Part shown: positions 1-64,000 of the stretch, piece by piece | Numbering within the stretch: the stretch's first letter is position 1 | Layout of the letters: every line of letters begins with the position of its first letter | Assembly (NCBI RefSeq): GCF_007990525.1 | Contig: NZ_AP019823.1 | Coordinates: 682,001 to 746,000 of the forward strand | Source: Leptotrichia hofstadii | Lineage (GTDB): Bacteria > Fusobacteriota > Fusobacteriia > Fusobacteriales > Leptotrichiaceae | Length of the DNA: 64,000 bases | Direction of reading: 5' to 3' | The notes under the pieces: model-generated | What the model was told of the DNA's origin: nothing | Databases searched by the model: none | The model's input: only the letters and a program-made list of their open reading frames with translations | Made by a program: the position numbers and the translations under genes

Positions 1-607
1 TATTGGTTTCACAATAACGATTTTAACATCAGGAATTGGGATATTTTTTGGTTTGATTGCAGGATATTATGGAAAATGGGTGGATAATGTAATTATGAGA
101 GTTATCGATTTTATTACGATTTTGCCTACACTTATGATCATTATTGTGTTTGTTACTATTGTTCCAAAGTACACTATAGCAACTTTTGTGCTGATAATGA
201 GTGCATTTTACTGGGTTGGAGCAGCAAGGCTGATTAGAAGTAAGGCACTTGCTGAAAGTCAGAAAGATTATATTTTGGCTTCAAAGACTATGGGGACAAA
301 GGATTTTACGATAATTTTCAGGGAGATACTGCCTAACTTGAGTTCAATTATAATTGTGGAATTGACATTAGGATTTGCTGGAAATATTGGAATTGAAACA
401 GGGCTTAGTTTTCTTGGCTTTGGATTGCCGCTTTCTACTCCGAGCCTTGGGACTTTGGTTGGTTATGCAGCAGATCCGGAAGTATTGTCAACAAAATTAT
501 GGATTTGGCTTCCAGCATCAATATTGATTTTAATTATGATGCTTTGTATTAATTATGTTGGACAAGCTTTAAACAGGGCAGCTGACGCAAAACAGAGAAG
601 AGGATAA
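1..607 (+). CDS. Peptide/nickel ABC transporter permease (OppC/DppC family), 5' partial
   Basis: Inner-membrane permease subunit of a peptide-type ABC importer. The reading frame is open from base 2, so the gene begins before the window and about 200 C-terminal residues are seen. Several hydrophobic helices are present. The cytoplasmic EAA-loop region that docks the ATPase is recognisable around 'ALAESQKDYILASKTMG' and 'REILPNLSS', followed by the family-typical 'ETGLSFLGFGLP' stretch. The next gene, 19 bp downstream, encodes a matching substrate-binding lipoprotein, so this is the end of an opp/dpp-type operon. Substrate is not determinable from sequence; oligopeptides or dipeptides are most likely. 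Confidence 0.9.
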   Translation, partial: IGFTITILTSGIGIFFGLIAGYYGKWVDNVIMRVIDFITILPTLMIIIVFVTIVPKYTIATFVLIMSAFYWVGAARLIRSKALAESQKDYILASKTMGTKDFTIIFREILPNLSSIIIVELTLGFAGNIGIETGLSFLGFGLPLSTPSLGTLVGYAADPEVLSTKLWIWLPASILILIMMLCINYVGQALNRAADAKQRRG

Positions 608-626
608 AATAAAAAAGGAGAACAGT

Positions 627-2408
627 ATGAAAAAATGGAAATTATTAATCACGCTTCTTGTATTGATATTCGTAGTTTCGTGCAATCCTGGTAAAAAGAG
701 AAGTGAAATGCCAGGTGCAAAATTAAATTTATCACTATTTCCAGAAAAAACATCAAACAATGAGCCTGCAGTGCAAGGCGGAACTTTGCAAGTGGCGATA
801 GTAAAGGATGATCCATTGGTTGGAGTCTTTAATGAGACATTCTATTCAGATGGCTATGATGGCGATATTATCTCAATGTTTTTAAGCTCGGGTATATTTG
901 AAGTGGATGAAAATTTTGAAATAACAGACAAAGGGCCTGCCATTCTTACAGTTGATGCAAAAAATAAAAAAGCTACAATAAAAATAAAAGACGGCATAAA
1001 ATGGTCTGACGGACATCCTCTAACTGCTGATGACATTATTTTCCCCTATGAAATTGTAGGACATAAAGATTATACAGGGGTGCGGTATACTGAAGAAAGT
1101 CAAAAGATTGTTGGAATGAAGGAATATCACGATGGGAAAGCCCCAAATATTTCAGGTATAAAAAAAATAGATGATAAAACAGTGGAAATTTCATTTTTGC
1201 AGCTGGGACAAAGCATTTATACAGTTGCAAACGGACTGGTTGGAAATGCACTACCAAAACACTATTTGAAAGGAATTCCAATAAAAGAATTGATTTCATC
1301 GGATAAAATTAGAATGAAACCAGTAACATTGGGACCATATAATTTAACAAAAGTTTCACGTGGAGAAAGTTTAGAATTTACAGCCAATCCTTATTATTAC
1401 AAAGGAAAGCCGAAAATTGAAAAGGCAATAGTGCAAGTAGTAAATTCACAATCTATAGTGGCGGCATTAAAAGCTGGGAAATATGATTTTGTAATGAGCA
1501 TGCCTGATTCTCTTTACAATAATTATAAAGATTTTAAAAATATAGAAACATTAGGACAGCAGGATTTGTATTATTCGTATTTGGCCTTTAAATTGGGGCA
1601 TTATGACAAGGCTAAAGGTGAAAATGTGACAGATCCGAATGCCAAGATGTCGGATTTAAGATTACGTCAAGCTCTTGTGCATGCCATAAATGTTGAGGAA
1701 ATAGCACAGGCATTTTATTTTGGGTTAAGGCAGCAAGCAACTTCATCAATTCCTCCTGTTTTCAAGAAATATTTTCCAAAGGACCTGCAAGGTTATCCAT
1801 ACAATCCTGAAAAAGCAAAGCAATTACTGGATGAAGCAGGATACAAGGATGTAAATGGCGATGGAATCCGTGAAGATAAAAATGGAAAGCCTTTTGAAAT
1901 AAAGATGGCATTTATGGCAGGAGGCGATGTGGCAGAACCGCTTGCTCAAAACTACATTCAAAGCTGGAAAAAAATAGGGATAAAAGCAGTTCTTACATCA
2001 GGAAGATTGCTGGCTTTCCAGAATTTTTACGAAAAAGTGCAGGGAGATTCTAAAGACATAGATGTATTCTTTGGAGCTTGGGGAGTTGGAACAAGTCTAG
2101 ATCCAACTGGATCAGCAGGAAGAAAATCCCAGCTTAACTTTTCTCGTTTTGCATCAGAAGAAAATGACAGGCTGATAGGTGAAATATTAGGAGAAAAATC
2201 ATTAACAGTTCCAAATTATAAAGTGGAAGCCTACAAGAACTGGCAAAAATACTATATTGGACAAGCGGCAGAAGTTCCGTTAATGTACAGATATAAACTT
2301 TATCCAGTAAATAAAAGGCTAAAAAATGTTTACATTGGATATGATTCATCAAAAAAAGATGAAGGAATTCACAAATGGGAATTGACAGCAGTTGCTCCGA
2401 TGAGATAG
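627..2408 (+). CDS. Peptide ABC transporter substrate-binding lipoprotein (SBP family 5)
   Basis: Extracytoplasmic binding protein of the peptide importer, predicted to be lipid-anchored. The N-terminus is a lipoprotein signal peptide with lipobox VVSC at about residues 16-19. The body, about 593 residues, is the usual size for family 5 (OppA/DppA-like). The family hallmark 'YNPEKAKQLLDEAGY', followed by a DVNGDGI segment, lies around residues 390-410. A ribosome site (AAGGAG) precedes the ATG. It is co-transcribed with the upstream permease gene. No clear terminator follows; the next 140 bp hold the clpL promoter. Ligand unknown. Confidence 0.92.
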   Translation: MKKWKLLITLLVLIFVVSCNPGKKRSEMPGAKLNLSLFPEKTSNNEPAVQGGTLQVAIVKDDPLVGVFNETFYSDGYDGDIISMFLSSGIFEVDENFEITDKGPAILTVDAKNKKATIKIKDGIKWSDGHPLTADDIIFPYEIVGHKDYTGVRYTEESQKIVGMKEYHDGKAPNISGIKKIDDKTVEISFLQLGQSIYTVANGLVGNALPKHYLKGIPIKELISSDKIRMKPVTLGPYNLTKVSRGESLEFTANPYYYKGKPKIEKAIVQVVNSQSIVAALKAGKYDFVMSMPDSLYNNYKDFKNIETLGQQDLYYSYLAFKLGHYDKAKGENVTDPNAKMSDLRLRQALVHAINVEEIAQAFYFGLRQQATSSIPPVFKKYFPKDLQGYPYNPEKAKQLLDEAGYKDVNGDGIREDKNGKPFEIKMAFMAGGDVAEPLAQNYIQSWKKIGIKAVLTSGRLLAFQNFYEKVQGDSKDIDVFFGAWGVGTSLDPTGSAGRKSQLNFSRFASEENDRLIGEILGEKSLTVPNYKVEAYKNWQKYYIGQAAEVPLMYRYKLYPVNKRLKNVYIGYDSSKKDEGIHKWELTAVAPMR

Positions 2409-2463
2409 ATTTTTGAATTTTATAATAAAATTATTAGAAACCTCATAATTATGGTTTTAGTTC

Positions 2464-2492
2464 TTGACTTACATAATAATTAAGAGTAAACT
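2464..2492 (+). promoter_or_regulatory. Candidate sigma-70 promoter of clpL
   Basis: TTGACT, a 17-bp spacer, then TAAACT, followed about 55 bp later by the clpL start. I looked for a CIRCE inverted repeat and a tandem CtsR heptamer, the usual heat-shock operators of clp genes, and found neither. Confidence 0.5.
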
Positions 2493-2548
2493 TAAAGCAA
2501 CAAACAATAAAATTGTTTAAAATTTATAAAAAAGTGAGGTAGTAATTT

Positions 2549-4708
2549 ATGAGTAGAGATTTTAACAGTATGGATGATCTTTTTAATCAGTTAATGGGAG
2601 GAATGAGAGGTTTTAATTCTGAAAATCGCCGTTATCTGATAAACGGAAGAGAAGTTACACCTGAAGAATTTGCACAATATCGTGCAACGGGACAATTGCC
2701 AATAAATAATGAAATGCAGACTCAAGCATCTCAAGGGCAAAATGTTAAACAAGATGGAATTCTTGCAAAACTTGGACGTAATCTTACACAGGAAGCTCGT
2801 GATGGAAAACTAGATCCAGTTATAGGACGTAACAAGGAAATTCAGGAAACCTCGGAAATTCTTTCACGTCGTACAAAAAATAATCCAGTTCTTGTAGGTG
2901 ATGCAGGTGTTGGGAAAACAGCTGTTGTAGAAGGACTAGCTCAAGCCATTGTAAATGGGGATGTTCCTGCCGCTATTAAAAATAAGGAAATTATTTCAAT
3001 TGATATTTCGGGACTTGAAGCAGGTACACAGTATCGTGGAAGTTTTGAAGAAAATATTCAGAATCTTGTGAAGGAAGTAAAAGAACTTGGAAATGTTATA
3101 CTCTTCTTTGATGAAATTCATCAGATTTTAGGCGCAGGAAATACTGGAGATGGTGGTTCTAAAGGGCTTGCCGACATTTTAAAACCTGCTCTTTCACGTG
3201 GAGAACTGACAGTTATTGGAGCAACTACTCAAGATGAATATCGTAATACAATATTAAAAAATGCCGCACTTGCACGTCGTTTCAATGAAGTGAAAGTAAA
3301 TGCTCCATCAGCGGAAGATACTTATAAAATACTTCAAGGAATTCGTAATTTATATGAAAAACATCACAATGTAATTTTGCCTGATAATGTTTTAAAAGCA
3401 GCAGTTGATTTCTCAATACAATATATTCCACAACGTAGCTTGCCAGATAAAGCAATTGATTTAATTGATGTGACGGCAGCACATTTGGCTGCTCAACATC
3501 CTGTAACGGATGTTCATGCAGTAGAACATCAAATTGAAGAACAGAAAGTAAAACAAGCTGAGGCAGTAAAATCTGAAGATTATGAAGCTGCACTTAATGC
3601 AAAAAATCGTATTGAGGAATTAGAAAATAAAATAAAAAATCATACTGAAGATATGAAAGTTACAGCAACAATAAATGATGTGGCTGAATCTGTAGAAAGA
3701 ATGACAGGAATTCCCGTTTCTCAAATGGGAGCAAGTGATATTGAACGTCTAAAAGGAATGAACAAACGTCTAAAAGCAAAAGTTATCGGTCAGGATAAAG
3801 CAGTTGAAGCAGTTGCGCGTGCAATTCGTCGTAACCGTGCAGGATTTGACGAAGGTAACCGTCCAATTGGAAGTTTTCTTTTTGTAGGTCCTACAGGTGT
3901 CGGGAAAACTGAACTTGCAAAACAACTAGCACTTGATATGTTTGGAACTAAGGATGCTATTATTAGATTAGATATGTCAGAATATTCTGATAGAACTGCA
4001 GTTTCAAAACTTATTGGAACAACGGCTGGATATGTTGGATATGATGACAATAATAATACTTTGACTGAAAGAGTACGTCGTAATCCTTATTCAATTATTC
4101 TTTTGGATGAAATTGAAAAAGCTGATCCGCAAGTTATAACGCTTCTTTTACAAGTATTAGATGATGGACGTTTAACTGATGGACAGGGAAATACTGTAAA
4201 TTTTAAAAATACTGTAATTATAGCTACTTCAAATGCTGGATTTGGATATGAAAAAGGACTTGTTGAGAATGCAGACAAACAGGAAATTATAGAAAGATTG
4301 AAACCATACTTCCGTCCAGAATTTTTAAATCGGTTCAATGCTGTGATTGAATTTTCGCATCTTAATAAAAAAGACTTATCACAAATTGTTGATTTAATGC
4401 TTATTGAAGTAAATAAAACTCTTTCTAAAAAAGAAATTGATTTAGCTGTATCTGATGCAGCAAAAGAATTTTTGACAGAAGAAGGATATGATGAAGTTAT
4501 GGGAGTACGTCCGCTACGTCGTGTAATTGAACAGCAAATACGTGATAATGTGACTGATTTCCATCTTGAAAACCTTGATGCAAAACATCTTGTTGCTGAT
4601 TTGGAAGATGGTATTTTGGTTATTAAGGAAAAATCAGAAACAGATAAGAAAACTGAAGAAAAAAAAGTGTCTAAAAATAAAAAATCTTTAAAAAAAGATA
4701 CTGAATAG
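2549..4708 (+). CDS. clpL: ATP-dependent Clp chaperone ClpL
   Basis: Class I Hsp100/Clp AAA+ disaggregase of about 719 residues. It lacks the long N-domain of ClpA/ClpB and has the ClpL-type N-terminus with '[18 protein letters not shown]' at residues 27-45. The first nucleotide-binding domain has Walker A GDAGVGKT near residue 117, the second GPTGVGKT near residue 448. A short coiled middle region separates them, and a C-terminal sensor-2/D2-small domain ends in a Lys/Glu-rich tail. ClpL is known mainly from lactobacilli and streptococci, where it protects against heat and acid. Arginine codons here are mostly CGT, whereas flanking genes use mostly AGA. That fits horizontal origin, though high expression is an alternative. 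It is monocistronic, with its own promoter and terminator. Confidence 0.93.
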
Positions 4709-4741
4709 TTGATAATTTAAAGTTTAATACGTAAGAAATAA

Positions 4742-4777
4742 AGACTCTAACTAAAATTACTTGGTTAGAGTTTTTTT
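4742..4777 (+). terminator. Rho-independent terminator of clpL
   Basis: Inverted repeat ACTCTAAC / GTTAGAGT (4744-4751 and 4764-4771) directly followed by a run of seven T. Confidence 0.85.
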
Positions 4778-4798
4778 GTAACATAGATTGTATAATAT

Positions 4799-5844
4799 AT
4801 TGCGACAAACTGAAAAAATATAAAAACTCATGATAATTTCGTGTTAAAATGTTAGTAACGACAAAAACATTAACGAAAGGAAATATATCATGAGCCATAA
4901 ATATTTTACCATAAATGAAAGAAATAAACTAGAGGTCCTACTAAAAGAAAATTACAGAATTTCTAAAATTGCCAAAATCCTTAACAGGCACAGGGTTACC
5001 ATTTACCGTGAAATCAAAAGAATTGATGGCGAATACTCTTCTGAGAATGCTCAGGCAGATGCCAGTACAAAATCTGCTAATAAAGGAAGAAACTCAAAAA
5101 TTACTACTGAATTGAAAAATCTGATAGAGGACAGGCTCTGCAAAACCTGGTCGCCTGAACAAATTGCTGGCAGGGAACTAAAGGGGAGACTGTCATTTAA
5201 AACTATCTATAACTGGCTGTACAGTAATTTTCTGGATGTTTCCCTGAATGTCTTGAGAAGAAAAGGAAAGAAAGCGAAAACTAAGGAGACGAGAGGAAAA
5301 TTCAATATTGGGAAGTCAATTGGCGACAGACCGGAAGAAGTCAGGAAAAAAGAAGTTTTTGGGCATTGGGAGCTGGACTCGGTAGTTTCAGCAAGAGGAG
5401 AAAGCAAAGCCTGCTTTGCGACATTTGTGGAATTGAAGACACGGTTTTATGTGGCAATAAAGATGAAAGATAGAAGTAAAAGTTCAATGCTGGAAGCAAT
5501 AAGACGGCTGACAGCCGGTATTCCAGAAGGAGCATTCAAGACTTTCACATCAGACAGGGGGAAGGAATTTTCATGCTGGGAAGAAGTGGAGAAGATGGGA
5601 ATAGATTTCTATTTTGCAGATCCTTACTGCTCATGGCAGAGAGGCTGCAATGAAAACAGCAACGGCCTTCTAAGAGAATTTTACCCAAAGAAGACCGACA
5701 TATCAAAAATAGACACAGAAGACTTGATAAGAACCTTAATGCTGATAAACTCAAGACCAAGAAAATGTTTAAACTATGCAACGCCATTTGAAAAATTTTT
5801 ACACGAAATTAGTTTTTAAAAAAAATTTGGTAAAATGTCGCAAT
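4799..5844 (+). mobile_element. IS30-family insertion sequence
   Basis: The transposase gene is flanked by short inverted ends: ATTGCGACA at 4799-4807 and TGTCGCAAT at 5836-5844. That gives an element of about 1,046 bp, normal for IS30. Beyond the first nine bases the ends match only loosely, and I could not fix a target duplication, so the outer limits may be off by a few bases. The element sits between the clpL terminator and glgP and interrupts no visible gene. Confidence 0.75.
4890..5819 (+). CDS. IS30-family transposase
   Basis: A complete 309-residue DDE transposase. The N-terminal helix-turn-helix ('YRISKIAKILNRHRVTIYRE') is followed by the IS30 catalytic core: first Asp in HWELDSV near residue 163, second Asp in TSDRGKEF near residue 220, and Glu in GCNENSNGLLREFYPK near residue 255. 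The C-terminus keeps the RPRKCLNYATPFEKF block typical of the family. The frame has no stops or shifts, so the element may still be active. The start ATG is preceded by GAAAGGAAA. Confidence 0.95.
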   Translation: MSHKYFTINERNKLEVLLKENYRISKIAKILNRHRVTIYREIKRIDGEYSSENAQADASTKSANKGRNSKITTELKNLIEDRLCKTWSPEQIAGRELKGRLSFKTIYNWLYSNFLDVSLNVLRRKGKKAKTKETRGKFNIGKSIGDRPEEVRKKEVFGHWELDSVVSARGESKACFATFVELKTRFYVAIKMKDRSKSSMLEAIRRLTAGIPEGAFKTFTSDRGKEFSCWEEVEKMGIDFYFADPYCSWQRGCNENSNGLLREFYPKKTDISKIDTEDLIRTLMLINSRPRKCLNYATPFEKFLHEISF

Positions 5845-6039
5845 TAATATTGCAATTTATGGTAAGGAAAGCAAATTTATCTTTTTTTACTTAACGTATT
5901 GTTTATATAAGAAAGTTTTATTTTATAAGAGTAAGTCAAAAAAGGCGATTTAACTGAATAATATTAAGAATAAAGTTTAGAATATTCATTATACAAAATT
6001 AAGATAATGGATAAATGATATTAATTTTAACAAAAAGTA

Positions 6040-6068
6040 TTGAAATAATGCTAAAAAAGTGGTAAAGT
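6040..6068 (+). promoter_or_regulatory. Weak candidate promoter of glgP
   Basis: TTGAAA, 17-bp spacer, TAAAGT, about 30 bp before the glgP ATG. The -10 is poor. It lies outside the IS30 element, so the insertion should not have separated glgP from it. The remaining bases between 5845 and 6040 show nothing else. Confidence 0.3.
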
Positions 6069-6098
6069 GAAGTGGAAATAAAATATTTAGGAGGAAAT

Positions 6099-8564
6099 AT
6101 GAAAATTGACAAAGCTGAATTAAAGGACAATATTCTTAGGGAACTGAGAAGGCAATATGGGAAAACTCTTGAAGAAGCTCATGAATTTGAGTTATATAAT
6201 GCGATTTCAAAAGTAGCTTTGGACTACGCAATGGAAAAATGGTACAATACTAAAAAAACTTATGCTAAGAAACAGGTAAAACAAACGTACTATTTTTCAG
6301 CAGAATTCCTAATGGGAAGATTTTTGGGGAATAATCTGATTAATTTGCAAATTAATGACGTTATAAAAGAAACATTGAATGAATTAGGCGTAGATATTAA
6401 CAAAATTGAAGACCGTGAGATGGATGCAGGACTTGGAAATGGAGGGCTTGGAAGACTTGCTGCATGTTTTCTAGATTCGCTTGCAACATTGGCATTACCA
6501 GGACATGGATATGGACTTAGATACAAATACGGAATGTTTGAGCAAAAAATCGAAAATGGGTTCCAAATGGAATATCCAGATGACTGGACAAAATATGGGG
6601 ATCCTTGGTCAATCAAAAGAATGGACAGAGTATTTGAAGTAAAATTTGGCGGGCAAATTGAGGTTCATCGTGATGAATTTGGGAAAGAATACTTTAAACG
6701 TGTAAATACGGAAACAGTTCATGCTGTACCTTATGATGTGCCAGTTATCGGTTATGGAAACGATACTGTAAATACGTTGAGATTGTGGGAAGCAAGATCT
6801 CCTGAAGGATTTGACTTAAAATTATTCAATGATCAGACTTATTTACAAGCTTCTGCAAAAGCAGTTCAAGCTGAAGATATTTCAAGAGTACTGTATCCAA
6901 ATGATACTGAAAAAGATGGAAAACAATTAAGATTAAAACAGCAGTTCTTCTTTACATCGGCTTCATTGCAAGATATTATCAGAAGATATAAATCTGTATT
7001 TGGAAACGATTTTTCTAAATTTGCAGACAAAGTTGCAATTCAGTTAAATGACACTCACCCAGTAGTTGCAATTCCTGAATTGATGAGAATTTTTCTGGAT
7101 AAGGAAAAATTAGGATGGGATGAAGCTTGGAATATTTGTAAAAATGTATTTGCTTACACAAACCATACAATCTTGTCAGAAGCATTGGAAAAATGGGATA
7201 TTTCACTATTCCAGCCATTACTTCCAAGAATTTATCAAATTATCGAAGAAATCAATAGAAGATTTGTCGCAGAATTACAGCAAAAATATCCAGGAGATTG
7301 GGAAAGAATCAACAAAATGTCAATCATTGGAAATGGACAAGTTAGAATGGCATGGCTTGCAATCGTAGGATCGCACAAAGTAAACGGAGTTGCGGCACTG
7401 CATACAGAAATTCTTAAAAACAGTGAATTAAAAGAATGGAATGAATTATATCCTGAAAAATTCCTAAATAAAACAAATGGAATTACTCAAAGAAGATGGC
7501 TATTAAAAGCAAATCCTGAATTAGCAGCGTTAATTACTGAGTTAATTGGAGACAAGTGGGTTACAGACTTATATGAACTTAAAAAATTGGAGCAATACTT
7601 AGATGATGACAACATATTAAATAGAGTTTCTGAAATCAAATTGCATAATAAGGAAAGATTGGCTAAATATATAAAAGATACTACAGGAATCGAAGTAAAT
7701 CCTCATTCTATCTTTGATATTCAAGTTAAGAGACTGCACGAGTATAAAAGACAGCTATTAAATGTACTTCATATTATGGACCTGTACAACAGATTAAAAG
7801 AAAATCCGTATTTGGATGTTGAGCCAAGAACATTTATCTTTGGAGCAAAATCAGCTGCTGGATACAGACGTGCAAAAGGAATTATCAAATTAATCAATGC
7901 CGTTGCAGAAAAAGTAAATAACGACAGCGACATTAACGGAAAAATCAAAGTTGTATTCCTTGAAAACTACAGAGTTTCACTTGCAGAAAAAATATTTCCA
8001 TCAGCAGATGTATCAGAACAAATATCTACAGCAAGTAAGGAAGCTTCTGGAACTGGTAATATGAAATTTATGCTAAACGGTGCATTAACTCTTGGAACAA
8101 TGGATGGAGCAAATGTGGAAATCGTTGAAGAAGTTGGACTTGACAATGCCTTTATCTTTGGACTTTCTGCACAGGAAGTTGAAAATTATCAAGCACATGG
8201 AGGGTATAATCCATTTGACGAATATAACAGCGTAGAAGGACTTAAAAAAGTTGTGGATCAGTTAGGTGACGGAACTTATGACGATAATCATACAGGAATC
8301 TTCAGAGAACTACAAAATTCATTATTATACGGAGTAGATGGTTCTCGTCCGGATGTATATTTCCTATTAAAAGATTTCGCATCGTATAGAGAAGCTCAAG
8401 ATAGGCTTCAAAATGCCTTCAAAGATAAAAGAGAATGGACTAGAAAAGCTCTTAAAAATATTGCAAATGCAGGTAAATTCAGTTCAGACAGAACAATTGC
8501 CGAATATGCAAAAGAAATTTGGAACATTGAGCCAGTTGAAGTTCAAGATTATATAGAAGATTAA
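6099..8564 (+). CDS. glgP: Glycogen/starch (alpha-glucan) phosphorylase
   Basis: Cytoplasmic GT35 enzyme that phosphorolyses alpha-1,4-glucan ends to glucose-1-phosphate with pyridoxal phosphate. I start it at the ATG at 6099 because AGGAGG lies 5 bases upstream; an upstream in-frame GTG (6072) has no ribosome site. The resulting 821 residues match the family length. Hallmarks are 'DAGLGNGGLGRLAACFLDSLA' in the N-terminal half, the 'NDTHP' segment, and the PLP-site block 'EASGTGNMKFMLNGA' with the lysine near residue 655. No other glycogen gene is next to it, so it stands alone here, between an IS30 element and its own terminator. Confidence 0.96.
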   Translation: MKIDKAELKDNILRELRRQYGKTLEEAHEFELYNAISKVALDYAMEKWYNTKKTYAKKQVKQTYYFSAEFLMGRFLGNNLINLQINDVIKETLNELGVDINKIEDREMDAGLGNGGLGRLAACFLDSLATLALPGHGYGLRYKYGMFEQKIENGFQMEYPDDWTKYGDPWSIKRMDRVFEVKFGGQIEVHRDEFGKEYFKRVNTETVHAVPYDVPVIGYGNDTVNTLRLWEARSPEGFDLKLFNDQTYLQASAKAVQAEDISRVLYPNDTEKDGKQLRLKQQFFFTSASLQDIIRRYKSVFGNDFSKFADKVAIQLNDTHPVVAIPELMRIFLDKEKLGWDEAWNICKNVFAYTNHTILSEALEKWDISLFQPLLPRIYQIIEEINRRFVAELQQKYPGDWERINKMSIIGNGQVRMAWLAIVGSHKVNGVAALHTEILKNSELKEWNELYPEKFLNKTNGITQRRWLLKANPELAALITELIGDKWVTDLYELKKLEQYLDDDNILNRVSEIKLHNKERLAKYIKDTTGIEVNPHSIFDIQVKRLHEYKRQLLNVLHIMDLYNRLKENPYLDVEPRTFIFGAKSAAGYRRAKGIIKLINAVAEKVNNDSDINGKIKVVFLENYRVSLAEKIFPSADVSEQISTASKEASGTGNMKFMLNGALTLGTMDGANVEIVEEVGLDNAFIFGLSAQEVENYQAHGGYNPFDEYNSVEGLKKVVDQLGDGTYDDNHTGIFRELQNSLLYGVDGSRPDVYFLLKDFASYREAQDRLQNAFKDKREWTRKALKNIANAGKFSSDRTIAEYAKEIWNIEPVEVQDYIED

Positions 8565-8650
8565 TTTTCTTATGTAAAAAACAGCTCTAAAATTACCAAT
8601 ACTGAAGTAAAGTTAATTCTGAAAAAATTTAGACAGGCTGGAAAATAAGG

Positions 8651-8677
8651 ACTGCTTCATTATGAAGCAGTTTTTTT
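8651..8677 (+). terminator. Rho-independent terminator downstream of glgP
   Basis: ACTGCTTCAT / TATGAAGCAGT forms a nearly loop-less perfect stem followed by seven T. Confidence 0.9.
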
Positions 8678-9007
8678 AGTTATATTCTGTTAACCTGTTC
8701 GATAATTATATAATACTAAATCCCATTTCAAAAATAGAAAAAACTATTATTAATCATAATACTTATAAATAAAATTATAAAAGTCTTTAAGACGGATACT
8801 TAATGATTAAATTTAATTAAAAGAATATTTTAACAGCCACATAGATTATATAATAGTATAATCTTCTAAAAAAGACTCTAATTCCATGGATTTTCTGATT
8901 TCTGTTACTTGAATGGGAAATAGTATTATTTATGCTGAACTGATAAAAGTGGGTAATACTAGAATATAGACTTAATAGTTATAATTTTTTAATGACTTTG
9001 TTATAGT
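8678..9007. other. Non-coding spacer
   Basis: AT-rich spacer between the glgP terminator and the nitroreductase promoter. I see no open frame with a ribosome site, no repeat and no RNA structure in it. Confidence 0.5.
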
Positions 9008-9036
9008 TTGACAATACAAATATAATGTGATAACAT
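9008..9036 (+). promoter_or_regulatory. Sigma-70 promoter of the nitroreductase gene
   Basis: Perfect TTGACA, 17-bp spacer, TAACAT, about 36 bp before the start codon. Confidence 0.65.
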
Positions 9037-9072
9037 TAATTAAATAAACTAAAAAAAAGGGAAGTGATTTGA

Positions 9073-9831
9073 ATGAATGAATTGATAAAACAATTGCAAA
9101 ATAGACGTTCTGTAAGGGAATTTACAGGAGAAAAGATAAAAGAAGAAGATTTGAAGACAATACTTGCAACAGCTCAAAGAGCTGCGAATTCAGTTAATGG
9201 ACAGCAAACTTCATTGATTGTTGTAAGAGATAAGGAAAAATTGGCAAAAATTGCAGAACTTTGTGGAGGACAGAAGCATATTGCACAGGCTGACGCTTTT
9301 GTATTTGTATTGGTTGATTTTCATCGTGGAGTTTATGCATCAAATTCTCTTGGCAAGAGAAATATCGCTCCAAAATCTGCGGATGGAATTCTAGTTGGTG
9401 CAGTAGATGCGGGAATTGTTGTAAATGCCTTGCAGACGGCAGCTCTTGCTCTTGGATATGGAAGTACTGTGATTGGTGCAATTAGAAAAGAAACAAAAGA
9501 ATTTATAAAAATGCTTGGATTACCAGAATATGTATTCCCAATAGTAGGAAGCACACTTGGAGTGCCTGTGGAAAGAAAATTAACTAGAGTAAAACCAAGA
9601 GTTCCATTAGATACATTTGTGTTTGAAGACACCTATGATGCGAAAAAAGTGGAGGAAGGAGTGGAATTTCACGAAAAAGACACAGTGGCTTGGCGTGAAG
9701 AAAATGGAACACCACAATTACCTTCGTACAAGGAAATGATTGTAAGAATATATGAAAATTTCTATAACACATCAAAACAGGACTTGGAAGGTCAAGGATT
9801 TAAATTTGCTGATGAATTGGACGAGAAATAA
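9073..9831 (+). CDS. Nitroreductase family NAD(P)H-dependent flavin oxidoreductase
   Basis: A 252-residue FMN enzyme of the NfsA/FRP-like branch. The N-terminal 'RRSVREFTGEKI' and 'AQRAANSVNGQQ' segments are the FMN-phosphate and dimer-interface signatures. 'GALAL'-type glycine-rich helices follow, with 'LGLPEYVFPIVGSTLGVP' near residues 155-175. The extended, charged C-terminal tail of about 60 residues is what separates NfsA-like from shorter NfsB-like enzymes. Likely reduces quinones, flavins or nitroaromatics in the cytoplasm. Single gene with its own promoter; the physiological substrate is not evident. Confidence 0.88.
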   Translation: MNELIKQLQNRRSVREFTGEKIKEEDLKTILATAQRAANSVNGQQTSLIVVRDKEKLAKIAELCGGQKHIAQADAFVFVLVDFHRGVYASNSLGKRNIAPKSADGILVGAVDAGIVVNALQTAALALGYGSTVIGAIRKETKEFIKMLGLPEYVFPIVGSTLGVPVERKLTRVKPRVPLDTFVFEDTYDAKKVEEGVEFHEKDTVAWREENGTPQLPSYKEMIVRIYENFYNTSKQDLEGQGFKFADELDEK

Positions 9832-9945
9832 TTAAGAAAATATTTTTTTTAATTAAATGAAAAATAGGAGAAATTATAAATTTATTTAATTTTTATCATT
9901 TAATCTGGTTTAGTTTTAAAAGTAAAGTGGGAAAGAGAAAAGATT

Positions 9946-10542
9946 ATGAATTTTTTAGCACATTCACTAATTTCGCTCGAAATTGATGAGCAGGAAAATA
10001 AAAAGACATTATATGGAAATTTTGCGGGAGATTTTTATAAGGGACTAATTAATAAAATAGAACTTCCTGAAGAATTGAAAGAGGGAATTGTCCTGCATCG
10101 GATAATTGATGGAATTTCTGACAGGAATGAGAATTTCCTGAATGAACTGCTTGCGGAAAAATTTGGGATTTTTAAAGGGATTGTGTCAGATATGTTTATC
10201 GATCATTTTTTAGCTCAAAATTTTGATAGGCTATTCAATGAAAATATTAATAATATTGAAAAGAAAATACTGTATAATATATCTAAAAATCAAAGTTTTT
10301 TTTCAAAAAAATTCGCAGGAACATTTACATGGATTAAAAATGAGAAAGTAATGTCTAATTATAAAGATATAGATTTTTTGGAGCGGGCGTTTTATGGAAT
10401 TTCTAAAAGAGTCAGAAAAGGGGAAATTTTAAGGATGGCTGTAGAGGAGCTGGAAAAAAATTACAGTTCCTTTGAAGAAAAATCTATAAAAGAATTTTTT
10501 TATGTAAAAGAAAAAAGTATAAAAAAATTTATAAATATGTGA
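9946..10542 (+). CDS. ACP phosphodiesterase-like protein (AcpH/DUF479 family)
   Basis: A 198-residue protein with the family's HD-like metal-binding pattern: N-terminal 'MNFLAHSLIS', 'GNFAGDFYKG' near residue 25, 'GIVLHRIIDGISD' near residue 48 and 'IVSDMFIDHFLAQNF' near residue 80. In E. coli, AcpH removes the 4'-phosphopantetheine arm from acyl carrier protein, but many family members are uncharacterised. It follows the nitroreductase by 114 bp and precedes a secreted-protein gene by about 50 bp. A GGAAAGAG ribosome site precedes the ATG. Confidence 0.75.
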   Translation: MNFLAHSLISLEIDEQENKKTLYGNFAGDFYKGLINKIELPEELKEGIVLHRIIDGISDRNENFLNELLAEKFGIFKGIVSDMFIDHFLAQNFDRLFNENINNIEKKILYNISKNQSFFSKKFAGTFTWIKNEKVMSNYKDIDFLERAFYGISKRVRKGEILRMAVEELEKNYSSFEEKSIKEFFYVKEKSIKKFINM

Positions 10543-10595
10543 ATAAGAAAAAATTGATTTTATAAATTGGAGAAAGAAGGAGAATGGTGAAGTTT

Positions 10596-11168
10596 ATGAA
10601 AGTAAAAAAAATATTGATGGGATTAATGGTTCTAGGAGGGCTGGCGGCTGTACCAAATATAGTGAATGCGGCACCGTCTACAAAGGAAGCCGCGCAAGTT
10701 AAGAAGTATGATTCATTGAAAACAGCTGCAACAGATTATGCAAAAGCTTTGCAGGAAATATCAAATTACGGCTCAAGAAAGATGTTGAAGTCAATAAATC
10801 CAGATGTGGATAAATATGTAGCAAAAGCAAATAATTCAGCATTAAAGAAACAATGGGAAGAGTCAAATACGATGCTTATTGAACAATTTGAAGTTTCTGT
10901 ATATCAAGTGAATGAAAATGGGAATAACGGGGAAGTTGTATTTTTAGTAAAAGGATACGATGAAAAGGCTTTGGATAAGTATTTAGGAGACAATGCGAGC
11001 AAATATGTAACAAAAGTTGATAATAGCAAGGATGAAGTGGAAGTTGATATTGAAAAATATATAAAATTACAATATGATTATTTGAAAAAAACTAAGAAAA
11101 TAAATTTAGCAACATCAACAGTTAAATTTGTAAAGGGCAGCGACAATAAATGGCAAGTTGTAAAATAA
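10596..11168 (+). CDS. Small secreted protein of unknown function
   Basis: Begins with a classic signal peptide (MKVKKILMGLMVLGG, cleavage expected after VNA), giving a mature protein of about 165 residues rich in Lys, Asp and Asn. No cysteine follows the signal, so it is probably soluble in the periplasm or exported. I chose the ATG at 10596. AAGGAG at 10577-10582 would be too close to the ATG at 10584, but GTG at 10587 is also possible. Its size and the C-terminal 'TVKFVKGSDNKWQVVK' suggest a DUF4878/NTF2-like exported protein, but I do not recognise it firmly. Confidence 0.7.
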   Translation: MKVKKILMGLMVLGGLAAVPNIVNAAPSTKEAAQVKKYDSLKTAATDYAKALQEISNYGSRKMLKSINPDVDKYVAKANNSALKKQWEESNTMLIEQFEVSVYQVNENGNNGEVVFLVKGYDEKALDKYLGDNASKYVTKVDNSKDEVEVDIEKYIKLQYDYLKKTKKINLATSTVKFVKGSDNKWQVVK

Positions 11169-11233
11169 TGTATTTATTTTGATAGAGTGATTAGTAAGTT
11201 TGATATTTTTTGGATTTTTATATAAAAGTTATT

Positions 11234-11263
11234 AAAAGTGTGTTGTTTATCACACTTTTTTTT
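11234..11263 (+). terminator. Rho-independent terminator
   Basis: AAAGTGTG (11235-11242) pairs with CACACTTT (11251-11258), followed by a T run. Confidence 0.85.
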
Positions 11264-11375
11264 CTGCAAATATGTTAAAATAGGTTTGAGAATCAAAATA
11301 TAATTGAATCTTTTTTGTCAAATTAGCAAAATAAATATTTCTGAGTGCAGATAAGAATAGCTATAATTTAAAAAT

Positions 11376-11404
11376 TTGGCATGAAGTGTTACTATGTGTA
11401 TATT
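11376..11404 (+). promoter_or_regulatory. Candidate promoter of the DUF438 gene
   Basis: TTGGCA, 17-bp spacer, TATATT, about 100 bp upstream of the start codon. The rest of the 11264-11502 spacer shows nothing else. Confidence 0.45.
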
Positions 11405-11502
11405 ATTTAAGCAGTAAAATTATATAAAATTTGATTTTAAAATTTTAACAAAAAAGTTTTATTTGGTTGAAAAAAGATTATAAAAAATAGAAGGTGGTTA
11501 TT

Positions 11503-13101
11503 ATGGCACAGGATATGAAAAATTATCTGAAATTAGATCTTGAAAAAATTGAGAAAATGACTCAAATAAAAAAAGATTATATTGAAGGAAAGACTGACTT
11601 TGAGGCTACTAAAAAATTAATAAAAGAGAATTTTGACAAGATGACGGCAAGCGAATTTGCTTATTCAGAGCAGAAAATTAAAGAACTTGGATTTGATGAT
11701 AATACGGTTCATGATAAGATGAATGATGTTTTAGGGCTTTTTGAGGATATTATTGTGAAGGATGAATTTGACTTGCCTGAGGGGCATCCGATAAATACGT
11801 ATATTTTGGAAAATGAAGCAGCTAGAAAGCTGATTGCGGAAATGAAAGAAGAGTTTGGGAAAAAGTTTATAAAGAACAGATGGCTTGAACTTTATGAAAA
11901 ATTATCTCAATTTAACCCCACACATCTTGCAAGAAAACAGCATCAATTATTTTCAATATTAGAGAAAAAAGGGTTTGACCGTCCATCAAGAATAATGTGG
12001 AGCTTTGATAATAACGTGAGAGATAGCATAAGTGAAGCATATAAATTACTTGAAAATGATAAAATTGAAGAATTTTTGGAAAAACAGGAAAATGTGTGGG
12101 AATTGACGCTTGATATTATGCATAAGGAAGAAGAAGTGCTTTTTCCAACTTCGATGAAAATGATTAGTGAAGAAGAATTTAAGCAAATGCGTGCAGGAGA
12201 TGACGAAATTGGATATTTCCTGATTGATAAGCCAACTGGATTTTATCCTGAAAATAATGAGAAACAAGATGACAAGAGTATTCAGAGCATAAAAGAGGAA
12301 ACTGTAAAATTAGAAAACACTATTGAAAATAATCAAAATGCTGGAAACTTTATGAATGACCTTGCAAGTCTTATGGCAAAATATAATATGGGAAGCCAAA
12401 ATAATGAAAATGAAGTTTTTGATGTGAAGCAGGGGAAATTAACGCTTGAACAGATTAATCTTATTTTTCAGCATATGCCTGTGGACTTGTCTTTTGTGGA
12501 TGAAAATGAAATTGTGAAATTCTATACGGACACTAAACATAGGGTTTTCCCAAGAAGTGCAGGAGTTATAGGGCGTGATGTTAAAAACTGCCATCCAAGA
12601 GAAAGCGTCAGTTCGGTACTGGAAATAATAGACGCTTTTAGAAAAGGGGAGCAGGACGAGATTGATTTTTGGCTAGAAATGCGTGGAAAATTCATTTATA
12701 TCTATTATGTGGCTGTAAGAGATGAAAATGGAGTGTTTAAAGGTGTTCTGGAAATGATGCAGGATGTTACTAGAATTAGAAGTCTTACAGGAGAAAGAAA
12801 ACTTGTGACTTGGGAAAATAAAGTTAAAGATGAAAAAAAAGAAGAAGCTGGTGAAGTATTTACAAGCAAATATAATTTGACTGCAAAAACTGTAATAGGC
12901 GATATTGTTAAAAAATATCCGTATATTAAAGAATATATGCCATTAATTTCTCCAGAATATAAACGTCTTTTAGATCCTGTTCAATATATGATGATGTCTA
13001 AAATAGCGACTCTTCAAATGATTGCAATGCGTGGGGAACTGGAACTTGATTATTTGATCATGATGATCGAGGCTAAAATTGACGAGGAAGAGAATAAATA
13101 G
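11503..13101 (+). CDS. DUF438 protein with hemerythrin-like and PAS domains
   Basis: A cytoplasmic multidomain protein of 532 residues. The N-terminal DUF438 region (about 10-85) is followed by a hemerythrin-like HHE helical domain (about 85-235, with 'PEGHPINTYILENEA' and the HKEEEVLFP motif). Next come a charged linker, a PAS domain (about 315-435, 'GVIGRDVKNCHP'), and a C-terminal DUF1858-type segment ('YPYIKEYMPLISPEYKRLLDP'). Such proteins in anaerobes are thought to sense or bind O2, NO or iron; that role is inferred. The start at 11503 is chosen because AAGGTGG sits 5 bases upstream. It lies directly before the iron/haem locus with its own terminator. Confidence 0.85.
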   Translation: MAQDMKNYLKLDLEKIEKMTQIKKDYIEGKTDFEATKKLIKENFDKMTASEFAYSEQKIKELGFDDNTVHDKMNDVLGLFEDIIVKDEFDLPEGHPINTYILENEAARKLIAEMKEEFGKKFIKNRWLELYEKLSQFNPTHLARKQHQLFSILEKKGFDRPSRIMWSFDNNVRDSISEAYKLLENDKIEEFLEKQENVWELTLDIMHKEEEVLFPTSMKMISEEEFKQMRAGDDEIGYFLIDKPTGFYPENNEKQDDKSIQSIKEETVKLENTIENNQNAGNFMNDLASLMAKYNMGSQNNENEVFDVKQGKLTLEQINLIFQHMPVDLSFVDENEIVKFYTDTKHRVFPRSAGVIGRDVKNCHPRESVSSVLEIIDAFRKGEQDEIDFWLEMRGKFIYIYYVAVRDENGVFKGVLEMMQDVTRIRSLTGERKLVTWENKVKDEKKEEAGEVFTSKYNLTAKTVIGDIVKKYPYIKEYMPLISPEYKRLLDPVQYMMMSKIATLQMIAMRGELELDYLIMMIEAKIDEEENK

Positions 13102-13125
13102 GTTTTAAATTTATTAAAAATAAAG

Positions 13126-13166
13126 AAAAAGTATCTGTTTGATAATATCATTTGGATACTTTTTTT
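13126..13166 (+). terminator. Rho-independent terminator
   Basis: AAAAAGTATC pairs with GATACTTTTT around a 19-base loop and runs into the T tract. Confidence 0.8.
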
Positions 13167-13200
13167 AACATATTTTTTAAATATCTATAAAAACGAAATA

Positions 13201-13232
13201 TTGACAACGATAATATTTTATAGTAAAATATT
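13201..13232 (+). promoter_or_regulatory. TonB-receptor promoter with overlapping palindromic operator
   Basis: Perfect TTGACA (13201-13206), 17-bp spacer and TAAAAT (13224-13229). Overlapping the -10 is a perfect 9-bp inverted repeat with a 3-bp centre, AATATTTTA-tag-TAAAATATT (13212-13232). This AT-rich dyad resembles the operators of Fur-type metal repressors in low-GC bacteria, and the gene encodes a metal/haem receptor. That identification is inference. Confidence 0.6.
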
Positions 13233-13306
13233 TTTATAATCAAAGTATTTTTGGAGAAAAAATTAGCTGAAATTAAAAGATACTTATTTAGAATGAGGAG
13301 GAAAAC

Positions 13307-15298
13307 ATGTTAAAAAAATTAGCGATTTTAAGTTTTATTGCAGTTGGAATGATGGCATTTGGAGATGATAATGACACATTTAATGTAAAATTGGAAGAAT
13401 CAGTAGTAACAGCCACGGGATTTGATGATGTGCAGAGCAATCAAATTAAGAACACTACAATTGTAACGGCTCAGGATATACACAACAAAGGGTATAATAC
13501 TATAGAAGAGATATTGAAACGTACACCAGGTATAAATTTTGTTAATAATGGATTTGGATATATTGTGGATGTAAGAGGGCAGGGAGTTCAGGGAGCTGCT
13601 AAAAATGTAAAAGTTCTTGTGGATGGGTCTCCTTTAAACATACTTGATATGTCACATGCAATTTTACCTCTAAATTCAATTTCAGTTGAAGATATTGAAA
13701 AAATAGAAATTATTAACGGTGGAGGGACTGTACTTTACGGTGGAGGAACTGCTGGTGGAGTAATTAATGTAATTACAAAGAAAACGCAGGAAGAGCCTGT
13801 AAAAAATAAGGTTTACTATCAAAACAGCTCATTTGATACAAATAAATTTGGATTTGGAACAAGCATAAAATTTGCAGATAATTTCTTGTTAGATTTGGGA
13901 TATGAAAATATTAATGGAAATGGGTATAGACGTGGGGACAAAAGAGATGGTGAGAATTTAAGAGGTGGATTTACATATAACATCGCTGATAATCAGACAT
14001 TAAGATTTAAAGCTACAAGATACAAGGAAGAATCAAAAGAATCTGACGGTATAACTAAAACTCAGTTAAATAATGATAGAAAACAGGCAGGAACAACTTT
14101 GACAGAATCTGATTTGGATAGAACAGAATACAGCCTAAATTATGAAATTAAGCCTACTGACAATTTAACTTTCTCATTGTTAGGATACAATCAGAAAACA
14201 ATTAGAGATTATGATCAGGAAGCTCCAGCTGGAAGAATGACTCATAAGACTGATGGACAGTTTAAAGATAGAAAAACTGGCATTGACTTAAAAGGTAAAT
14301 ATAACTATGGTTCAGGAAATGTAATCTTTGGATACGAATATATAAAAAATAATTCAAACAGAAGTTCTTATGGTGCAATGTATATGAGAAACAGAAGATT
14401 ATTCCCAACATCTACTGTAGACATTGATTTGCAAAAAAATACTCATTCAGCGTTTATTCAAGGAAGACATTCTCTTACGGACAAGCTTGAGGGAACTTTA
14501 GGTTACAGATACGAACATGCTGATTACGATATTCACAGAACAGATGGAAGAAATGTTATAAATAAAAACACTAAAAAAAGCAATAATGCTTATGAAACAG
14601 GATTGAATTTTAAATATTCTGATACAGGAAATGTCTATGCAAAATATGAAAGAGGGTACAGATCTCCAAGTCCAACGGAAATGGTTGATAAATCAACTAC
14701 AAGAGGATATGTACTAAACAATCTGAAGTCTGAAAAATACGATACTTATGAAATTGGTATAAAAGATATGATTGGACCTTCATTTGTAAGCTTGACAGGA
14801 TTTTATACTAAGAAAAATGATGAAATTTTAATTAATATGCCAGGCGGACATGGATTAAACTGGACATATAAAAACTTGCAGGAAACAGAAAGAAAAGGAG
14901 TAGAGTTGTTTGCAGAACAATATTTTGGGACATTTAGACTAAATGAGTCAGTTTCTTATGTGGATGCAAAAATTAGCAAAGGTACAGATAAAAACAAAAA
15001 AATACCATATGTATCAAAAACAAAAGCAACTTTAGGAGCAAATTACGAAGTTCTGACAGGATTAAACCTAACAGCTGACCTCAATTACTTCTCAAATTCT
15101 GTAGATGGAAACTATGAAAAAATAAAAGGTTATTCTACAACAGATTTAGGAGTAAGTTATGCTCATAAAACAGGTTTAGGAGTCCAAGCAGGAGTTAAAA
15201 ACTTATTCGATAAAAAATATTACAGATATAAAAATGGAGATTCATATATTCCAGAATCTGAAAGAACATATTATGTTGGTGTAAGTTACAACTTCTAG
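13307..15298 (+). CDS. TonB-dependent outer-membrane receptor
   Basis: A 663-residue outer-membrane gated channel for iron complexes or haem. Signal peptide at residues 1-19 (cleavage after MAFG or nearby). The plug domain contains 'SVVTATGFDD' (TonB-box region), 'YNTIEEILKRTPGI' and 'VLYGGGTAGGVINVITKK'. A 22-strand beta-barrel follows, ending in the aromatic-terminated strand 'YYVGVSYNF'. This confirms a diderm host. The downstream ABC importer and haem-degradation genes on the same strand make haem the most likely cargo, but a siderophore cannot be excluded. Likely iron-repressed through the dyad at its promoter. Confidence 0.93.
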   Translation: MLKKLAILSFIAVGMMAFGDDNDTFNVKLEESVVTATGFDDVQSNQIKNTTIVTAQDIHNKGYNTIEEILKRTPGINFVNNGFGYIVDVRGQGVQGAAKNVKVLVDGSPLNILDMSHAILPLNSISVEDIEKIEIINGGGTVLYGGGTAGGVINVITKKTQEEPVKNKVYYQNSSFDTNKFGFGTSIKFADNFLLDLGYENINGNGYRRGDKRDGENLRGGFTYNIADNQTLRFKATRYKEESKESDGITKTQLNNDRKQAGTTLTESDLDRTEYSLNYEIKPTDNLTFSLLGYNQKTIRDYDQEAPAGRMTHKTDGQFKDRKTGIDLKGKYNYGSGNVIFGYEYIKNNSNRSSYGAMYMRNRRLFPTSTVDIDLQKNTHSAFIQGRHSLTDKLEGTLGYRYEHADYDIHRTDGRNVINKNTKKSNNAYETGLNFKYSDTGNVYAKYERGYRSPSPTEMVDKSTTRGYVLNNLKSEKYDTYEIGIKDMIGPSFVSLTGFYTKKNDEILINMPGGHGLNWTYKNLQETERKGVELFAEQYFGTFRLNESVSYVDAKISKGTDKNKKIPYVSKTKATLGANYEVLTGLNLTADLNYFSNSVDGNYEKIKGYSTTDLGVSYAHKTGLGVQAGVKNLFDKKYYRYKNGDSYIPESERTYYVGVSYNF

Positions 15299-15320
15299 AA
15301 ATGATTTTAAATACGGAAAG

Positions 15321-15363
15321 CGACAGTCAAGCAATTGTTATAAAGTTGTTTGGCTGTATTTTA
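15321..15363 (+). terminator. Hairpin after the receptor gene
   Basis: ACAGTCAAGCAA and TTGTTTGGCTGT form a 12-bp stem with two G-U pairs, followed by ATTTTAT. The T tract is weak, so termination may be partial. Confidence 0.55.
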
Positions 15364-15659
15364 TAAATAAATTTTTTATATAAGTTATTGTACTAAGTTT
15401 TAAAATATTTTAGTTAATAATTATTTTTTCGTTTATATTTATAATTTCTTTTTAACGTAAGGGCATCAGACGCCATGCTCTCTTTCGCAATAAAAGTTAT
15501 TTCAAAAGCTCAAACAACTATTTTTCTTTTAACGAAATTTTGCTTGGAAATTAGTTTGTATTGCAATAGTTATTATTATAATAAAAATATGATTAATTTT
15601 GTTTATAGAAAAAATATTTATAAAAACTTTTAACTTATGGACAAGGATTAAAGTAAAAT
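15364..15659. other. Non-coding spacer before the ABC importer operon
   Basis: AT-rich, with a small GGCAT...ATGC hairpin near 15468-15479 and a weak -35/-10 pair (TTGTAT 15556, TATAAT 15577, 15-bp spacer). I found no cobalamin or other riboswitch signature. Confidence 0.4.
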
Positions 15660-16688
15660 ATGAAAATTCAAAATAAGAAAAAGAAATATATAAAAATTGA
15701 TAAAAATATGTGGAAAATATATTTGGTATTAATAATTTTTATAATTGTAGTGGCATTTTTATCTTTGGAAATAGGAACTGTGAATATTTCGGCAAAAGAT
15801 ATATTTAGAAGTTTTTTAGGCGTGAAAATGAGGGATGAATCTGTAAAATCGATAATATTTAATGTGAGGTTGCCGAGAATTATTATGGCGGTGCTGATTG
15901 GAATGTTGCTGGCTAGTTCGGGGACGGTTGTGCAGTCGGTTTTTCAGAATCCGTTGGCGGATCCTTATATAATTGGTATTTCGGCTAGTGCTACGCTTGG
16001 AGCGGTTATTGCATATATCTTTAATTTTCCTGATGTTATGTATGGAATTTGTGGATTTATTGTATCGGTTATCGTGGCGTTGATAATTTTTAGAATTTCG
16101 AGAAGCAGGACTAAGACGGATGTGGCGGTGCTTTTAATTGTTGGGATTGCAATTTCGTCTTTTTTAGGGGCATTTACGTCGTTCAGCATGTATTTGATTG
16201 GGCAGGATTCTTTTAGAATAGTAACGTGGATGATGGGATATATGGGAAGTGCTTCTTGGCTGAAAATCGGAGTTCTTATGATACCACTTTTAGTTTCTGT
16301 TGTTTATTTTTATTTAAAAAGATATGAGCTGGATTTACTGATGAGTGGAGATGAAGAGGCACATTCGCTTGGAGTGAATGTGGATAGGCTGAAAAGGAAT
16401 TTATTGATTGTTTCGGCACTGATTGTCGGTTTTTCTGTGGCATTTACTGGAATGATAGGATTTGTCGGGCTTATTGCACCGCATACAGTAAGGCTTGTGC
16501 TAAAAAGTGGAAGCAATACTAGGCTACTGCCGTTAGCAACATTGGGTGGAGGGCTATTTTTGCTGATTTGTGATACGATTGGACGTACAATTTTAGCACC
16601 AACAGAAATTCCGATAGGAGAGGTAACTTCATTTTTTGGAGCACCATTTTTTCTATATTTGGCGATAAGAAGGAAAAAAGGTGGATAG
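15660..16688 (+). CDS. FecCD-family iron/haem ABC transporter permease
   Basis: A 342-residue inner-membrane permease with about ten hydrophobic segments. Family blocks are present: 'VRLPRIIMAVLIGMLLASSG' near residue 75, 'QSVFQNPLADPYIIGIS' near residue 97, and 'FVGLIAPHTVRL' near residue 270 with the following coupling helix. It would pass haem or ferric-siderophore from the periplasmic lipoprotein into the cytoplasm, powered by the ATPase gene that overlaps its end. The N-terminus has an unusually basic cytoplasmic extension of about 15 residues. Confidence 0.93.
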   Translation: MKIQNKKKKYIKIDKNMWKIYLVLIIFIIVVAFLSLEIGTVNISAKDIFRSFLGVKMRDESVKSIIFNVRLPRIIMAVLIGMLLASSGTVVQSVFQNPLADPYIIGISASATLGAVIAYIFNFPDVMYGICGFIVSVIVALIIFRISRSRTKTDVAVLLIVGIAISSFLGAFTSFSMYLIGQDSFRIVTWMMGYMGSASWLKIGVLMIPLLVSVVYFYLKRYELDLLMSGDEEAHSLGVNVDRLKRNLLIVSALIVGFSVAFTGMIGFVGLIAPHTVRLVLKSGSNTRLLPLATLGGGLFLLICDTIGRTILAPTEIPIGEVTSFFGAPFFLYLAIRRKKGG

Positions 16689-16689
16689 G

Positions 16690-17490
16690 ATGAGTAGTGG
16701 AAATAATAATTCAGAAATTTCGATAAAAAATGTAAGTTTTAGCTATGATAATTCCCAAAAAAAGATAATTGATGGATTAAATATAAATATAAAAAAAGGT
16801 GAATTTGTCGGGATTCTTGGTGCAAATGGGAGTGGAAAATCGACGTTTTTGAAAATGATTTTGAAATATTTTCCTATAGAAACTGGGAATATTGAGATTT
16901 CTGATAAAAATATCAGTTTATATAGTTCTAAGGAAATGGCAAAAATAATAAGTTTTGTTCCTCAAAAGTCGGCTTTGAATATGCCGATAAGTGTAATCGA
17001 AATGATTTATATGGGACGTACGCCACATATTAAGAATAAATGGATTGGGTTTGATAAGGAAGATGAGCGGAAGGTAAATGAGATTTTGGAAAAGTTGCGA
17101 CTTGAAAAATTTAGGGACAGATTGATTTTTTCACTTTCGGGTGGAGAATTTCAGCGTGTTCTGCTGGCAAGGGCATTAGTGCAGGAAACGAGTATTATTC
17201 TACTGGATGAGCCGACTTCTGCATTGGATATGAATTATGCTCTTGAAATTATGAAGCTTACATCGGATTTTGTGAAGGAGAAAAAGATTACGGCTGTTAT
17301 GGTTTTGCATGATTTGAATCTGGCTTCAATGTATTGTGATAATGTGATGTTTTTAAAAAATGGAAAAATTGCATATTCAGGGAGTCCAAAGGAGCTTTAC
17401 AAAAAGGAGATTTTTTCTGAAATTTATGGATTTGAATGTGAAATTGTGGAAAATAGCGGATTTTTGTATGTAATACCTAAAAAAATTTAA
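16690..17490 (+). CDS. Iron/haem ABC transporter ATP-binding protein (FecE-like)
   Basis: ATPase partner of the preceding permease. Walker A GANGSGKST near residue 40, Q-loop region 'ISFVPQKSALNMP', signature LSGGEFQRV near residue 145, Walker B ILLDEPTSALD and switch VLHD near residue 200 are all intact. The start is taken as the ATG at 16690, one base after the permease stop, with GGTGG/GGATAGG upstream. An in-frame GTG at 16681 would overlap the permease end. The tail with 'FECEIVENSGFLYVIPKK' is typical of FepC/BtuD-type subunits. Confidence 0.93.
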   Translation: MSSGNNNSEISIKNVSFSYDNSQKKIIDGLNINIKKGEFVGILGANGSGKSTFLKMILKYFPIETGNIEISDKNISLYSSKEMAKIISFVPQKSALNMPISVIEMIYMGRTPHIKNKWIGFDKEDERKVNEILEKLRLEKFRDRLIFSLSGGEFQRVLLARALVQETSIILLDEPTSALDMNYALEIMKLTSDFVKEKKITAVMVLHDLNLASMYCDNVMFLKNGKIAYSGSPKELYKKEIFSEIYGFECEIVENSGFLYVIPKKI

Positions 17491-17508
17491 TAGGAAAGGA
17501 TTGGAAAA

Positions 17509-18372
17509 ATGAAAAAAATAATAAGAAATTCTTTTTATTTGGCATTGCTAATTATTTCAATGTTTATAATTTCTTGTTCAAAGAAAAATGATGAAAATGG
17601 TAAAAAGGGGGAAAATAAAAAATATAATAGGATTGTTGTGCTGGATCCTGCGGCTGTTGAAATGATTTATATGCTTGGAGCAGAAGATAAAATCGTGGGA
17701 GTTGCTAATTTGGAGCGTTCAAAGGTATGGCCTGAAGAAAAGGTTGCAAAACTTGAGAGCGTGGGAACTTTTATGAAGCCGTCGCTTGAAAAAATAATCG
17801 CCTTAAAGTCTGATTTGGTTATAATGTCAGCCCTTACAGGCGAGGAGCTGAATAATGGGCTTAAATCAAATAATATTGAGGCAAAAAGAGTTCAGGCAAA
17901 TTCGATAGAAGAAATATTTACCAATTTTTTGGAAGTGGCAAAAATGCTTGGGAAAGAAAATGAAGCAAATAAAATAATTGCTGAAAAAAAAGTAAAGCTG
18001 GAAGAAATTAAAAAGATAGCAACCGGTAATAAAAAAGGGCTGTTTGTTATGTCAGCTTCCCCGCTTATGGTATTTGGAAACGATAATTTACCAAATGACA
18101 TAATGAAATTACTGAATATTAAGAATATCGCAGAAAATCAGAAGGGGAGAAATCCGATTGTAACGCCTGAATTTATAATAAAGGAAAATCCAGACATCAT
18201 AATTACATTATTACCAAACCCATCTCAAATTGTGGCTACAAATCCACAGTTAAAAAACGTAAATGCAATAAAAAACAGCAAATTTATTGTTGTAAATTCA
18301 TCGCAGATTTTAAGAGGTTCGCCAAGAACTATTGATCAGATTGAAGAAATTGCAAAAGCGGTTGCAAAGTAA
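17509..18372 (+). CDS. Iron/haem ABC transporter substrate-binding lipoprotein
   Basis: A 287-residue periplasmic class III binding protein of the BtuF/FecB/TroA type. The lipoprotein signal ends in lipobox IISC (Cys near residue 23) and is followed by a Lys-rich linker. The two-lobed fold is indicated by 'RIVVLDPAAVEMIYMLGAEDKIVGV' split over the first lobe and 'NPDIIITLLPNPSQ' in the second. It lies 18 bp after the ATPase gene. Together with the TonB receptor it would shuttle haem or a siderophore across the periplasm. Confidence 0.9.
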   Translation: MKKIIRNSFYLALLIISMFIISCSKKNDENGKKGENKKYNRIVVLDPAAVEMIYMLGAEDKIVGVANLERSKVWPEEKVAKLESVGTFMKPSLEKIIALKSDLVIMSALTGEELNNGLKSNNIEAKRVQANSIEEIFTNFLEVAKMLGKENEANKIIAEKKVKLEEIKKIATGNKKGLFVMSASPLMVFGNDNLPNDIMKLLNIKNIAENQKGRNPIVTPEFIIKENPDIIITLLPNPSQIVATNPQLKNVNAIKNSKFIVVNSSQILRGSPRTIDQIEEIAKAVAK

Positions 18373-18418
18373 GAATTTGAGGATAATTTATTAAATCAAA
18401 ATAGAAGGAGTGAAAAAA

Positions 18419-19198
18419 ATGGATATAAGCATAGAAAGAATTTTGGATCATATGAATAACGATCATGGGGATGTTTTGCCTTTGTATGTAAGGCATTTTT
18501 GCAAGAGAGAAGATGTGAAGGAAGCGAAGTTGATTGATGTGAATGAAGAGGGAATGACTTTGCTTGTAAACGGAAATGAGAGAGTTCAGATTAAATTTAC
18601 GAAAAAGACTGATTTTAAAGGAATCCATCTGGAAATGATAAAAATGGCAAAAATTGCGAGAAAAGCTTTGAATGTGCCTGCACCCGAACATTACAAGGAC
18701 AAGGGACACCAGGAAGAGGAAAAAATGAAAATGGAAATAAGTGATTTTATTGGAAACTTTAAATCGGTTATAATTGGAACTGTATCAGAAGAAGGAGAGC
18801 CGAATGCAAGTTATGCACCATTTTTTAAGTATCATGGGGACAGTTATCTGTATATCAATGAAACAGAAGTCTATTTTGAAAATTTTAAGAAAAATGGGAA
18901 AGCAAGTTTGCTGTTTATTCAGGATGAAGGACAGGCAATGGTTCCATCAATGAGACAAAGAGTTACATACAATGTAGAAATTCAGTTTTTAGAAAAAAAT
19001 GATTACTATAACGAAATTTTGGACGAATTTCAGAAAAATGACTTTTCAATACAAATGACTAGAAACGTGCCAGTTTTTCATCTAGTAAGAGCAAAATTGA
19101 TAAGTGGAAAATATGTGAAGGGACCTAGACAGGCTTTTGATATCACAAAGGACAGAAGAGTTGTGGAAGTTATGTTGGGAGCGTCAGAAAACAGCTGA
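18419..19198 (+). CDS. hugZ: HugZ/HutZ-type haem-utilisation protein (DUF2470 + PNPOx-like)
   Basis: N-terminal DUF2470 helical domain (about residues 5-85, 'RILDHMNNDHGDVLPLYVRHF'). It is followed by a split-barrel flavin-reductase/PNPOx-like domain (about 105-240, 'FKSVIIGTVSEEGEPNASYAPFF', 'QRVTYNVEIQF'). HugZ and HutZ proteins bind haem and are tied to its breakdown or storage. 'HLVRAKLISGKYVKGPRQAF' near the C-terminus matches the family's haem-site region. The start is the ATG at 18419, eight bases after GAAGGAG. Fourth gene after the receptor, directly before the radical SAM gene. Confidence 0.85.
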   Translation: MDISIERILDHMNNDHGDVLPLYVRHFCKREDVKEAKLIDVNEEGMTLLVNGNERVQIKFTKKTDFKGIHLEMIKMAKIARKALNVPAPEHYKDKGHQEEEKMKMEISDFIGNFKSVIIGTVSEEGEPNASYAPFFKYHGDSYLYINETEVYFENFKKNGKASLLFIQDEGQAMVPSMRQRVTYNVEIQFLEKNDYYNEILDEFQKNDFSIQMTRNVPVFHLVRAKLISGKYVKGPRQAFDITKDRRVVEVMLGASENS

Positions 19199-19204
19199 AA
19201 AGAA

Positions 19205-20569
19205 ATGCCAAAGGAAATGCGAGAAGGTAAAATTTCAGAGCCAAATCTAGAGGAGCAGGGAATTTTTCCAAAGAGATTTAAGTCACATAATGATTCGGTA
19301 GGGATTGTGTCAGATTATTTTCGGAAAAATAAGAAATTTGGAACAGAAGCAGAGTTGCTGGAAAGGATGGAGAAACCTGCGGAAAATGAACTTGGAACAA
19401 TTTACGTCCATACTCCATACTGTGATAAAATCTGTTCATTTTGCAACTTGAACCGAAAGCAGATTGACAATGATTTGGAAGATTACACAAATTTTCTTGT
19501 TTCAGAATTTGAAAAATACGGAAAGACGCCTTATATGAAAAGTAAAAAAATAAATGTAATTTTCTTTGGTGGTGGAACACCGACTATTTATAAGGAACAT
19601 CAGCTGGAACGAATTTTAAAGGCTATAAATGATAATTTCATTTTAACAGATGACTGTGAATTTACATTTGAAACAACATTGCATAATTTGAATCCAAAGA
19701 AAATAAAAGTTCTGGAAAAAGGCGGAGTAAATCGGCTAAGTGTTGGAATTCAGACTTTTTCTGACAGAGGAAGGAAGATTTTGAACAGGACTTTTTCAAA
19801 GGAGGAAACGGTAAAAAGATTGAGAAATCTTAAAGAGAGTTTTAGTGGAATGGTTTGTACTGATATAATTTATAATTATCCCGATGAAACAGTTGAGGAA
19901 GTGCTGGAAGATGCGAGAATCGTGAAGGATCTCAAAATAGATAGCACAAGTTTTTATTCGCTTATGATTTATGAAGGCTCTCAAATGTCTAAGGATATAC
20001 GAAATAACACATTGGAGTTGAATTATGAACTGAAAAAAGACTTTGAACTGCATGATGCTTTTCTCAAAAGTATGCTTGAAAGTGGAGAATATGAAGTGAT
20101 GGAGCATACAAAAATTGTTAGAAAAGGAAGGGATGAGTATAGATATATAAGAAATACACATCAAGGGAAGGATATTCTGCCGATTGGAGTAGGTGCAGGC
20201 GGGAAAATTGATAATTTTGAAATCTTCAGATTGAGTCAGGATAAGGCATTTTATGCGATTTCTTCAGATGAAAATGAAATGAAGATGAAACGAATAAGTG
20301 GACTTTTACAGTATCCGAAAGTTTATTTTGACAAATTAAAAGAATATGTTTCCGATGAAATGTTTAATGAAATTTATAAGATTTTTGAAAATTTTGAAAA
20401 AAAAGGATACTTGAAAATTCATGAAACTCACACAGAACTCATGCCAGAAGGAATTTTCTGGGGAAACAACATAAGTGCAACAATATTAAAAAAATGTTTA
20501 GGAGGTGCAAAGGATGTCAAGTCTAGTAGTCTTTTCCACATCAACAGGAAACACAAGAAAAATAGCTGA
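19205..20569 (+). CDS. hmuW: Radical SAM haem-utilisation enzyme (HutW/ChuW/HmuW family)
   Basis: A 454-residue HemN-related radical SAM enzyme. The cluster motif C-x3-C-x2-C (CDKICSFC) lies near residues 73-80, and 'FFGGGTPT' near residue 122 is the SAM-binding glycine motif. ChuW of E. coli O157 and HmuW of Fusobacterium are known to open haem without oxygen by methyl transfer, giving anaerobilin and free iron. HutW annotation follows from the operon with HugZ, a flavodoxin and haem/iron transport. It starts 6 bp after hugZ and overlaps the flavodoxin gene by 56 bp, a sign of translational coupling. Confidence 0.87.
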   Translation: MPKEMREGKISEPNLEEQGIFPKRFKSHNDSVGIVSDYFRKNKKFGTEAELLERMEKPAENELGTIYVHTPYCDKICSFCNLNRKQIDNDLEDYTNFLVSEFEKYGKTPYMKSKKINVIFFGGGTPTIYKEHQLERILKAINDNFILTDDCEFTFETTLHNLNPKKIKVLEKGGVNRLSVGIQTFSDRGRKILNRTFSKEETVKRLRNLKESFSGMVCTDIIYNYPDETVEEVLEDARIVKDLKIDSTSFYSLMIYEGSQMSKDIRNNTLELNYELKKDFELHDAFLKSMLESGEYEVMEHTKIVRKGRDEYRYIRNTHQGKDILPIGVGAGGKIDNFEIFRLSQDKAFYAISSDENEMKMKRISGLLQYPKVYFDKLKEYVSDEMFNEIYKIFENFEKKGYLKIHETHTELMPEGIFWGNNISATILKKCLGGAKDVKSSSLFHINRKHKKNS

Positions 20570-21029
20570 TGCCATTTTTTCAGCCTTAAAGGATACAGAT
20601 AAAAAAATAGTGGATGTAAACGAAATAAACACTGTAAATATGAATGAATTTGAGAAAATTATTATTGGTGGCTGGATTGACAAAGGCGAGATTGATGAAA
20701 AATCCAAAGAGTTTTTGACTAATCTAAAAAATAAAAAACTTGGACTTTTTGTAACAATGGGTGGAAATCCAGAAACAGACAGGGCAAAAAACTGCTTTCA
20801 GGAAATAAAAAAATCATTGGAAAAAAATGGAAACATTGTAGAAAAAACATTTGTATGTCAAGGGGCGATTGATCCCAATTTAATAAATAAATTTCGAGAA
20901 ATGACAAAACAGGGGATAGCTGGGCCTTTTGCAGTCACTCCAGAAAGAGAAGCCAGATGGGCAGAAGCGGCAAAACATCCAGACGAAAAGGATATTGAAA
21001 ATGCTAAGAGAATATTTGGAGGATTGTAA
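20514..21029 (+). CDS. hmuF: Flavodoxin-like protein (HmuF-type partner of the radical SAM enzyme)
   Basis: About 171 residues. 'VVFSTSTGNTRKIADAI' near the N-terminus is the FMN phosphate-binding loop (T/S-x-T-G-N-T), and 'IIIGGWIDKGEID' and 'LFVTMGGNPETDRAKNC' are the later flavin loops. In Fusobacterium nucleatum a flavodoxin-superfamily protein, HmuF, supplies electrons to HmuW and handles anaerobilin; the same gene order here supports that role. The start ATG at 20514 follows GGAGGTG by 6 bases and lies inside the end of hmuW. Confidence 0.8.
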   Translation: MSSLVVFSTSTGNTRKIADAIFSALKDTDKKIVDVNEINTVNMNEFEKIIIGGWIDKGEIDEKSKEFLTNLKNKKLGLFVTMGGNPETDRAKNCFQEIKKSLEKNGNIVEKTFVCQGAIDPNLINKFREMTKQGIAGPFAVTPEREARWAEAAKHPDEKDIENAKRIFGGL

Positions 21030-21059
21030 AATTAAGAATAAAAATAAGGGGGATAAATT

Positions 21060-21419
21060 GTGAAAATAATTTATGTAATCGCAGGATTACTGGCAGTAGC
21101 ATTGGGATTTATAGGAGCTTTTCTACCAGGATTGCCGACGACACCATTTTTATTATTAGCTAGCTTCTGCTTTGCAAAGGGCTCAAGGCGATTTGATGGA
21201 TGGTTCAAATCAACAAAGCTGTATAAAAATCATCTGGAAGACTTTGAAAAAAATAGAAGTATGAGATTGAAAACAAAAATAACATTACTACTTTTTTCTA
21301 GTGCAATGATGTTATTTCCAATAATTAGGTTTAGTAATCATTATATTAGGGGAACGCTTGTTTTGCTGGAAGTTTTTAAATATTACTATTTTATTTTTAA
21401 AATAAAAACAAAATTTTAA
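21060..21419 (+). CDS. DUF454 (YbaN-like) inner-membrane protein
   Basis: A 119-residue membrane protein with three hydrophobic segments and the DUF454 signature 'LGFIGAFLPGLPTTPFLLLASFCFAKGS' spread over residues 16-42. GTG start after AAGGGGGAT. DUF454 genes often sit at the end of haem-uptake operons in Gram-negative bacteria; the function is unknown. It is the last gene of this operon. Confidence 0.85.
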   Translation: MKIIYVIAGLLAVALGFIGAFLPGLPTTPFLLLASFCFAKGSRRFDGWFKSTKLYKNHLEDFEKNRSMRLKTKITLLLFSSAMMLFPIIRFSNHYIRGTLVLLEVFKYYYFIFKIKTKF

Positions 21420-21621
21420 AGAAAGGAAAAGACTTTTGTTTCTATTGCTTAAAATAACCTGAAAAAGTAAAATTTAAGAAATAAAAATTATTAACTAAAA
21501 AAACTTAAAATAAAACTTCCAAATAAAGACTACTTACTTGAATATTTAATGATAAATTTTTTTTAAAAATATGATATAATAGCAAAAAAATTAATAAATA
21601 AAATATGGGGAAAATAGTAAG

Positions 21622-23103
21622 ATGAAAAATTATTTAAGAGCGATAAATCAAAGACTTGGAAATATTTTTGTGAATATTCGGACTTTGGAGGAATTGGAAA
21701 GAAAGACAAAAAGTGTTGTAGATGAAGAAAAGAATGTTTTTGAGTACAATCAGAATATTAAGAAAGTTAATGATCTTATAAAAAAGGGAGAATTTGAGAA
21801 AGCAAAAAATATTCTGGAAGAGATGAAGGGACTTCATCGGATGGGGTATTATGAGCTTGGGAAGTATTATTACTTCTGTGAAGGGGATTTGAGCAAGGCA
21901 GAGAGTAATTTATATATTGCATTTGAAAATGGGGTTGTGAAGGCTGGATATTATTTAGGGAGGCTGGAAGAAGAGAGCGGGAATGTGAATTTGGCTAGAA
22001 ACTGGTATGTTACCAGTTTTAATTTTTCTGAGAAGTCTGTTATGAAGCTATTTTATTTTGCGATAAGAGAACAAAATTTCTGGGCAATAGATGGATATTT
22101 TTATTATTTGCTGCAATACGGCGAGAGTGCTAAAAATCTGTATGAATTTGCCAAATATTATTTTTGGAGAAATGATAATGAAAAAATAAAGGAAATTCAG
22201 AATAAGCTGCTGAATGAAAGCCAGATTTTGTATTTAACAAAAGAAATTTTATACAATGTTAAATGTATGCTTGGAGATGAAAAGAGCAGGGAGTACATAA
22301 AGTTTGTGGAAAACGCTAAAAATCTTGAGAAATTGGGAGAAATAGAAAAAGCAGAAAAATTTTATAAAAGATCAATTGAATATAGTGAATATGGAAATGT
22401 AGAACTGGCTAAATATTATGGAAAATTTACAGAATTTGATAAATATGAAAAACTAAAAAGGATTTTTAAAAATAATTTTCTGAAACAAATACGATCAGAA
22501 ACATCTTATCAGCTTGGAAAGTACAGTGAACACCAAAGCAATCTTTACGATGCGATAAAATGGTACAAAATATCTGCAAAAAATGAGAATTATAAATCTT
22601 TCTATAAACTTTCAAAACTGCAAAGTCAAAAATTTTCTGAAACAGAAACAAATTTACAGAATAACTATTTTAAATATTTAAAAAACTCTGCAGATTTGGG
22701 ATATGCACGAGCAATGATTGAAATGGCATTTGATTCACATTTAAACAGTCTGGAAAGTTTTGAGATGGCAGAGAAGATTTTGACACAGAATAATATTTTT
22801 GAACTGACAAAGGCAATAATGAATAAGGCAAAAATGATTTATTTTGGAAATGAAATTAAGGAAGTTCTGGAAATAAATTATGAAGAGGAAAATATGAATA
22901 CGATAAAGATGTTATTTGAAAATGAGAAAAAAAGGAATAATAAGGAAATTGGTGAAATAGAATATTCGATTACGAAGAATAACTTACAAAGAAATCTGAA
23001 AATTATTGAGGGAGAAGGAAATATTGAAAAACAGCAAGAAAAACCAAAAAATACATCTTCAAATTTACTTAATAAATTAAAAAATTTTTTTGGAAATTCA
23101 TAA
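21622..23103 (+). CDS. Sel1/TPR-repeat protein
   Basis: A 493-residue cytoplasmic protein, Lys/Glu/Asn-rich, built of helical hairpin repeats. Clear repeat-like units include 'GYYELGKYYYFCEGDLSKAE', 'AGYYLGRLEEESGNVNLARNWY' and 'LGKYSEHQSNLYDAIKWYKIS'. No signal peptide or membrane helix is seen. Such repeats form protein-binding scaffolds; partner unknown. It has a separate upstream spacer of 200 bp with a TATAAT but no convincing -35. It converges on fruA across a shared terminator. Confidence 0.75.
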   Translation: MKNYLRAINQRLGNIFVNIRTLEELERKTKSVVDEEKNVFEYNQNIKKVNDLIKKGEFEKAKNILEEMKGLHRMGYYELGKYYYFCEGDLSKAESNLYIAFENGVVKAGYYLGRLEEESGNVNLARNWYVTSFNFSEKSVMKLFYFAIREQNFWAIDGYFYYLLQYGESAKNLYEFAKYYFWRNDNEKIKEIQNKLLNESQILYLTKEILYNVKCMLGDEKSREYIKFVENAKNLEKLGEIEKAEKFYKRSIEYSEYGNVELAKYYGKFTEFDKYEKLKRIFKNNFLKQIRSETSYQLGKYSEHQSNLYDAIKWYKISAKNENYKSFYKLSKLQSQKFSETETNLQNNYFKYLKNSADLGYARAMIEMAFDSHLNSLESFEMAEKILTQNNIFELTKAIMNKAKMIYFGNEIKEVLEINYEEENMNTIKMLFENEKKRNNKEIGEIEYSITKNNLQRNLKIIEGEGNIEKQQEKPKNTSSNLLNKLKNFFGNS

Positions 23104-23192
23104 TTTATTCAGAAAAATTAAACAAATTTGAAATTGAGCAGATTAGCTATAATTATTAAAATTAGTTTTAAAATTATTATTACTTAAAATAG

Positions 23193-23234
23193 AAAAACCG
23201 TTTTAAATGAATTAATCAAATAAGACGGTTTTTT
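23193..23234. terminator. Bidirectional terminator between the TPR gene and fruA
   Basis: AAAAACCGT (23193-23201) pairs with ACGGTTTTT (23225-23233). Both strands end in T runs, serving the two convergent genes. Confidence 0.8.
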
Positions 23235-23262
23235 GTTATTTATTATAAAATATATTTAAATT

Positions 23263-25218
23263 TTAGTCTTTTTTTATAACAGGCTTTAATGCTCCTAATA
23301 TAAGAGCTGAAACGATACTTCCAATAATAACTGCTACTAAGTACAATAAGAAGTTATTGCTTAATACCATTACTAAAATTCCACCATGTGGAGCAGGTAT
23401 TTTTATGTTGAATAAACCTGTTAATCCTCCTGCAATTGCTGAACCTACAACACTTGCTGGAATAATTGTTTTCGGATCTGCCGCCGCATAAGGAATCGCA
23501 CCTTCTGTAATAAATGATAATCCCATTACATAATTTGACAGTCCAGCTTCTCTTTCCTGCTCAGTAAATTTATTTTTAAATAATGTCGATGCTAATGCAA
23601 TTGCGATAGGTGGCACCATTCCTCCAGCCATAACTGCTGCCATTGGAATACTTCCGCCAGAAGACAATGTTGCTGCCAGAGAGCCTACACCAAATACATA
23701 AGCTGCTTTATTTACAGGACCTCCCATATCTATTGCCATCATTCCGCCTAAAATCAATCCTAGCAATGCCGCGCTTGCTCCACTCATTGAAGTAAGCCAG
23801 TTATTTAATCCTGTATTTATTATTGAAACTATCGGATTTAATACTAAAACCATACCTAGACCTGTCATTAAAACAGATAAAACAGGATAAAACAAGATCA
23901 TTTTTAATCCGTTTAATGATTTTGGCAAGTTTGCTAATGCTTTTACTAAAAATTTAACTACATAACCAGCTAAGAACCCTCCAGCTAACGCTCCTAAGAA
24001 ACCTGAACCTCCAGCTTTTGCCATTGCTCCTGCAACTAATCCTGCTGTAAGCCCTGCTCTTTCACTTATGCTGTATGCTATATATCCTCCTAGAACAGGT
24101 ATAAATAAATCAAATGCAACGCCTCCAATTTGAACTTTCAGTATATATGCTAATGTTGTAATTGAACCGTAAATCTGTCTAGGGTCATCAGTATTTACAG
24201 ATTTAGCAAGACTTTCTGCATTTCCTTTTCCTGCCAAGGTATCAACCAAAAATGCCAACGCAATCAAGATACCTCCACTTATTACTAATGGAAGCATATA
24301 AGAAACTCCGCTTAATAAGTGTTTGTAAAGTCCTTTTTTCTCAGACGAAGATTCTTCAGAAGAAGCTGTAGAAGAACCGCTTGCATGGAAAACAGGGGCT
24401 TTTCCATCTAAAACTTGTTGAATTAATGCTTTTGCGTTGTTAATACCTTCCTTTGCCTCCACTTGAATTAATGGTTTACCGTCAAATCTGTTAACTTCAA
24501 TATTTCTGTTAATTGCTAAAATTACACCAGTTGCTTTTTTTATATCTTCATCAGTTAAGACATTTTTTCTTCCATCAGCACCGTTTGTTTCAACTTTTAT
24601 GTTTACTCCCATTTCATCAGCTGCTTTTTTAAGTGCTTCTGCCGCCATATAAGTGTGGGCAATTCCTGTTGGGCAGGCTGTTGCCGCGATTATGTAAGGA
24701 GCATTTTCATCAGATGACGTATGTGCAGGTACTTCTTCTTTCTTTTCTTCCTCTGCAAATTTTTCTGCTTCAGCCTTGTTAATAATATCCAATACTTCGT
24801 CAGCAGTTTTTGCATTTTCTAGTGCCGCTTTAAAATCGTCATCTAGCAATAACTGTGATAATCTTGCAAGCGTTTCGATATGAGTGTTATTCGCACCATC
24901 TGGAGCCGCAATCATAAAGAAAAGTGTCGCAGGCTCTCCATCTAATGAGTCGTAGTCGATCCCTTCAGGTTTTCTACCCATAGCAAGTGCAGGTTCTTTT
25001 ACAAATTCTGTTTTCGCATGTGGAATCGCAATTCCTTCCCCAATTCCAGTTGAACTTTGTTCCTCTCTTGCCATCAATGCCTTGACATAGCCGTCATAGT
25101 CATTTAAGACACCTGTTTTTTCATGCAATTTTGCAAGTTCTTTTATAATGTCTACTTTATTTGTAGATTTTACATCCAGATTTATTCTATCTTTAATCAG
25201 TAAATCTGATATTTTCAT
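23263..25218 (-). CDS. fruA: PTS fructose transporter EIIABC
   Basis: A 651-residue fructose permease of the phosphotransferase system, importing fructose as fructose-1-phosphate. Domain order is A-B-C. EIIA has the phosphorylated His in 'GIAIPHAKT' near residue 65, EIIB the Cys in 'AATACPTGIAHTYMAAEAL' near residue 175, and the C-terminal EIIC is a membrane domain of about 330 residues with many helices. The start at 25218 follows AAGGATGG; an in-frame upstream ATG at 25272 has no ribosome site. It lies 135 bp downstream of fruK and completes the fructose operon. Confidence 0.95.
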   Translation of the reverse strand: MKISDLLIKDRINLDVKSTNKVDIIKELAKLHEKTGVLNDYDGYVKALMAREEQSSTGIGEGIAIPHAKTEFVKEPALAMGRKPEGIDYDSLDGEPATLFFMIAAPDGANNTHIETLARLSQLLLDDDFKAALENAKTADEVLDIINKAEAEKFAEEEKKEEVPAHTSSDENAPYIIAATACPTGIAHTYMAAEALKKAADEMGVNIKVETNGADGRKNVLTDEDIKKATGVILAINRNIEVNRFDGKPLIQVEAKEGINNAKALIQQVLDGKAPVFHASGSSTASSEESSSEKKGLYKHLLSGVSYMLPLVISGGILIALAFLVDTLAGKGNAESLAKSVNTDDPRQIYGSITTLAYILKVQIGGVAFDLFIPVLGGYIAYSISERAGLTAGLVAGAMAKAGGSGFLGALAGGFLAGYVVKFLVKALANLPKSLNGLKMILFYPVLSVLMTGLGMVLVLNPIVSIINTGLNNWLTSMSGASAALLGLILGGMMAIDMGGPVNKAAYVFGVGSLAATLSSGGSIPMAAVMAGGMVPPIAIALASTLFKNKFTEQEREAGLSNYVMGLSFITEGAIPYAAADPKTIIPASVVGSAIAGGLTGLFNIKIPAPHGGILVMVLSNNFLLYLVAVIIGSIVSALILGALKPVIKKD

Positions 25219-25353
25219 ATTTATACCATCCTTATTAATTTTATTTTTTAAATTTATTTTTATATTTAACATAATAAAACCACTTTAAAATTCGATTCAA
25301 AAATCATTATTTTACTCAAATTGAAATTTGATTTTTATTAATTTAAGTTTATT

Positions 25354-26271
25354 TTAGAAAGTTTCTTTTGTAATTTCAATTTCGCTGTATAATTTATTTA
25401 CTAAATCTTTTTCTGCAAGTCCGTAAGAATAAGCTGTCGCACTTCCCGAAGCGACTGCCAGCCTAAATGAATCTTCTGGAGAAAGCCCTTTTACAAATCC
25501 GGCAATAAATCCTGCAACCATAGAGTCTCCCGCTCCGATTGAATTAATTAGCTGTCCTTTTGGAACTGATGCTTCCAGTACAAAGTCTTTGTTTACAAGC
25601 AATGCGCCTTCGCCACCTCTGGAAAGAATAACATTTTTTACACCTTTGTCCAAAAAGAATTTACATTTTTCGACAATTTCAGCTTTTGTTTCCAATTTTT
25701 CATTAAACATTTCCCTTAGTTCGTGAATATTTGGTTTTACAAAAAGGTTGTTATGAATATTGTCCTGCAGTAAGTTTCCTCTTGTGTCAAGAACAATTTC
25801 CACATTGGCTTTTACATTTTCGGATAATTCTTTGTAAATTTTACTGCTAACTGAAGCAGGGATGCTTCCTGAAAGTACAAGAATATCTCCATCTTTCAAA
25901 TCAGAAATTTTATTAGTCAGTTCCTGCAATTTTTCAGATGTAATTTCTGGTGAAACTCCCGTAAGTTCTGTTTCTTTGTCGTTACCATTAACTTTTACAT
26001 TAATTCTAGTATTTCCTTCAAGTTCTACAAATTCAGATTTAATGTTATCTTTTTGCAAATCTCTAATAATAAAATCTCCAACAAATCCAGCTACAAAGCC
26101 AATTGCTGTAGATTCCACATCCAGATTTTTCAATACTTTTGAAACATTAATTCCTTTTCCACCAGCTCTGTAATTGACTTCATGGGCAAGATTCAGATGT
26201 TCAGCCTGTAAGTCATTTTTCAGATACATGTCATAATCCAACGCTGGATTCAGTGTCAATGTGTAAATCAT
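25354..26271 (-). CDS. fruK: 1-phosphofructokinase
   Basis: A PfkB-family sugar kinase of 305 residues that turns fructose-1-phosphate into fructose-1,6-bisphosphate. The N-terminus 'MIYTLTLNPALDYD' and 'RAGGKGINVSKVL' are the substrate motifs. 'INSIGAGDSMVAGFIAG' near residue 245 is the catalytic/anion-hole block with the base Asp. The ATG is preceded by AAGGAGGA. First gene of the fruKA operon; no DeoR-type repressor gene is adjacent, unlike in many Firmicutes. Confidence 0.95.
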   Translation of the reverse strand: MIYTLTLNPALDYDMYLKNDLQAEHLNLAHEVNYRAGGKGINVSKVLKNLDVESTAIGFVAGFVGDFIIRDLQKDNIKSEFVELEGNTRINVKVNGNDKETELTGVSPEITSEKLQELTNKISDLKDGDILVLSGSIPASVSSKIYKELSENVKANVEIVLDTRGNLLQDNIHNNLFVKPNIHELREMFNEKLETKAEIVEKCKFFLDKGVKNVILSRGGEGALLVNKDFVLEASVPKGQLINSIGAGDSMVAGFIAGFVKGLSPEDSFRLAVASGSATAYSYGLAEKDLVNKLYSEIEITKETF

Positions 26272-26309
26272 AATTTTCCTCCTTAAAATTAAACATTATT
26301 TCCCATTTA

Positions 26310-26340
26310 TTTATATCATTTGAGACTTAAAATGTCAAAT
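26310..26340 (-). promoter_or_regulatory. fruKA promoter with candidate operator
   Basis: On the minus strand, perfect TTGACA (plus-strand 26333-26338), 17-bp spacer, TATAAA (26310-26315). An inverted hexamer ATTTGA...TCAAAT (26318-26323, 26335-26340) spans the -35 region and could bind a regulator. Confidence 0.7.
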
Positions 26341-26368
26341 AAATTAACTAATCGTCTATTTTTTCTGA

Positions 26369-26397
26369 TTGACAATTTAGAAATTTCTATGTATAAT
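26369..26397 (+). promoter_or_regulatory. tRNA-Leu cluster promoter
   Basis: Perfect TTGACA, 17-bp spacer and perfect TATAAT, about 65 bp before the first tRNA. It is divergent from the fruKA promoter, 30 bp away. Confidence 0.85.
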
Positions 26398-26461
26398 AAG
26401 TTTAATTATTGAAAAAAGTAAATGAATTTTTAATATATAATAAAATAGAATAAAAAATTAT

Positions 26462-26547
26462 GCGAGTGTAGGTGGAATGGTAGACACGCTATCTTGAGGG
26501 GGTAGTGGCTTTTAGCCGTATGGGTTCAAATCCCATCATTCGCACCA
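26462..26547 (+). tRNA. tRNA-Leu (anticodon GAG)
   Basis: An 86-nt cloverleaf with encoded CCA. Acceptor stem GCGAGTG pairs with CATTCGC (one G-U). Anticodon arm CTATC-TTGAGGG-GGTAG gives GAG. A long variable arm (class II) and the TTCAAAT loop of the T arm are present. Confidence 0.93.
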
Positions 26548-26587
26548 TCTTTTATTTTTATTTTGTTACAGTTCATTATTAAATTTT

Positions 26588-26672
26588 GCGAGTGTGATGG
26601 AATTGGTAGACATGCTATTTTCAGAGGGTAGTGGCAGTAGCCGTACGGGTTCGACTCCCGTCACTCGCACCA
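26588..26672 (+). tRNA. tRNA-Leu (anticodon CAG)
   Basis: An 85-nt cloverleaf with encoded CCA. Acceptor GCGAGTG/CACTCGC is fully paired. Anticodon arm CTATT-TTCAGAG-GGTAG gives CAG. Long variable arm; T loop TTCGACT. It is 40 bp after the GAG tRNA and shares its promoter. Confidence 0.93.
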
Positions 26673-26923
26673 TTAAATAACTTCAATCATATCTATTTAT
26701 TTCATTTTTTATTGATATTGCTCTTTTGTATAGATATTTCCTGTACAGAATTTATTTTGAGCCTTTTTCAAAATTATGTTAATAAAATTTGAATAGGCTT
26801 AAGGTCTTATCATAAGTATTGATTAAATTCATCACTGATGCATGCATTTTTTCTTTGCTATCAACTGAATAATCATAATACAAAAATTTTAGGTTTATCG
26901 TATTATTATAAATATCATAATAA
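26673..26923. other. Non-coding spacer
   Basis: AT-rich sequence after the tRNA pair. I see no tRNA terminator and no supported gene; it leads into the 3' end of the minus-strand pseudogene. Confidence 0.4.
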
Positions 26924-27851
26924 TCAAAAATGCTTTGAAAATATGAATAATCTTGCTTCTGCTAAGGAATGTCCAAAAAACACAATTTCCCCTGTATATA
27001 GTATATATGTTAAAGGAGAAGCAACTTCTTTTTTTTCGATATTAGCTTCAAGAACTCTAGATGTTTTAGTAAAATAAATATATTGCTGATCTTCTTCTGC
27101 TTCTTTAGAATCTATTCCAAAAATGGGATTTTCTGTTGTCCCATGGATATTTACAAATACTTCAAAATAATCTTTCAAATAATCTGTATAATTAAAAGTT
27201 ATTGCATTTATACCGCTTTCTTTTAACTTATCTTGTATTTTATTAAAGACATTTTTTATTTTTTTAGTCACAATATCTAAGTCATCTACTTGTAATGGAT
27301 TATCTAAATTTTTAATATATTGACCAAATTCTTTTTCAAATTTATTTAACTCTCTTAATATTATATTTTTATCATTTTTGTCACATTTACTTATAATAAA
27401 TTTTTTTAAAATAAGTTTTTTTAATATCTTTTCAATTTCTTCATAATTACCTTTGATTTCTTCACGCTTGGATCTTTTATTATCCGTTCTTCTTCTATTG
27501 ACATTTCAATATTTGTTAAAGATTCTTTTGCACATTTTATATATGGTTTTATTTATTTTTCAACATTTTGCCAATATATTAGTTCATTATTAGATATTAC
27601 TAAGTATAATAAAAATAAATTATTGATTTTTCCATCTATTAATCTAAATATTTTTTCACTTACTTTTTCTATTTCTAATTTTAAATCAAAAATATTTTCA
27701 GTACGCCTGATTAATAACACCTATATTTCATTTTTGATATTAATTTTTTTTTATCGAAGAATAACCTCCATTTTCAAAAAAATCATTATAACTTGTTTTC
27801 ATTCCCATGTATAAATCAAAACTATTTTCTAGTATATATAACCTTTTCATA
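26924..27851 (-). pseudogene. Interrupted hypothetical gene
   Basis: Reading the minus strand from an ATG at 27851 with a GGAGAA ribosome site, a frame begins 'MKRLYILENSFDLYMGMK' and stops about 36 codons later at a run of nine A. In the next frame it continues ('NIFDLKLEIEKVSEKIFRL', 'NNELIYWQNVEK') through two in-frame stops. It then shifts again near 27490 into 'REEIKGNYEEIEKILKK' and runs to the stop at 26924. The original protein would be about 300 residues. I do not recognise the family. The decay, next to an IS200 and a broken hsdS, marks this as a relic of accessory DNA. Confidence 0.72.
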
Positions 27852-27921
27852 AATTCTCCTTTTACATTTTCATTTTTTAAATCAAATTAATTAAAAATTA
27901 TCTCCTTTCATTTTTTTGAAA

Positions 27922-27955
27922 TAAAAAAGCGACTAAGATTTTACTCCTGGTCGCT
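27922..27955 (-). terminator. Terminator downstream of the hsdS fragment
   Basis: AGCGAC (27928-27933) pairs with GTCGCT (27950-27955). On the minus strand the stem is followed by six T. Confidence 0.75.
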
Positions 27956-27962
27956 AAAACTT

Positions 27963-28691
27963 CTATAAATTTATACTTTTTTCAACAATCTCCATAACAG
28001 TCTTTTGTATTTTTTCTATTCTATTGTCAATTTCATTTTGTTTGTCAATTTTTTCTTGAATTTGTTTTACAATTATAGCTTGCTCAGTCAATGAAATGTT
28101 TGGAATCGGAAATTCTCGTATCATTGATGGGAATATATTTTGATTTTGCACCCCTTTTTTATTTACTTCAATCAAGTATTGGAAATATTTGCTTCGGAAA
28201 TAATAGTAGGCAAACATCGGTATACAATGTTGAGCATTCATTCTTATTCTCATTGTAAAATCAGCAAAAATACCATCAAATTCATTTAAGACTATTGCGG
28301 TTTTGCCTATTGCAACTCCTGATCTCGCAATTATGATGTCATTTATTTTTATTGACTTGTCCTGCTTCTTTTCAGCATAATAATTGTCAGACACTAATTG
28401 CGTATCATCTAACTCTACTTCTAATGATTTTATTGTAGCCATAGAAAGAAAATAGGCACTCCCATTCTCATCAAAATCTGAGGGTGATATACTTGCCCCT
28501 AATACTATTGGCTCACTTATAAAGTTCTTAAGTTTCTTATAATCTGTTTTTGTTAATTCATTCATTACAAACTTACCACTATCTCTATGAAACTTTGAAC
28601 TAAATCTTAAATCTCTATTATTAGCAAAAGTTTCAAATTTATTATTCTGATTATTTATTGCTTTTAGTTGTTCAAATGTACAATAATCATA
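27963..28691 (-). pseudogene. hsdS: Type I restriction-modification specificity subunit (HsdS), C-terminal fragment
   Basis: About 243 codons matching the second half of an HsdS protein. They comprise a target-recognition domain ('NDIIIARSGVAIGKTAIV', 'YYYFRSKYFQYLI', 'NIFPSMIREFPIPNISL') and the C-terminal conserved coiled region ('EQAIIVKQIQEKIDKQNEID'). Intact HsdS is about 400 residues with two recognition domains, so the first half is missing. The frame runs into the end of an IS200 element at 28692, and no hsdS sequence continues on the other side. No hsdM or hsdR is present in the window. Probably inactive. Confidence 0.8.
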
Positions 28692-29435
28692 GTCAAGACC
28701 ACCCTTCAAAAGGGTGGCTTGCTCTACGGCTATAAGCCGTCGGGTCTCCTACTTCGTCTAAAGACGATACTTGACCTTCGTTCAAGCTACTGTTGTATTT
28801 GACTCGTTGCTACCTCTTAAAGAGGTATCCGTACTACTTGCTACCCTTAAAAGGGTCTTCATATTCCTTTACACTTAACTTGTCCATCGCTATATCATGT
28901 TTCTCCTGTTCGGCTATATATTTTTTTATTGTCGCTTCATTTAAGCCTACTGTACTTACATAATATCCTTCTGACCAGAAATGTCTGTTTCCAAATTTAT
29001 ATTTTAAGTTTGCATGCTTATCAAACATCATCAATGCACTTTTTCCTTTCAGATATCCCATAAAACTTGATACACTTATTTTTGGTGGTATGCTTACCAG
29101 CATATGCACGTGATCTTTCATCAGATGTCCTTCTATTATTTCAACTCCTTTATATTCACATAATCTTCTTAAAATTTCTCCCACACTTTTTCTGTATTGA
29201 CTATATATAATTTTTCGTCTATACTTAGGTGTAAATACTATATGATACTTACACATCCATTTAGTATGAGACAGGCTATTAGTTTTATTAGCCATATAAA
29301 CACCTTCCTTTCATTAATAGTAGCTTGAACAACTCTATTATAATGGAAGGTGTATTTTGTTGCAAACTTACGTTTCCGCACCCGCATAGCGGGTGGTTTT
29401 ATGTTTCGCACGCTTTGCGTACTCAACTGACTAAA
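28692..29435 (-). mobile_element. IS200-type element (IS200/IS605 superfamily)
   Basis: About 744 bp carrying only tnpA. It has no terminal inverted repeats but subterminal hairpins at both ends. On the tnpA-downstream side there are four in a row, including CCACCCTT..AAGGGTGG and ACGGCT..AGCCGT. On the other side, GCACCCGC..GCGGGTG, ACGC..GCGT and GACT..AGTC. The pentamer TTGAC (minus strand) occurs at both borders (28692-28696 and 29436-29440), as expected for single-strand cleavage next to a target-like pentamer. Borders are therefore inferred from TTGAC. No TnpB/IscB partner is present. Confidence 0.7.
28834..29295 (-). CDS. tnpA: IS200-family Y1 transposase TnpA
   Basis: A 153-residue HUH/Y1 single-strand transposase. 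The metal-binding pair is in 'KDHVHMLVSIPP' near residue 62, and the catalytic Tyr is in the helix 'NEATIKKYIAEQEKHD' near residue 126. 'YHIVFTPKYRRK' near residue 17 is the family N-terminal block. Full length and open, so it may be active. Confidence 0.94.
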   Translation of the reverse strand: MANKTNSLSHTKWMCKYHIVFTPKYRRKIIYSQYRKSVGEILRRLCEYKGVEIIEGHLMKDHVHMLVSIPPKISVSSFMGYLKGKSALMMFDKHANLKYKFGNRHFWSEGYYVSTVGLNEATIKKYIAEQEKHDIAMDKLSVKEYEDPFKGSK

Positions 29436-29444
29436 GTCAATAAT

Positions 29445-29475
29445 AAAAAAATAGGTTCTTTTGAACCTATTTTTA
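29445..29475. terminator. Bidirectional terminator-like hairpin
   Basis: ATAGGTTC (29451-29458) pairs with GAACCTAT (29463-29470) around a 4-base loop, with A and T runs on either side. It lies between the IS200 and the tRNA-Leu relic, with no intact gene left to serve. Confidence 0.7.
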
Positions 29476-29515
29476 TTTTCTTTAAAATCTATATAACGCT
29501 TTTATTTTAAGCATT

Positions 29516-29571
29516 TGGTGCGAATGATGGGACTTGAACTCATACGGCTACTGCCACTACCCCCTCAAGAC
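29516..29571 (-). other. 3' fragment of tRNA-Leu(GAG): probable left attachment site of the ICE
   Basis: On the minus strand this reads as the anticodon loop (TTGAGGG), variable arm, T arm and acceptor 3' end (ATTCGCACCA) of a tRNA-Leu(GAG). The 5' half of the tRNA is missing. It differs from the intact tRNA at 26462-26547 in the variable arm and has an A-C mismatch in the T stem. tRNA 3' halves are the usual attachment sites of tyrosine-recombinase elements. Its orientation predicts an intact minus-strand tRNA-Leu(GAG) at the right end of the element, beyond this window. Confidence 0.7.
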
Positions 29572-29787
29572 ATTTTTCTATATTGATACACTAAATAAAT
29601 GAAATATCCTTATCCTTATTAAACCGTTATTTTTACTAAGGGTAGGGGTATTTTATAAATATATATATTTTTAAAAAATCTTATTATTTATTTTAAACCA
29701 AAATCAAAATGTTGGAAAAATGTTGGAAAAATATTTTTTTAAATTTTGTTATATTTATACTTTTTTAGAAATTTTGTATGTAAAAAA

Positions 29788-30120
29788 CTACTTTTTATTT
29801 TTATAATAAAATTCATTTAATTTATCTAGTATTTCTTTTTTATCTTCATCAGAAATATCATCAGATCCAAAAAATGCCATATTATTTTTTTCTAATATAT
29901 CTTTAGAAATTATAGTTTCTTTCTCCTCTGTACTTAAAATATACTCAGGTGTTACATTAAACAATTTGGCTAGTTTAATAAGACTTTCTCCGTTAATCTT
30001 ACGTTCACCATTTTCATATCTTGAAATAGTTGAACGAAAAACTCCTAATTTATTTGCTACTTCATCTTGAGAATATCCAAACTTTTCTCTTAAAATTCTC
30101 AATCTATTTTTATATTTCAT
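29788..30120 (-). CDS. XRE-family transcriptional regulator (element repressor 1)
   Basis: A 110-residue protein with an N-terminal lambda-repressor-like helix-turn-helix (about residues 5-60, 'GYSQDEVANKLGVFRSTISRYENGERK') and a short acidic tail. The tail, 'MAFFGSDDISDEDKKEILDKL' around residues 80-100 and then NEFYYKNKK, closely matches that of the next gene. No peptidase domain is present. It lies 22 bp downstream of the second repressor gene, so the two form an operon transcribed away from the element. Expected to control the ICE's lysogeny-like switch; target sites not proven. Confidence 0.85.
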   Translation of the reverse strand: MKYKNRLRILREKFGYSQDEVANKLGVFRSTISRYENGERKINGESLIKLAKLFNVTPEYILSTEEKETIISKDILEKNNMAFFGSDDISDEDKKEILDKLNEFYYKNKK

Positions 30121-30142
30121 GTTAAAAGCATTTCTCCCTAAA

Positions 30143-30535
30143 CTATTTTTTTATTTTAAATTTTTGCTTGAAATAAAATTCTTGTATTGTATTAAAAAGT
30201 TCTTCTTTCTCTTTATCATCAATTTTATCAGAATTAAAAAAAGCTATATTATCATTAATTAATCTTTCTTTAGACAAAATATTTTCTGTTTTGAATCCCA
30301 TTAAGTACTCTGGGTTTATTTTGTATATTTTTGATAAAGCTACAATTCTGTCAACAGGAATACGAGATATTTCACCACTTTCATATCTTTGTAAAGTTGT
30401 TGCAGAAACCGAAGTTGAATATTGTTTTAATTTTTCAGAAACTTCTTCTAGACTAAATTTATATTTTTTTCTAAATAATTTTAAATTATTCGCTATTGTA
30501 AGTTTACGATTTTTAGAATTAACATTTTTTTCCAT
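30143..30535 (-). CDS. XRE-family transcriptional regulator (element repressor 2)
   Basis: A 130-residue helix-turn-helix protein (HTH about residues 15-70, 'KFSLEEVSEKLKQYSTSVSATT' region, with ERYESGE-like 'LQRYESGEISR'). Its tail, 'IAFFNSDKIDDKEKEELFNTI' followed by QEFYFKQK, is homologous to that of the adjacent repressor. This points to a tandem duplication with diverged DNA-binding heads. First gene of the leftward operon, facing the Cro-like gene across 250 bp. AGAGGAG precedes the start. Confidence 0.85.
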   Translation of the reverse strand: MEKNVNSKNRKLTIANNLKLFRKKYKFSLEEVSEKLKQYSTSVSATTLQRYESGEISRIPVDRIVALSKIYKINPEYLMGFKTENILSKERLINDNIAFFNSDKIDDKEKEELFNTIQEFYFKQKFKIKK

Positions 30536-30561
30536 TACATATGCTCCTCTTTAACAATACA

Positions 30562-30589
30562 ATTATACTTTATTTTTCTTAAAATGCAA
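30562..30589 (-). promoter_or_regulatory. Promoter of the repressor operon
   Basis: Minus strand: TTGCAT (plus 30584-30589), 16-bp spacer, perfect TATAAT (plus 30562-30567), about 30 bp before the repressor-2 start. Confidence 0.6.
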
Positions 30590-30693
30590 AATAAAAACTC
30601 AAAAAAAATCTTTTTAAGCTATAAATTTTTATATACTCTACTATATAAGTAACCACTCTTATTATAATTTTACTATATTATACACAAAAAGTA

Positions 30694-30740
30694 AACAATT
30701 ATAAAAAAATTGTTGACAAATTTTAAATATATGATATAAT
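30694..30740 (+). promoter_or_regulatory. Rightward early promoter with overlapping dyad
   Basis: Perfect TTGACA (30713-30718), 16-bp spacer and perfect TATAAT (30735-30740). A 7-bp inverted repeat, AACAATT (30694-30700) and AATTGTT (30708-30714), runs into the -35. It is a likely operator for one of the XRE proteins. Confidence 0.7.
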
Positions 30741-30786
30741 TAAATTGCCAAAAGGGAACAATAAATAAAATGTAGGAAGTGATAAA

Positions 30787-30987
30787 ATGAATAAAAAATT
30801 ATTACGTTCAAAAATGGCTTTAAATGATGATAATAATCAAAGTTTAGCACGTAAATTGAAAATAACTAAAGGTTCGATTTCTAATAAAATTAACGGTTTT
30901 AATTCATTTAAAATAAGTGAAATGAATTTTATAAGACAAGATTATAAATTATCTGATAGGGAATTTATCGAAATTTTTATAGAATAA
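30787..30987 (+). CDS. Small Cro-like helix-turn-helix protein
   Basis: A 66-residue protein made almost only of an HTH: 'NNQSLARKLKITKGSISNKING' resembles phage Cro/DUF739-type regulators. It is the first gene under the strong rightward promoter and is divergent from the two XRE repressors, the classic layout of a genetic switch. The ribosome site is TAGGAAGTGAT. Confidence 0.75.
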   Translation: MNKKLLRSKMALNDDNNQSLARKLKITKGSISNKINGFNSFKISEMNFIRQDYKLSDREFIEIFIE

Positions 30988-31050
30988 TTTTTTTTATAAT
31001 TTTTTGTGCCAAAATGCAACAAAATATAAAAATATAAGGGATCTAATATC

Positions 31051-31818
31051 ATGGTAAAAAATGAAAATTATTTAGTTATTCAAGGTTGGATGATTGCAGA
31101 ACTGAAATTAAAAGGAAATGAATTATTAATATATGCTATTATATATGGATTTTCTCAAAATAATCAGCAATTTACAGGTAGTCATAGATACTTAGCCGAT
31201 TGGTGTAATTCAACTAGACAAGGAATAATGAAAAATATTGAAAGTTTAATTAAGAAAAACTTATTAGAAAAAAAAGAAGTTTATATTAATAATGTAAAAT
31301 TTTGTAGGTATAGAACACTAGATATAAATGTAGAATATTTACAGGGTGTAAATAAAGTTGATAGGGATGGTAAACAAAGGTTACAGAGGGATGTAAACAA
31401 AAGTGATAAGGATAGTAAACAAAGTTTACAGAATAATAAAGAGGATACTATAGATAATAATCTATTAGATAATATAGATTCTCTTCTCTTTATGGAAAAA
31501 TGGAACAAATTAGCAAAAGAATGTGAATTAAGTTTAATAAAATCTTTTACAGAGAATAGGAAGAAAAAATTATCTGAACTACTTGAGAAATATACTCAAG
31601 AGGAAATTTTAGAAACGATGTTTAAAATAAAAAATATAAACTTTTTACTTGGAAGAACTGATAAATCAAATTGGAAAATAACATTTGATGACTTTTTAAA
31701 TGAGGAAAAATTTATAAAAATACTGGAAGGAGGTTATTATGATGGATTTAAATCAATTAATAAACAAAAAAATAGAACAGTTACAAAATCAACAACAAAA
31801 AGGAAATATGGATTTTAA
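31051..31818 (+). CDS. Replication-initiator-like winged-helix protein
   Basis: 255 residues. The N-terminal third ('YLVIQGWMIAELKLKGNELLIYAIIYGF', with 'YLADWCNSTRQGIMKNIESL') is the winged-helix domain seen in replisome organisers and RepA_N/DnaD-like initiators of phages and Gram-positive plasmids. A Lys/Asp/Gln-rich linker with repeated 'KQSLQ/KQRLQ' words follows, then a DnaD-type C-terminal region ('YTQEEILETMFKIKNINFLLG'). The next gene is a DnaC-like loader overlapping by 80 bp, so the pair probably starts replication of the excised element. The origin itself was not identified. Confidence 0.7.
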   Translation: MVKNENYLVIQGWMIAELKLKGNELLIYAIIYGFSQNNQQFTGSHRYLADWCNSTRQGIMKNIESLIKKNLLEKKEVYINNVKFCRYRTLDINVEYLQGVNKVDRDGKQRLQRDVNKSDKDSKQSLQNNKEDTIDNNLLDNIDSLLFMEKWNKLAKECELSLIKSFTENRKKKLSELLEKYTQEEILETMFKIKNINFLLGRTDKSNWKITFDDFLNEEKFIKILEGGYYDGFKSINKQKNRTVTKSTTKRKYGF

Positions 31819-32512
31819 TAATAAAATTAAAGAAGCCATAGAAGCAACGAAACAACTAAAAAAACATGAACTAAAAGAAAAAATTAAATATTTTCTTAAT
31901 ATTTCAAGTTTACCAATTAAATGGAAGGAAAGAACTTTTGAAAATGCTAAAATTTTATCGTTAGAAGAAAAAAAAATTAAACAAAGATTAGAGTACTACT
32001 GTAATCATTTTAAAGAAGCTCAAAAGAATGGGTTGGGATTATATTTATGCGGAGAAGTCGGAACTGGAAAAAGTTTTTATAGTATATGTGTTTTTAATGA
32101 ATTACTAAAAAATGATTTTAAAGTTTATAGAACAACTTTAAATGGAATTTATCAAAGGATTCAATCAACTTTCAGTAATTTTAACAATTTAACCGAAGAA
32201 CAAGTTTTTAAGGACCTGCTTGAAGCAGATTTAATAATATTAGATGATTTAGGAAAAGAAAATATATCTGAAACTTGGGGAAAATCAAAGTTATATTCAA
32301 TATTTAATTTTTTCTATGAAAAAGAAAAATGTATTATTATATCAACAAATTTAGAATCAGAGCAAATTTCAAATTTTATGGATACTCAAGGAAATGATGC
32401 TTTGATAGATAGATTTCGTGAAAAATTATATATTTTAGATTTTTTATGGGAAAGCAGAAGAGATAAAATAGGGAATCAATTGTTCAAGGAATTTTGGAAT
32501 GGAGGTAAATAA
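31739..32512 (+). CDS. DnaC/IstB-like helicase-loading ATPase
   Basis: 257 residues with a basic, Gln/Lys-rich N-terminus and a AAA+ core. Walker A is GEVGTGKS near residue 105, Walker B LIILDDLG near residue 170, and a sensor 'IIISTNLESEQI' follows. Family members load the replicative helicase at phage or plasmid origins. An IstB helper of IS21 is unlikely, since no IstA is near and the neighbour is an initiator-like gene. The start is at 31739 after GGAAGGAGG; a second ATG follows at once. Confidence 0.8.
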   Translation: MMDLNQLINKKIEQLQNQQQKGNMDFNNKIKEAIEATKQLKKHELKEKIKYFLNISSLPIKWKERTFENAKILSLEEKKIKQRLEYYCNHFKEAQKNGLGLYLCGEVGTGKSFYSICVFNELLKNDFKVYRTTLNGIYQRIQSTFSNFNNLTEEQVFKDLLEADLIILDDLGKENISETWGKSKLYSIFNFFYEKEKCIIISTNLESEQISNFMDTQGNDALIDRFREKLYILDFLWESRRDKIGNQLFKEFWNGGK

Positions 32513-32514
32513 TA

Positions 32515-32679
32515 ATGTCTTTAGAACTAGAAAAAATTTATACAGTAAAAGAAGTTGCTGAATATGGTAGATGTACACCACAATATATTTATAAATTGAT
32601 AAAAAGAAAAAAAGTTAAAGTGATTTTATTTGGAGGTTATAAAATAAAAGAGTCTGAAGTAAAAAGAATCTTTGGATAA
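32515..32679 (+). CDS. Excisionase-like small DNA-binding protein
   Basis: A 54-residue protein with one MerR/HTH_17-like winged helix: 'IYTVKEVAEYGRCTPQYIYKL' split over residues 8-28, then a basic wing. GGAGG lies 8 bases before the ATG, and the gene begins 2 bp after the DnaC-like stop. Such proteins act as recombination directionality factors (Xis) for tyrosine integrases or as small regulators. The Xis role is inferred from size and context. Confidence 0.65.
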   Translation: MSLELEKIYTVKEVAEYGRCTPQYIYKLIKRKKVKVILFGGYKIKESEVKRIFG

Positions 32680-32807
32680 TATTAAGTTTTTTACGAAGAA
32701 TAAAAAGTAAATATTACAGAATAACATACGAAAGTTAAAAAGACTATAAAAAGGCTAATAATAAATTAAATTGAATGATAAATTTAAATAAATTAGGAGG
32801 AAATAAT

Positions 32808-33596
32808 ATGAAAATAATTAGTGTGATTAACCCAAAAGGTGGAGCAGGAAAGACGACAAGTGCAATAAATATTGCATATGCCTTAAAAAATAAGGATAAA
32901 AGAGTTTTATTAATTGATACAGATCCAAGAGGAGCGATAGCTTCGTATCTTGATATAAGAAATGATAATACGGTTTTTGAAGCGTTAAAGGAGTGCTATG
33001 ATAGTTTGGGAATGGTTGATAAGGAAAAGTATATAAATAAAAAAAATGAAGTGGATGTAGTAATCAGCAATATTTATTTTAATCAAATTGATGAATTTTT
33101 TAAAAGGGAAGGAGATGAAAGTGGACAGGAGCAACTGAAAATATTTAGAGATTTTTTTGAAAACTTTAGTGAATATGACTTTATAGTAATTGATACAGAA
33201 GGGACTGTAAATAATACAGTCAAAGGAATTTTAAATGTAACAGACTATGTTTTTGCACCTTCAAAAGTTTCGTTTATAGATACGAATGGACTTAGGGATT
33301 TGCTTGAAATGATGGAGATTGCAAAAATTGACAATCCCAAAATTAAACTTTATAAAATATTTTTTGTACAAGTAAAGGAAAATACAAAAGTTTTTAAAAA
33401 GGCACATATGGAAATGAAAGAGATTTTAAAAGAAATGTATTCGGATATTTATGTGAGAGAAGATGCAAATATATTAAATTCGATGGAAAAGCATAAAGAT
33501 ATATTTAGCTTTAAGAAGAGCAGTAATGCGGCAATAGATTATAAAAATTTAGTGAATGAATTTTTGTATAATGAAATTTATATAAATGAAGGATAG
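32808..33596 (+). CDS. parA: ParA/Soj-family partition ATPase
   Basis: A 262-residue deviant-Walker ATPase: 'NPKGGAGKTTSAINIAYAL' at residues 8-26, 'LLIDTDPRGAIASYL' near residue 40 and 'YDFIVIDTEGTVNNTV' near residue 125. It positions or segregates DNA, or loads conjugation machinery. The start ATG at 32808 follows TTAGGAGG; an in-frame upstream ATG at 32775 lacks a site. Downstream come a palindrome, a large hairpin and a putative partner gene, a partition-locus layout. Confidence 0.88.
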   Translation: MKIISVINPKGGAGKTTSAINIAYALKNKDKRVLLIDTDPRGAIASYLDIRNDNTVFEALKECYDSLGMVDKEKYINKKNEVDVVISNIYFNQIDEFFKREGDESGQEQLKIFRDFFENFSEYDFIVIDTEGTVNNTVKGILNVTDYVFAPSKVSFIDTNGLRDLLEMMEIAKIDNPKIKLYKIFFVQVKENTKVFKKAHMEMKEILKEMYSDIYVREDANILNSMEKHKDIFSFKKSSNAAIDYKNLVNEFLYNEIYINEG

Positions 33597-33602
33597 GAAA
33601 GA

Positions 33603-33622
33603 TTTTCTCACATGTGGGAAAA
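33603..33622. repeat. 20-bp palindrome, copy 1 (imperfect)
   Basis: TTTTCTCACATGTGGGAAAA, one mismatch from a perfect dyad. Other copies are at 34418, 35072 and 57842. It lies 7 bp after the parA stop. Confidence 0.85.
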
Positions 33623-33635
33623 CCACTAGTACAAT

Positions 33636-33685
33636 GACAATTTAATAACTGTGTAAAAAATTGAATCACAGTTATTTGAATTGTC
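33636..33685. repeat. Large interrupted inverted repeat between parA and its neighbour
   Basis: GACAATT + ATAACTGTG (33636-33642, 33645-33653) pair with CACAGTTAT + AATTGTC (33667-33675, 33679-33685). That makes 16 base pairs with one small internal loop and a 13-base end loop. A TATAAT (33686-33691) abuts its right end. It could be a centromere, an operator over the next gene's promoter, or an RNA hairpin. Confidence 0.75.
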
Positions 33686-33710
33686 TATAATTTTTTTGAT
33701 AGGAGGTATT

Positions 33711-34322
33711 ATGGATAGACAGGAACTGTTAAATATTAATAAAAATCGAAAAATGGAAGTTGAAAAAAGTTATCATAGCGAATTTGATTTTAATAAATAT
33801 GAGATAACTGATGAAAGGGTTATAAGAGAAGTAACTCAAACTGAAGAAGATATACGGCAAATAGGAAAATTTATGGCAAAAAAGGCTCTTGAAATAGGAA
33901 GAAAATTAAAAAGAGTTCAGGAAATTTTATCAAGTCACGGAACAGGAACATTTGTAGCTTGGTTTACTTCATTAGGGCTTGATAAGAATATGGTTTATCG
34001 TGAAATTAATAGGTGGGAACAGTTTGAAAAATATAGAAATCCTGCGATTGCGGAGGCAAGTGTTAGGACATTGGAGTATATAAAGAAAAACAATGATAAA
34101 CTTGAAGAAGCGGAGATTGTGGAAATTCTTGAAGATCCAGTTGAAGCGGCTAAAAAGATTAAGGAAATAGAGAAAAAAGGCAAGGAAGAAACAGAAATTA
34201 ATTTTGATGAAAAAATACAGAAATTAAGTGAAAAAATTGAAAAAGCATACAGAAATATTGAAAAATGGGAGATGGAAATTAAAAAATTGAAAGGTAGGAA
34301 TGATGATTTTGAAAAAGATTGA
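33711..34322 (+). CDS. Putative partition/DUF3102-like protein
   Basis: 203 residues. The middle part ('IRQIGKFMAKKALEIGRKLKRV', then 'HGTGTFVAWFTSLGLDKNMVYREI') resembles the DUF3102 module found beside ParA on plasmids and ICEs. The C-terminal 70 residues are a Lys/Glu coiled coil. It may be the DNA-binding partner of ParA, in place of a classical ParB, which is absent. Start ATG at 33711 after AGGAGG. Function inferred from fold similarity and position. Confidence 0.6.
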   Translation: MDRQELLNINKNRKMEVEKSYHSEFDFNKYEITDERVIREVTQTEEDIRQIGKFMAKKALEIGRKLKRVQEILSSHGTGTFVAWFTSLGLDKNMVYREINRWEQFEKYRNPAIAEASVRTLEYIKKNNDKLEEAEIVEILEDPVEAAKKIKEIEKKGKEETEINFDEKIQKLSEKIEKAYRNIEKWEMEIKKLKGRNDDFEKD

Positions 34323-34417
34323 TAAAAGTAAGATACATTCAATAAAAATAAGGATAAAAGTATGATTGTTAATTACTGGGGGTGTTATTTTGATGAATAT
34401 GAGTTGATTTAAATGGT

Positions 34418-34437
34418 TTTTCTCACATGTGAGAAAA
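34418..34437. repeat. 20-bp palindrome, copy 2 (perfect)
   Basis: TTTTCTCACATGTGAGAAAA, perfect dyad, followed by TCAAAATTA, which also follows copy 4. Upstream (34362-34412) is only a 16-codon open frame after AAGGA, too short to judge. Confidence 0.9.
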
Positions 34438-34473
34438 TCAAAATTATTTAAGGAAGGAAAATGGGATAAGAAA

Positions 34474-34725
34474 ATGAAAGATTTTATGAAAGTTATGGGA
34501 AGTTTGATAGATAGGATTTTAGGATATATGTTGGCTATTATGTTTGCAATTTCATTTTTTATTAAAGATATAAGTACAATTATATTAAGTGGAGTGCTAT
34601 TGACTGGGTTTACAATTATGTCAATATATGTTGAAGATGTCAGCAGAAGATTAGAGGCATTGAAAGAATTGGAAAAAATTTTAGAAAAAATGGAAGAGGA
34701 GAGTGTATTGGATGAAGAAAATTAA
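34474..34725 (+). CDS. Small two-helix membrane protein
   Basis: 83 residues if started at the ATG at 34474. Two adjacent hydrophobic helices ('YMLAIMFAISFFI' and 'TIILSGVLLTGFTIMSIYV') are followed by an acidic coiled tail (EALKELEKILEKMEE). The frame is also open upstream to a GTG inside the palindrome at 34429, but that start has no ribosome site. No family recognised. It is in a series of small genes between parA and the relaxase. Confidence 0.6.
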   Translation: MKDFMKVMGSLIDRILGYMLAIMFAISFFIKDISTIILSGVLLTGFTIMSIYVEDVSRRLEALKELEKILEKMEEESVLDEEN

Positions 34726-35062
34726 TATAAATAATGGGGTTTATAATTTGAAAAAAAAGAAATTATTAGGAAGAAAAATGAAACATTTTGTTAGGGTATC
34801 AATAATTTTAGGAACCTTCATAATTATTATGAGTATAATAAAATTTCAAGAAAATAATTTAAAAAATAAAATCAAAGTTAATAAAGATGTTCAGGAAAAA
34901 CAACAGCAGGAAATTTTAGATATATGTAGGACAAATAAAGTTATGAAGATATATAGTCAAAATGACGGCGAAAATTTTTATGTTGTTCTTGAGAATAAAA
35001 ATATTTATAAAGTTGATGAAGATAAGCTGGGAAATTATACAATTGGAGAATATTGTAAATAA
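34712..35062 (+). CDS. Small single-pass membrane protein of unknown function
   Basis: About 116 residues with a basic N-terminus, one transmembrane helix ('VRVSIILGTFIIIMSII') and an outer domain of about 65 residues. That domain's hydrophobic/aromatic strands ('ENFYVVLENKNIYKVDEDKLG') suggest a small beta structure. Start ATG at 34712 after GAGGAG, overlapping the previous gene by 14 bp. No recognisable family. Confidence 0.6.
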   Translation: MKKININNGVYNLKKKKLLGRKMKHFVRVSIILGTFIIIMSIIKFQENNLKNKIKVNKDVQEKQQQEILDICRTNKVMKIYSQNDGENFYVVLENKNIYKVDEDKLGNYTIGEYCK

Positions 35063-35071
35063 ATTAATGAT

Positions 35072-35091
35072 TTTTCTCACGTGTGAGAAAA
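35072..35091. repeat. 20-bp palindrome, copy 3
   Basis: TTTTCTCACGTGTGAGAAAA; the two central bases vary between copies. It lies 10 bp after the previous stop and 30 bp before the next gene. Confidence 0.9.
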
Positions 35092-35120
35092 TTAAAAATT
35101 ATATACAAGGATGATGATAT

Positions 35121-35639
35121 ATGAATATAATAAATAATACATTAAATAATAAAACACAAATCGAAATTAATGATAGAATAATAGATGTAAATAATATTGA
35201 AAAAATTGAAAGAAATCCGTTTTCGTTTAAAATATTTAAGTTAAATATAAAATTAATTACAGGGGAAGTGATTCAGGAAAAATATAAATCGCTTAGTGAA
35301 ATGCACAAAAGTTATGAGAAATTTGTAACAGAAGCTGGATTTGACTTTTCTGGAAAATTAAGAGAGGAAAGAGTGAAATATGCAAATGGAAATATACATT
35401 TAAAAGATTTGATAATTATTTCTAGTGAGTTAATAGGGATAAGGCGAATTGGAGAGTTAAGGAAAGGATTAAAATCAATGATGTATCGGGGAGTAAAAGG
35501 AATGTATGATACTAAAATAGAACTATTTTTGAGGGGAGGAAATGTTATTACTTTAGAAGTAGAAAATGAAAAGTATGGTGAATATGATTTTGAGCAATTA
35601 AAAAGAATTTTTGAATCAAAAAAATGTATAGCAGAATAA
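35121..35639 (+). CDS. Hypothetical protein with two similar halves
   Basis: 172 residues, no signal peptide or membrane helix. Beta-rich N-half ('IKLITGEVIQEKYKSLSEMHKSYEKF') and C-half ('IELFLRGGNVITLEVENEKY') have a similar strand-turn-strand-helix layout, like a duplicated PH/YcxB-type fold, but I cannot assign a family. Ribosome site AAGGATGATG. Preceded by palindrome copy 3 and followed by a weak terminator. Confidence 0.6.
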   Translation: MNIINNTLNNKTQIEINDRIIDVNNIEKIERNPFSFKIFKLNIKLITGEVIQEKYKSLSEMHKSYEKFVTEAGFDFSGKLREERVKYANGNIHLKDLIIISSELIGIRRIGELRKGLKSMMYRGVKGMYDTKIELFLRGGNVITLEVENEKYGEYDFEQLKRIFESKKCIAE

Positions 35640-35649
35640 AATAAAATCT

Positions 35650-35683
35650 AAACTAATCGTAATGTATGTTATGGTTAGTTTTT
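35650..35683 (+). terminator. Probable terminator
   Basis: AAACTAA (35650-35656) pairs with TTAGTTT (35675-35681), running into TTTTT. Short stem. Confidence 0.5.
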
Positions 35684-35760
35684 GTAATTATGAGAAGATT
35701 AAAAAAGTGAAAGAGAAAAAGGAATGTTTAGATATTTAAAAAATAATTTGGGAGGGATAT

Positions 35761-36165
35761 ATGAAAATATATGATATAAGATTATTAAGGACAACAACAG
35801 GAAAGGAGCATATATGTTTTTTTTACAAAACTTTACCAAAAAAAAAGATAAATGAAACAATAGATATTTTTAAGAGAAATGTGGGATTAATAGTAAATAA
35901 TCAAATAAATGATGCAAAAATAAAGGAATATATAAGTGAAGAAAAGTTTGTAAAAATTATGAAAATGATAAAGGTAAGTGATAATAAAATAGGAAAATAT
36001 AATATGAAGTTGTATAGAAATGATGAAATATGGATGTATAAAATTGAAAATATTTTAGATACTGATATAAACTTTAAAGATTGTGATATTTTATTAGATA
36101 GAAATTTTTTCATAAATGATAAATATATAAAATATGTGATTATAAAAAATAATATGGGGGTATAA
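35761..36165 (+). CDS. Hypothetical protein upstream of the relaxase
   Basis: 134 residues, Ile/Lys/Asn-rich, with no signal peptide and no recognisable domain. GGGAGG precedes the ATG closely. It ends 2 bp before the relaxase start, so it is probably co-translated with it and may be a relaxase accessory factor; that is only positional inference. Confidence 0.55.
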   Translation: MKIYDIRLLRTTTGKEHICFFYKTLPKKKINETIDIFKRNVGLIVNNQINDAKIKEYISEEKFVKIMKMIKVSDNKIGKYNMKLYRNDEIWMYKIENILDTDINFKDCDILLDRNFFINDKYIKYVIIKNNMGV

Positions 36166-36167
36166 TC

Positions 36168-38033
36168 GTGGCAATATTTCATCTTAGAATGAAAAAAAGT
36201 AAAAGAGGAAGTAAATATATTCCGCCTACTGCACATTTAGACTATATAAATAGAGATGAAAAATATGGTAAAAAAGAGGATTTACTTTTTAAGGAAGTAA
36301 GGAATCTTCCTGAAGAGTTTAGCGATATTAAAGACTTTTGGAAATGTGCAGAAACTTATGAGAGAAAAAATTCTAATCTGTACAGGGAACTTGAAATTTC
36401 ATTGCCTAGAGAGTTTACTCCTGAAGAAAATAAAAAGATAGTAGATAATTTTTGTGAAAATCTTTTTGGAAAAGAATATGTGTATAATTATGCAATGCAC
36501 AATCCCAAAAGTTTTGATGGAGATATGCAACCACACGTGCATATAATGTTCTTTGAAAGAAAAATTGATGATATTAAAAGGGGTAAGGATAAGTATTTTA
36601 AGAGATATAATTCTAAAAATATAGAAAAAGGTGGCTGGAGAAAAGATAAAAAATGGAATGAGAAAAGTACATTAAAAAGTATAAGAAAAGAATGGGAAAC
36701 ATTTTTAAATTTTGAACTTGAAAAGAAAGGACTTGAGAAAGTAAGTGCAAAATCGTTAAAGGATCAGAAAAGGGATGCGGAAAATAATAATGATTATAAA
36801 AAAGTTTATGAATTAAATCGTGAAGCCATAAATATTGACGGCAAAATTTTGTATAGAAAAGAAAGTGAACTAAGTGATAAGGAAAAAGTTAAGAAGAGAA
36901 TATTTAATAAAAGCAGAATTTTAAAAACTGGAACAGATTTAATGAAAAAATTACTTGAAAAATTGAAAAAACTGGAAAAAGAGTATGAAAATTTAAAAAA
37001 GGATAAAATAGGAGATTTAGAAAATTTGGAAAGACTGAGGGGGTTAGAAGAAAGTGTAAGGGATATAAAAAAGAAAATGTCAAAAGATAAAATTGAGAAT
37101 ACTGTGTACAACTTGATGACAGATAAAAAGTACTATAAATTTCTGAATGAGAACAAAAAAATTGACAAGGAACTAAAAAATATAAAAGATAAAAATAGAA
37201 TAAAATATTTAAAAATTACAAAAGAAAAGAATTTAAAAAATTTAGAAAGTTTAAGAAATGAAATTCAGAACGACTGGAAAAAGAAGTATATTTTTGATAA
37301 AAGAGTTGAAAATATTAGGGAAAAATATTTAAGAAAAATTGCAAATTTTGAAGATGAAAAAGATACGATATATGAAAATTTAAAAGGGAAAAACGTTAAA
37401 TACAATGATGAAAAAAAAGGACTGTATGATATAAATCATTTGCAATTTATTTATGAAAAAGATGGACTGAAAGAGATAAATAAAATTGAAAAAGAACTAA
37501 AAAAATTAGTAAAAGAGTTAGATAAAAATGAGGAAGTAGTCAGTCAGAAAACTTTGATAAAAGATAAATATTCAAATTATGAATTTTCAAAATTGGAGAA
37601 AGATATTGCGGAAAGTAAAATTAAAATAGAAGGGCTGCAAAAAGAACTTAACAAAAATTTGGATATAAGTGAACAAAAATATTACTTGGACTGGTTAAAA
37701 AGGGAAGTAAAAATAAAGGAAGATTATGAAGCAAGAAAAGAAAATATTGAAATAAAAATTCAAAAAAAATTACAGGATGAACTTTTAAAAAATGGTAATT
37801 CCAAAGTTCAGGAAAGGGAAAAAATTCAAAAAATTATAAAGAATATAGAAGCCATAAAAGTATTGGATAAGAAAAAAAGATTGTCTGAAAAACGACAAGG
37901 AAGCATAAAAAAATGGAACAGGAAAAAGAAAAGTAAAAGTTTAAACGGTGCAAATTATGATAAAAATTTAGGAGGTATAAGTGGTGATTTTAGAATGGAA
38001 GATATGGAAGTTTTGGATGAGTTGGAAAGGTAA
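36168..38033 (+). CDS. mobA: MobA/MobL-family conjugative relaxase (MOBQ type)
   Basis: A 621-residue HUH endonuclease that nicks oriT and leads the strand into the secretion channel. The N-terminal domain opens with 'MAIFHLRMKKSKRG', has the active-site 'ELEISLPREFTPEE' region, and carries the metal triad in 'QPHVHIMFFERK' near residue 120. The C-terminal 350 residues are a very charged coiled-coil region rather than a helicase, so it is the short MobL form. GTG start after GGGGGT. The non-coding region immediately after it holds a nic-like word and inverted repeats. Confidence 0.9.
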   Translation: MAIFHLRMKKSKRGSKYIPPTAHLDYINRDEKYGKKEDLLFKEVRNLPEEFSDIKDFWKCAETYERKNSNLYRELEISLPREFTPEENKKIVDNFCENLFGKEYVYNYAMHNPKSFDGDMQPHVHIMFFERKIDDIKRGKDKYFKRYNSKNIEKGGWRKDKKWNEKSTLKSIRKEWETFLNFELEKKGLEKVSAKSLKDQKRDAENNNDYKKVYELNREAINIDGKILYRKESELSDKEKVKKRIFNKSRILKTGTDLMKKLLEKLKKLEKEYENLKKDKIGDLENLERLRGLEESVRDIKKKMSKDKIENTVYNLMTDKKYYKFLNENKKIDKELKNIKDKNRIKYLKITKEKNLKNLESLRNEIQNDWKKKYIFDKRVENIREKYLRKIANFEDEKDTIYENLKGKNVKYNDEKKGLYDINHLQFIYEKDGLKEINKIEKELKKLVKELDKNEEVVSQKTLIKDKYSNYEFSKLEKDIAESKIKIEGLQKELNKNLDISEQKYYLDWLKREVKIKEDYEARKENIEIKIQKKLQDELLKNGNSKVQEREKIQKIIKNIEAIKVLDKKKRLSEKRQGSIKKWNRKKKSKSLNGANYDKNLGGISGDFRMEDMEVLDELER

Positions 38034-38066
38034 AAAGTTTTAATGAGAGTAAATATAAATAAATTT

Positions 38067-38093
38067 AAGGGCAGTAAAAAGCTGTCCTTTTTT
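38067..38093 (+). terminator. Rho-independent terminator after the relaxase gene
   Basis: AAGGGCAG (38067-38074) pairs with CTGTCCTT (38082-38089), then T run. It separates relaxase and secretion transcription units. Confidence 0.85.
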
Positions 38094-38212
38094 GTAAAAA
38101 TAAGTTTTTGAAGGTATAAATATTATTAATTTCTTAGAAATTAAACACGAACGAAGTGAGTTTTTGAGTGTAAACGAAAGTCATTTTTTCACAATTTTTT
38201 GTGGCAAAAAAA

Positions 38213-38291
38213 TCACGGTAAGTTTCTAAAAATTTTTAAATTTGAGAAACTTGTAAGCGTGCTTTCCAAAATTTAGAAAAATTTGGGAAAG
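38213..38291. other. Candidate origin of transfer (oriT)
   Basis: Inverted repeat AAGTTTCT (38220-38227) / AGAAACTT (38245-38252) is followed at once by TAAGCGTGC (38254-38262). That word resembles the MOBQ nic core TAAGTGCGCCCT of RSF1010-type plasmids. A second dyad, CTTTCC...GGAAAG (38262-38291, 12 of 13 positions paired), follows. It lies just downstream of a MOBQ-type relaxase gene, a usual site for oriT. The nic match is partial. Confidence 0.45.
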
Positions 38292-38321
38292 TTTATGGGG
38301 AAAAAATTTTCAAAAAAGGGC

Positions 38322-38350
38322 TTGACTTTTTGAAAAAATTGAGGTAATAT
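38322..38350 (+). promoter_or_regulatory. Promoter of the secretion operon
   Basis: TTGACT, 17-bp spacer, TAATAT. Transcription would start near 38357 and give a leader of about 370 nt before the pilin gene. Confidence 0.65.
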
Positions 38351-38374
38351 TAGCACAAGAATAAAACAGCGTAA

Positions 38375-38439
38375 AAAATGAGAGCCTAGTTTTAGGAGGT
38401 GTATAGGCAGGATACAGGACTTTTCCTTAAACTCATTTT
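38375..38439 (+). ncRNA. Leader stem-loop A
   Basis: AAAATGAG (38375-38382) pairs with CTCATTTT (38432-38439) and closes a 49-base loop. The loop contains GAGCCTA (38382-38388, identical to the 5' arm of hairpin B) and TAGGC (38404-38408). No T tract follows. Confidence 0.45.
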
Positions 38440-38478
38440 AAAAGAAGAATAAAATAAAGTAGTATAAAATTAAATATA

Positions 38479-38541
38479 GAGAGCCTAAATGCAGGATTAT
38501 TGGAAAAAACATTTCTAAGATTTTGTATAGGCTCTTTTTTT
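38479..38541 (+). ncRNA. Leader hairpin B (structured, terminator-like)
   Basis: Outer stem GAGCCTA/TAGGCTC (38481-38487, 38528-38534); middle helix GCAGGATT/GATTTTGT; inner helix TTGG/CTAA; end loop AAAAAACATTT; then seven T. It is homologous to hairpin C, and the stem differences are compensatory. Intrinsic terminator, attenuator or small RNA end are all possible. Confidence 0.8.
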
Positions 38542-38563
38542 GTTCAAAAGCGAGGTGAAAATA

Positions 38564-38596
38564 ATGAAATTAGATTTAAATATTAGAAGTCCTTAA
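38564..38596 (+). CDS. Ten-codon leader peptide candidate
   Basis: GCGAGGTG followed 6 bases later by ATG and ten codons reading MKLDLNIRSP, then TAA. It lies 22 bp after hairpin B, just as the pilin gene lies 22 bp after hairpin C. Either a leader peptide or the stub of a duplicated gene start. Confidence 0.4.
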   Translation: MKLDLNIRSP

Positions 38597-38640
38597 CCAG
38601 AATATTATGATAAAAAACAAATATATAAATTTAAATATAG

Positions 38641-38701
38641 GAGTCTGAGTGCAGAATTATCGGAAAAAACATTTCTGAAATTTTGTACAGACTCTTTTTT
38701 T
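38641..38701 (+). ncRNA. Leader hairpin C (structured, terminator-like)
   Basis: Outer stem GAGTCTG/CAGACTC (38641-38647, 38688-38694); middle helix GCAGAATT/AATTTTGT; inner helix TCGG/CTGA; the same end loop as B; then seven T directly before the pilin ribosome site. It would terminate or gate transcription into the secretion operon. Confidence 0.8.
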
Positions 38702-38723
38702 GTATAAGAGAGGACGATAAATA

Positions 38724-39089
38724 ATGAAAAAAATAAAACTTAAAAATATATTGCTAAATAAAAAATTTCAATTGCTGTGTCTAATGATTTTGTTTTTGGT
38801 AACAACTGTGATAAGTCAGGCAACTACAAGTGGAAATGCAGGAATATTTGCAACACTTGTAACTTTTCTTACAAATATGAATAATGGACTGAAAATAGTT
38901 TTTTCACTTGGGGCTATTGGGTGCATAGGATTTGGAGTATTCAAGATGTTGACTGATCCGAACATGACAGCAATAATAACTCTATTAATAGGAGTGGCTT
39001 TGGCACTTGCACTTATTTTTGGTTCAGAGGATATAGTAAAAGGACTTGGCGGAACTATGATTGATACAGCTCTTTTGGAAGGAGTATAG
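38724..39089 (+). CDS. trbC: TrbC/VirB2-family conjugative pilin
   Basis: 121 residues. Long signal-type N-terminus with hydrophobic core 'LLCLMILFLVTTVISQA' (cleavage near residue 34). Two further membrane helices follow, separated by a short loop ('VFSLGAIGCIGFGVF', 'IITLLIGVALALALIFG'), the standard pilin layout. First gene of the secretion operon, directly behind the covarying hairpins. A TraF-type peptidase is encoded later (54487), so a cyclic pilin as in RP4 is plausible. Confidence 0.85.
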   Translation: MKKIKLKNILLNKKFQLLCLMILFLVTTVISQATTSGNAGIFATLVTFLTNMNNGLKIVFSLGAIGCIGFGVFKMLTDPNMTAIITLLIGVALALALIFGSEDIVKGLGGTMIDTALLEGV

Positions 39090-39091
39090 GC

Positions 39092-39799
39092 TTGGATTTA
39101 AAAAGAATAAATAGAAAAAGAGATATTTTTAAATTAAGGACTGATGTCAAAAGAGAAAAGGGAAGTTTTGAAAAAAGGGCTGAAACTTTGTTTGAACTTG
39201 CAGAAACGAATGCAAAGTTAAAAAAGGGATTAGGAATAAGCATAGTTATCAACCATATATTAATTTTAGCATTAGTATTCTTTGTTTTGAGAACGAATAT
39301 AAAGGTATTTCTTGTTCAGGTTGATAAAACGACAGGAGCTCCAATGGAAGTAAATGTGTTGACAAAATCCAATTTAAAAGTTGGGGAGAAGGAAACAAAA
39401 TATTTCATATCAAAATTTATTTTGGATGTAAGAACTCTTCCAAAGGACACGACATATTATGATAATAAATTAAAGGAAAATTCTTTTTTCTTAACACAAA
39501 ATTCACAAAAAAAATTGGATGCGATGATTCAGGAAACGGGAACAATACAAATGCTTGCAGATAAAATCACAACGAATGTAAATATAGTCTCAGCTAACAA
39601 ACTTACAAATACTTCAAATACTTATCAAGTCAGATGGAAGGAAAAGCAGTTTTCTGAAACAGGAATGGAAATGCAGGATACAAGTTATCTTGGAGTATTT
39701 ACTGTGGAATATGTGAATGAAAAAAATGAGGAACTGGTTGCTAAAAATCCATTGGGGATAATAATAAAGGATTTTACAATTTCGAGAGAAAATAATTAG
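39092..39799 (+). CDS. trbF: TrbF/VirB8-family secretion protein
   Basis: 235 residues: basic cytoplasmic head of about 50 residues, one transmembrane helix ('ISIVINHILILALVFFVL'), then the periplasmic VirB8 domain. The end 'NPLGIIIKDFTISRE' matches the TrbF C-terminal signature. VirB8 proteins nucleate assembly of the inner-membrane complex. TTG start, 7 bases after GGAAGGAG and 2 bp after trbC. Confidence 0.88.
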   Translation: MDLKRINRKRDIFKLRTDVKREKGSFEKRAETLFELAETNAKLKKGLGISIVINHILILALVFFVLRTNIKVFLVQVDKTTGAPMEVNVLTKSNLKVGEKETKYFISKFILDVRTLPKDTTYYDNKLKENSFFLTQNSQKKLDAMIQETGTIQMLADKITTNVNIVSANKLTNTSNTYQVRWKEKQFSETGMEMQDTSYLGVFTVEYVNEKNEELVAKNPLGIIIKDFTISRENN

Positions 39800-39816
39800 A
39801 AAAATGAGGGAGATGT

Positions 39817-40641
39817 ATGACAAAGAACAAGTTAAAAAAATTTAATAGAAAAATATTATCAATGCTGCTTTTGATATTGATGTCGGTTAATGTTTTTGCA
39901 AATGATGGAAATGCAAAAGACAATATTACAGTAGACGTAGTAAAGAATAGTAAGAAAATATTTGATGATGACGGAATATTAAGTGGAAAAAAGGATGCAA
40001 TTAAAAAGACAGCCGTTATATTTAATTATGCAGAAAACAGCATATATGAAGTCTATTCCAAGCCAGACTATTTAACAACTTTAAGGCTTGCTCCAAATGA
40101 AAAAGTGGTATTTAAGGCTGGTGGAGATACAGAACGTTGGATGATTGAAGAGGCGACAGGTGGAAAAGAAAATAGGACATATATATACATAAAGCCGCTT
40201 GAAGAAGATATAAAGACTAACATAAATATAGTTACAGACAAGCATAGTTACTTTATTAATATTGAATCCACAAATGGAGAATATAATCCTTTAGTTGAGT
40301 GGCAATATCCAAATGAGAGAAAAATATTAATGGATGAATATGAGGCTAATACGGAAAGTATTGGTACAACGGACTTAATGAAACTGAATTACAGATATTC
40401 ATGGAACAAGAACTCAAAGCTTTCTCCAGTTCAAGTGTTTGACAACGGAGAAAAGACATTCATAGTATTAAAGTCAAATTTGCAGGAAATGCCAGCTTTT
40501 TATGTAAAAGGTTTGGATAACCAATTATCCTTAGTTAACATAAAAATTGAAGGACGCAATGTTATGATTAACAATGTTGTAAAAGAAATATATATGACGC
40601 TTGGAAAAAATACGTTGAAGATATATAACCAGAAAAAATAG
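39817..40641 (+). CDS. trbG: TrbG/VirB9-family secretion protein
   Basis: 274 residues with a signal peptide (cleavage after VFA near residue 28). N-terminal domain with 'VIFNYAENSIYEVYSKPDYLTTLRLAPNEKV' split over residues 66-97. The VirB9 C-terminal domain ('LNYRYSWNKNSKLSPVQVFDNGEKTFI') binds the outer-membrane ring. No separate VirB7-type lipoprotein gene is visible. Its presence means the channel crosses an outer membrane. Confidence 0.9.
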   Translation: MTKNKLKKFNRKILSMLLLILMSVNVFANDGNAKDNITVDVVKNSKKIFDDDGILSGKKDAIKKTAVIFNYAENSIYEVYSKPDYLTTLRLAPNEKVVFKAGGDTERWMIEEATGGKENRTYIYIKPLEEDIKTNINIVTDKHSYFINIESTNGEYNPLVEWQYPNERKILMDEYEANTESIGTTDLMKLNYRYSWNKNSKLSPVQVFDNGEKTFIVLKSNLQEMPAFYVKGLDNQLSLVNIKIEGRNVMINNVVKEIYMTLGKNTLKIYNQKK

Positions 40642-40659
40642 AAAAAGGGGGTGTCTTAA

Positions 40660-41997
40660 TTGGTAAATAAGAATGACTATTTTGAAACTTCTGAAGATGA
40701 TTTTACCGAACAGAAGGAAGAGGAAATATCGCTTGAGGATGAGGGGACAGGAACGATAAAAAATTCAAAGATAAAAATAGAAGAATTTTTTGATAAGAAA
40801 AAAGTTGCTATCCTAGTCTGCATAATTTTGGCTTTAATTTTTGTAAGCATATATTTTGCAAATCAGGCTAAAAAGAATGAGAAGCCGAAGGAACAAGAAA
40901 AAATGGAATCAATATCAACTGGAACAGGACTGGATATAAAGGATGCAGTAGATACTCAAAATCAAAATGCCCAAATTCCTGAAGATGTAACGCAGGATGG
41001 AGTGGCAAATATAAATACGACTACTGATGGAACTGGAACGCCTAGCTTATCACAGTATGATTCTCAGCTAGGTTCAGAATACAATAACGACAATCTTGAT
41101 TCAAATTATGGTTCAAGCTCATCATCGTTTTCAGATATTTCAGAAGATAAAAATTCCAATAGTTCAACAGTCTCGGAAGAAAAAAGCAAGGAGTGGAGAA
41201 AATCTGCAATAGGATTTAATAAGGGAGTTTCAACACAAACTCCGCAAACAACAGAACAGTATCAGGAACAACAACAGCAACAAGTTCCTCAGAATGTGCA
41301 ACAGCAAAATGAAAATGACACAGATCAGAATAAACAGAAGTCAAAGTCCTTATTCCTGAAGCAAAAGCAGGACAGCTTCTATTCGACTAATTTAAAAAAT
41401 CCTGCAATAGGAAAATATGAGTTAAAGACAGGGAGCTTTATTCCAGCTGTTCTTGTAACGGCAATCAACTCTGATTTGCCAGGAGATGTGATTGCTCAGG
41501 TTAGAGAAAATGTTTATGACTACCGTACTGGAAAGTATATTTTAATTCCTATGGGTACAAAAATAGTTGGAAAATATGACAGCAGTATAACGTATGGACA
41601 GAACAGGGTTTTGTTGATATGGCAAAGACTGGTTTTTCCAAATGGATCAACACTTGTGCTTGATAATATGCAGGGAGTGGATTTACTGGGTAATGCTGGA
41701 CTGAAAGGGAAAACTAACAACCATTTCTGGAAACTTATGAGAAGTGTGCTGTTATCTTCTGCCATAAATATGGCTTCAGGCTCGCTTGAAAGTCTTGATG
41801 TAAATATTGAAGCTGGTAGCAGGTCAAGAGTGAATATTGGTACAGGAGCTTCAGATGCGGCACAGAATATTAGAAGCATTGGGGAAAGAATGGTTGAAAA
41901 GGATTTGAATAGACAGCCTACAATTGAGATAAAAAGAGGTAAAAAATTTAATATCTTTGTAAGCAAGGATATAATTTTATCTCCATACAGGAAATAA
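40660..41997 (+). CDS. trbI: TrbI/VirB10-family secretion protein
   Basis: 445 residues. Acidic cytoplasmic N-terminus, transmembrane helix near residue 50 ('VAILVCIILALIFVSIYFA'), then a long Ser/Gln/Asn-rich periplasmic linker with a Gln stretch. The VirB10 beta-barrel domain has 'AVLVTAINSDLPGDVIAQVRENVYD' and 'IPMGTKIVGKYDS'. It links inner and outer membrane rings and senses ATP energy. TTG start after AAAGGGGGTG. Confidence 0.92.
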   Translation: MVNKNDYFETSEDDFTEQKEEEISLEDEGTGTIKNSKIKIEEFFDKKKVAILVCIILALIFVSIYFANQAKKNEKPKEQEKMESISTGTGLDIKDAVDTQNQNAQIPEDVTQDGVANINTTTDGTGTPSLSQYDSQLGSEYNNDNLDSNYGSSSSSFSDISEDKNSNSSTVSEEKSKEWRKSAIGFNKGVSTQTPQTTEQYQEQQQQQVPQNVQQQNENDTDQNKQKSKSLFLKQKQDSFYSTNLKNPAIGKYELKTGSFIPAVLVTAINSDLPGDVIAQVRENVYDYRTGKYILIPMGTKIVGKYDSSITYGQNRVLLIWQRLVFPNGSTLVLDNMQGVDLLGNAGLKGKTNNHFWKLMRSVLLSSAINMASGSLESLDVNIEAGSRSRVNIGTGASDAAQNIRSIGERMVEKDLNRQPTIEIKRGKKFNIFVSKDIILSPYRK

Positions 41998-41999
41998 TT

Positions 42000-44036
42000 A
42001 TGGACAAGAAATATAAGCCGCTCAGAAATACGAAGCCTGTAAAATGGATTTTTGCAATAATAATGTTTATTTCAGTAAATATAACAGGTTTAATGATAGT
42101 ATCAACAAACTATATGGAAGAACTGGAAAAAGTTAATAATTATACTACTTTTGCAAAAATACGTAGATTAATAAAACCTGTAATTATTGATAAAAAGAAT
42201 CAGTATATGTATTTTCCATCTGAAAACTGGGAAATGGTAATGGAAAAAACTCCTAGATTAACTTCGCAGTTTCAATTAGGTATGTGCTTTATATTTATTA
42301 GCTCGTTAATTATTTTGACAATGCCGTACTGGAAAAAAAAGAAGCTGAAATCACACGGAGATGCTGAATTTGGAACATATGATGATTTGAAGAAAAATAA
42401 GAAAAAGCCGTCAGATGTAGATTTTTTAAGTGGCAATGAAAATGGTTTTGTTATTGGATATGTAAAAACTTTATCAGGGAAATTAAAATTACTCTATGAT
42501 ACGTCAATGATACATATTGCCCTGTTCTTGCCAACAAGAGGAGGAAAAGGTGTGGGATATATTATTCCAAGCCTTATAGCAGGACTGAAAAGAATATCAA
42601 CCTTTATTTCTGACATAAAGAAGGAAAACTATGAGCTTACGAGCTGGTACAGAGCAAAGATATTGAAGCACAGGATATTAAAGTTTGAGCCAATGAGCGA
42701 ACTTTCAAACAGTTATAACTTTTTATCGGAAGTACGGTATGGAACAAATTACGAGATTGAAGATTGCAGAATAATTGGAACAATGATTGTTGGGGAAGAT
42801 GAGAGCAAGGATCCATTTTGGGGAGACAGTGCAAAAGATACAATTTCCACTTTAACTGGTTATGTTCATTATAGGGAAGTAAGCAGCCGTCCTGAAGAAG
42901 ATCCTGATATAACGGATGTTAGAGTTTCACTAAACGATGTAATATCAATAATTACTAATACTGAAAATTCTTTGTATAGAATGTTTGCAAAATATCTTGG
43001 AAAGCCTATGGAAGAAGATGAATACGAGGATGAAATGTCAAAAGATTTTATTCTGAAGGAAAAAACAATTGAAAGGCTTAGAAAAATATATACTGATGAA
43101 GAATCAATTAAAGCATTAAACAAAGGATTGCACCCCTTTGTTGCAAAACAGTTCGGATATTTATTGCAAAATACAGGAGAAAATACGTTCAAGTCTATTA
43201 CTTCAACGGCAAAGACTAAATTGCAGGTATTTGAAATTCCTTCGGTTGTAAAAAATATAGGAAAGTCTGATTTTAGGGCAATGGACTTGGTTAATGGCGA
43301 TAATCCTGTAGATTTATACTTTGTAATAAAACCAAAAGATATAGATTTGTTAGCTCCGTTAGTACGGATAATGTATATTCAGCTGACAAATTTATTAATG
43401 GAAAGTTTAAGTAAGAAAAATTTTAACATAACGTTTTTAATGGATGAACTGAATGCCTATGGCAAGATGAAGGCTCTTGTAAAAGGGCTTGGGTACTATG
43501 CAGGATTTGGAATAAAGATGGTTGGAATATTTCAAGGGCTTGATCAGTTAAATTCGACATACGATAAACAGGGGAAAGAGGTGTTAAATGGATGTCAGAT
43601 TCAAATATTTGGTAGGCCAAACGATGAAGCTGCACCTGACTATATTTCAAAGACACTCGGCAAAGAAACAATCAGGGTAAAAAGTAGAAATATTGGGCTA
43701 AAAGGGGGAGGAAACGTTTCAGAGCAGGGAAAGGATTTATTAAGTCCTTCAGAAACAAGACTGCTGCCTGACAGAAAGGCAGTTGTAATTACAGGATATA
43801 AAAAACCTTTATTATTAGATAAGCTCTATTACTACGAATATCCTGAACTGCTAAAAAGGACACAGCACCAGCCAGTATTCTTTAAGGACGGATATGTAAT
43901 ATTTGAAGCAATGAAGGGGATGTATGAATACAAGCATACATTTAAGATGATAGAGGAAGATTTTTATGATGATATAAAATATGAAAAAATTATTGAAAAG
44001 GTAAGAAAAAAGTATAAATCAAAAAAAATAGGATAG
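42000..44036 (+). CDS. traG: TraG/VirD4 type IV coupling protein
   Basis: 678 residues. Two N-terminal membrane helices ('WIFAIIMFISVNITGLMIV' and one near residue 105), then the hexameric ATPase domain with Walker A PTRGGKGVG near residue 178 and Walker B 'FLMDELNAYGK' near residue 480. It brings the relaxase-DNA complex to the channel. Begins 2 bp after trbI. Confidence 0.94.
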   Translation: MDKKYKPLRNTKPVKWIFAIIMFISVNITGLMIVSTNYMEELEKVNNYTTFAKIRRLIKPVIIDKKNQYMYFPSENWEMVMEKTPRLTSQFQLGMCFIFISSLIILTMPYWKKKKLKSHGDAEFGTYDDLKKNKKKPSDVDFLSGNENGFVIGYVKTLSGKLKLLYDTSMIHIALFLPTRGGKGVGYIIPSLIAGLKRISTFISDIKKENYELTSWYRAKILKHRILKFEPMSELSNSYNFLSEVRYGTNYEIEDCRIIGTMIVGEDESKDPFWGDSAKDTISTLTGYVHYREVSSRPEEDPDITDVRVSLNDVISIITNTENSLYRMFAKYLGKPMEEDEYEDEMSKDFILKEKTIERLRKIYTDEESIKALNKGLHPFVAKQFGYLLQNTGENTFKSITSTAKTKLQVFEIPSVVKNIGKSDFRAMDLVNGDNPVDLYFVIKPKDIDLLAPLVRIMYIQLTNLLMESLSKKNFNITFLMDELNAYGKMKALVKGLGYYAGFGIKMVGIFQGLDQLNSTYDKQGKEVLNGCQIQIFGRPNDEAAPDYISKTLGKETIRVKSRNIGLKGGGNVSEQGKDLLSPSETRLLPDRKAVVITGYKKPLLLDKLYYYEYPELLKRTQHQPVFFKDGYVIFEAMKGMYEYKHTFKMIEEDFYDDIKYEKIIEKVRKKYKSKKIG

Positions 44037-44044
44037 GGAGATAT

Positions 44045-44344
44045 ATGGAAAATATTGAAGAAACAATTAATGATTCAGATGAAATAGTAAAGAAAAAGAG
44101 AAAAGCTAGAGAAAAAAATTATACTGAAAGAATAAAAAGAAATAAAGAAAAGATTGCCAAACTGGAGAAAATAATGGCTGATTCCCAAAAGGAAATTGAA
44201 AAGGTTGAACAGGAAAATGTAGACATTTTAAAAGAGATTTTAGAAAAATCTGGTGTCGGAAACAAACTTTTAAAAATCATAATTGAAAGTCCAAGCAATG
44301 ATGAAACTGCTAAAAAAATGAAGGAACTGGCAGAAATATTATGA
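44045..44344 (+). CDS. Small coiled-coil protein between traG and trbB
   Basis: 99 residues, about 45% Lys/Glu, one long predicted coiled coil (residues 15-70) and no membrane helix. Its stop overlaps the trbB start (ATGA), indicating coupled translation. No family recognised; a regulator or scaffold of the two flanking ATPases is possible. Confidence 0.65.
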   Translation: MENIEETINDSDEIVKKKRKAREKNYTERIKRNKEKIAKLEKIMADSQKEIEKVEQENVDILKEILEKSGVGNKLLKIIIESPSNDETAKKMKELAEIL

Positions 44345-45330
44345 CGGAAAGTGAAAAATATGAACTTCAGAAGCAGGCACAAATAGACTTTGTAAATGAA
44401 AGGCTGTCAGCATTGAAGGAATATATGGAAGATGACGACATTACGGAAATAATGCTAAATCCTGATGGGTATGTATGGGTGGAATCATATGAAAGGGGAA
44501 TGTATAAGACAAATACATACCTGAATGAAATGGAAGGATACAAAATTATTCAGGTGCTTGCTTCATATAACTCAAAGATAATTTCTGAAAAAAATCCAAG
44601 ACTTTCTGGAAACTTGCCAAATTCTGACAGATTTCAAGGAGCCGCAAAAGGAATTACTAAAGGGATTCCAGTATTTACAATAAGGAAAAGGCCTAAAAAA
44701 ATATTTACACTCGATGATTATTTAGCAATGGGTTCAATTACAGAATTTCAGAAAAATTTTCTTACAGAAGCCATTTTAAATAAAAAGAATATAGTTGTAT
44801 CGGGCGGAACTGGTACAGGAAAGACAACATTTACTAATGCTCTTGTGGATTATTTAAAGGAAGTGGACAGAATCAGGAATACTGTTGAAAGAATATACAT
44901 TATTGAGGAAGTTGAGGAAATTATTTGCAATAAGGAAAACGTGTTAAGAGTTTTTGTAACTGAGGATGTTTCTGCACTGGAATTATCAAAGGATGCACTT
45001 AGACACAGGCCAGACAGGATTATTCAGGGAGAGCTTAGATATGGAGAAGAAGCTGAGGAGATACTTAAAAACTGGAATACTGGACATAGCGGAGGATTTA
45101 CAACAGTCCATTCAGACGGGGCAGAAGAAACTTTGGAAAGACTGGAAGAGCTGTTAATGGAAGTTGACAGGAATCCAAGACAGCCACTTATAGGGCGTTC
45201 CGTAGACGTAATTGTAAATATCATAAGAACGACTGAAAATGGTAAAACTGTAAGAAAGGTAAATAAGATAATTAAAGTAAACGGCTTTAATAAAAAGACA
45301 AAGGAATATGAAATTGAGGAGGTAGGATAA
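44341..45330 (+). CDS. trbB: TrbB/VirB11-family secretion ATPase
   Basis: 329 residues, cytoplasmic hexameric ATPase. N-terminal domain with 'EIMLNPDGYVWVE', Walker A GGTGTGKTT near residue 156, Asp box 'YIIEEVEEI', His box 'TGHSGGFTTVHSDGAEETLERL' split near residue 245. Drives pilus assembly and DNA transfer switching together with the VirB4 ATPase. Confidence 0.94.
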   Translation: MTESEKYELQKQAQIDFVNERLSALKEYMEDDDITEIMLNPDGYVWVESYERGMYKTNTYLNEMEGYKIIQVLASYNSKIISEKNPRLSGNLPNSDRFQGAAKGITKGIPVFTIRKRPKKIFTLDDYLAMGSITEFQKNFLTEAILNKKNIVVSGGTGTGKTTFTNALVDYLKEVDRIRNTVERIYIIEEVEEIICNKENVLRVFVTEDVSALELSKDALRHRPDRIIQGELRYGEEAEEILKNWNTGHSGGFTTVHSDGAEETLERLEELLMEVDRNPRQPLIGRSVDVIVNIIRTTENGKTVRKVNKIIKVNGFNKKTKEYEIEEVG

Positions 45331-45569
45331 TGAAATTAAAAGTGTATAAATCTTTGCTGGATGTGAAGATGGTAATGGGGTTGCCATATAAGGTTTTTAT
45401 ATCGCTAGTATTATTAACAGGAATTATATTTTTAATATTCAGGCACTGGGTAATTTTTATACCGGCAGGGGCAATATATATTCTATGTGCAGTTATGTCA
45501 GTAAAGGATCCGATGACGTTGGAATTGATAATAGAGCATTACAAGACTGAAAGATATTTAAATCCTTAA
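45330..45569 (+). CDS. trbD: TrbD/VirB3-family inner-membrane protein
   Basis: 79 residues with two hydrophobic segments in a helical hairpin ('VFISLVLLTGIIFLIF', 'VIFIPAGAIYILCAVMSV') and the VirB3 ending 'DPMTLELIIEH'. GAGGAGG precedes the ATG, which overlaps the trbB stop by one base. Confidence 0.85.
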   Translation: MKLKVYKSLLDVKMVMGLPYKVFISLVLLTGIIFLIFRHWVIFIPAGAIYILCAVMSVKDPMTLELIIEHYKTERYLNP

Positions 45570-45624
45570 GCGAATATTAAAAATGGAAGCGAAAAGAAAA
45601 AATATTGAAAGGGGAATAATTGAA

Positions 45625-46248
45625 ATGAAAGAAAAAATTATGAATTTTTTAGAAGAAAGAACAAAAAATGAAGTCGGATATACTACATTAAGCAGAAATC
45701 AGATAATGGAAAAACTGGGAATAAAAGAGGAAGAAAAGTTTAATGAAGCATTTAAGGAGTTAGTACAAGATAATAAAGTATTCTTTCATAATTCATCAGA
45801 AGAAAAAATAAATTATGATGGTTCTATATTTGAAGTAAATAAAATAAAATATTTTATCAATAAAGATAAATCACTTGAATTTAAAAATAACTATGAAAAA
45901 AAATTGGAAGAAATAGCAGATAAAATAAAAGAAACAGAAAAAGTGAAAGAAGAAAAGCTTTCAACGTTATCAGGTAATGCAAAATTAATTTACAATACAT
46001 ACAAAGAAAATGTAGGAAACTTAGTATACCTTGACTCAAAATCAGTTAGAGAAAAAACAGGACTAGAATTTAAAGACTTTGTAGCCGCACAAAAAGAATT
46101 GTCATCAAATAAAGTGTTATTTATGACAAAAATATCTAAAAGCAACGAAGAAAAATTCGTATTAATAGATAGAGGAGACATTTTAAGTAAAGTTCTAAAA
46201 AGAGAAGAAATTAAGGAAAATATTAAAAATAAAGAAAAGGAAAGATAG
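45625..46248 (+). CDS. Hypothetical protein with repeated winged-helix-like units
   Basis: 207 residues from the ATG at 45625 (AAAGGGGA 9 bases upstream). Two similar segments, 'TLSRNQIMEKLGIKEEEKFNEAFKEL' (split) near residue 25 and 'VREKTGLEFKDFVAAQKELSSNKVLF' (split) near residue 150, look like winged-helix units joined by a Lys/Glu coiled linker. Soluble and cytoplasmic by composition. Unusual to find between virB3 and virB4, which normally touch or fuse. No known family. Confidence 0.6.
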   Translation: MKEKIMNFLEERTKNEVGYTTLSRNQIMEKLGIKEEEKFNEAFKELVQDNKVFFHNSSEEKINYDGSIFEVNKIKYFINKDKSLEFKNNYEKKLEEIADKIKETEKVKEEKLSTLSGNAKLIYNTYKENVGNLVYLDSKSVREKTGLEFKDFVAAQKELSSNKVLFMTKISKSNEEKFVLIDRGDILSKVLKREEIKENIKNKEKER

Positions 46249-46249
46249 A

Positions 46250-48733
46250 ATGGGAAAAACACTTGATAACTACAAAAATTCATTTATCTATCATATTCCT
46301 TGGGACTTCCTTCTCAATGACTTTATTCTTGTTAATAAAAATATGGGGTTTCAGGTAACTCTCAAAGTGAGAAATCACGACTTGGATTTTTTTACTGAGG
46401 AAGAAGTGAACTTGAAAATATTGCAGTATAACAATGCGATAAAAAAATTGCCTGACAATTTTATTGTTCATTATGAAGTTCAAAGAAAGAAGTCAAGAGG
46501 ATATATTGAAACAGAAATTAATGATAACTTTATACCTACAGTTCTTATAGAAAATGAAAGAAAGGATTTATTTTCAAAAGGGGAATATTTTAAATGTGAC
46601 TACTATATAACATTGACATATTTAATAGCAGAAGATGCTGAAAATAAGATAAACTCATTGCTGGCTAGTAAAAAGGAAGATGATTCAGAAGAAAAAATGG
46701 TGGAGGAAGCAGAAAGGGAATTAAAAATATTTAGACAAAAAGTAGCTTCATTTATTGCGTTATTAAAATATGCTACAACAAGCATTGAAGTCTTACAGGG
46801 AGATGAACTTATGGCATATATGTATTCCACAGTAAATGCTGAATTTCCTGAAAAGAAGAAAATGCCTACATCTCCTCTATATCCAATTGATCAATATTTG
46901 TCAAACTCAAGTTTTGAAAATGGAAAAGACACGAAAATACAAAGACTGACAAAGGCAAAGCATTTAAGGACAATCTCGGTTAATCTGTTTCCTGATGAGA
47001 TAGAGTCAAGAGTTCTGAAAAAACTTGAAAGTCTGGACTTTGAATTTAGAATGTCGGCAAGATACATTATACTTTCGCAAAATGAATCAAAAAAGATGTT
47101 AAAAAACTTCTTTATTTTTCATCAGGGAAAACAGAAAAATTTTGGGCAATACATAACGGAAGCTATAACTAAAAAGCCTTCATTTAACATTGATGAGCTG
47201 GAATTGGCAAAAACAGAAGAAGCCAAAATGGCTTTAAATGAATTTAAGGAAGGCGGAATGAGTTATGGATATTACACATTTACCATAATACTTGCTGATG
47301 AAGATATAAAAAGGTTTGAAGATAATGCACTTAAAATAGTAACAATATTTGATGAGCAGGACTTTACTTGCTCAATTGACAAGTACAATATTTTCCCTTC
47401 ATATTTAGGGGCTATTCCAGGAAATGTGAAGGCGAATATAAGAAAATATCCAATAAACTCAATGCTTTTAAGCTGTCTTTTCCCTACTTCATCGCTGTAT
47501 CGTGGAGAGGAAGTGAATGAATTTTTTAGGGATAAGAAAAATATTACAGGTGTTCCGCTTATGATGACTAAAACAGATTTGAACGATATATTTTACTTTA
47601 ACCTTCATATAAAGGATGCGGCACATACGCTTATAGCAGGTCCAACAAGGTCAGGAAAATCAGTATTATTGGGAATGCTGGTAGCTGAACTTAAAAAATA
47701 TCCTAATGCACAGGTATTCTTTTTTGATAAAGGTGGCTCAATACGTGTTTTAACTGCTTGTATGGGTGGAAAATTTTATGACTTGGGAAAAGGTGGAGAT
47801 AATGATTTGGCATTTCAGCCACTTGCAAATATTCATATCGAAACAGAAAGAGCATTTGCAAGCAACTGGATAATTTCCCTTCTTCAGCAGGAAAATGTAA
47901 TTGTAACACCTGATATGAAAAGTACAATCTGGGAAACGCTTACGACTCTTGCAAATGATCCGCCTAACAGGAGAACAATGACAAATTTTGCATTTACAGT
48001 TATGAACAAGGAAATTCAGCAGGCACTTGAGCCATACACAAATACAGGTTCATATGGAAAATATTTCGATAATAATGAGGATAATTTTTCAGACTCAAAC
48101 TGGCAGGTATTTGAAATGGGAAGAATAATAGAAGATCCAAAAGCAACAGCTCCGATATTAAGCTATCTGTTTCATAGAATAGAAGTGGAAAAATTAACAA
48201 AGGACTATCTAACTGCAATCGTAGTTGATGAGGCTTGGTTTGCAATGGAAAACGAAAGTTTCAGGCTTAAATTCAATGACTGGCTTAGAACTCTTGCAAA
48301 ACTGAATGCCTTTATAATCTTTGCAACACAGTCTCTTGATGAAATTTCAAAATCTGAAATAACACCTGCAATAGTTGACGGATGTAAAACAAAGATACTT
48401 CTTCCTTCTCCACAGGCACAGAATTACTGGAAGGAACTTTATTCAAAGTTCGGATTAAATGCAATAGAAATTGAAAGAGTTGCACGTGGACAAATGCAGA
48501 AACAATACTTTTACAAAAGTGAGCTTGGAGCAAGGGAGTTTGAAATGGACTTAGGTAAAATTGAACTGGCTTATGTAGGCTCGGCAAGTTCAACAGATCA
48601 GATGAAAATACAGGAAATATGTGCAGAAACAAATGATTTAAAGGAAATTAACTTAAAATGGCTAGAATACAAATTGGGTAGAAATAGTCAGGAATTTAGA
48701 AGATGTAAGGAAATTATACAGGGAGGTAACTAA
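46250..48733 (+). CDS. trbE: TrbE/VirB4-family secretion ATPase
   Basis: 827 residues, the largest channel ATPase. N-terminal CagE/TrbE domain, then RecA-like domain with Walker A GPTRSGKSV near residue 464, 'FFFDKGGSIRVLTACMGG' and Walker B 'AIVVDEAWFAMEN' near residue 657. It energises pilin dislocation and substrate transfer. It starts 1 bp after the preceding stop and ends 1 bp before trbJ. Confidence 0.95.
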   Translation: MGKTLDNYKNSFIYHIPWDFLLNDFILVNKNMGFQVTLKVRNHDLDFFTEEEVNLKILQYNNAIKKLPDNFIVHYEVQRKKSRGYIETEINDNFIPTVLIENERKDLFSKGEYFKCDYYITLTYLIAEDAENKINSLLASKKEDDSEEKMVEEAERELKIFRQKVASFIALLKYATTSIEVLQGDELMAYMYSTVNAEFPEKKKMPTSPLYPIDQYLSNSSFENGKDTKIQRLTKAKHLRTISVNLFPDEIESRVLKKLESLDFEFRMSARYIILSQNESKKMLKNFFIFHQGKQKNFGQYITEAITKKPSFNIDELELAKTEEAKMALNEFKEGGMSYGYYTFTIILADEDIKRFEDNALKIVTIFDEQDFTCSIDKYNIFPSYLGAIPGNVKANIRKYPINSMLLSCLFPTSSLYRGEEVNEFFRDKKNITGVPLMMTKTDLNDIFYFNLHIKDAAHTLIAGPTRSGKSVLLGMLVAELKKYPNAQVFFFDKGGSIRVLTACMGGKFYDLGKGGDNDLAFQPLANIHIETERAFASNWIISLLQQENVIVTPDMKSTIWETLTTLANDPPNRRTMTNFAFTVMNKEIQQALEPYTNTGSYGKYFDNNEDNFSDSNWQVFEMGRIIEDPKATAPILSYLFHRIEVEKLTKDYLTAIVVDEAWFAMENESFRLKFNDWLRTLAKLNAFIIFATQSLDEISKSEITPAIVDGCKTKILLPSPQAQNYWKELYSKFGLNAIEIERVARGQMQKQYFYKSELGAREFEMDLGKIELAYVGSASSTDQMKIQEICAETNDLKEINLKWLEYKLGRNSQEFRRCKEIIQGGN

Positions 48734-48734
48734 A

Positions 48735-49466
48735 ATGAAAAAAATAATATTCTTTTTAATGACAATGACAATCATATCAGTAAATTCGTTTTCAGGAATA
48801 CTTGGAGGAGGCAGTGGGGCTTCTGATTACTGGCAAATGAAAACATATTTTGAAAGTGTGGCAATCAATGCACAGACGCTAAAAAGCCTTAATGCACAGT
48901 TAAAGGAGATAGAAAGACAGATTGAGCTTTCAAAGAAACTGCCTGAAGCCTATCTAAAAAAATATATAAGCCAATATGATGACACAATAAAGACATTAGT
49001 TAGAATAACAAATACCACAAAATCAACATTAAGGGACGCAAAAAGAGCTGAACTATGGTTTAAAGATGTTTATGCCGATGCTAATAACAGACAGTATATG
49101 GCTCTTCTTGACAGATTTACAAACACGCTTGACAGTCTTTCAAGGGACGCAATGAAGTCAGGCTCTATGAATGAAGTGGCAATGAAAAAAACATCGGGTA
49201 ATGCAAGGATACTTATAAGAAAAACTCACGAAGCAAAAAATCCACAGCAAGTATTGGAAGTGCTATCACAATGGAGTGCCAACCTGTCAGTACAGATGAA
49301 TGCAATAGCCGATATGATTTCAACTACAAATAGACTTGACGCATTAAAGGCGGCTGAAGAAGTGCAGGCAAGAAGGGAAGCTCAAAAAAGAAGCGAATAT
49401 ACAAAAAACAGTTTAAACAATCATATAAAGGCAATGGAAAATGAAGTGAAAAAACATAAGAGATAA
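48735..49466 (+). CDS. trbJ: TrbJ/VirB5-family secretion protein
   Basis: 243 residues with signal peptide (residues 1-20). The mature part is almost all helix with heptad patterns ('LNAQLKEIERQIELSKKLPEAY' split). This matches TrbJ/VirB5 minor pilus tip proteins in size, topology and gene position between trbE and trbL. Sequence identity to known TrbJ is low, so the call leans on position. Confidence 0.78.
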   Translation: MKKIIFFLMTMTIISVNSFSGILGGGSGASDYWQMKTYFESVAINAQTLKSLNAQLKEIERQIELSKKLPEAYLKKYISQYDDTIKTLVRITNTTKSTLRDAKRAELWFKDVYADANNRQYMALLDRFTNTLDSLSRDAMKSGSMNEVAMKKTSGNARILIRKTHEAKNPQQVLEVLSQWSANLSVQMNAIADMISTTNRLDALKAAEEVQARREAQKRSEYTKNSLNNHIKAMENEVKKHKR

Positions 49467-49479
49467 GGAGGAGAAATAA

Positions 49480-50943
49480 TTGGCAGCGGCAAATTTTCAA
49501 TTTGATACGGCACTGATTGAACCAATAATCAGTATGCTTGATACAGGAATGACAACTTTAATGGTTGTAATATTGACACTTGCCTCATCATTTGCTGTGC
49601 TGGACTTATCATTTACAGCCTTCTTTAACTGGTCGGAGAACATAGGCAATACACTTGTTGAAACTATAAAAAAACTTGTAAGATATGCACTTACTTTTGG
49701 GCTTATAAAAATGTACAAGGAACTGCTGGATATGGCATATAAACTATTTTCCGATATAGGAAACTTATTTGGAGAAGGGCTTGGAAGTCCGTTAAAAGTG
49801 CAGGGCATTTGGGATAAGTTATGGGAGGAATTAAGCAAGTTTTTAAGTATAGGCTTAAAGTTTCAAGATTTTTGGGCTATTCTGTACTTTATTCTCTTTA
49901 TTATTGGATTCATATTTTTAGTGTTTATAATATCAACAATAACAATAGCTATAATACAGTTCCATGTAGTTGGAAAATTGGCAATAATATATCTTGCTTG
50001 TCTACCACTTGACGCTTTGAGCGATATAGGAAGAAAAACTTTGGGAGCAATTGTAGGCTCAGGCACTCAATTAATGGTTGCAGTTGCACTTTCATCTATG
50101 GGAGTAAAAATTTTAAAATCTTATCCTATTCCTGAAAATATTGGGGCAGAAAATAACGAGCCTCATACGATAATTGTGTGGCTTGCGGTATTCATAGCAA
50201 TTTCATTTTTAATAAAGAACTATCAGAGCATAGCTTCTTTAATTTTATACGGACAAGGTGGATTAAATGGCTCACAGCTTGGTAATTTTACTGGAAATGT
50301 TGTTAGTGCAGGAGGCTCGGCTGTAGGAGGAGTTACATCTTTATTGGGAAGTGCAGCAGTTGGCGGACTAGGTGCAGCAGTTGGTTCAGTTGTTGGTGGG
50401 GTGTCTACTGGAGGAGCAGGAGCAATAGCAGGTATGAAGACAGGTGCGAAAATAGGCTCTAAAATAGGAAAATATCCTGGAAATCTGACTGCTTCGGCTG
50501 CTGAAAATGCAGGAAAAGCAATAAAAGTAATGACAATGGACTTTGATCCAATTGCTTCAGGCAGAAAAGTAAAAAATATGGCCAGTGATGGAATTAAAAA
50601 ATTTATGGGCAATAAAAAAGATGATAAGAAAGATACCGAAGAAAATAAATCACAGGAAACAGAAAACACTAAAAATCAAAATTCTCAAAATGCAAATAAA
50701 GGAAATGAAAAAACTAAATCAGGAAATGCGGATAGAATAGCCGATACAAAAGAAGCTGAAGAAAAAATGAGAAGTGATAACAGCAAGACAGCCTCGAATA
50801 AGGATTCTCAAAAACAGTCAAATGAAGGGAAGAAAGTCACGCAAAAACATTCAGAAAATACAAAAACAAAAGAAACTGAGAATAGTAACAGTGAAACTTT
50901 TGCAGAATCTGAAATGAGGAGAGAAAAGAACAGCAAGGAATAA
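49480..50943 (+). CDS. trbL: TrbL/VirB6-family polytopic membrane protein
   Basis: 487 residues. Five to six membrane helices in residues 15-260 form the inner-membrane pore. A Gly/Ala-rich segment (about 265-330, 'GGLGAAVGSVVGGVSTGG') follows, then a hydrophilic tail of about 130 residues full of Lys, Glu, Asn and Ser, as in many TrbL proteins. TTG start after AAGGAGGAG. It ends the core secretion block. Confidence 0.88.
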   Translation: MAAANFQFDTALIEPIISMLDTGMTTLMVVILTLASSFAVLDLSFTAFFNWSENIGNTLVETIKKLVRYALTFGLIKMYKELLDMAYKLFSDIGNLFGEGLGSPLKVQGIWDKLWEELSKFLSIGLKFQDFWAILYFILFIIGFIFLVFIISTITIAIIQFHVVGKLAIIYLACLPLDALSDIGRKTLGAIVGSGTQLMVAVALSSMGVKILKSYPIPENIGAENNEPHTIIVWLAVFIAISFLIKNYQSIASLILYGQGGLNGSQLGNFTGNVVSAGGSAVGGVTSLLGSAAVGGLGAAVGSVVGGVSTGGAGAIAGMKTGAKIGSKIGKYPGNLTASAAENAGKAIKVMTMDFDPIASGRKVKNMASDGIKKFMGNKKDDKKDTEENKSQETENTKNQNSQNANKGNEKTKSGNADRIADTKEAEEKMRSDNSKTASNKDSQKQSNEGKKVTQKHSENTKTKETENSNSETFAESEMRREKNSKE

Positions 50944-50996
50944 AATGTGTAAGGACAATGACAATAGAATATTAATCTAGTTTTAAAAAATTCAGA

Positions 50997-51024
50997 TTGA
51001 AAAAACTATTAGATGTGATATAAT
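50997..51024 (+). promoter_or_regulatory. Promoter of the AbiEii cassette
   Basis: TTGAAA, 16-bp spacer, perfect TATAAT in the gap after trbL, giving the following three genes their own transcription. Confidence 0.65.
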
Positions 51025-51063
51025 ATTATTGTAAAAATAGAAATTATTAAAGATGTGATAAGA

Positions 51064-51255
51064 ATGGCAACGTCAAGTTTTTTCAAGAATTTAGAATTAA
51101 GTAAAGAAGCAGCTGAAGAATTAATAAAAATGACAGAAGAGGGTTTTACTGTAAATAAAGTGCCTAATTTGGAAATTAATATAATTAGTAATCCTGAAGA
51201 AATTAAAAAGTTTTTTGAAGAAAGAGATAATAAAAATTTAGAATTTTGTATTTAA
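51064..51255 (+). CDS. Small hypothetical protein (possible antitoxin-type)
   Basis: 63 residues from ATG 51064: 'MATSSFFKNLELSKEAAEEL' then an acidic C-terminus. The opening resembles a group of short uncharacterised proteins common on Firmicutes mobile DNA. It is the first gene after a dedicated promoter and before an AbiEii-type pair; a role in that cassette is inference only. Confidence 0.55.
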   Translation: MATSSFFKNLELSKEAAEELIKMTEEGFTVNKVPNLEINIISNPEEIKKFFEERDNKNLEFCI

Positions 51256-51344
51256 AATACTAGAAAGTCTGACTTCTGAAGACGACTTAAAAGTTATAAT
51301 GAAATTAAAATAAAATGATATAAAAGTTTAAATGAGGTGAAAAA

Positions 51345-51821
51345 ATGGAATTATATGAAAGAATAATACCAAAAACTTCTTCAACAAGTTATATATCTGG
51401 ATGGGAAGCATTGAATATTCCTGATGAAAATAGAAATACTGCTGATTGGCATCCAAGAACTTATTTATTTTCTTATGATAAAGACAAGGCAATAAATCTG
51501 TATAACACGACAAATGTTTTAGGAAATTCTGGAATAAAGAAAAGAACAATAGATTATCCAAGTAAAAGGGAAGTATATATTGCTAATTTTCCAAGAGCGA
51601 TTGCAGATTTGGTATTAACAATGAAGGATTATCAGTTACCTTCGCTTCATAACTGTTGCAGTGATTTTTTAAATGAAGATGAAACGGAACAGCTTTATCA
51701 GTATCTGAGAAGTATAAAGGATAATCCAAGAGTGGATGAGTTTCTTAAATATGAATTTACTGTAAGATATTTTAATGATAAGGAGCTTTATGATGAAAGA
51801 GTGGCAAAAGGACAGAATTGA
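51345..51821 (+). CDS. Probable antitoxin partner of the AbiEii-like toxin
   Basis: 158 residues, soluble. 'GWEALNIPDENRNTADWHPRTYLF' (split near residue 18) and a C-terminal helix region; no helix-turn-helix is visible, unlike the canonical AbiEi antitoxin. Its end overlaps the toxin start by about 30 bp, typical of an antitoxin-toxin pair. It may bind the toxin directly. GAGGTG precedes the ATG. Confidence 0.6.
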   Translation: MELYERIIPKTSSTSYISGWEALNIPDENRNTADWHPRTYLFSYDKDKAINLYNTTNVLGNSGIKKRTIDYPSKREVYIANFPRAIADLVLTMKDYQLPSLHNCCSDFLNEDETEQLYQYLRSIKDNPRVDEFLKYEFTVRYFNDKELYDERVAKGQN

Positions 51822-52503
51822 CATAATAAAAAAAATTTTACCAAAATTAGGTGAAAATTATGTTTTAAAAGGTGGAACAGCTTTATTATTATATTACGGA
51901 TTAGATCGTTTTTCAGAAGATGTTGATTTGGATTCAATTAGTGGGAATATGAATATACTGAATAAATTAAAAACTATTGGACAGAATAAATGGAATATGA
52001 TCATAAAAAAAGATACAGAAACAGTTTTTAGAGTAATGGTTGATTACGGAGCAACAAATAATTATGGAGATTATCCTTTAAAAATTGAAATTTCTTCCCG
52101 AAATAAAAAATTTTTACAATCTAAAATTTATGATTATAAAAATATTGCAGGAGTTAATGTTTATTCATTAGAGGAAATTTTAAAGATGAAAATAAGAGCA
52201 TTTAATGATAGGGATAAAATAAGAGATTTTTATGATTTGTCCTATTTTTTGAAAAAACAGCCTGAAAAATTTACAAAAGATATGCTGATAGACTTTAAAG
52301 AGCGTATGGATTATAAAAATTTGGATACTTTATCATATTTATTAAAGGAAGAATTTGAAAAAAATGAATTAAAGGATATTTCAAAAAATTCAGAAGAAAT
52401 AGTTTTAGAAACGTATGATAAGATTGAAAATTTAGTTATCAATTATTCTAAAAATAAAAATTTGGAATTAAATTCTGAAAAGAATAAAGAAATGGAAAGA
52501 TAA
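51793..52503 (+). CDS. AbiEii/AbiGii-family nucleotidyltransferase toxin
   Basis: 236 residues. The nucleotidyltransferase core is clear: 'YVLKGGTALLLYYGLDRFSED' at about residues 23-43 followed by VDLDS, giving the GG...D-x-D active site. 'EEILKMKIRAFNDRDKIRDFYDL' (split, near residue 130) is the second family block. AbiE toxins add nucleotides to tRNA and act in phage defence and element maintenance. AAGGAG lies 7 bases before the ATG at 51793 (another ATG is at 51790). Confidence 0.85.
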   Translation: MKEWQKDRIDIIKKILPKLGENYVLKGGTALLLYYGLDRFSEDVDLDSISGNMNILNKLKTIGQNKWNMIIKKDTETVFRVMVDYGATNNYGDYPLKIEISSRNKKFLQSKIYDYKNIAGVNVYSLEEILKMKIRAFNDRDKIRDFYDLSYFLKKQPEKFTKDMLIDFKERMDYKNLDTLSYLLKEEFEKNELKDISKNSEEIVLETYDKIENLVINYSKNKNLELNSEKNKEMER

Positions 52504-52570
52504 ATAAATTTTAAATATAATTTTAACGATAAAAAGTTGTTGTAAATATGAACGATATGGGGAGAGTGAT

Positions 52571-52942
52571 ATGATTAAAAAAGGGATAGTAACTTTAATG
52601 TTCATAATAGGAATACTAGGTTTTTCTGCAAAGACAGGAAACGCTAACTCATATATGGATAAAATAATTGGATACTGGTATTACAGTAAAGTTGGATATC
52701 AAGATCCAGTAGGGATAAGGAAATTATCTAACGGAACATATCAAATTGGTTTTAATACTGGAGAAAAAAATGCGGATAAAAACGGATTTGAATGGGATAA
52801 TATACAGTTATTAAGAAATGGAATTTATAAAATTCAAGGGATGGACAGATATATACATATAATAAAAAATGGATTTGTAATTAAAGATGGAAATGGAAAT
52901 ATTATTGATTATTTAGATAGAAAATTAAATAAGTTACCTTAA
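52571..52942 (+). CDS. Small exported protein of unknown function
   Basis: 123 residues with a signal peptide (cleavage near residue 25, after GNA). The mature part is beta-rich ('GYWYYSKVGYQDPVGIRKL', 'NGTYQIGF', repeated Gly-Asn turns), like a small lipocalin or DUF-type barrel. No family recognised. Ribosome site GGGGAG. Followed by a good terminator that separates it from the next transfer genes. Confidence 0.65.
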   Translation: MIKKGIVTLMFIIGILGFSAKTGNANSYMDKIIGYWYYSKVGYQDPVGIRKLSNGTYQIGFNTGEKNADKNGFEWDNIQLLRNGIYKIQGMDRYIHIIKNGFVIKDGNGNIIDYLDRKLNKLP

Positions 52943-52954
52943 TTTTAAAGTATG

Positions 52955-52986
52955 AAAGGCTAGATTAAAATTCTAGTCTTTTTTTT
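52955..52986 (+). terminator. Rho-independent terminator
   Basis: AAAGGCTAGA (52955-52964) pairs with TCTAGTCTTT (52972-52981; one G-U) and enters a run of T. Confidence 0.85.
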
Positions 52987-53018
52987 GTACTTTTTTAGAA
53001 AGGGGGATTAAAGGAAAT

Positions 53019-54470
53019 ATGAAAAAAATTGTAATTAGCTTGTTTTTCATTCTTAATTTGATAGCAGTTTCTGCTGGAAATAAAGGAAATTATGATGTAG
53101 CAAAATATAGACAGGATGTTGTTAATTATGCAATGGCACAAGTAGGAAAGGCATATAGTCAGGCTAATAGAATGGGAGCAAATACTTATGACTGTTCCAG
53201 TTTTGTAGATAGAACTTCACAAGCGGCAGGTATGAGTTCTGTTACAGGAGCGAATACTAAAAATTGGGCAAACACAACATCGAGTATGAGAGCAGGAGCA
53301 AAAGCGACTAAAATAGCAACCAATCAAATAAAACCAGGAGATGCCATTTTATTTAATGGACATGTAGTTTATGCAATTGGCACAGCAAATGGATGCAGTA
53401 TTGACGTTGTTCACGCTTCAAATTCAAAACCATATCCTAAAGGTGGAGTAAAAGTATCAAAAGGCTACAATATATGCAAAGCACATGGAGGATATTCAGG
53501 AGTTATTACAGCAGAGCAGGTATTGATAAATAACGGATATACTCCAGTAAATTCAGATGGAACAGTTGCAGTACCTCCAGCAGGTTCAACAGTGTCTGCA
53601 AACGGAGGGCATTCTGGAAATAATGCTTCAACTGCTTCCACAAAATCATCGTTATCAGTAGATTGGGATAATATTCAAAATGAATTTGTACAAATGATAA
53701 ATAGCGGGATAGAAAAAATGATACCTGGATTATTAGTTCTGTTAAGTGTACTCACAGTTCTTGAAATAATGTGGGTTTTATATGGCTATATAGTAAAAAA
53801 TGTATTGGAAAATTTATGGATGTCCTTACTCAGAATAATGATAAGATTTTCAATACTGGCATATGTTATACCTAATGCAATTTCTTTAATTAATATGGGG
53901 TATGGAATATTTTCTGGAATTGGCTCATATTTTATGGGAAACAGTGGAGGGACTGTAACTTTAAACAGTATATGGGCAATAGCTGGAAGGGAAACAGGGA
54001 AAATCTTAAAGATTATTAATGAATCAAACTTTAATTTTTTTAATATTATTACTGATTCAAGGCTATTTTTTGAAGAACTTGGGAAAATACTGCTGTTAAT
54101 AGGGGTTATTATTCTTGTTTATTATTTTGTGGTAAAAATAATATTTGAAATGATGATGGCGGTATTACAGTTTAGAATGGCTTTGGGATTATCTTGGATA
54201 TTTTTACCTTTTGATGTAAATTCGATTACAAAAAGGGACTTAGGAAATAAAGCATTGACAACCCTATTTCTCACAGGAAGTAAAATAGTTGTCATAATGG
54301 CACTGGGAGGAATAGTATTTAAAAACTTGGATGTGGCAGGATTTGGGGAAGTTACTTTTAAGGAATTGAAATACGAAACAATATTTTTGTTTATCACAGT
54401 AGGAATGGTAATGGCTTTTGTAATGAATGAAGCAGATAAGATAACAACAACACTTGCCAAAGGAAATTAA
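53019..54470 (+). CDS. NlpC/P60 peptidase fused to a TrbL/VirB6-like membrane domain
   Basis: 483 residues. A signal peptide is followed by an NlpC/P60 domain (about 25-165) with the catalytic Cys in 'YDCSSFVDR' near residue 59 and His in 'NGHVVYAIG' near residue 112. A Ser/Thr/Gly linker (about 175-215) follows, then a membrane region of six or so helices (about 235-480) with TrbL/VirB6-like spacing. One chain thus joins a peptidoglycan endopeptidase to a secretion-pore-like domain, and it is a second TrbL-type protein in the same element. The frame is open throughout; AAGGGGG precedes the ATG. Confidence 0.8.
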   Translation: MKKIVISLFFILNLIAVSAGNKGNYDVAKYRQDVVNYAMAQVGKAYSQANRMGANTYDCSSFVDRTSQAAGMSSVTGANTKNWANTTSSMRAGAKATKIATNQIKPGDAILFNGHVVYAIGTANGCSIDVVHASNSKPYPKGGVKVSKGYNICKAHGGYSGVITAEQVLINNGYTPVNSDGTVAVPPAGSTVSANGGHSGNNASTASTKSSLSVDWDNIQNEFVQMINSGIEKMIPGLLVLLSVLTVLEIMWVLYGYIVKNVLENLWMSLLRIMIRFSILAYVIPNAISLINMGYGIFSGIGSYFMGNSGGTVTLNSIWAIAGRETGKILKIINESNFNFFNIITDSRLFFEELGKILLLIGVIILVYYFVVKIIFEMMMAVLQFRMALGLSWIFLPFDVNSITKRDLGNKALTTLFLTGSKIVVIMALGGIVFKNLDVAGFGEVTFKELKYETIFLFITVGMVMAFVMNEADKITTTLAKGN

Positions 54471-54486
54471 AAAGAGGGAGGAAATT

Positions 54487-54978
54487 GTGGATATACGAAC
54501 TAAAAAGTTTAACTTGATAATGCTTTCTGTATCAATATTTCTTGCCATAACATTCACAGGGCTACATCTATTGTCAAAAATTTATGTAATAAATGTAACA
54601 CCGTCAATTCCATTAGGAATATATAAACTGGAAAAATTTGATGGAGTATTGAAAAAGGGGGATTTAGTTGTTTATGAGGTGAATGATAAATATAAAAATT
54701 TGACAAGTATAAAAGGGACAATGTTTAAATCAGTAAAACCTGTTGCGGCATTTTATGAGGATAAAGTTGAGATAAAAGATAATCGGATATATGTAAATGA
54801 TGAAGATTATGGAGAAATATTTCCTGAAATATCGTCTAATTTCAATGGGAAAATAAAGGAAGATGAAGTTTTGACATTATCTAAAGTCAGGGGGACATTT
54901 GACGGAAGATATTATGGTGCAATAAAGAAGTCAAAAATAGAGAAAAAAGCAAGGTTGATATATGAGTTTAGAATATGA
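54487..54978 (+). CDS. traF: TraF-type conjugative signal peptidase (S26 family)
   Basis: 163 residues: one N-terminal membrane helix, nucleophile Ser in 'NVTPSIPLGIYKL' near residue 40, general-base Lys in 'MFKSVKPVAAFYED' near residue 85. In RP4 and Ti plasmids TraF trims and cyclises the TrbC pilin. GTG start at 54487, 5 bases after AGGGAGG; an in-frame ATG at 54454 would overlap the previous gene. Confidence 0.85.
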   Translation: MDIRTKKFNLIMLSVSIFLAITFTGLHLLSKIYVINVTPSIPLGIYKLEKFDGVLKKGDLVVYEVNDKYKNLTSIKGTMFKSVKPVAAFYEDKVEIKDNRIYVNDEDYGEIFPEISSNFNGKIKEDEVLTLSKVRGTFDGRYYGAIKKSKIEKKARLIYEFRI

Positions 54979-55354
54979 AGATAAGATGATTAAACTGAAA
55001 TCTAATGAAAAAAGGAAAATTGAAATACATAAGAAAATAGTTAAGACAGATGAAAAAATAAAGGAAATCAGACGAGAAATAGCAAATGATACAAGAAGGC
55101 TAAATACATCGGAAAAAAATCAAAAATGGAAGCAAAGAACAAGAAAACTGATTGAAATGGGAGTTCTACTTGAAATTGCGGATATTTTAAATGAAGATAA
55201 GGCAACGTTGCTGGGATATTTTATGAAATTTCAGTTTTTAAGCAATGATGAAATTAAAGACTGTAAAATTATGGGTGGTGAAGAGTTTCAGATGAGAGAA
55301 GAAAAGAAACAGATGTTGAAACGAAGATTGGAGAAAAAAGATGAGTTTAGATAA
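54962..55354 (+). CDS. TraD-like small conjugation protein
   Basis: 130 residues, charged and helical. 'KQRTRKLIEMGVLLEIADIL' near residue 57 matches the TraD/MobC-type motif (R-x-R-K-L-I-E-x-G) of small proteins that accompany MOBQ relaxases and TraG in Ti-type systems. Overlaps traF by 17 bp and the next gene by 14 bp. Confidence 0.65.
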   Translation: MSLEYEDKMIKLKSNEKRKIEIHKKIVKTDEKIKEIRREIANDTRRLNTSEKNQKWKQRTRKLIEMGVLLEIADILNEDKATLLGYFMKFQFLSNDEIKDCKIMGGEEFQMREEKKQMLKRRLEKKDEFR

Positions 55355-56012
55355 TTTGAAAGAAATGATGAAAAATGAAGGATTTTCTCCCTTAGAAAGT
55401 GAAGATTTTGAAGAAATAGAGCGAAAAAAAACTAACAAAGTAACGGAACTTCAAGGCGATGAATTAAAAGAAAGGGTGAAATTAGAAAAATTAGAAATAA
55501 AAGCTGAACTTGCTGAAGAACTTGAACAGTTCATACACGATGAGGAAAGAAAATATAATCAGGAAAAGAGGAGAATTGAGAGTGAATACGATGAAAAAAT
55601 TTATCAGTTGGAACAGCAGCAGAAAAAAATTTATCGAGATAGGAGAGAAAAGTTATATGAAACAGAAGACGCTTTAAAAATTAGAGAAAATGAAATTGAT
55701 ATGGAAATGCAGAAATTGGATGAAAAAGTAACTGAAAGGGAAAATGAATTAAAAAAGTTGAATGAAGAAATAGATAGAAAATTAGGATTTAAAGAATATC
55801 TGAATGAGAATGATTTTATATACAGAAATAAGTTAGAAGCTGTATTGATACTGAGAAAATTGAAAAATAAAAGAATAAAGATACTGAGCAGAATAGAATA
55901 CGATACTGTTTTTAAAAATGTTATTGGAGGAGTGAATGAACTGATAAAAATGAATAATTTGATAATAGATTACAAAAAATTTGTAAAAGGGCAGGAAGCA
56001 AGAAAGAGATAA
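55341..56012 (+). CDS. Long coiled-coil hypothetical protein
   Basis: 223 residues, more than half Lys, Glu, Arg or Gln. A continuous coiled coil runs from about residue 35 to 150; no signal peptide or membrane helix. The C-terminus is mixed helix ('YRNKLEAVLILRKLKNKR'). Overlaps the TraD-like gene, so it belongs to the same operon. Function unknown. Confidence 0.6.
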   Translation: MSLDNLKEMMKNEGFSPLESEDFEEIERKKTNKVTELQGDELKERVKLEKLEIKAELAEELEQFIHDEERKYNQEKRRIESEYDEKIYQLEQQQKKIYRDRREKLYETEDALKIRENEIDMEMQKLDEKVTERENELKKLNEEIDRKLGFKEYLNENDFIYRNKLEAVLILRKLKNKRIKILSRIEYDTVFKNVIGGVNELIKMNNLIIDYKKFVKGQEARKR

Positions 56013-56042
56013 AATTTTAATTAATAAGAAAGGGCTAGAATA

Positions 56043-57110
56043 ATGTTGTTGAGCATGTTTCAAAAAAATGAGAAAAAAGACTATTTGAAAAGGATAGGAG
56101 TAAAATTTTCTAAAGACGAAAAACAGGAGATAAAGAAAATGATAAAATCAAATTTGACTCTTGAACAGTTTAAATTATGTGTAACACCTGTACTTAATGA
56201 GGAAATATTGCAAAAAAGAGCTGAAAATAACTTGGATGATAGCAAATGGGAAAAACTTGTGATGAAAAAGCTGGATGTAAATCAGATGAAGGAAATAAGG
56301 AAAGGATTTGAAAAAGGATTATCTGAAGAGGATGTTGAGCTGTATGTAAAAAGTGGATATGACAGCAAAACAATGGAAAAAATCAGGAATATGCTTGAAA
56401 AAGATAAAAATAACGAGTATCTTCGAGAATATTTGATGTTAAAGGATAAAAAGGAAATAAAATCAATTACTAATGAAAAATTGGAAAAATACATTGAGGA
56501 AAACAAAATGAATGAACTTAGAAATAAGGCTGATAAAATGGAAAAATGGTATGAAGCCTCAATATATGCAGGTAAAAATACATTTAAATATTATTCTTCA
56601 GAAAAAATAAGAGATGATGAAAAATATGTTATGAAAAAAGTCAAAGAAAATGCGAAAAATCTTGAATATGCAAGTGAAAGGCTTAAAAATAACAGGGATT
56701 TAGTTTTGGAAGCAGTAAAACAGGATGGACGTGCTTTACAATTTGCAAGCGAGGAATTAAAAAATGATAAGGAAATAGTGATGGAATCTGTAAAAAACTA
56801 CCCTAATTCCTATCAATATGCAAGTTCTGAAATGCAAAAGGATGAAGATGTCGTAACGGAAGTTTTAAAAAGAAATGAAGACGCTCTAAGTTATGGAGAT
56901 GAAAATATTAAACAGGAAATAGAGGAAATTAAGGAAAAATACAAGGACAGTGATTTTGATGGGCTGACAGATAGGGAAGAAAAATTTGTGTATGGAACAA
57001 ATCCTTATTTAAAAGATACTGATTTGGATAGAAAGAGTGATTATGAGGAAATAAAGATAAATTATACAAATCCGAAAATAAAAAGCAAGGACATTGAAAT
57101 TGAAAGATAG
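56043..57110 (+). CDS. DUF4116-repeat protein with a calcium-binding-type C-terminus
   Basis: 355 residues without signal peptide. Residues about 200-300 contain three DUF4116-like repeats ('NAKNLEYASERLKNNRDLVLEAVKQ' split, 'DGRALQFASEELKNDKEIV', 'YPNSYQYASSEMQKDEDVV'). The C-terminus has 'DSDFDGLTDREE' and 'DTDLDRKSDYEE', D-x-D-x-D/DG loops like thrombospondin type 3 or dockerin calcium sites. Such loops are normally extracellular. An effector or surface role is possible but unproven. Confidence 0.6.
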   Translation: MLLSMFQKNEKKDYLKRIGVKFSKDEKQEIKKMIKSNLTLEQFKLCVTPVLNEEILQKRAENNLDDSKWEKLVMKKLDVNQMKEIRKGFEKGLSEEDVELYVKSGYDSKTMEKIRNMLEKDKNNEYLREYLMLKDKKEIKSITNEKLEKYIEENKMNELRNKADKMEKWYEASIYAGKNTFKYYSSEKIRDDEKYVMKKVKENAKNLEYASERLKNNRDLVLEAVKQDGRALQFASEELKNDKEIVMESVKNYPNSYQYASSEMQKDEDVVTEVLKRNEDALSYGDENIKQEIEEIKEKYKDSDFDGLTDREEKFVYGTNPYLKDTDLDRKSDYEEIKINYTNPKIKSKDIEIER

Positions 57111-57128
57111 CAAAGGAGATGGTTATAA

Positions 57129-57836
57129 ATGAAAAAATGTATATTGTTTCTTATGATAGTTTCAAAAATTTCCTTTTCTGGGGGAGAGATAAGCTTTCAG
57201 AAACAGAAAGAAAAAGTTGAGCAGGAAAGAATTGAGAAATTAAAAATGCAAAAGGATAATGAGGCTGACAAGGGTAAGGAATTAAACAATTTGTCTAAAG
57301 AAGATACAGGCAATATCCAATCACAAAACAACAGATTATTTTATGATGATAAGTCTGTAAAAAAAGTTAATAATACTTCTCGTATTCAAAAAAATATTGG
57401 AAACAGAAAACTTATTGAATATATTAAAACACAGAACAGCAGACTGAATGAAAATGAAATACAAAATATACTTGGCTATGTTTTCAAATACAGCAAAGAG
57501 TATAACTTTAATCCATATTTAGTTTTAGCAGTTATGAATACTGAAAGCCATTTTAATCATTCAACAGTATCAAGTGCTGGAGCAAGAGGGCTTATGCAGT
57601 TAATGCCTTTTAATTTTAAGGAATTTGGAGTGGATAACAGCATATCAGGAAATATAAAGGGAGGTGTGTTGCATTTAAAAAGAGATTATGAAAAAACTGG
57701 GAGTGTTTCAAAAATGCTGGTCTGCTATAACGCTGGCTGTGGAAGATTAGCAAATAACGCTTGGAAAGGGATAAAGGAAACAAGGGAATACATACCAAAA
57801 GTAATTCAGAAATATAATAAAATAATAAACTTGTAA
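57129..57836 (+). CDS. Lytic transglycosylase (SLT, VirB1-like)
   Basis: 235 residues: signal peptide, Lys/Glu-rich linker, then a GH23 domain (about 105-235) with catalytic Glu in 'AVMNTESHFNHSTVSSAGARG' (split) near residue 139, 'LMQLMP', and 'LVCYNAGCGRL'. It would open peptidoglycan for the secretion channel. The mature start GGEISFQKQ is shared with the NlpC/P60 protein encoded next. AAGGAGATGG precedes the ATG. Confidence 0.9.
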   Translation: MKKCILFLMIVSKISFSGGEISFQKQKEKVEQERIEKLKMQKDNEADKGKELNNLSKEDTGNIQSQNNRLFYDDKSVKKVNNTSRIQKNIGNRKLIEYIKTQNSRLNENEIQNILGYVFKYSKEYNFNPYLVLAVMNTESHFNHSTVSSAGARGLMQLMPFNFKEFGVDNSISGNIKGGVLHLKRDYEKTGSVSKMLVCYNAGCGRLANNAWKGIKETREYIPKVIQKYNKIINL

Positions 57837-57841
57837 CTATA

Positions 57842-57861
57842 TTTTCTCACACGTGAGAAAA
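57842..57861. repeat. 20-bp palindrome, copy 4
   Basis: TTTTCTCACACGTGAGAAAA, then TCAAAATTA as in copy 2. It lies 5 bp after the transglycosylase stop, 23 kb from the other copies. Confidence 0.9.
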
Positions 57862-57965
57862 TCAAAATTAGGTCAGTGGATTTTTTTCATTACAAAAGTT
57901 TTGAGAAAAAACACTGAGCAGTAAAAATAATAAGAATTATGAAACAAGATTTGAAGGAGTGGAAA

Positions 57966-58499
57966 ATGTTTAATAATGTTGTAAAAATTTTAATGGGAAT
58001 ATCAGTTATTTCTTCGTTATCTTTTTCTAAGGGGGAAATTAATTTTCAGAAACAATTAATAAATGAAGATAGTAAAAAGATGGAAATAATTGAAAATAAC
58101 ACAACTAAGAGCAATAAGGACAGAGAAGAAAAAATAAGATATAAAATTGTAGAATTTGCAAAAACTCAGATTGGAAAGCCTTATGTATATGGTGCAACTG
58201 GAAACAATAGCTTTGACTGCTCCAGCTTTGTACAATATGTGATTAAGAGAACACTAGGAATTACAATTCCACGTGTTTCAGCAGAACAGTCAGTATTTAA
58301 GCCAAAACTATATAACAACATTAAAAAAGGAGATTTATTATTTTTTGAAACTTTAGGAAAAGGTAGAATTTCACATGTCGGGATGTATATTGGGAATAGA
58401 CAGTTTATACATGCCAGTTCAAAAAGCAAAAGAGTAACTGTATCAGACTTTACTGGATTTTATCAAGATAAATTTAGATGGGCAGTGTCGGTTATATAA
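57966..58499 (+). CDS. NlpC/P60-family cell-wall hydrolase
   Basis: 177 residues. Signal peptide, then KGEINFQKQ as in the neighbouring transglycosylase, a charged linker and an NlpC/P60 domain (about 60-177). The catalytic Cys is in 'NSFDCSSFVQ' near residue 85 and the His in 'ISHVGMYIG' near residue 138. It cleaves stem peptides of peptidoglycan. Start ATG at 57966 follows AAGGAGTGG; an upstream ATG (57939) has no site. Confidence 0.88.
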   Translation: MFNNVVKILMGISVISSLSFSKGEINFQKQLINEDSKKMEIIENNTTKSNKDREEKIRYKIVEFAKTQIGKPYVYGATGNNSFDCSSFVQYVIKRTLGITIPRVSAEQSVFKPKLYNNIKKGDLLFFETLGKGRISHVGMYIGNRQFIHASSKSKRVTVSDFTGFYQDKFRWAVSVI

Positions 58500-58515
58500 A
58501 TGTGAAGGAGATAGT

Positions 58516-58938
58516 ATGGAAAGTAAGGTAATTCAACAATTTTTAGGAGAAATTGATGGTGTGGAATTTGACAAGGAAAATGTATATTATTCATCAGAAC
58601 ATATTTTATCAAAAATAGAAGAAAAATTTGGGAATGTATATAACAAAGAATTTGTAAAAGAATTGAGAGATACAATTAATACTTTAAATTTAAAATATGA
58701 TGAGTTTAGTTTTGATACTTTGGAACATGATTTTAGTGATTGTATAGAGGAAGCTGATAAATTTAAAAATATAGAATTTATGTATTATGGAGATGATTGG
58801 AAAATTGAAATATTAAATGAAGGGATAAAGAATAATAAGTATTTAAAAACTGAGAAAGAGAAAAGTCTAGGTGAAAACCAAAAACAAAATTTTTCTAGAA
58901 GTTTTCGGAATACTGATGACAAAGATTTAGAGAGATAA
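58516..58938 (+). CDS. Hypothetical acidic protein
   Basis: 140 residues, acidic and soluble, no signal peptide ('GEIDGVEFDKENVYYSSEH', 'LEHDFSDCIEEADKFKNIEF'). No family recognised. Good ribosome site (GAAGGAGAT); 16 bp after the NlpC gene and 18 bp before topB, so in the same operon. Confidence 0.6.
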   Translation: MESKVIQQFLGEIDGVEFDKENVYYSSEHILSKIEEKFGNVYNKEFVKELRDTINTLNLKYDEFSFDTLEHDFSDCIEEADKFKNIEFMYYGDDWKIEILNEGIKNNKYLKTEKEKSLGENQKQNFSRSFRNTDDKDLER

Positions 58939-58956
58939 ATGTAAAAGGAAGAAAAT

Positions 58957-61029
58957 ATGAAAAAATTAATAATAGCAGAAAAGCCAAGTCTTGCACGTAA
59001 TATTGCAAGTGCATTGAATATCAGGGTTAATAAAGAGGGGTATATGGAAAATGAAAAGTATATTGTTTCTTGGGCTTTTGGACATTTGTTTAAATTAAGG
59101 GATGTTGATGGATATGTTGGAGAAAAAAGGAAATGGAGTGAAGTTAAACTGCCATTTTTCCCTGAAGAGTTTGAATTTGAATTAAAAAATGATTTGGGAA
59201 TAAAGAAACAGTATAAGATATTAAAAAACCTTATTAACAGCAATGAAGTTGATGAGATAGTAAATGCGGGAGATGCAGACAGGGAAGGGCAAATTATAGT
59301 GGATATTATTATCAATGCCATAAAAACTGATAAGAAGATAAAAAGATTGTGGCTTCCTGAACAAACTGAAGAAACCATAAGGAAAGCTGTAAATAATCTT
59401 GAAGATAATTTTAAATATAAAAATTTACATAATGAGGGGCTTGCAAGGACATATATGGACTGGCTTTTGGGAATTAATCTTACTAGATATATTTCATTAA
59501 AGGCAAATACATTTTTTCCAGTCGGACGTGTACTCATTCCAGTTATAAAATATATTTACGATAAAGATTTAGCGATTAAAAATTTTATTCCTGAAAAATA
59601 TTTTACTATTGAAAATGAAACTATGTGTAATGGAGCTTTGTTAAAACTTGTCTGTGATAAAAAATACAACCTTTTAGAACTTGAAAAAGCCAAAAGCTAT
59701 TCAAATGAGTTAAATAAATATAAAGGAATTGTAAAGGATATAACTGAAAAGGAAATTATTTTTAATCCTCCAAAACTTTTTTCACTTTCAAAATTACAAA
59801 GTAAATTATCAAAGGAAAAGAAAATGAGTTTTGCAAAATCGCTTGAAATTATACAGAAACTCTATGAAAAAGGGTATATTACATATCCTAGAACAAATAC
59901 AGAGTATCTTGCTGAAGAGGAGAAAGAAAAAGTAAAAGAACTTATAAACTTATATTATGGTCATGAATTAGAATTTAAGGACAATAAAAAAATATTTGAT
60001 AGTAGCAAGATTGAGAGCCACAGCGCAATAATGCCGACTTTAAAAATTCCTGATATGAATAGTTTGGATTTGGAAGAAAAGATAATTTTTGAAACAATAA
60101 GAAATAGATTTATTTCTAACTTTTTAAAGGAGAAAACGATAATTAATCAAACAGAAGTAAAAATTGTTGTGGGAAATGAAGTTTTTAACTTGAAAGGAAA
60201 ATCAGTAAAACAGGAAGGATTTTTAAAATATGAAAATCAGAAGATAGATAATAAGTTGCCATATTTTGAAATTAATCAAAAAATTGATGTTGATTTTAAA
60301 GTTGTTGATAAATTAACCGTTCCTCCTAAAAAAGTTACTGAGGAAAATTTGAGTAATTATTTAAAAAACCCTTTTAGAAAAGAAAAAAATCAAGAAAATG
60401 AGGACGATACACAAGAATATAGAGAAATAATGAAAGGTGTAGAGATTGGGACGGAGGCGACTAGAACAGGGATAATTGAGAATGCTAAGAAATATGGATA
60501 TATTACTTCTGAAAAACAGAATTTTAGTATAACTGAAAAAGGAATAAAGTTAATTGAACTGCTGGATTTGCTCCATATTAATCTTTATGCAGAAAAGACT
60601 GTTGAGTTTTCTATGCTTCAGAAAGATATTTATAATAACAGAAAAACAGTAGATGATATTATTGAAAAAACTAAAAGTGAGTTACAAAATATAATAAATC
60701 GAGATGCAGAAGTTGAAAAACTTGAAAAAGAAATGGAAGTTATTGGAAAATGTCCTAAATGTAACAGTAATGTTTATGAGAACAGTAAAAGTTACTATTG
60801 CAGTAATTATAAGAAGGGATGTAAAACATCTCTTTGGAAAGAAGCAAGTTATTTTGGACAAAAAATAAAGATAAGTAAGGATAATGCAAAAAAATTATTA
60901 AGAGGGGAACAGGTTGTGTTTAAGATAAAAAGTAAAAGTGGAAAGGAATATAATGCACATTTTGGAATAGAGATAAATGGAGATTATTTGAACTTGCAAA
61001 GAAAGGATTTTATAAAAATAGAAAAATGA
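58957..61029 (+). CDS. topB: Type IA DNA topoisomerase III
   Basis: 690 residues. TOPRIM domain with 'IIAEKPSLARNIASAL' at residues 4-19 and D-x-D-x-E in 'NAGDADREGQIIV' near residue 107. Catalytic Tyr in 'YITYPRTNTEYL' near residue 309. C-terminal single zinc ribbon (C-x2-C near residue 600, then a second Cys pair). Element-borne TopB enzymes (TraE in RP4) untangle DNA during replication or transfer. Confidence 0.95.
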   Translation: MKKLIIAEKPSLARNIASALNIRVNKEGYMENEKYIVSWAFGHLFKLRDVDGYVGEKRKWSEVKLPFFPEEFEFELKNDLGIKKQYKILKNLINSNEVDEIVNAGDADREGQIIVDIIINAIKTDKKIKRLWLPEQTEETIRKAVNNLEDNFKYKNLHNEGLARTYMDWLLGINLTRYISLKANTFFPVGRVLIPVIKYIYDKDLAIKNFIPEKYFTIENETMCNGALLKLVCDKKYNLLELEKAKSYSNELNKYKGIVKDITEKEIIFNPPKLFSLSKLQSKLSKEKKMSFAKSLEIIQKLYEKGYITYPRTNTEYLAEEEKEKVKELINLYYGHELEFKDNKKIFDSSKIESHSAIMPTLKIPDMNSLDLEEKIIFETIRNRFISNFLKEKTIINQTEVKIVVGNEVFNLKGKSVKQEGFLKYENQKIDNKLPYFEINQKIDVDFKVVDKLTVPPKKVTEENLSNYLKNPFRKEKNQENEDDTQEYREIMKGVEIGTEATRTGIIENAKKYGYITSEKQNFSITEKGIKLIELLDLLHINLYAEKTVEFSMLQKDIYNNRKTVDDIIEKTKSELQNIINRDAEVEKLEKEMEVIGKCPKCNSNVYENSKSYYCSNYKKGCKTSLWKEASYFGQKIKISKDNAKKLLRGEQVVFKIKSKSGKEYNAHFGIEINGDYLNLQRKDFIKIEK

Positions 61030-61073
61030 TAATTAAAATTTGAAATCATAAAATTTTATATTAGGGGGAAGAA

Positions 61074-64000
61074 ATGGGATATAAAATTCAAAATATATTG
61101 GAAAATGCACATAAAAAAGTAAATGAAGATTTTAGTGAGTATATTAACTATCTTCATGTTATGGGAAATAATTATAAGTATTCTGCAATGGAACAGCTAA
61201 ATATATTTTTTATTCGTCCTGAAGCTGTAGCCTGTGCAGAATATGACTTTTGGAAAGAAAACTTTAACAGAGTTGTGGAAAGAAATCAGAAGGGAATACC
61301 CATATATAATGTAAGGAATGGAAAAAAGAATGTCAGATATATTTTTGACGTTACCCAGACAGTATCTTTGGATAAGAGAAACGATGAAAAACCTAAATTA
61401 TGGGAATTTAATAACAGAACTCATAAAGATGTTTTTGAAAGAATGACGGGAAAATCAGATTTTGAAGAAGCACAGATGGAGCTTATAAATCAGACAATGC
61501 TTGAAAACAGCAAATTAGATACTTTCAACTACAAAGATACAGAAGTTCTTGAAAGTTTTATCAAAAAATCTGTTTTAATAGCACTTGATCAGAGAATGGG
61601 AATTAATAAAAAGGATATATTTAATGAAAAGGAAAAAGAGGTTTATTCCTTGTTTTCAGATTTCAGGACTATGGAATTAATATCATCAGAAATATCCAAT
61701 GTAGCCAAAAAAGTTTTAATTAAAGTAAGCAAAGAAATTCAAAAAATAAATGATGAAACAACTTTAGAACAAAATAGTAAAATTGGATATGAGATAGAAA
61801 ATGAAAAAAATGAGGAGGAATTGGAATATGCTGAAAAAGATGATAGACGGGAAAGAATATCTGATAGAGAACGGAATATATACTCCAGTAGTGAAGCAAA
61901 CATCTTACGAGCAGGCGGGAGGGAATTACAAAATGATACTGCTGGACGAGAAGTTTCAAGTGCTAGTTCCGAATTTAGAGGAAGAAGAATTAAACTTGAG
62001 CAGACTCAACTCTTGGGGACGGGCGAGAATGAAATATTTGGAACAAGAGAAAGCGGAATTTTTGAAAAATCTTCTAATGAAGGGAGAAGTTATGGAACAT
62101 CTATTTTCAATTCAGAAAGAAGTGGAGAAATTTTGGGAGATAGAAAAACCCAAAATGATGAAAACTATGGGATTAACCGAAGAATTAAAAGAAAAAGATC
62201 AAATGGAATGGGTAAGGCTTATGAACAGCCTACTCTCTTCTCTCAGGGAAATAACTTACAATCAGATAATTTACAAATAGAAAATGATAATATAATTACT
62301 CAAAAGAATATTGACGATGTATTAAAATCATACAGTGGAGCAGAAAATATTTATAATTTTTTTCAAGATAACAGTTCAAAGGAAGATAGAATAAAATATT
62401 TGAAATGGGAATACGGAACAGGCGGTTTTTCAATACCTGACCGTGGAGATTTTATTGATGATGCCTTTTATACTTCTAAAAATATGAAGTTATATAAAAA
62501 TCATTTTAGTGCTAATGAAGTTAAGGTAGTTCTGTCTTGGAACAAAATAGAAAAGAGAATACAGGAACTTATAGATGAAAATCAATATTTTATTCCTGAA
62601 AAGGAAACAGAAAATATTATTGAGAATGATGAAATAATATATCCTTATATAGATGAAGAAAATAGTAAAGATAATATTTCTAAAAATTTTAAAATTGCTG
62701 AAGAAATTCAGTCTGAAAAACTGTTACCATCAGAGCGTCTAAACAATAATATCGAAGCTATAAAAGTTTTAAAAAATTTGAAGGAAAGAAAAGCTGCAGA
62801 TGATGAAAAGATAACACTTTCTAAATATGTTGGATGGGGTGGACTAGCTGATGTATTTGATGAAAATAAAGGTGGACAATGGGAAGAAGCAAGAAATTTT
62901 TTAAAAGAAAGTTTGACGCAGGAAGAATATGATAATGCTAAGGCAAGTACATTGACAGCCTTTTATACACCTAAAATAGTAATTGATTCCATTTATAAAG
63001 GAATACAGCAATTTGGATTTGAAGGCGGAAATATTTTAGAGCCAAGTTGTGGTGTGGGAAACTTTATAGGTAATTTGCCTGATGAATTAGAAAACTCCAA
63101 GATATATGGTGTGGAACTAGACAGTATCAGCGGAGATATTGCTAAAAAACTTTATCCTGAAAGTAATATTCAAGTAAAAGGATTTGAAAAAACAGAATTT
63201 TCCAACAATTCATTTGATGTTGTGATAGGAAATGTTCCTTTTGGAAATTTTAAGGTAATGGACAGAGAATATGAAAAGCAGAACTTTATGATACACGACT
63301 ACTTTATTGCAAAATCATTGGATAAAGTGAAAAAAGGTGGAATTATGGCTTTCGTAACTTCTTCTGGAACATTTGATAAAAAGGATGACAGCGTGAGAAG
63401 ATACATTGGAGAAAGAGCGGAACTTCTGGGAGCAGTAAGGCTTCCAAATGATACATTTAAAGGCGTTGCTGGAACTGAAGTAACATCGGATATTATATTT
63501 CTAAAGAAAAGGGAAAATATAAATAAAGATGAGCAGGACTGGTATGCGGTTAAATCTGACTCTGAAGGATTTGTATATAATCAGTATTTTGTGGATAATC
63601 CTAATATGGTTTTGGGGAAAATAGAGGAAGTTAGTGGACGTTTTGGGAGAACATTAACTTGTATGCCAAAAGAAAATAGTAATTTAAAGGATGAATTAGA
63701 ACAAGCAGTTGGGAATATAGAAGGAAGTTATGAAAAAACTCTCGCTGAGGAAAAAGAAACTGTAATTGCTGTTGAAAATGAAGACTATGAAATAAGAAAT
63801 TTTTCATTCTTCAAAAAAGATAACGATATTTATTTTAAAGAAAATAGTGAAATGATATTACAAGATTTATCAGATAGAGATAAGGATAAAATATCAAAAT
63901 ATATAGAACTGACATCTTCGTTAAGGAAAGTTATTCAGATTCAAAAAGATGGGGAAACAGATGATAGATTAAAAATCGAACAGGAAAAACTAAATAGAAT
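61074..64000 (+). CDS. Giant DNA methylase/SNF2-helicase protein of conjugative elements, 3' partial
   Basis: Open from ATG 61074 (TTAGGGGGAAG upstream) to the window end, 975 codons. The N-terminal part (about 1-240) is helical. A polar, low-complexity linker follows (about 250-410). Then an N6-adenine methylase-like domain: 'KYVGWGGLADVF' near residue 583, SAM motif 'ILEPSCGVGNFIGNLP' near residue 660, and catalytic motif 'VIGNVPFGNF' near residue 720, an NVPF variant of NPPF. Related proteins of Tn1549-type elements continue into a helicase of more than 2,000 residues. They may methylate or protect incoming element DNA. Confidence 0.85.
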   Translation, partial: MGYKIQNILENAHKKVNEDFSEYINYLHVMGNNYKYSAMEQLNIFFIRPEAVACAEYDFWKENFNRVVERNQKGIPIYNVRNGKKNVRYIFDVTQTVSLDKRNDEKPKLWEFNNRTHKDVFERMTGKSDFEEAQMELINQTMLENSKLDTFNYKDTEVLESFIKKSVLIALDQRMGINKKDIFNEKEKEVYSLFSDFRTMELISSEISNVAKKVLIKVSKEIQKINDETTLEQNSKIGYEIENEKNEEELEYAEKDDRRERISDRERNIYSSSEANILRAGGRELQNDTAGREVSSASSEFRGRRIKLEQTQLLGTGENEIFGTRESGIFEKSSNEGRSYGTSIFNSERSGEILGDRKTQNDENYGINRRIKRKRSNGMGKAYEQPTLFSQGNNLQSDNLQIENDNIITQKNIDDVLKSYSGAENIYNFFQDNSSKEDRIKYLKWEYGTGGFSIPDRGDFIDDAFYTSKNMKLYKNHFSANEVKVVLSWNKIEKRIQELIDENQYFIPEKETENIIENDEIIYPYIDEENSKDNISKNFKIAEEIQSEKLLPSERLNNNIEAIKVLKNLKERKAADDEKITLSKYVGWGGLADVFDENKGGQWEEARNFLKESLTQEEYDNAKASTLTAFYTPKIVIDSIYKGIQQFGFEGGNILEPSCGVGNFIGNLPDELENSKIYGVELDSISGDIAKKLYPESNIQVKGFEKTEFSNNSFDVVIGNVPFGNFKVMDREYEKQNFMIHDYFIAKSLDKVKKGGIMAFVTSSGTFDKKDDSVRRYIGERAELLGAVRLPNDTFKGVAGTEVTSDIIFLKKRENINKDEQDWYAVKSDSEGFVYNQYFVDNPNMVLGKIEEVSGRFGRTLTCMPKENSNLKDELEQAVGNIEGSYEKTLAEEKETVIAVENEDYEIRNFSFFKKDNDIYFKENSEMILQDLSDRDKDKISKYIELTSSLRKVIQIQKDGETDDRLKIEQEKLNR
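61828..62280 (+). CDS. TnpV-like protein in a second frame inside the methylase/helicase gene
   Basis: A 150-codon frame in +1 relative to the host gene, with GAGGAGG 9 bases before its ATG. The product reads like transposon protein TnpV: 'MIDGKEYLIENG', 'SYEQAGGNY', 'LVPNL', then 'GRARMKYLEQEKAEF', 'LMKGEVMEHLFSIQKEVEKF' and 'KEKDQMEWVRLMNSLLSS', ending in EITYNQIIYK. In the host frame the same bases encode only a polar linker. I therefore think this is a genuine overprinted gene. TnpV function is unknown. Confidence 0.7.
   Translation: MLKKMIDGKEYLIENGIYTPVVKQTSYEQAGGNYKMILLDEKFQVLVPNLEEEELNLSRLNSWGRARMKYLEQEKAEFLKNLLMKGEVMEHLFSIQKEVEKFWEIEKPKMMKTMGLTEELKEKDQMEWVRLMNSLLSSLREITYNQIIYK

Follow-up and report, generated by a model that had tools for sequence, protein, structure and literature searches.

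The right-hand end of the window (the whole 64,000-nucleotide stretch of Leptotrichia hofstadii DNA that was analysed) is a conjugative module with VirB4-, VirB6/TrbL-, VirB10-, VirD4- and VirB11-like open reading frames (ORFs), together with a MobA/L-like relaxase ORF, an NlpC/P60 ORF and a lytic transglycosylase, names that were assigned partly by reading the ORFs. An AbiEii-type toxin gene lies at 51345-52503 within the module (Pfam E 7e-26), and the ORF just upstream of it, which is without a Pfam match, is a possible partner. The features that concern us are a large methylase/helicase gene, here called the host, and a second gene, tnpV, that is embedded within it:

58957-61029, + strand: DNA topoisomerase III, also part of the conjugative module, shortly before the host
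61074-64000 in the window and onward to 67469 (window numbering), + strand: host methylase/helicase gene, 2131 aa
61074-61838, + strand: N-terminal folded domain of the host, ArdC-N-like by position
61812-61818, + strand: GAGGAGG Shine-Dalgarno sequence, 9 nt ahead of the tnpV ATG
61828-62280, + strand: embedded tnpV of 150 codons and a stop, offset by +1 from the host frame
61839-62291, + strand: host residues 256-406, a polar linker, predicted to be disordered, lying over tnpV
63033-63422, + strand: adenine-methylase core of the host

The domain order of the host protein is an N-terminal DNA-binding-like domain, a linker of G/S/E/R/N composition, an Eco57I-type adenine methylase and an SF2/SNF2 helicase. 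The Pfam families Eco57I, Helicase_C and ResIII all match it above their cut-offs; ArdcN was matched only weakly, below the cut-off, in a relative (L021). With its N-terminal DNA-binding-like domain, its methylase-helicase dyad and its conjugative setting the host resembles the "polyvalent proteins" that combine ArdC-N, adenine methylase and SNF2 parts (PMC5512222). The main text of that survey mentions neither TnpV nor overlapping genes.

A first-pass annotation of this DNA had described a 150-codon +1 frame with its own GAGGAGG site and a recognisable TnpV-type product, and both descriptions are borne out: the frame is open from the ATG at 61828 to a stop ending at 62280, and a Pfam profile search puts the product in TnpV (PF14198, 74.7 bits, 47 bits above the cut-off of 27, E 7.4e-21), with an alignment spanning 105 of the 111 profile positions. 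The stop-to-stop frame begins only about 10 codons before this ATG, with an alternative ATG at 61801. The C-terminal motif TExLKxxDxMxWV...MNN...EEIV is present (TEELKEKDQMEWVRLMN...REITYNQIIYK) and aligns with that of standalone and embedded members, and a whole-genome search with the window TnpV found no second copy. The window protein therefore belongs to the same family as TnpV of the Tn4451 family of mobilizable transposons, from which it differs in some respects. Tn4451-type tnpV is a free-standing gene whose other frames are closed, whereas the window copy lies within a second gene. The Tn4451 setting, with tnpV beside a large serine recombinase, does not apply to the window copy, which is about 380 kb from the nearest such recombinase; this concerns the setting and has no bearing on family membership. 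The window clade also has some 40-50 additional residues at the N-terminus that form a beta region.

The nesting is not peculiar to this genome. The best 80 named genome loci by match to the host methylase were sampled, without tnpV as a query, which restricts the sample to nearer relatives of the window host and avoids the bias of a tnpV query; TnpV was detected in them with a profile built in this analysis. It was found in 77 of the 80 loci, in every case in the +1 frame and wholly within a stop-free host frame, at around host residue 250-360 in nearly all and at about 645 where the host is N-terminally extended. The question raised in the first-pass annotation, whether other TnpVs overlap this linker too, can thus be answered in the affirmative, and the same holds for 13 of the 34 full-length TnpVs in 58 further Clostridia genomes, evenly drawn, the other 21 being free-standing. 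Two of the three loci without TnpV (L040 and L073) end at contig ends, as does L101 among the loci that carry it, and only L088 truly lacks tnpV. In L088 and in a viral-contig relative (L116) tnpV is missing and the linker region is roughly 200 residues shorter, which shows that at least one lineage can do without the pair.

A TnpV search in Fusobacteriota found the protein in 9 of 98 genomes, seven of which have it embedded, always in +1. Plasmids of Cohnella, Virgibacillus, Enterococcus faecalis, Listeria, Aerococcus, Anaerococcus and Ruminococcus albus also carry an embedded +1 tnpV, and a plasmid of the gammaproteobacterium Teredinibacter has a weaker embedded match, below the Pfam cut-off (E 3e-4). 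Loci from Haemophilus and Lutibacter (L028 and L086) were left out of any claim of breadth because their contigs may be contaminants. No TnpV was found in more distant hosts from Lactococcus, Alteromonas, Pseudomonas, Rhizobium, E. coli and Vallitalea, and viral contigs searched with the window TnpV gave no relatives. At least two phyla, and probably others, have mobile elements with a tnpV hidden within a methylase/helicase gene. In one Vagococcus host (L254) no embedded TnpV could be detected, but 0.75 kb beyond it, downstream and on the same strand, there is a free TnpV-like gene (12025-12426) that carries a TnpV annotation.

Selection on the two frames can be separated, as in the +1 relation the third base of a host codon serves as the second base of a tnpV codon, and the first base of a host codon as the third base of a tnpV codon. 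In 235 close pairs, which are not mutually independent, substitutions fall at host positions 1, 2 and 3 in proportions of 0.20/0.14/0.66 upstream of the overlap, 0.59/0.22/0.19 inside it and 0.22/0.16/0.62 downstream, both flanks being under ordinary host-frame constraint. A simple site-count estimate made here, with no published program, in which every possible change was classed in both frames, gave dN/dS values in the overlap of 0.16 for tnpV (bootstrap 0.14-0.19) and 1.04 for the host (0.90-1.21) from 31 disjoint pairs. Alternative estimators gave 0.32 and 2.0, which lead to the same conclusion, and in the window lineage tnpV stands at 0.21 (0.13-0.37). Within the overlap purifying selection is strong on tnpV, and the host frame is neutral. 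As the ratio is low for tnpV and close to 1 for the host, TnpV is the protein under selection in this stretch.

This codon-substitution check, which like the profile search had been named with the first-pass annotation as a possible refutation and like it came out in favour, also qualifies its description of tnpV as "overprinted" on the methylase gene: the overlap is real, but the polarity implied may be wrong, with tnpV constrained and the host linker passive today. Which frame is the older is undecided. The host frame nevertheless stays open. All 54 non-redundant embedded copies are free of host-frame stops over tnpV, against 3.7 of the 54 expected from synonymous shuffling of tnpV, whereas 36 of 37 free-standing tnpVs have stops in the equivalent frame (mean 7.3). 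Since the frame is stop-free and constrained on both flanks, we take the host to be one continuous protein with a passive linker.

The same measurements bear on whether the +1 frame might be an incidental by-product of the low-complexity composition of the host, with the Pfam match as an annotation artefact. The host linker is indeed rich in G, S, E and R, and chance long +1 ORFs do occur in some hosts, chiefly those of high GC. When the codons of the window host were shuffled synonymously the tnpV frame remained open in 24 of 1000 shuffles (0-2.1% for seven relatives), but none of the shuffled versions attained the real TnpV profile score (80 bits or less, where the real window scores 145). 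Moreover, a composition effect accounts neither for the shift of the variable position to the third position of tnpV, with its dN/dS of 0.16, nor for the retention of the frame in 43 non-redundant loci whose proteins share about 31% identity on average. We regard this explanation as refuted by the position shift and the dN/dS values.

The predicted structures follow the same division. The AlphaFold model of TnpV has a pLDDT of 89.6, with an N-terminal beta part that belongs to the window clade and helices over residues 62-148. In the model of the host N-terminus the chain is mostly folded to residue 256, falls below a pLDDT of 50 over 256-406 and is folded again beyond. As tnpV spans host codons 252-402, the placement of the gene exactly over a polar low-complexity linker in the first-pass annotation agrees with the prediction. 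This coincidence of predicted order in one frame with predicted disorder in the other would make the shared DNA tolerable for both proteins. The TnpV model has no match among solved structures in the PDB (best E 4.1) or among viral models, and a sequence search of the PDB found no credible TnpV relative. A role as an acidic DNA-mimic was considered and rejected, as embedded TnpVs have a net charge of about -3 and are not strongly acidic.

How the inner frame is translated has to be judged from the DNA alone. A Shine-Dalgarno sequence of at least 6 nt (6-8 nt) precedes a start near the beginning of the conserved domain in 46 of 54 embedded tnpVs, compared with 57 of 3509 (1.6%) control +1-frame ATGs in the same hosts. 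Choosing the best start somewhat inflates the former figure, though not fifty-fold. On this evidence the embedded tnpV meets the expectation of a translation start of its own. The alternative is programmed +1 frameshifting from the N-terminal domain of the host, which would yield a fusion of that domain to TnpV and no free protein. In its favour, the frame relation is constant throughout, and one Anaerococcus octavius locus (L074) holds the N-domain and TnpV in a single 396-aa frame, which may be a sequencing error. Frameshifting gives no reason, however, for strong, properly spaced Shine-Dalgarno sequences ahead of the start in most embedded copies, or for standalone TnpVs whose starts fall at much the same place in the domain, and we think it improbable. 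In the Anaerococcus octavius locus itself (7632-8819) a frameshift joins the two parts, and what is left of the host frame begins with the overlap; whether this reflects a mutation or an error of sequencing is unresolved.

Taken together, the observed conservation, fixed frame and position, selection on the tnpV frame, open host frame and Shine-Dalgarno sites, with the predicted order and disorder, leave us highly confident that tnpV and the methylase/helicase gene are a genuine, old, same-strand and fully nested gene pair from which both proteins are made, although their production is inferred, in the absence of proteomic, ribosome-profiling or genetic data. We propose that both would be read from a single mRNA: ribosomes going straight through would make the host protein of 2000-4000 aa, and others would initiate at the strong internal Shine-Dalgarno sequence and read the +1 frame to give TnpV, a folded protein of 110-150 aa. 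That internal initiation, and not frameshifting, yields TnpV is likewise an inference. Such an overlap would be stable, since an open and disordered linker is all that the host requires there, and selection for amino acids acts on TnpV.

The origin of the arrangement is less clear. A tree of 91 TnpV sequences requires 8 changes between the embedded and free states, 4 of them forced by strong branches, and standalone TnpVs, including the Tn4451 type, fall among the embedded ones; the tree was made by a quick method from a short alignment, is unrooted and is weakly resolved. Distances between hosts and between their embedded TnpVs are correlated (r 0.83, 0 of 5000 permutations), as expected if the two descend together. 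Because the place in the host and the reading frame are the same for every embedded copy, several escapes make a simpler history than several insertions. We therefore put forward, tentatively and as a reading that may well prove wrong, that the TnpV family arose by overprinting where a conjugative methylase/helicase gene encodes its disordered linker, and that it left this gene on several later occasions. If so, the free tnpVs of transposons, integrative mobilizable elements and phages are escapees, and this is a bacterial "gene nursery" with the cradle still visible.

Homologous replacement and an origin by capture are not excluded. In the latter an existing tnpV lay between ardC-like and methylase/helicase genes, and these neighbours became fused through tnpV in its -1 frame, so that it is the linker that was overprinted. 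Capture fits a constrained tnpV over a neutral linker, the linker region shorter by roughly 200 residues in hosts without tnpV, and the Listeria case, in which the ArdC-type part and the SNF2 part are encoded by two genes, the first of which contains tnpV. The standalone TnpVs that fall among embedded ones count against it, as far as the unrooted and weakly resolved tree can be relied on. We give capture a little less than an even chance; it concerns the origin only and is compatible with a nested pair as the present state. On the Listeria plasmid (L258:4756-10806) the two parts are adjoining genes. A Nitratidesulfovibrio locus (L266) was considered as an unfused ancestral arrangement and rejected, as its host frame is open over tnpV too. 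Mobilizable elements described in one paper have a free tnpV and insert into snf2 genes of integrative and conjugative elements.

What TnpV does is also uncertain, and its biochemical function is unknown. From its similarity to lambda Xis it was postulated to be the Xis of Tn4451/Tn6104 (PMC3158075), that is, the excisionase (recombination directionality factor) for the integrase of the element, and several standalone tnpVs do come after a large serine recombinase. The neighbours of free tnpVs are mixed, though (serine recombinase, MobA/L relaxase, topoisomerase, helicase and unrelated genes by Pfam), with other standalone copies following relaxase, topoisomerase or helicase genes. In the window genome the only large-serine-recombinase match is the distant one, and the TnpV model fits no solved fold, the winged-helix fold of known excisionases included. 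TnpX alone is reported to be enough for transposition of Tn4451 (Lyras 2004, as cited in PMC5704250), TnpV not being required for excision. An excisionase thus seems unlikely. What the embedded form always accompanies is the conjugative methylase/helicase gene, and for this reason we favour, with low confidence, an accessory of the transfer or establishment machinery, inferred from that fixed company, with the standalone copies serving mobilizable elements. The near-universal retention of tnpV in the host gene suggests that it serves conjugation and not transposition only.

Well-supported, long-conserved same-strand full gene overlaps are rare in bacteria, and this host gene is carried by widespread mobile elements. 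Overlapping genes of E. coli (PMC4683798, PMC5810103) likewise involve full overlap of two protein-coding genes. As described there, the former is a recently originated orphan and the latter is antiparallel, whereas the tnpV overlap is same-strand, ancient, of a named family and present in nearly all close hosts sampled. We found no report of it in the open literature, most subscription journals being outside the scope of the search. The occurrence of nested and free tnpV copies in many genomes provides a natural test set for two frames that share DNA, and a concrete question of origin.

The nesting also explains systematic damage in public annotation, in which one gene of the pair is usually dropped or cut short by the pipeline. 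The helicase is kept and TnpV lost on Streptococcus suis and Anaerococcus prevotii plasmids; TnpV is kept with a truncated helicase in Monoglobus and with none in Cohnella; and in Aerococcus neither is annotated. Erratic annotation of the pair was seen at L013, L012, L241, L252 and L261.

Other +1 ORFs were met at comparable sites. A Streptomyces ORF at the equivalent place was rejected as TnpV, with no Pfam or hhalign support. Campylobacter plasmids (L263:6345-6842, L271:2717-3211 and L270:4270-4794) carry a different +1 ORF of 165-175 aa over the polar N-terminal tail of the methylase/helicase, which is not TnpV by Pfam or hhalign. The C. jejuni and C. fetus versions are homologous (34% identity), and this ORF may be another nested gene at a site of the same type.
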